NCBI GenBank assembly: GCA_016928495.1
Contig: JAFGKQ010000008.1
Coordinates: 1 to 16,544 of the forward strand
DNA: 16,544 nt
Reading direction: 5' to 3'
From: Candidatus Fermentibacterales bacterium
GTDB lineage: Bacteria; Fermentibacterota; Fermentibacteria; Fermentibacterales; JAFGKQ01
Position 1 is the first letter of the stretch. Each line of letters starts with the position of its first letter. This document shows positions 1 to 16,544 of the stretch, in pieces. Both the position numbers and the translations under genes were made by a program. A model generated the notes under the pieces. The model had not been told where the DNA came from, did no database searches, and saw only the letters and a list, made by a program, of their open reading frames with translations.

Positions 1-916
1 CCAGGGGGTGCTCCAGGGAGAGCTTCTCGAGAGCACTGCCGCTGACCTCACTGCCGGCCTCTACCTCGCCCCGGAGCCCCGAGTCGAGCAGGAAAGCCTC
101 GACCCTCCTGGAGGCGAGGAGCGCTCTTCTGCCGCCCTCGAGGACGACCACGCAGTATCTCTCGTTTGGATTGAGGGCAACCGCCATGTTGGCCGGGAGC
201 GTCCAGGGAGTAGTGGTCCATATCACTACTTCCACGTCCTCCCCGATTCCTCTCTCGCGCCACTCGGCCGTTCTGAGCGGCCTGAAGGCGACGTATACGG
301 AAGGCGAGGAGTGGGCGCCGTACTCGACCTCTGCATCGGCAAGAGCGGTCTTGCACGAGGTGCACCAGTGGATCGGCCTGAGGCCCTCGTACACGAACCC
401 GCTTCGGACGAGCTCGCCGAAGGCTCTGACTATTCCAGCCTCGTAGTACCGGGCCATGGTCAGGTAGGGATGGTCCCAGCTCCCGAAGACCCCGAGCCGA
501 CTGAACTCGTCGCGCTGGACCCGGTAGAACCTGTCCGCGTACTCCCTGCACCGGGCGCGGATCTCGGAACGGCTCAGAGACTCGGCGCCCTCGGCTCTGG
601 TCACCCTGTGCTCTATCGGCATGCCGTGGCAGTCCCAGCCGGGAGTGTAGGGGGAGTCGAAGCCCATCATCGTATGCGACTTCACTATGAAGTCCTTGAG
701 GATCTTGTTCAGGGCGGTGCCGAGATGCACGTGGCCGTTCGCGTACGGCGGCCCGTCGTGCAGGACGAACCTCTGCGCACCCGACCTGGCCCGCCTTATG
801 CTCTGCTCCAGGCCCTTCTCATGCCAGGCGAGGAGCATCTCGGGCTCCTTGACGATGAGGCTGCCCTTCATGGAGAAAGCAGTCTGCGGGAGTCTTATCG
901 TGTCCTTGTAACTCAT
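1..916 (-). CDS. ileS: Isoleucyl-tRNA synthetase, N-terminal part (runs off the left edge)
   Basis: Class I aminoacyl-tRNA synthetase that charges tRNA-Ile in the cytoplasm. The 305 visible residues begin at an ATG (916-914) and stay open to the window edge, so about two thirds of the protein is missing. Seen: the HIGH-type signature GHVHLG at residues 61-66 within HDGPPYANGHVHLGTALNK-type context; WDCHGMPIE at 94-102; the zinc-type stretch HWCTSCKTALADAEVEY around 183-199; and WTTTPWTLPAN at 233-243, which marks entry into the CP1 editing domain. These are diagnostic of bacterial IleRS rather than ValRS or LeuRS. A full Shine-Dalgarno (SD) sequence (923-932) lies 6 bases upstream. The ATG overlaps the stop of the preceding PNP-like gene as ATGA, so the two are very likely translationally coupled and share the promoter near 1519-1547. 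No truncation or frameshift is visible. Confidence 0.97.
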   Translation of the reverse strand, partial: MSYKDTIRLPQTAFSMKGSLIVKEPEMLLAWHEKGLEQSIRRARSGAQRFVLHDGPPYANGHVHLGTALNKILKDFIVKSHTMMGFDSPYTPGWDCHGMPIEHRVTRAEGAESLSRSEIRARCREYADRFYRVQRDEFSRLGVFGSWDHPYLTMARYYEAGIVRAFGELVRSGFVYEGLRPIHWCTSCKTALADAEVEYGAHSSPSVYVAFRPLRTAEWRERGIGEDVEVVIWTTTPWTLPANMAVALNPNERYCVVVLEGGRRALLASRRVEAFLLDSGLRGEVEAGSEVSGSALEKLSLEHPL

Positions 917-1464
917 AGCTCCTCACCTCCTTCTGTGGATGTCTCGAATCCGGGCGCTCGAAGCAGCTTCTCGAGCGGCGGACGCGACAGGTTGCGTCTG
1001 CCCCAGGCGCTCACCCTCACCATCAGAGCGACTCTGCGCCCCCCACGACCCGCCATGACGGCTTCATCGATGCCATCGGAGACCATGGCTTCCGCTCCAA
1101 GGCAGTCGAGCTCCGCAGGCGTTGCCAGTCTCCAGTCCGGCACCTTCCCCACGACTCCCCTGTTCCAGGGGCCCTCCGGGCTCAGGTACAACCCCCTCAG
1201 GGAAGGGAACCTCGGGCCGGGTAGACGATCGTCCTCCCCGACCAGCGGGCCGTCCCCGAACAGGGAGACATGATCCGAAGCAAGCAGCCAGCACTCCTTC
1301 TCTCCGACGCCGTCCGCCCCGAGCAGGAGAAGCCCGTCCGGATCATCCTCGCAGAGCCAGGCCCTGACCGCATCCGCGCACGTGGCGCCCGGCTCCCTTC
1401 GGAGAAGGCGCTCGTCCGGGATGAGGCGACCGGTCTCCCAGTCGGCCGGAAGAACACAGAGCAT
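913..1464 (-). CDS. Shrunken purine nucleoside phosphorylase-like protein coupled to ileS
   Basis: 183-residue protein; the ATG at 1464 has GGAG 8 bases upstream. Residues 63-87 (SDHVSLFGDGPLVG, then DDRLPGPRFP) closely follow the class II PNP (PunA/DeoD2) signature SDHINLxGxNPLIGPND-RFGPRFP. Residues 115-147 (TPAELDCLGAEA, later GRRVALMV) follow the PNP block TPAEIRxLRxLGAD...LRVLGIS. Known PNPs of this class are about 270 residues. Here the N-terminal phosphate-binding half (GSG, GHxG, GRFHxYEG) is absent. The substrate Glu of the YETPAE motif reads Leu-Ala before TPAE, the GMSTVPE block reads VSDGIDE, and the purine-binding Asn region reads VS. Inference: a non-catalytic relic or repurposed PNP fold. 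Codon use is normal, so it looks maintained. It ends in an ATGA overlap with ileS and is the first gene after a candidate promoter. Homology is judged by eye from remembered family motifs. Confidence 0.7.
   Translation of the reverse strand: MLCVLPADWETGRLIPDERLLRREPGATCADAVRAWLCEDDPDGLLLLGADGVGEKECWLLASDHVSLFGDGPLVGEDDRLPGPRFPSLRGLYLSPEGPWNRGVVGKVPDWRLATPAELDCLGAEAMVSDGIDEAVMAGRGGRRVALMVRVSAWGRRNLSRPPLEKLLRAPGFETSTEGGEEL
923..932 (-). promoter_or_regulatory. Strong Shine-Dalgarno of ileS
   Basis: Minus strand reads AAGGAGGTGA, a ten-base match to the anti-SD, 6 bases before the ileS ATG. It lies inside the last codons of the upstream PNP-like gene. It fixes the ileS start and suggests that ileS can be initiated strongly even though it is coupled to the upstream stop codon. 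Confidence 0.85.
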
Positions 1465-1488
1465 GACTCACGCTCCTGAACCTGGCCA

Positions 1489-1507
1489 GCCGGGGCACAG
1501 CCCCGGC
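1489..1507 (-). other. Hairpin in the leader of the PNP-like/ileS transcript
   Basis: A perfect 7-bp GC stem with a 5-base loop (8 bp if the loop closes to 3 bases) lies between the candidate promoter (1519-1547) and the SD of the PNP-like gene. No U-run follows it on either strand, so it does not look like an intrinsic terminator. It may stabilise the leader or affect access to the start of the PNP-like gene. Confidence 0.55.
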
Positions 1508-1518
1508 AAGAAACACCG

Positions 1519-1547
1519 ATTATGTGAACGACATCCCGGATGAGCAA
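1519..1547 (-). promoter_or_regulatory. Candidate sigma70-type promoter for the PNP-like gene and ileS
   Basis: On the minus strand TTGCTC (1547-1542) and CATAAT (1524-1519) are separated by exactly 17 bases. The -10 matches TATAAT at 5 of 6 positions, and the -35 starts with TTG. Transcription would start near 1512, giving a leader of about 48 bases that contains the hairpin at 1489-1507. It lies in the 107-base gap between the WDGCGC protein gene and the PNP-like gene, one of the few AT-richer spots in this area. Confidence 0.55.
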
Positions 1548-1571
1548 GAGAACGAGGTCGGTCTCAATCCC

Positions 1572-2039
1572 TTACGAGGGAGGGAGGGAGCAGGAGCCAT
1601 CCCCTTGACTGCTCGTCCCGTCGAACGGCGCGAGGTAGTCGATCCTGCATCCGCAACCGTCCCACATCCTGTCGTAGCGCTCGAGCCTGTCGTCGATGAA
1701 GGCCAGGGCAGCCTCGGCGCTGCGCACTGACCTCAGGACCGCCTGACCGGTACCGGTGCGCTCCTGGACCAGGATCCTGCCGTCGAACTCGAGCGCTCTG
1801 AGGCGGCCTGTCATTCCGGCCTCCTCCCTGATGACCCTGGCGGTCTCCATCAGCGTATCCAGATCTTCCGCCCCGATCTCCAGCGCCGGGCCTCCGTCAA
1901 CAAGTCCGGCAATCAGGGCGCTCACTCGCGGCGTGCTCACCATCATGCTCCTCAGCGTCCCTGCAGCGGCCTTTCCCGCGTCCGCGAACTTCGACATGCT
2001 AGCCGAGTCGGAAGGAGACGGGAGATAGCGCTGTGTCAT
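1572..2039 (-). CDS. Small protein of unknown function with a WDGCGC motif
   Basis: 155 residues from ATG 2039. An alternative ATG at 1997 would give 141 residues. Neither has a convincing SD, so the start is uncertain. Strong GC at third positions and AGG-rich arginine codons through the whole frame show it is a real gene. No signal peptide or membrane segment is visible. The middle (about 55-120) looks alpha/beta with amphipathic helices. The C-terminal part has RYDRMWDGCGCRIDYLAPF at 121-139, in which C129 and C131 sit in a Trp-Asp-Gly-Cys-Gly-Cys run ahead of an acidic/aromatic patch, and the tail is Ser/Pro-rich. I do not recognise the family. The clustered Cys pair could bind a metal or be redox-active, but nothing else supports that. 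It is followed 107 bases later by the PNP-like/ileS pair, which appears to have its own promoter, and it diverges from the plus-strand region. Confidence 0.8.
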   Translation of the reverse strand: MTQRYLPSPSDSASMSKFADAGKAAAGTLRSMMVSTPRVSALIAGLVDGGPALEIGAEDLDTLMETARVIREEAGMTGRLRALEFDGRILVQERTGTGQAVLRSVRSAEAALAFIDDRLERYDRMWDGCGCRIDYLAPFDGTSSQGDGSCSLPPS

Positions 2040-2437
2040 CCCTGAGCCGGGTAGACGCCTCCAGGCTCTTCTTCAACCGGATGATGATGCTGGAGAGGCG
2101 CCAGGTCGAGAGCCTGCCGTCGGCGTTTCCGGATGGCGAGCCACTGGCGACCGCGCTCCGAGGCAATCCGGACGCGGAGTGGTCCCTGTGCCATGCCTCG
2201 GCCTCCAGCGCTGCCTGGCCGCACCGGGTCACGCGACACGATGGATGGGCCGTCCTGTGTCCGGGCAGCAGCGACACGGACATGAGGCGCGTTCCGTGCT
2301 GCTCTCGAGGGGCTAAGACGGGAGCGTTCTCGAGGAGCCCACGGACGGAAGGAAGCGCGAGTACCGGAGGATCCTCCCGTCATGATCGGCGAGGGCTCCC
2401 GAGAGGGGAGGGGAGTTGGGCGGCTTCTTCGGAATAG
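2033..2437 (+). CDS. Doubtful open frame, possibly the N-terminal remnant of a decayed gene
   Basis: An open frame of 134 codons fills most of the 376-base gap before the PurF-like gene. The first 85 or so codons (to about 2285) have the strong GC3 and codon pattern of neighbouring genes, and a GGGAG lies 8 bases before the GTG at 2033 (an ATG at 2081 is an alternative). The visible product includes GWAVLCPGSSDTDM near residue 70-83, which vaguely recalls the N-terminal region of some GNAT acetyltransferases. After about 2285 the composition turns Ser/Arg-rich and looks non-coding. In the next frame a short SVLLSRG stretch ends in TAA at 2314. This fits a frameshifted, truncated gene. It overlaps the start of the minus-strand WDGCGC gene by 7 bases and the PurF-like gene by 22. 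Function is not assigned. Confidence 0.3.
   Translation: MSSLSRVDASRLFFNRMMMLERRQVESLPSAFPDGEPLATALRGNPDAEWSLCHASASSAAWPHRVTRHDGWAVLCPGSSDTDMRRVPCCSRGAKTGAFSRSPRTEGSASTGGSSRHDRRGLPRGEGSWAASSE
2366..2377. repeat. 12-base perfect palindrome upstream of the PurF-like gene
   Basis: GGAGGATCCTCC reads the same on both strands. It lies 38 bases before the TTG start of the PurF-like gene. It could be an operator or a small hairpin containing an SD-like sequence, or it may be chance in a GC-rich gap. The rest of 2040-2415 shows no clear promoter or terminator to me. Confidence 0.35.
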
Positions 2438-3831
2438 CCGGCAGGCCGGGCGAGGACTGCACCACGGACCTGTTCTACGGGACGGACTACCATTCCCACC
2501 TGGGCACCATGAGGGGCGGCCTGGCGGCAAGCAACGGCAAGCAGCTCCGCAGGTACATCCACGACATCACCAACGCCCAGTTCCGCTCGAAGCTCGGGCC
2601 CGACCTCCCTCAGCTCTCGGGACACTGCGGCATCGGCGTCATCAGCGACCTCGACGACCAGCCTCTGCTCATCGGATCCCATCTGGGCACCTTCGCGGTC
2701 GTGACCGTCGGGAGGATATCCAACATCGACGAGATCGTTGCCCAGGCACTGGGGCAGAGAAGAGCCCACTTCTCGGAAATGAGCGGAGGGATGATCAACC
2801 CGACCGAGCTCGTCGGGATGATCATCAGCAGGGAGGAGAGCTTCCTCGAGGGGATCCGGAGGGTGCTGGAGTCGGTCGAAGGCTCCTGCTCGTTGCTGGT
2901 TCTGACGACGCAAGGCATCTACGCGGCCAGGGACAGGCTGGGAAGGACCCCGGTCATCCTCGGCACTCGGGAGGATGCCACCGCGGCAGCCCTGGAAACG
3001 AGCGCCTTCCCAAACCTGGGCTTCGAGACGAGCCACTGCCTGGGACCGGGCGAGGTGGTCCTCCTCCACCACGACGGCTTCGAGACCATCTCCCCCCCGG
3101 GCGAGTCCATGAGCATCTGTGCCTTCCTCTGGGTCTACTATGGTTTCCCGGCATCCCACTACGAGGGTATCAACGTGGAGGATGCCCGTAACAGGTCGGG
3201 AGCGTTCCTGGCCCGCAGGGACAGCGTGCGTGCCGACATGGTCGCCGGGATCCCGGACTCGGGAACCGGCCACGCTCTGGGATACGCGACCGAGTCGGGC
3301 CTGCCCTACAGGCGGCCCTTCGTCAAGTACACGCCCACCTGGCCCAGGAGCTTCATGCCTCAGGACCAGGGAGTGAGGGAGCTGGTCGCCAGGATGAAGC
3401 TGATACCGATCCCCGAGCTGATAAGGGGAAGGAAGCTGCTGTTCTGCGAGGACTCCATAGTCCGCGGGACGCAGTTGAGGGACACCATACGCCGGGTGTT
3501 CGAATCGGGGGCCGCGGAGGTCCACATGAGGCCGGCCTGCCCCCCATTGCTTCATGGTTGCCCATTCCTCAACTTCTCCAGGTCCTCCTCCGAGCTGGAT
3601 CTGGCGGGCAGGCGTGCCGTCTCGAGGCTGGAGGGCAGCGCGATCGAGGTCCCGCCCGCATACCGCGATCCGGACAGCGATGGCTTCCGCGCTCTGGTCG
3701 AAGAGGTCAGGAAGGAGCTGGGACTCACTTCGCTGATGTACCAGAGGCTCGATGACCTCATCTCTGCCATAGGGATGCCGGAGGAGAAGCTCTGTACCTA
3801 CTGCTGGACCGGGAGATCCGGGCCGGCCTGA
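2416..3831 (+). CDS. PurF-like amidophosphoribosyltransferase lacking the catalytic N-terminal Cys
   Basis: 471 residues from TTG 2416, with GGGGAGGGGAG just upstream. Class II glutamine amidotransferase plus type I phosphoribosyltransferase architecture: Ntn-like domain about 1-225, PRTase about 235-430. The PRPP loop is LLFCEDSIVRGTQL at 341-354. Cysteines C235, C382, C460 and C463 match the four Fe-S ligands of B. subtilis-type PurF. The N-terminus is MGGFFGIAG, where canonical PurF has MCGI, so the glutaminase nucleophile Cys1 is Gly. The RGQD motif is also replaced (MRGGLAASN). The same MGGFFG start, YGTDYHSHLGT, FLWVYYGFP and KYTPTWPRSF occur, as I recall, in a Bacteroidetes-type PurF paralog, so this is a family trait and not a local mutation. 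It cannot hydrolyse glutamine by the normal route; it may use ammonia, take it from a partner, or do something else. It is the only plus-strand gene, with no other purine genes beside it, and its 3' end overlaps the HD-GYP gene by 34 bases. Confidence 0.88.
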   Translation: MGGFFGIAGRPGEDCTTDLFYGTDYHSHLGTMRGGLAASNGKQLRRYIHDITNAQFRSKLGPDLPQLSGHCGIGVISDLDDQPLLIGSHLGTFAVVTVGRISNIDEIVAQALGQRRAHFSEMSGGMINPTELVGMIISREESFLEGIRRVLESVEGSCSLLVLTTQGIYAARDRLGRTPVILGTREDATAAALETSAFPNLGFETSHCLGPGEVVLLHHDGFETISPPGESMSICAFLWVYYGFPASHYEGINVEDARNRSGAFLARRDSVRADMVAGIPDSGTGHALGYATESGLPYRRPFVKYTPTWPRSFMPQDQGVRELVARMKLIPIPELIRGRKLLFCEDSIVRGTQLRDTIRRVFESGAAEVHMRPACPPLLHGCPFLNFSRSSSELDLAGRRAVSRLEGSAIEVPPAYRDPDSDGFRALVEEVRKELGLTSLMYQRLDDLISAIGMPEEKLCTYCWTGRSGPA

Positions 3832-4970
3832 GGATCAATGCCGGGAGAGCGCCGTCCGGGCAGGTCCGCCGCGGAGATGGCCCCCTCCTCCACGAGGTGC
3901 CTTCCCAGTGCCAGCACCGGGTCTGCGTCGAAGCTGGTCCCTATGCCCTCGACCAGGATGCGATAGGCTGCCCCGGGCTCGAGAGGCGAGCGATAGTGCC
4001 GCTCCGAGGTGAGGGCCTCATAGACGTCGGCAACCGCGATGATCCTCCCGCCGATCGAGATCTGGTCCAGGACCAGCCCTTCGGGATAGCCATCCCCCGA
4101 CGCTCTCTCGTGGTGCTGGGTGGCGTAGAGGGGAACCAGTCTGAGGCCTTCCTCGAAATCTATCCTGGACAGGATATTGTGAGTGTACTCGACGTGCTTC
4201 TTGATGATGGTGTACTCCTCGGGGGTCAGCCTCTCGGGGCCAGGCTTCCTCAGGACGCTGTCGGGTATGCCGATCTTGCCATAGTCATGCAGAAGAGCGG
4301 CGTACTTGATGGTCTCCCGCTCGGAGCCGGGAAGGCCGAGCTCCTCCGCGATCGCCACGGCATAGCGCATCACGTTCTCGCTGTGGCCGGCGGTGAGGGG
4401 ATCCCTGGACTCGATGGACTCCGCGAGGGCGTCGATGAGGCTGTCGAACATCCTCTTGCGGCTCTCGTAGAGCTGGACGTTCTCTATCGATATGGCCGCC
4501 TCGTTCGCTATGGCCTCCAGGAATTCGGCATCCTGGTCGTCGAACTCGCCACGGAGCTTGTTGACGACCTGGAACGATCCGAGCGTGCGGCCGTCAGGGT
4601 TGACTATCGGAACGGTCAGGGCGCTCCTGGTCCGGAACCCGGTCTTCTGGTCTATCGCGGGGTTGAACCTCGTGTCCTCCATGACATCGGGGATGAGCAG
4701 CGTCTCCCCGCTCCTGAAGACGAAGCCCGCCATGCCGGTCCCGACACCGATCCGGATCTGGTCCTTCTCGCCCTCCGCGACTATCGACCATAGCTCGTCA
4801 GTGTCGGGATCATGAAGGAAGACCGTCGACCTCTCGGCGTTGATGACGCTGCTGGTCTCCCTGGCCAGGAGTCTCAGCAGGGAGTGCAGGTCCCTCGTCT
4901 GGTTGATCTCCCGCAGTATCCTCAGCAGAGACCTCAGCTTCTTCAGCTCCTCCCGGAGCGAGGAGTCCAT
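3798..4970 (-). CDS. GAF-HD-GYP cyclic-di-nucleotide phosphodiesterase
   Basis: 390 residues from ATG 4970, chosen because GAGGGA lies 9 bases upstream and because a longer start would run into the upstream YggU gene. Order: N-terminal helix/coiled coil about 1-40, GAF sensor about 26-168, a linking helix, HD-GYP about 175-370. HD-GYP residues seen: H196 (AGHSENV), H228-D229 with K232 (LLHDYGKIG), H259, HHERASGDGYP at 286-296, D314 (ADVYEALTS). This is the full metal-binding and GYP set, so an active c-di-GMP (or cGAMP) hydrolase is expected, cytosolic and controlled by a small ligand or signal bound by GAF. No receiver or membrane domain. Last gene of a tight run after M29 peptidase, Trm112 and YggU (17 bases after YggU). 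Its 3' end overlaps the convergent PurF-like gene. Confidence 0.93.
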   Translation of the reverse strand: MDSSLREELKKLRSLLRILREINQTRDLHSLLRLLARETSSVINAERSTVFLHDPDTDELWSIVAEGEKDQIRIGVGTGMAGFVFRSGETLLIPDVMEDTRFNPAIDQKTGFRTRSALTVPIVNPDGRTLGSFQVVNKLRGEFDDQDAEFLEAIANEAAISIENVQLYESRKRMFDSLIDALAESIESRDPLTAGHSENVMRYAVAIAEELGLPGSERETIKYAALLHDYGKIGIPDSVLRKPGPERLTPEEYTIIKKHVEYTHNILSRIDFEEGLRLVPLYATQHHERASGDGYPEGLVLDQISIGGRIIAVADVYEALTSERHYRSPLEPGAAYRILVEGIGTSFDADPVLALGRHLVEEGAISAADLPGRRSPGIDPQAGPDLPVQQ

Positions 4971-4987
4971 TCCCGGTCTTCCCTCGT

Positions 4988-5275
4988 TCAGGATGAGATA
5001 CCCTCCGCTTCCCCGGTGCCCGGCAGCCATTCGGGCCTGTGTGCGGGAGCTCTCACGAGCAGGGTCTTCCTGCTGGATCTGAGCCCCGAGACGATCTCCA
5101 CATCGTTCCTGCCTACGCCGAACTCGCGGGCGATGTACTCGGTCAGCTCGTGGTTGGCCCTTCCCCCGGCCGGGGCGGACCTGAGCGCTATCCTGGGCGA
5201 GCCGTCCGCCATCAGCCCGCAGAAGCCGGTCCTGGAAGAGCGCGGGCTGACCTTCACCCTGAGCCTGAGATCCAC
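4988..5275 (-). CDS. YggU/DUF167 family protein
   Basis: 95 residues from GTG 5275. The family is small, conserved and of unknown biochemical role. The motif APAGGRANHEL at about 34-44 corresponds to the family's PPxxGKAN signature. It is preceded by the strand LRLRVKVSPRSSRTGF and followed by SGLRSSRKTLLV (family GxxSRxK). Length matches the usual 80-100 residues. The final 20 or so residues are a nonconserved tail. The SD is weak (GAGGA about 13 bases upstream), and the gene starts 10 bases after the Trm112 stop, so it is probably translated from the shared operon message. The GAF-HD-GYP gene follows 17 bases later. Confidence 0.88.
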   Translation of the reverse strand: MDLRLRVKVSPRSSRTGFCGLMADGSPRIALRSAPAGGRANHELTEYIAREFGVGRNDVEIVSGLRSSRKTLLVRAPAHRPEWLPGTGEAEGISS

Positions 5276-5285
5276 GAGATGCGCT

Positions 5286-5459
5286 CTAGTCCTCGAGCGG
5301 CCGCGCCTCGTCGATGAGCATGATCGGAATGCCGTCGCGAACCTCGTACACGAGCCTGCAGGCGTTGCATATCAGGACCTCTTCCGGCTCGGTCCTGTAC
5401 TCCAGATCGCCCTTGCACTTCGGACACGCCAGGATCTCTCTCAGCTTCTCGTTGAGCAT
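5286..5459 (-). CDS. Trm112-like zinc-ribbon protein (UPF0434/YcaR family)
   Basis: 57 residues from ATG 5459, with AAGGGG 7 bases upstream. The whole family pattern is present: [12 protein letters not shown] with C12 and C15, [20 protein letters not shown] with C31 and C34, and the ending DEARPLE. The four cysteines form a single zinc site. Family members are short; the eukaryotic/archaeal homolog Trm112 activates methyltransferases acting on tRNA, rRNA and release factors, while the bacterial proteins are less well defined. Second gene of the M29 peptidase-Trm112-YggU-HD-GYP run (16 bases after the peptidase stop, 10 before YggU). No methyltransferase partner is encoded in the window. Confidence 0.94.
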
Positions 5460-5475
5460 TGCAGAGCCCCTTCTA

Positions 5476-6708
5476 CTAGATCACGAACTCACCGTCACGC
5501 ATTATGGTCGTCTCCGTGCCGTCACTTCCGAGTCCTCTGACGGACAGCCCCGGGGATCCGAACATGAAGTCCGTGTGGACGAGAGACACGTTGCACCCCA
5601 TCTCGAGCAGCTCCCGGTCGGTCTTGCCGGAGGCACCCTCCACGGTGTCGGTGTAGCCGTTGCCGAGCGCCACGTGACAGGCCGCGTTCTCGTCCAGCAG
5701 TACGTTATGGAAAAGCAAGCCTGACCGGTAGATGGGGGAGTCCCCACCCACGAGTGCGATCTCCCCGAGATACCTGGCCTGCGCGTCGGTCTCCAGGTAT
5801 CTCTCCAGGACCTCTGACCCGCGCGAGGCCCCGCACTCCACCACGGCACCCTCGCGGAAGACGAACCAGGGCTCCTCCACCCTGGCGCCCATGAGGTAGA
5901 GCGGTCTGGTGCAGGTCAGCCTGCCCTCGGTTCGCCTGAAGTCGGGCGTGGAGAACACCTCCTCGGTGGGGATGTTCGGGAAGAAGCCGACCCCGCTCGA
6001 GGACACGCATCTCCCTCCGGCAAAACGACTCCCGGGAGCCATGCCCACCTGCAGCCGGGTGCCTGGGCCAGTCAGGACGAAGCGGTCGAAGGACCTATCG
6101 TTGAGGAAGCGGCACCTTCGCTTCAGCTCGCCGTCGTGCGAGAGCCACCGGGACGGAGCATCCTCCTCGTCGAGCCGGAGGATGGGATCGAGGACGCGCC
6201 ATATCCCCTCCTCCCAGTCCGCTGTATCGCCAAGGACCTTGCGGCTCCAGCCGGCGGTGGGGTAGAGACAGACGTTCCACTGGATCAGGTTCGAGGCGAT
6301 CGCAGACATGTACTCGCGGCCGGCTATCGAGATGGCCTTCCTGGCCCTTCCGAGCCTTGCGGGGTCGACTCCTTCCATGATGTCCGGATGCTCGGGACCG
6401 CGCAGTGAAACCACGGCCCAGCCCTGGGAGACGATCTCGTGGGCCCTGCCTGCCACGAAGTCAGGCACGAATTCGAGATAGTCCTCCGAGCTGTGGTCCA
6501 GCCTGGCCCTCTCGAGCGCCTGATCCTCGTAGGCCACCTCGACCCACCTGGCGCCCATACCGTAGGCCGTGGAGGACATCAGCCGCGCGAAGCGCCGGCT
6601 GCAGGCATCCGCCCGAAGCAGCAGGCACTGCCCCTCCCGGAGGTTGACCCCGGTGCCCAGTATGAGCCCGGCGTACCTCCGGTCGTGATCGGTCATATCA
6701 GCCATCAC
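5476..6708 (-). CDS. M29-family metalloaminopeptidase (AmpS/AmpT type)
   Basis: 410 residues from GTG 6708; the next codon is ATG (6705) and another ATG lies at 6696, so the start may shift by 1-4 codons. GGAG lies 10 bases before the GTG. Cytosolic aminopeptidase with a co-catalytic metal pair. Motifs: [12 protein letters not shown] at 245-256 (E250 ligand), GEIALVGG with E316, [21 protein letters not shown] with D339, E340, H345 and Y352, and [13 protein letters not shown] with H378 and D380. This matches the E-E-H-H-D set described for S. aureus AmpS. Length is normal for the family (about 400-415). First gene of a four-gene run with 10-17 base gaps; the 64 bases upstream show no clear promoter. 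Role: trimming of peptides during protein turnover. Confidence 0.95.
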
Positions 6709-6772
6709 GCGTCATGTGCTCCATCCGGCAGTCCCATGACTCCCGGCAGGTGAGACGGAAACGGGCTGCTCA

Positions 6773-7500
6773 TCAGAGGAAGAGGCCGAGGAAGTCAACC
6801 GCAAGGGCCCTGTAGGTCTGTCCTCCAGTTTCCAGGAGGTCCCTGAGCTGAAGGGAGACTCTGACCTGCCCGAAGCTCTGCCAGAAGATCTCGGCGCTGA
6901 CGAAGCCCCCTCCCTCGTCGAATCTCACCGAGTCTGCCTCGTTGGTCGCCGGATCGTAGTCAAGCGCCACGCCGAACCCGCCGGGCAGGCTCTTGTCCAG
7001 CCCGAGCCAGCACCCGGCATGGTCGGAGTCCTCCAGAGAGAGGCTGACTCCGGCGTGAAAGGCCAGACTGCCCTCCAGCTCGAAGTTCTTGCTGGCTGAC
7101 AGGTACACTCCTCGCGACAGACGCGAGTAGGTTGCCCCGGTCCTCGGGCCCTCCTCCTGGTTCGAGAATCCCAGCGCGATGCCGGGCAGGGCCAGGCTCT
7201 CGTCCAGGAACCTGAACCTGGCAGCCACCCTGACGTGATCGTACCACACGGGATCACTGAGACCCGTGAGGTGCTCACCGCCGTACCTCACCCCCACCAT
7301 CAGCCTCGGCACCACTCCCACGTCGAGGCCTATCACGAGCCCCTCGTTCGGGAAGGTCGCCAGGGAAGCGTAGTAGGTCCTTGCCGACAGGACGCCTGCG
7401 GTTGGCTCGGTGACCACTCTCAGCAGCTCCGAGGCGGGACAGCCCGGCGGCGTGGCCAGCAGCAGCCAGGTCAGCGCCGGGAGACAGAACCTGGACCTCT

Positions 7501-7504
<4 letters not shown>
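6773..7504 (-). CDS. Secreted beta-barrel-like protein, YjbH-like, unknown function
   Basis: 243 residues from GTG 7504, with GGAGGG 7 bases upstream. A signal peptide is visible: KRSR, a hydrophobic core to about residue 18, then a CPA|SE-type cleavage near 24. The remainder is rich in alternating hydrophobic/polar strands with aromatic girdles (RVAARFRFLDES, IALGFSNQEEG, RGVYLSASKNFEL, GCWLGLDKSL, FGVALDYDPATNEAD) and ends in a hydrophobic FLGLFL. This pattern resembles YjbH-like outer membrane barrels that are common in several little-studied Gram-negative phyla. The Cys at 22 is preceded by PPG and does not make a good lipobox. The start codon overlaps the dnaE stop as GTGA, so it is probably coupled to dnaE, an odd pairing. 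Function unknown; the fold call is by pattern only. Confidence 0.75.
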
Positions 7505-10974
<3,470 letters not shown>

Positions 10975-11004
10975 CGGCAGGAAAGGTGGGACACCCCCTC
11001 CTCC

Positions 11005-12183
11005 CTATTCAACGTCGTCGTCCCTCTCCTCTTCCTCGACTTGCCCGGGAGCGCTTCCGGCGAGGGGTCGACTGCCCCCCTCGCTCTCGTCCGCCGAGCC
11101 GTACTCCTGTTCGAATGCCCGGTACTCCTCGTCGTCAGCCCTGGCGAGAAGGTCCTCCCCGTCCTTGCGATACCTCAGAGCAAGATAGGTTATCGTCCAG
11201 CCGGAGAAGCAGGCCGAGAGCGGATACGAGACGATCAGGAGCAGAATGGCCCAGCCTGACAGGGCTGTCAGCACGCCGGCGAGCCCGCCCCACGGTGAGG
11301 CCTGGACGGGCACCATCCCCAGAGGATCGACCAGCCCGGAGAAGGACCCGAACAGCTCGGGGCCGACGTACTGGGGAGCACTGACCAGAGACTGGCCCAG
11401 CCCGGGACCGGCCGCCAGAGATACCACCCAGGACAGGAGGCCGAGAGACAGGGAGCTGAACAGCAGGAAGACCGCCGTGGCAAGGCCCACCACCAGGACC
11501 CTCACGAGGGAGTAGAGGGCGAGCCGCCAGGGCTGTGACGTGATGGTGCTGAAGAGCTCGAAGAGAGACTCGAAAGTGTCGCCTCTGGTCGTGGCCACGA
11601 TCGGTGGGACCAGGAAGAACCCCAGAGAGAAGGCCAGCAGCAGCAGGATGAGGATCAGACCCGCCCCGAAAGCCGGCACCGCAACGAGGCCCATGATCAC
11701 CGGGCCGACTGCGGGTATGCTGCCCAGGAGACCGAGTAGCCAGCCTCCGGCCATGGTCAGCAGGACAGCAATCAGGAGAGCGACCGGAGTGGCTATGAGC
11801 GGCTTGTAATGGGCTGAGAGGAACGCGCTCGCATCGCGGCCCGAGAAGAAGTCGTCTCCCCTGGCCTGCTCGAAGGTCATCCTGGCGACCTTGAGGAAGG
11901 CCGCCTCCAGAGCGTAGACGATCAGGGCGCAGCCCACGGCAAGGAGCGCAACCGCGGGCCAGCTCTCCCAGAAGATGCCTCCAGGCAGCGGGAGCAGCCT
12001 CGCCCTGCTCCAGACCGAGGCGATGTCCTCACCGGCGGCAAGGAACCCGAGGTACACGAAGACGCCCCAGGCCAGCCAGGAGAGCACCAGAGCCTTGAAC
12101 AGCACCCATATCTTGCGGGCGCTCAGACCGTAACGGGCACACGCCGGGACATCGCCTATACCGAAACACAGCTTGTGGATCAC
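11005..12183 (-). CDS. Multi-pass membrane protein of unknown function with an acidic tail
   Basis: 392 residues from GTG 12183, with AGAGGTGA 6 bases upstream. Roughly six to seven membrane segments are visible: about 30-50, 76-97, 129-153, 158-195 (long, probably two), 220-250 and 303-330. A cytoplasmic region at 200-220 carries FESLFELFSTITSQPWRLALYSL, similar to a recurring motif in uncharacterised membrane proteins of deep-branching phyla (seen from memory, not checked). The last 50 residues are charged and unstructured, ending EEEERDDDVE. No transporter or enzyme signature recognised. It lies 149 bases after comF with a weak candidate promoter in the gap, and 30 bases before dnaE, so dnaE probably depends on the same transcript. 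Confidence 0.85.
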   Translation of the reverse strand: MIHKLCFGIGDVPACARYGLSARKIWVLFKALVLSWLAWGVFVYLGFLAAGEDIASVWSRARLLPLPGGIFWESWPAVALLAVGCALIVYALEAAFLKVARMTFEQARGDDFFSGRDASAFLSAHYKPLIATPVALLIAVLLTMAGGWLLGLLGSIPAVGPVIMGLVAVPAFGAGLILILLLLAFSLGFFLVPPIVATTRGDTFESLFELFSTITSQPWRLALYSLVRVLVVGLATAVFLLFSSLSLGLLSWVVSLAAGPGLGQSLVSAPQYVGPELFGSFSGLVDPLGMVPVQASPWGGLAGVLTALSGWAILLLIVSYPLSACFSGWTITYLALRYRKDGEDLLARADDEEYRAFEQEYGSADESEGGSRPLAGSAPGQVEEEERDDDVE

Positions 12184-12276
12184 TCGCTCTCACCTCTCGT
12201 AGTCATTGGTGGTCCGCTTCATCGCAAACGCCGATAGCACCTTGCTGGATCTGCGAGCACCGGGGCCTCTCGAACG

Positions 12277-12305
12277 ATCATACGAAGCACCGTCGGGAAT
12301 GGCTA
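12277..12305 (-). promoter_or_regulatory. Weak candidate promoter before the membrane protein-dnaE run
   Basis: Minus strand TAGCCA (12305-12300) and TATGAT (12282-12277) with a 17-base spacer. The -10 matches 5 of 6; the -35 is poor (4 of 6). It sits in the only sizeable gap (149 bases) between comF and the membrane protein gene, and would leave a leader of about 85 bases. No terminator with a U-run is visible after comF, so read-through is also possible. Confidence 0.3.
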
Positions 12306-12332
12306 GACTGAGGCGGGGAGGGGCAGGCACGC

Positions 12333-13001
12333 TCAGGTTTCGGGAGGACGGTAGGTGACCGTCAGTCCCGCATGGGGCAGGAACCCCGTAAGCAGGCGAA
12401 CTGCCGCAGAGGCTGCATCCATCGTGCTCCCGGTGGTGACGACATCATCCAGGAGCCAGATCTTCCCGGAGTGCGAAGCAAGCTCACCGCAACGGTAGGC
12501 CCCGAGGGCGTTCGCTCTCCTGGCACCCGCTCCGAGGCCAACCTGCGGCGGCCTGTCATCGCTTCTGGAGAGGGCCCGCGAGAGCTTCGCTCCCGTTGCC
12601 CTGCAGACCCTGGCAGCGATGAGCTCGGACTGGTTGAACCCCCTCTGCCTCAGACGCGAAGGCGCCAGAGGAAGCGGCAGGATCAGGTCACCCCTTCGAG
12701 GCAGCTCCGCAACACCGCGCAGCATCATCGCCGCGGCCGGGGCGGCAAGCCATCTCAACCCGTCGTACTTGAGACGGACGATCGGGTCTCTGGCCGCGCC
12801 TTCATGTGCGAACGCGCTGTGAACGGCCACCCCGGACTCCGGGAAGCCCCTGCGGACCGGCAGGCCCGTGGCGCTCCAGTGCGACCAGGAATTGGGCCTG
12901 AGCCTCCGCATGCACCAGTCGCAGAGCCGGAGAGGAGACCGCTCCTGCCTGACTCTGGCGCCGCAGGCCCCGCACTCCCAGTCGGGAGCCCAGGCTCTCA
13001 G
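12333..13001 (-). CDS. comF: ComF-family phosphoribosyltransferase, probable CTG start
   Basis: Homolog of ComFC/GntX, a PRTase-fold protein linked to DNA uptake and processing in competent bacteria. The N-terminal zinc finger CGAC at 10-13 and CDWC at 27-30, QRGFNQSELIA at about 119-129, and the PRPP loop IWLLDDVVTTGST at about 181-193 are diagnostic. The first in-frame ATG (12911) would cut off the zinc finger. Between that ATG and the upstream in-frame stop (13097-13095) there is no ATG, GTG or TTG. The best start is CTG at 13001, whose last two bases share the lgt stop as CTGA, the same overlap type as three other junctions here. That gives 222 residues, the usual family length. An ATC start at 13013 or 13016 or a sequencing error is an alternative. 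No other competence genes are present in the window. Confidence 0.88.
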   Translation of the reverse strand: MRAWAPDWECGACGARVRQERSPLRLCDWCMRRLRPNSWSHWSATGLPVRRGFPESGVAVHSAFAHEGAARDPIVRLKYDGLRWLAAPAAAMMLRGVAELPRRGDLILPLPLAPSRLRQRGFNQSELIAARVCRATGAKLSRALSRSDDRPPQVGLGAGARRANALGAYRCGELASHSGKIWLLDDVVTTGSTMDAASAAVRLLTGFLPHAGLTVTYRPPET

Positions 13002-13807
13002 GAGTCTCTGGATGATCGCAGGTACAGGAAGACTCCGATCGACATGGCGGCCAGCAGAATGACCAGGCTGATCACCTGGTTGTTGGTGATCCCGTCAAGG
13101 CCGGTCAGAGGGCTGTGCCCGAAGAGCGGGGTCGGCGACTGGTCGAAATGCCTGAAGAGCTCGATGCCGAAGCGGGTAGCACCGTAGAGCGCGAAGAACA
13201 GCACGAACACGAAGCCGCGGAAGTGGCCCCTCCGGTCCGCGAGCAGCAGCACGAGCAGCATGTAGAGGCCCGTCAGTGAGCTATAGAGCTGTGCCGGATG
13301 GATGGCTGCGCTCCCGTAGACCGACCATGGCAGGGAGCCCTCGGGGAAGCTCACCCCCAGCGGCGAGCAGGTAGGCGTGCCGAAGCAGCAGCCGTTCAAG
13401 AAGCACCCTATCCTGGTGATGAATATCCCGAGCGCGAATGCCGGGATCACGGCGTCCGCCAGCTTCCAGGCGTTCCACCTCTTGTACGCGACGAAGGCGA
13501 AGCCGGCGACCATCGCCAGGACCACCCCGCCGAGCATGCTCAGTCCGTACATGCCCTTCCAGATGGCCACTACCTCCAGCCAGTTGCTGCTGAACTCCTC
13601 CAGATGAGTGAGGACGTAGAAGGCCCTGGAGCCCGCTATTGCCGAGACCATCACGATAAGCCCGAGATCCGCGATCGATGAGGGACTGAAGCCCGCTCTG
13701 CCGGCCCGGACCATTGCGAGCTTCACCCCGAGGATGAAGGAGATCGCGAGCATCACCCCGTAGGAGTTGATTGGAAGAGTGCCTATGCGGAAAATGACAG
13801 GATGCAA
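12998..13807 (-). CDS. lgt: Prolipoprotein diacylglyceryl transferase, divergent subtype
   Basis: 269 residues from TTG 13807, with GAGGTG 7 bases upstream. Inner-membrane enzyme that transfers diacylglycerol from phosphatidylglycerol to the lipobox Cys of prolipoproteins. Seven hydrophobic segments are visible. Motifs: NSYGVML with Y16 (E. coli Y26), TRIGCFLNGCCFG at 131-143 with R132 (E. coli R143), HPAQLY at 170-175, and TRFGIELFR at 211-219. It is the GCFLNGCC variant found in many non-proteobacterial phyla: the positions of E. coli N146 and E151 read Cys. The residue before GG in GLSMLGG (L92) replaces the essential E. coli H103, often Tyr elsewhere. Preceded by a candidate promoter (13867-13895) and a hairpin; overlaps comF at CTGA. 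Function is likely but the missing His is notable. Confidence 0.88.
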   Translation of the reverse strand: MHPVIFRIGTLPINSYGVMLAISFILGVKLAMVRAGRAGFSPSSIADLGLIVMVSAIAGSRAFYVLTHLEEFSSNWLEVVAIWKGMYGLSMLGGVVLAMVAGFAFVAYKRWNAWKLADAVIPAFALGIFITRIGCFLNGCCFGTPTCSPLGVSFPEGSLPWSVYGSAAIHPAQLYSSLTGLYMLLVLLLADRRGHFRGFVFVLFFALYGATRFGIELFRHFDQSPTPLFGHSPLTGLDGITNNQVISLVILLAAMSIGVFLYLRSSRDS

Positions 13808-13828
13808 GCCAACCCACCTCGCAGGCTC

Positions 13829-13851
13829 GAAGCCGGACCCCGACCGGCTCC
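13829..13851 (-). other. Hairpin in the lgt leader
   Basis: On the minus strand GGAGCCGG and CCGGCTTC pair (8 bp with one G-U) around a 7-base loop. It lies between the candidate promoter and the lgt SD (13815-13820), with no U-run after it. It is a possible leader structure close enough to the ribosome site to matter, parallel to the hairpin before the PNP-like gene. Confidence 0.45.
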
Positions 13852-13866
13852 ATCCGACAGCAGAGG

Positions 13867-13895
13867 ATTGTACGCCATCGGAAGCTCCGCTGCAA
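13867..13895 (-). promoter_or_regulatory. Candidate sigma70-type promoter for lgt-comF
   Basis: Minus strand TTGCAG (13895-13890), 17-base spacer, TACAAT (13872-13867; 5 of 6). It is in the 115-base gap after rodA. Start would be near 13860 with a leader of about 53 bases containing the hairpin at 13829-13851. It suggests lgt-comF can be transcribed apart from mrdA-rodA. Confidence 0.48.
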
Positions 13896-13922
13896 CCCCG
13901 GCCCTGGAGAGGCCGACGCTCC

Positions 13923-15125
13923 CTAGAACTCCCTCCAGGTCATGCCTGCGTTCAGCACCAGCCCTATGAGGAACAGGCTCGCGATCAGGTGGCTTCCGCC
14001 GTAGCTGACCAGCAGCAACGGAAGGCCGGTCACGGGCATGATCCCGATGGTCATGCCTACGTTCATGAAGACCTGCATCGCGAAGTAGGCCGCCACTCCC
14101 GCCGTGAGTATCGAGCGGAAGGGGCTCGCCGACCTTCTGGCGATGACGAGCATCCTCCAGACGAGAACCGAGTAGGCAGCGAGGAGCAGGAAGCAGCCCA
14201 GGAAGCCGAACTCCTCGGCCCAGACCGAGAACACGAAGTCGGTATGCCTTGCCGGAAGGAATGCAAGCTCCTTCTGCGTCCCCCTGAGGAAGCCCTGCCC
14301 GAGGCTTCCTCCAGAGCCGACGGCGACCCTCGACTGGATCACGTTCCAGCCGGCCCCGTGAGGATCGGATGCCGGGTTGAGGAAGGTCATGAGCCTGGCC
14401 TTCTGGTAGGGCTTCAACAGGGACCATGCGACAGGGGAGAGAGCACCGACCAGAGCGTTGAGACCGAACAGCGTCAGCCAGCCGGGCAGGCTCACCCTCC
14501 TGTAGATCAGCACCAGTGCGAGCACGACGGCGAAGCAGATCCAGAGCAGCGTGCTCATGGAGCACAGGGCCGCGAGAAGAGGGCTGATGAACAGGAAGAT
14601 CCAGCTCAGGCCGACCCCGGCCCAGTGGAAGGTCAGCAGCAGCATGAAGATCATGGCGGCCGCAGTGCCGACATCCGGCTCGAGCCAGGTGAGCACGACT
14701 GCAGGTATCGCCCATACGAAGAGCCCGGGCCTGCCGAGCCTCTCCTGAAGAGGGTGCCTCCTGGAGGACAGCACGTGAGCGGCCATCAGCAGCATGGCGG
14801 CCTTGGCGAACTCGGATGGCTGGAAGCGGAGCGGACCGATGTGCAGCCACCTGCCCGCCGGACCGGTCCCGAAGAAGAGGACCACGAGCAGCAGCAGGCA
14901 TGATGCGATGTAGAGCCAGGGAGCGATCTCGTCCAGGAACCTCAGGTCCATCCTTGTCGTGAAGACCAGCAGTCCCGAGCCGACTGCCAGCCAGACCACC
15001 TGGCGCAGGAAGATGTTCTCGCCGCTTACGACCCTTCCGGCGGAGTAGACGGTGAGGAGCCCGATGATCACTATCAGCGAGGCGGATGCGACGACCAGTC
15101 GATCCAGCGAGCTTCCGGCTCTCAA
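13923..15125 (-). CDS. rodA: Peptidoglycan glycosyltransferase RodA (SEDS family)
   Basis: 400 residues from TTG 15125, with a G-run 7 bases upstream. SEDS-family integral membrane polymerase of the elongasome, working with PBP2 on lipid II. About ten membrane segments. Motifs: FQPSEFAK at 101-108, WLEPDVGTA at 147-155 with D151 (the essential Asp of the family), NPASDPHGAGWNVIQS at 250-265, SGGSLGQGFLRGTQK at 271-285, LPARHTDFVFS at 290-300, and NVGMTIGIMPVTGLPL followed by LVSYGGSHL near 355-380. These are RodA rather than FtsW by the HTDFVFSVWAEEFGF block and its partner. The TTG overlaps the mrdA stop as TTGA, so synthesis of the pair is coupled. Confidence 0.95.
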   Translation of the reverse strand: MRAGSSLDRLVVASASLIVIIGLLTVYSAGRVVSGENIFLRQVVWLAVGSGLLVFTTRMDLRFLDEIAPWLYIASCLLLLVVLFFGTGPAGRWLHIGPLRFQPSEFAKAAMLLMAAHVLSSRRHPLQERLGRPGLFVWAIPAVVLTWLEPDVGTAAAMIFMLLLTFHWAGVGLSWIFLFISPLLAALCSMSTLLWICFAVVLALVLIYRRVSLPGWLTLFGLNALVGALSPVAWSLLKPYQKARLMTFLNPASDPHGAGWNVIQSRVAVGSGGSLGQGFLRGTQKELAFLPARHTDFVFSVWAEEFGFLGCFLLLAAYSVLVWRMLVIARRSASPFRSILTAGVAAYFAMQVFMNVGMTIGIMPVTGLPLLLVSYGGSHLIASLFLIGLVLNAGMTWREF

Positions 15126-16544
15126 TCGTGCCCCCCGCCGCAGTAGACGGTCAGGAGGGTCTCCGCAACGGGTGCGGCCACGGCCCCGCCGTGACCGCCC
15201 TCCTCCAGTACCACGGCCACGGCAAGGGTCCTCGGCTCCCTAACGTAGCCGATGAACCACGCGTGATCCCCGCCAGGGCTCTCGGCAGTCCCGGACTTGC
15301 CGTAGAACTCGAGCTCCGATCCGTCCATGGCCCTGTGCAGAGTGCCCCTGCTGTCCGTGACGGCTCGCCTCATGCCTTCCTCCACGACCTGCCAGGTCTC
15401 GGTCGAGCCTACCGGGGAATCGGGGAGCTTCATCGGCTCTCCGTCCAGGATCAGCCTGGGACCGGGCATGGTGCCCCTCGATGCGAAGATGCCTGTGATA
15501 ACAGCCATCTGCAGTGGGGTCACGAGCAGCTCGCCCTGGCCGATGGCGACGTTGAGAAGGTTGCCGAGGCCCCACCTCCCGGGCCCGTACATGTCTTCCA
15601 TGAGCTGCCTGTCCGGAACCAGGCCCTCCTGCTCTCCGGGCAGATCGAGGATCCTCTGACCAAGGCCGAGTCCTCTGGAGAACCCGGCGAGATCATCCAT
15701 GTCCCCTTCCTGGATGGTCCTGTAGAAGAAGATGTCGCAAGACTGGGCCAGGGCGTCCACGATCCCTATCCGGCCGTGAGATCTCCAGCATCCGAACTCG
15801 TTGCCCCCCAGCTCATAAACTCCGAAACACGGATCGGGGCGCGAGTCCCTGGACACTATCCCACGCTCGAGAAGGTAGGCTGCCGTGACGATCTTGTAGG
15901 TCGAGCCGGGAGGGTAGAGGGCAGCCCAGGACCTCCCCAGGAGGGGATTCCCGGAGTCGTTCCTGATAGCATCCCATTCGGCCTGGCTCATTCCCCTCAC
16001 GAAGGCACGTGGATCGAAGGTGGGCCATGAAGCCATGCACAGGAGCTCCCCGGTGGAGTAGTCTATGACGACTATCGAGCCGGGTGTGGATCCGGCCGAG
16101 AGAAGGGAGTCCGCTATTCCCATCAGCCTGCTGTCCACGGTCAGAACCAGATCACCGCCCGGCCGTGGAGTCGTCTGGCCGGTGCCTTCGAACTCCTCGA
16201 CCACCTGCCCGATGGCATCGACCACCTGGCTGCGGAATCCCGGCTCGCCCCTCAGCCGGTCGTTGAAGACCAACTCGAGACCGGCTCTCCCAACCATCTC
16301 TCCCGGATACCTGTAGTCCTGCTCCGCCCTCCCGACATAGCCGATCAGATGGCTGTAGAGGCAACCCAGCGGGTATCTTCTCATCGGGACGACCTCGAGG
16401 ATCACGCCGCCCATTCGATAGAGGTTCTCGGCCAGGCTGCTCACTTCCTGAACTCCCATCCCGGACCTGACGACCACGGGGAGGAAAGGGCGTGCGCCGC
16501 CCTCCTCGATCAGGCCGGTCAGGACCTCGGGTTGGAGACCCGTC
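15122..16544 (-). CDS. mrdA: Penicillin-binding protein 2, elongasome transpeptidase (N-terminus off the right edge)
   Basis: 473 whole residues are visible; the frame is open to the right edge, so the cytoplasmic tail, membrane anchor and part of the pedestal are missing. Class B PBP that cross-links lateral-wall peptidoglycan. Counting from the GTG at 16477, which is internal: pedestal motif GYVGRAEQD near 46-54, GRAGLELVFNDRLRG near 63-77, active-site Ser in STYK at 192-195, SCD at 246-248, KSGTAE at 394-399. SCD and KSG are the usual PBP2 forms. Cysteines 217 and 230, His 234 and Cys 247 cluster around the SxN site, where E. coli PBP2 has a zinc site; a similar site here is only suggested. 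Coupled to rodA by a TTGA overlap, and mreBCD would be the expected upstream neighbours. Confidence 0.95.
   Translation of the reverse strand, partial: TGLQPEVLTGLIEEGGARPFLPVVVRSGMGVQEVSSLAENLYRMGGVILEVVPMRRYPLGCLYSHLIGYVGRAEQDYRYPGEMVGRAGLELVFNDRLRGEPGFRSQVVDAIGQVVEEFEGTGQTTPRPGGDLVLTVDSRLMGIADSLLSAGSTPGSIVVIDYSTGELLCMASWPTFDPRAFVRGMSQAEWDAIRNDSGNPLLGRSWAALYPPGSTYKIVTAAYLLERGIVSRDSRPDPCFGVYELGGNEFGCWRSHGRIGIVDALAQSCDIFFYRTIQEGDMDDLAGFSRGLGLGQRILDLPGEQEGLVPDRQLMEDMYGPGRWGLGNLLNVAIGQGELLVTPLQMAVITGIFASRGTMPGPRLILDGEPMKLPDSPVGSTETWQVVEEGMRRAVTDSRGTLHRAMDGSELEFYGKSGTAESPGGDHAWFIGYVREPRTLAVAVVLEEGGHGGAVAAPVAETLLTVYCGGGHD

Follow-up and report, generated by a model that had tools for sequence, protein, structure and literature searches.

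A PurF-like protein family without the glutaminase site: probably PRPP amidotransferases that form phosphoribosylamine from free ammonia

PurF is regarded as the glutamine-dependent gateway to purines. Salmonella purF mutants require purines (PMC3485032). In E. coli PurF, replacing the nucleophile Cys1 by Ala or Ser abolishes glutamine use while ammonia use is kept, according to Mei and Zalkin (cited in PMC3261824). Here we describe PurF paralogues that have lost the glutaminase site altogether; a literature search among open-access papers found no published description of this subfamily. Taken together, the evidence makes it probable that they are PRPP amidotransferases forming 5-phosphoribosylamine (PRA), most likely from free ammonia, i.e., a PurF isozyme and in several lineages its replacement.

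The gene that led to the family lies in the window, i.e., the whole analysed stretch of 16,544 nucleotides of Candidatus Fermentibacterales DNA. It encodes 471 aa from a TTG start, with the N-terminus M-G-G-F-F-G, and is organised as follows.

2402..2414, forward strand: purine-rich stretch agaggggagggga, putatively ribosome-binding (sequence inspection)
2416..3831, forward strand: PurF-like protein without glutaminase site (open reading frame and alignment to 1ao0)
2416..3099, forward strand: N-terminal Ntn-fold domain, residues 1-228, glutaminase site lost (GATase_7, 31.1 bits; GlmS glutaminase domain, Z ~26)
3100..3831, forward strand: phosphoribosyltransferase domain and C-terminal part (alignment to PurF structures)

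An alternative upstream start that would supply a Cys after the Met, which the first-pass annotation had considered, is ruled out: the ten in-frame codons between the preceding stop and the TTG (SARAPERGGE) hold neither a start codon nor a Cys. With regard to profiles, the protein reaches 172.9 bits for TIGR01134 (NCBIfam purF equivalog, EC 2.4.2.14), which is below the 350-bit cut-off, and its sole Pfam match is GATase_7 (cut-off 25). Pribosyltran from Pfam gives no match at E 1; the PRPP loop and the fold are present, and a xanthine phosphoribosyltransferase aligns structurally.

The residue comparison is based on an alignment of about 80 relatives and 41 canonical PurFs. Glutamine-site residues are given in what we take to be E. 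coli PurF numbering, carried over by motif. Since phmmer pairs residue 3 of the window protein with residue 2 of mature B. subtilis PurF (residues 3-394 vs. 2-393 of 1ao0, E 1.6e-47), Gly2 occupies the Cys1 position. The relevant sites are listed below.

2419..2421, forward strand: Gly2 at the position of the PurF nucleophile Cys1 (relatives 72 Gly, 7 Ser, 0 Cys; Cys in all aligned canonical PurFs)
2479..2520, forward strand: family motif GTDYHSHLGTMRGG, residues 22-35, where canonical PurF has the glutamine-binding HRGQE segment (alignment)
2641..2646, forward strand: deletion site of the canonical glutamine loop R73-Y-x-T76, between residues 76 and 77 (gap in all paralogues)
2707..2709, forward strand: Val98 at PurF Asn101, the oxyanion residue (99% of paralogues have Val, all canonical PurFs Asn)
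3118..3120, forward strand: Cys235, Fe-S ligand position (invariant in both groups)
3325..3363, forward strand: altered flexible loop KYTPTWPRSFMPQ, canonical KNRYVGRTFIQP (family-specific, nearly invariant; low-confidence model region)
3448..3474, forward strand: PRPP-binding loop EDSIVRGTQ (DSIVRGT 90-100% in both groups, 100% in paralogues)
3559..3561, forward strand: Cys382, Fe-S ligand position (invariant in both groups)
3793..3795, forward strand: Cys460, Fe-S ligand position (paralogue-invariant)
3802..3804, forward strand: Cys463, Fe-S ligand position (paralogue-invariant)

Gly2 is not a chance replacement, because the relatives carry Gly or Ser and never Cys, i.e., the catalytic N-terminal Cys is found in 0/79 aligned family members. 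The first-pass annotation had proposed the loss of Cys1 and a change of the RGQD motif alongside a retained PRPP loop and four retained Fe-S cysteines, and both the alignment to 1ao0 and the relatives bear this out (e.g., LGTM is found where canonical PurFs have RGQE). It understated the extent of the change: among the relatives, R26 is replaced by Leu and Q28 by Thr, the R73-T76 loop, whose residues are at least 98% conserved in canonical PurF, is deleted, N101 has become Val, and D127 is lost. On the other hand, the four cysteines of the B. subtilis type do not vary among the relatives and are (nearly) invariant in canonical PurF, and the protein presumably carries an Fe-S cluster.

New conservation has arisen as well. 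D24, Y25, H26, S27, L29, T31, R33, F56, R57, K59, S77 and D78 are (nearly) invariant in the relatives only, as is the flexible loop KYTPTW-RSFMP, and the N-domain conservation of the family is centred on the new invariants GTDYHSHLGT-RGG. Within the GTDYHSHLGTMRGG motif, residues 24, 25, 27-30 and 35 are invariant while 26, 31 and 33 exceed 90% (alignment A3). Mean pairwise identity of the N-domain is 0.48 in the family compared to 0.44 in canonical PurF, which rules out a decaying pseudogene; for the phosphoribosyltransferase domain the respective values are 0.53 and 0.52. An AlphaFold2 model (76 family sequences) reaches a mean pLDDT of 89.3 and a pTM of 0.89, with low confidence in the flexible loop region, and the best solved structural match of this predicted model is B. 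subtilis PurF (1ao0_A, Z 41.7, rmsd 2.5, 428 residues).

A scan of genome contigs yielded at least 591 related loci, 80 of which were kept for the family analysis. These stem from Lentisphaerae, Planctomycetes, Aminicenantes, Acidobacteria, Spirochaetes, Desulfobacterales, Clostridia, Bacteroidales, Anaerolineae, Lokiarchaeia and others, and the named relatives include two 'Candidatus Aegiribacteria'. The phylogeny that had been suggested for MGGFFG-type PurF places all 91 family sequences in a single clade (support 0.92, stem 1.72), separate from canonical PurF and from the long Bacteroidetes-type PurF. The first-pass annotation had assigned the MGGFFG N-terminus to a Bacteroidetes-type subfamily, which is too narrow given relatives in many anaerobic phyla. 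The window protein is as close to Lentisphaerales and Phycisphaerae copies (L034, L035; 66-67%) as to those of its own phylum (63-66%), which suggests that the window gene may have been horizontally transferred.

The assumption that the window's genome has no other purF is false. Its assembly (81% complete) holds, on contig C58, a canonical, Cys1-bearing purF (C58:2472-3821, locus L001, 419 bits), whose product starts with 'MAPREHCGLCG', i.e., with the Cys after a short propeptide, and has intact RGQE, R73 and N101 motifs; purD is also present. Genomes of the same phylum that carry the paralogue likewise show a canonical PurF match. For a genome without a second purF, it had been proposed that purine synthesis rests on ammonia or an external glutaminase, which fits the family but not the window genome. 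For a genome with one, as found here, the proposal had been a distinct enzyme whose acceptor would be unknown; this conclusion is not favoured since orthologues from Clostridia stand alone.

The following counts for the 50-genome set and the two orders were read from tables by score band. All but about 6 of 50 genomes chosen as carriers also hold canonical or long PurF, or pieces thereof. Within the Clostridia order around genome G082, the paralogue is found in 20/113 genomes, and canonical purF is missing in 8/20 carriers vs. 7/93 non-carriers (Fisher p 7e-4, phylogeny ignored). Among these purF-less genomes, purM is present in 6/8 carriers vs. 1/7 non-carriers, the single exception being cut at a contig edge. 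The order around Oligosphaera (Lentisphaerae-type) provides about 12/38 carriers without any other PurF, with purD in 12/12 and purM in 12/12 (11 over the cut-off).

Six Clostridia genomes keep purM-purN-purH-purD without purF, five of them also purE-purB, and in all six the paralogue is the only near-full-length PurF-type match. One contig each of G082, G238, G240, G242 and G222 shows purE-purB-(purC)-purM-purN-purH-purD with purF absent, while in G166 purC is directly followed by purM with no purF between. In the sister genomes G081, G239, G234 and G158, which have both genes, purF occupies the corresponding operon site. Four of the six genomes form one clade; in a tree of six concatenated Pur proteins, purF-less genomes branch at three distinct points between genomes that have both genes, which implies at least three separate purF losses in this order. 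Most or all of the paralogue-only genomes are draft assemblies from metagenomes, of unstated completeness, and the replacement claim rests on the contiguous operons.

Paralogue-only cases that rested on fragments were discarded, e.g., G072, which carries a short PurF-like piece. The operon argument fails in the G074 family, where a member with both genes likewise has no purF at the operon site. G222, which was kept on its operon evidence, also contains short PurF-like pieces on a different contig (G222:C57, L203:4379-4618 and 1737-1892), which match, in reversed order, TIGR01134 positions 68-141 and 1-51 and are possibly pseudogene fragments.

Since a purC remnant lies in the purF-less gap of G082 (L154:7750-8013) and G238 (L180:7385-7615), purC and purF were probably lost together in these two genomes. 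A divergent purC (~120 bits to TIGR00081) is encoded elsewhere in G082 (C222), G238 (C26), G240 (C68) and G234 (C72), the last having the two types of each of purC and purF. It seems that alternative versions have taken the place of two enzymes encoded in one operon, PurC and PurF.

Because Clostridia orthologues stand alone beside operons that lack purF and keep purM, purN, purH and purD, the family most likely still makes PRA; the retention of these four genes means that PRA is required. As purines are required by purF mutants of Salmonella (PMC3485032), a loss of purF needs a replacement, and side reactions are unlikely to suffice. With its conserved PRPP site, the paralogue is the best candidate for this synthesis. 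We infer PRA formation from the loss of purF from otherwise retained purine operons. Glutamine use by the Ntn mechanism is impossible, because even the sole-copy members start with GG(L/V/F)FG. Ammonia is the simplest donor given that E. coli PurF Cys1 mutants, as cited in PMC3261824, keep their ammonia activity, and we infer it to be the nitrogen source. The paralogue, unable to hydrolyse glutamine by the PurF mechanism, would bind PRPP in the conserved phosphoribosyltransferase site, where direct attack of free ammonia would yield PRA to feed PurD. It would be an ammonia-type isozyme, which usually coexists with the glutamine-dependent PurF and would have replaced the latter in several lineages. 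For the wider reading, i.e., a deep and widespread ammonia-dependent PurF of anaerobic bacteria and Lokiarchaeia, whose rebuilt N-terminal pocket does not handle glutamine and which repeatedly displaced canonical PurF, we see an even chance.

Two observations from the alignment may speak against plain ammonia use, namely the new invariant N-domain motif, which would be unnecessary if only ammonia were used, and the alteration of what we take to be the ammonia-channel residues of canonical PurF (E. coli Y74 deleted, Y329 replaced by Thr, I335 by Met). They would also fit an alternative in which PRA is made but its nitrogen is supplied by a partner glutaminase or by another small amine bound in the rebuilt N-domain pocket, where the new invariant polar residues D24, H26, S27, T31, R33, R57, K59, S77 and D78 partly replace the glutamine site. 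Gene neighbourhoods offer this alternative one supporting case, i.e., a Clostridia clade (L206, L207, L208) in which the paralogue is directly preceded by the genes of a polar amino-acid ABC transporter (binding protein, permease, ATPase). Across the 80 loci, however, the paralogue is mostly solitary, and we found no conserved neighbour and no candidate glutaminase partner, such that we regard the alternative as unlikely, if the strongest of the competitors.

Neighbours were named by sequence inspection, with additional support for purF, purD, guaA and carB. In L209 and L211, the paralogue is followed by a binding-protein-like gene. In line with a role in purine synthesis, a purD gene adjoins the paralogue in a Lentisphaeria genome, and guaA lies upstream in three deltaproteobacterial genomes. 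In the window itself, a GAF and HD-GYP-type protein (3798-5030, reverse strand) is convergent with the paralogue; its relatives are found near four other copies, possibly by chance.

The usual coexistence with canonical PurF could also point to a regulatory pseudo-enzyme that associates with the canonical enzyme and tunes it. The two genes stand in tandem in an Anaerolineae genome and are adjacent in Lokiarchaeia, in one case together with purL. Full conservation of the PRPP loop and of the catalytic-domain residues argues against a pseudo-enzyme, as does the persistence of the paralogue where purF is gone, and we give this explanation little credit. Slightly less still is due to the idea of an independent transferase, which would pass phosphoribosyl to some unknown acceptor unrelated to purine synthesis. 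The long stem branch would suit it, as would the flexible loop and N-domain peculiar to the family, but it leaves unexplained why canonical purF was lost, mainly in carriers, from retained purine operons. Finally, it is highly improbable that purF-less genomes obtain PRA non-enzymatically or by side reactions with the paralogue being irrelevant, since the PurF-independent PRA formation known in Salmonella relieves the thiamine requirement while PurF-less strains still need purines (PMC3485032), and since purF-less non-carriers mostly lack purM, too.

If ammonia-dependent PRA formation holds true, there are whole organisms whose purine synthesis begins with no glutamine-dependent PRPP amidotransferase at all. 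Homology-based naming likely labels family members as amidophosphoribosyltransferase, and a second, glutaminase-less form of PurF would change the pathway annotation of hundreds of genomes. It would also be an example of Ntn domain repurposing and a clean system for studying ammonia use and channelling. The purF-less genomes make the replacement question directly testable by complementation.

Compared to known systems, the window protein shares with B. subtilis-type PurF (1ao0, 1gph) the whole fold, the domain order, the PRPP loop and the four Fe-S cysteines. It differs by the absence of Cys1, R26, the R73-T76 loop, N101 and D127 and by another flexible loop, is about 30% identical, and scores under the TIGR01134 cut-off. 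The long PurF (~600 aa) of Bacteroidetes and Lentisphaerae is likewise a PurF relative with a PRPP loop and co-occurs with the family in the same genomes, but it retains the Cys (KHECG) and forms a separate clade. Some Lentisphaerae and Bacteroidales (L212, L213, L216, L218) have this long PurF with a KHECG-type start instead of the B. subtilis type, and these copies score far below the TIGR01134 cut-off.

Class II amidotransferase folds whose N-domain no longer hydrolyses glutamine are known from beta-lactam synthetase (1m1z) and carbapenam synthetase (1q15), both of which are fold matches to the model of the window protein. These are AsnB-derived synthetases and, unlike the window protein, have no phosphoribosyltransferase domain. 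As an analogy only, AsnA and AsnB are two isozymes of one step that differ in their nitrogen source; their folds are unrelated, whereas here the candidate ammonia-type enzyme derives from the glutamine-type family.
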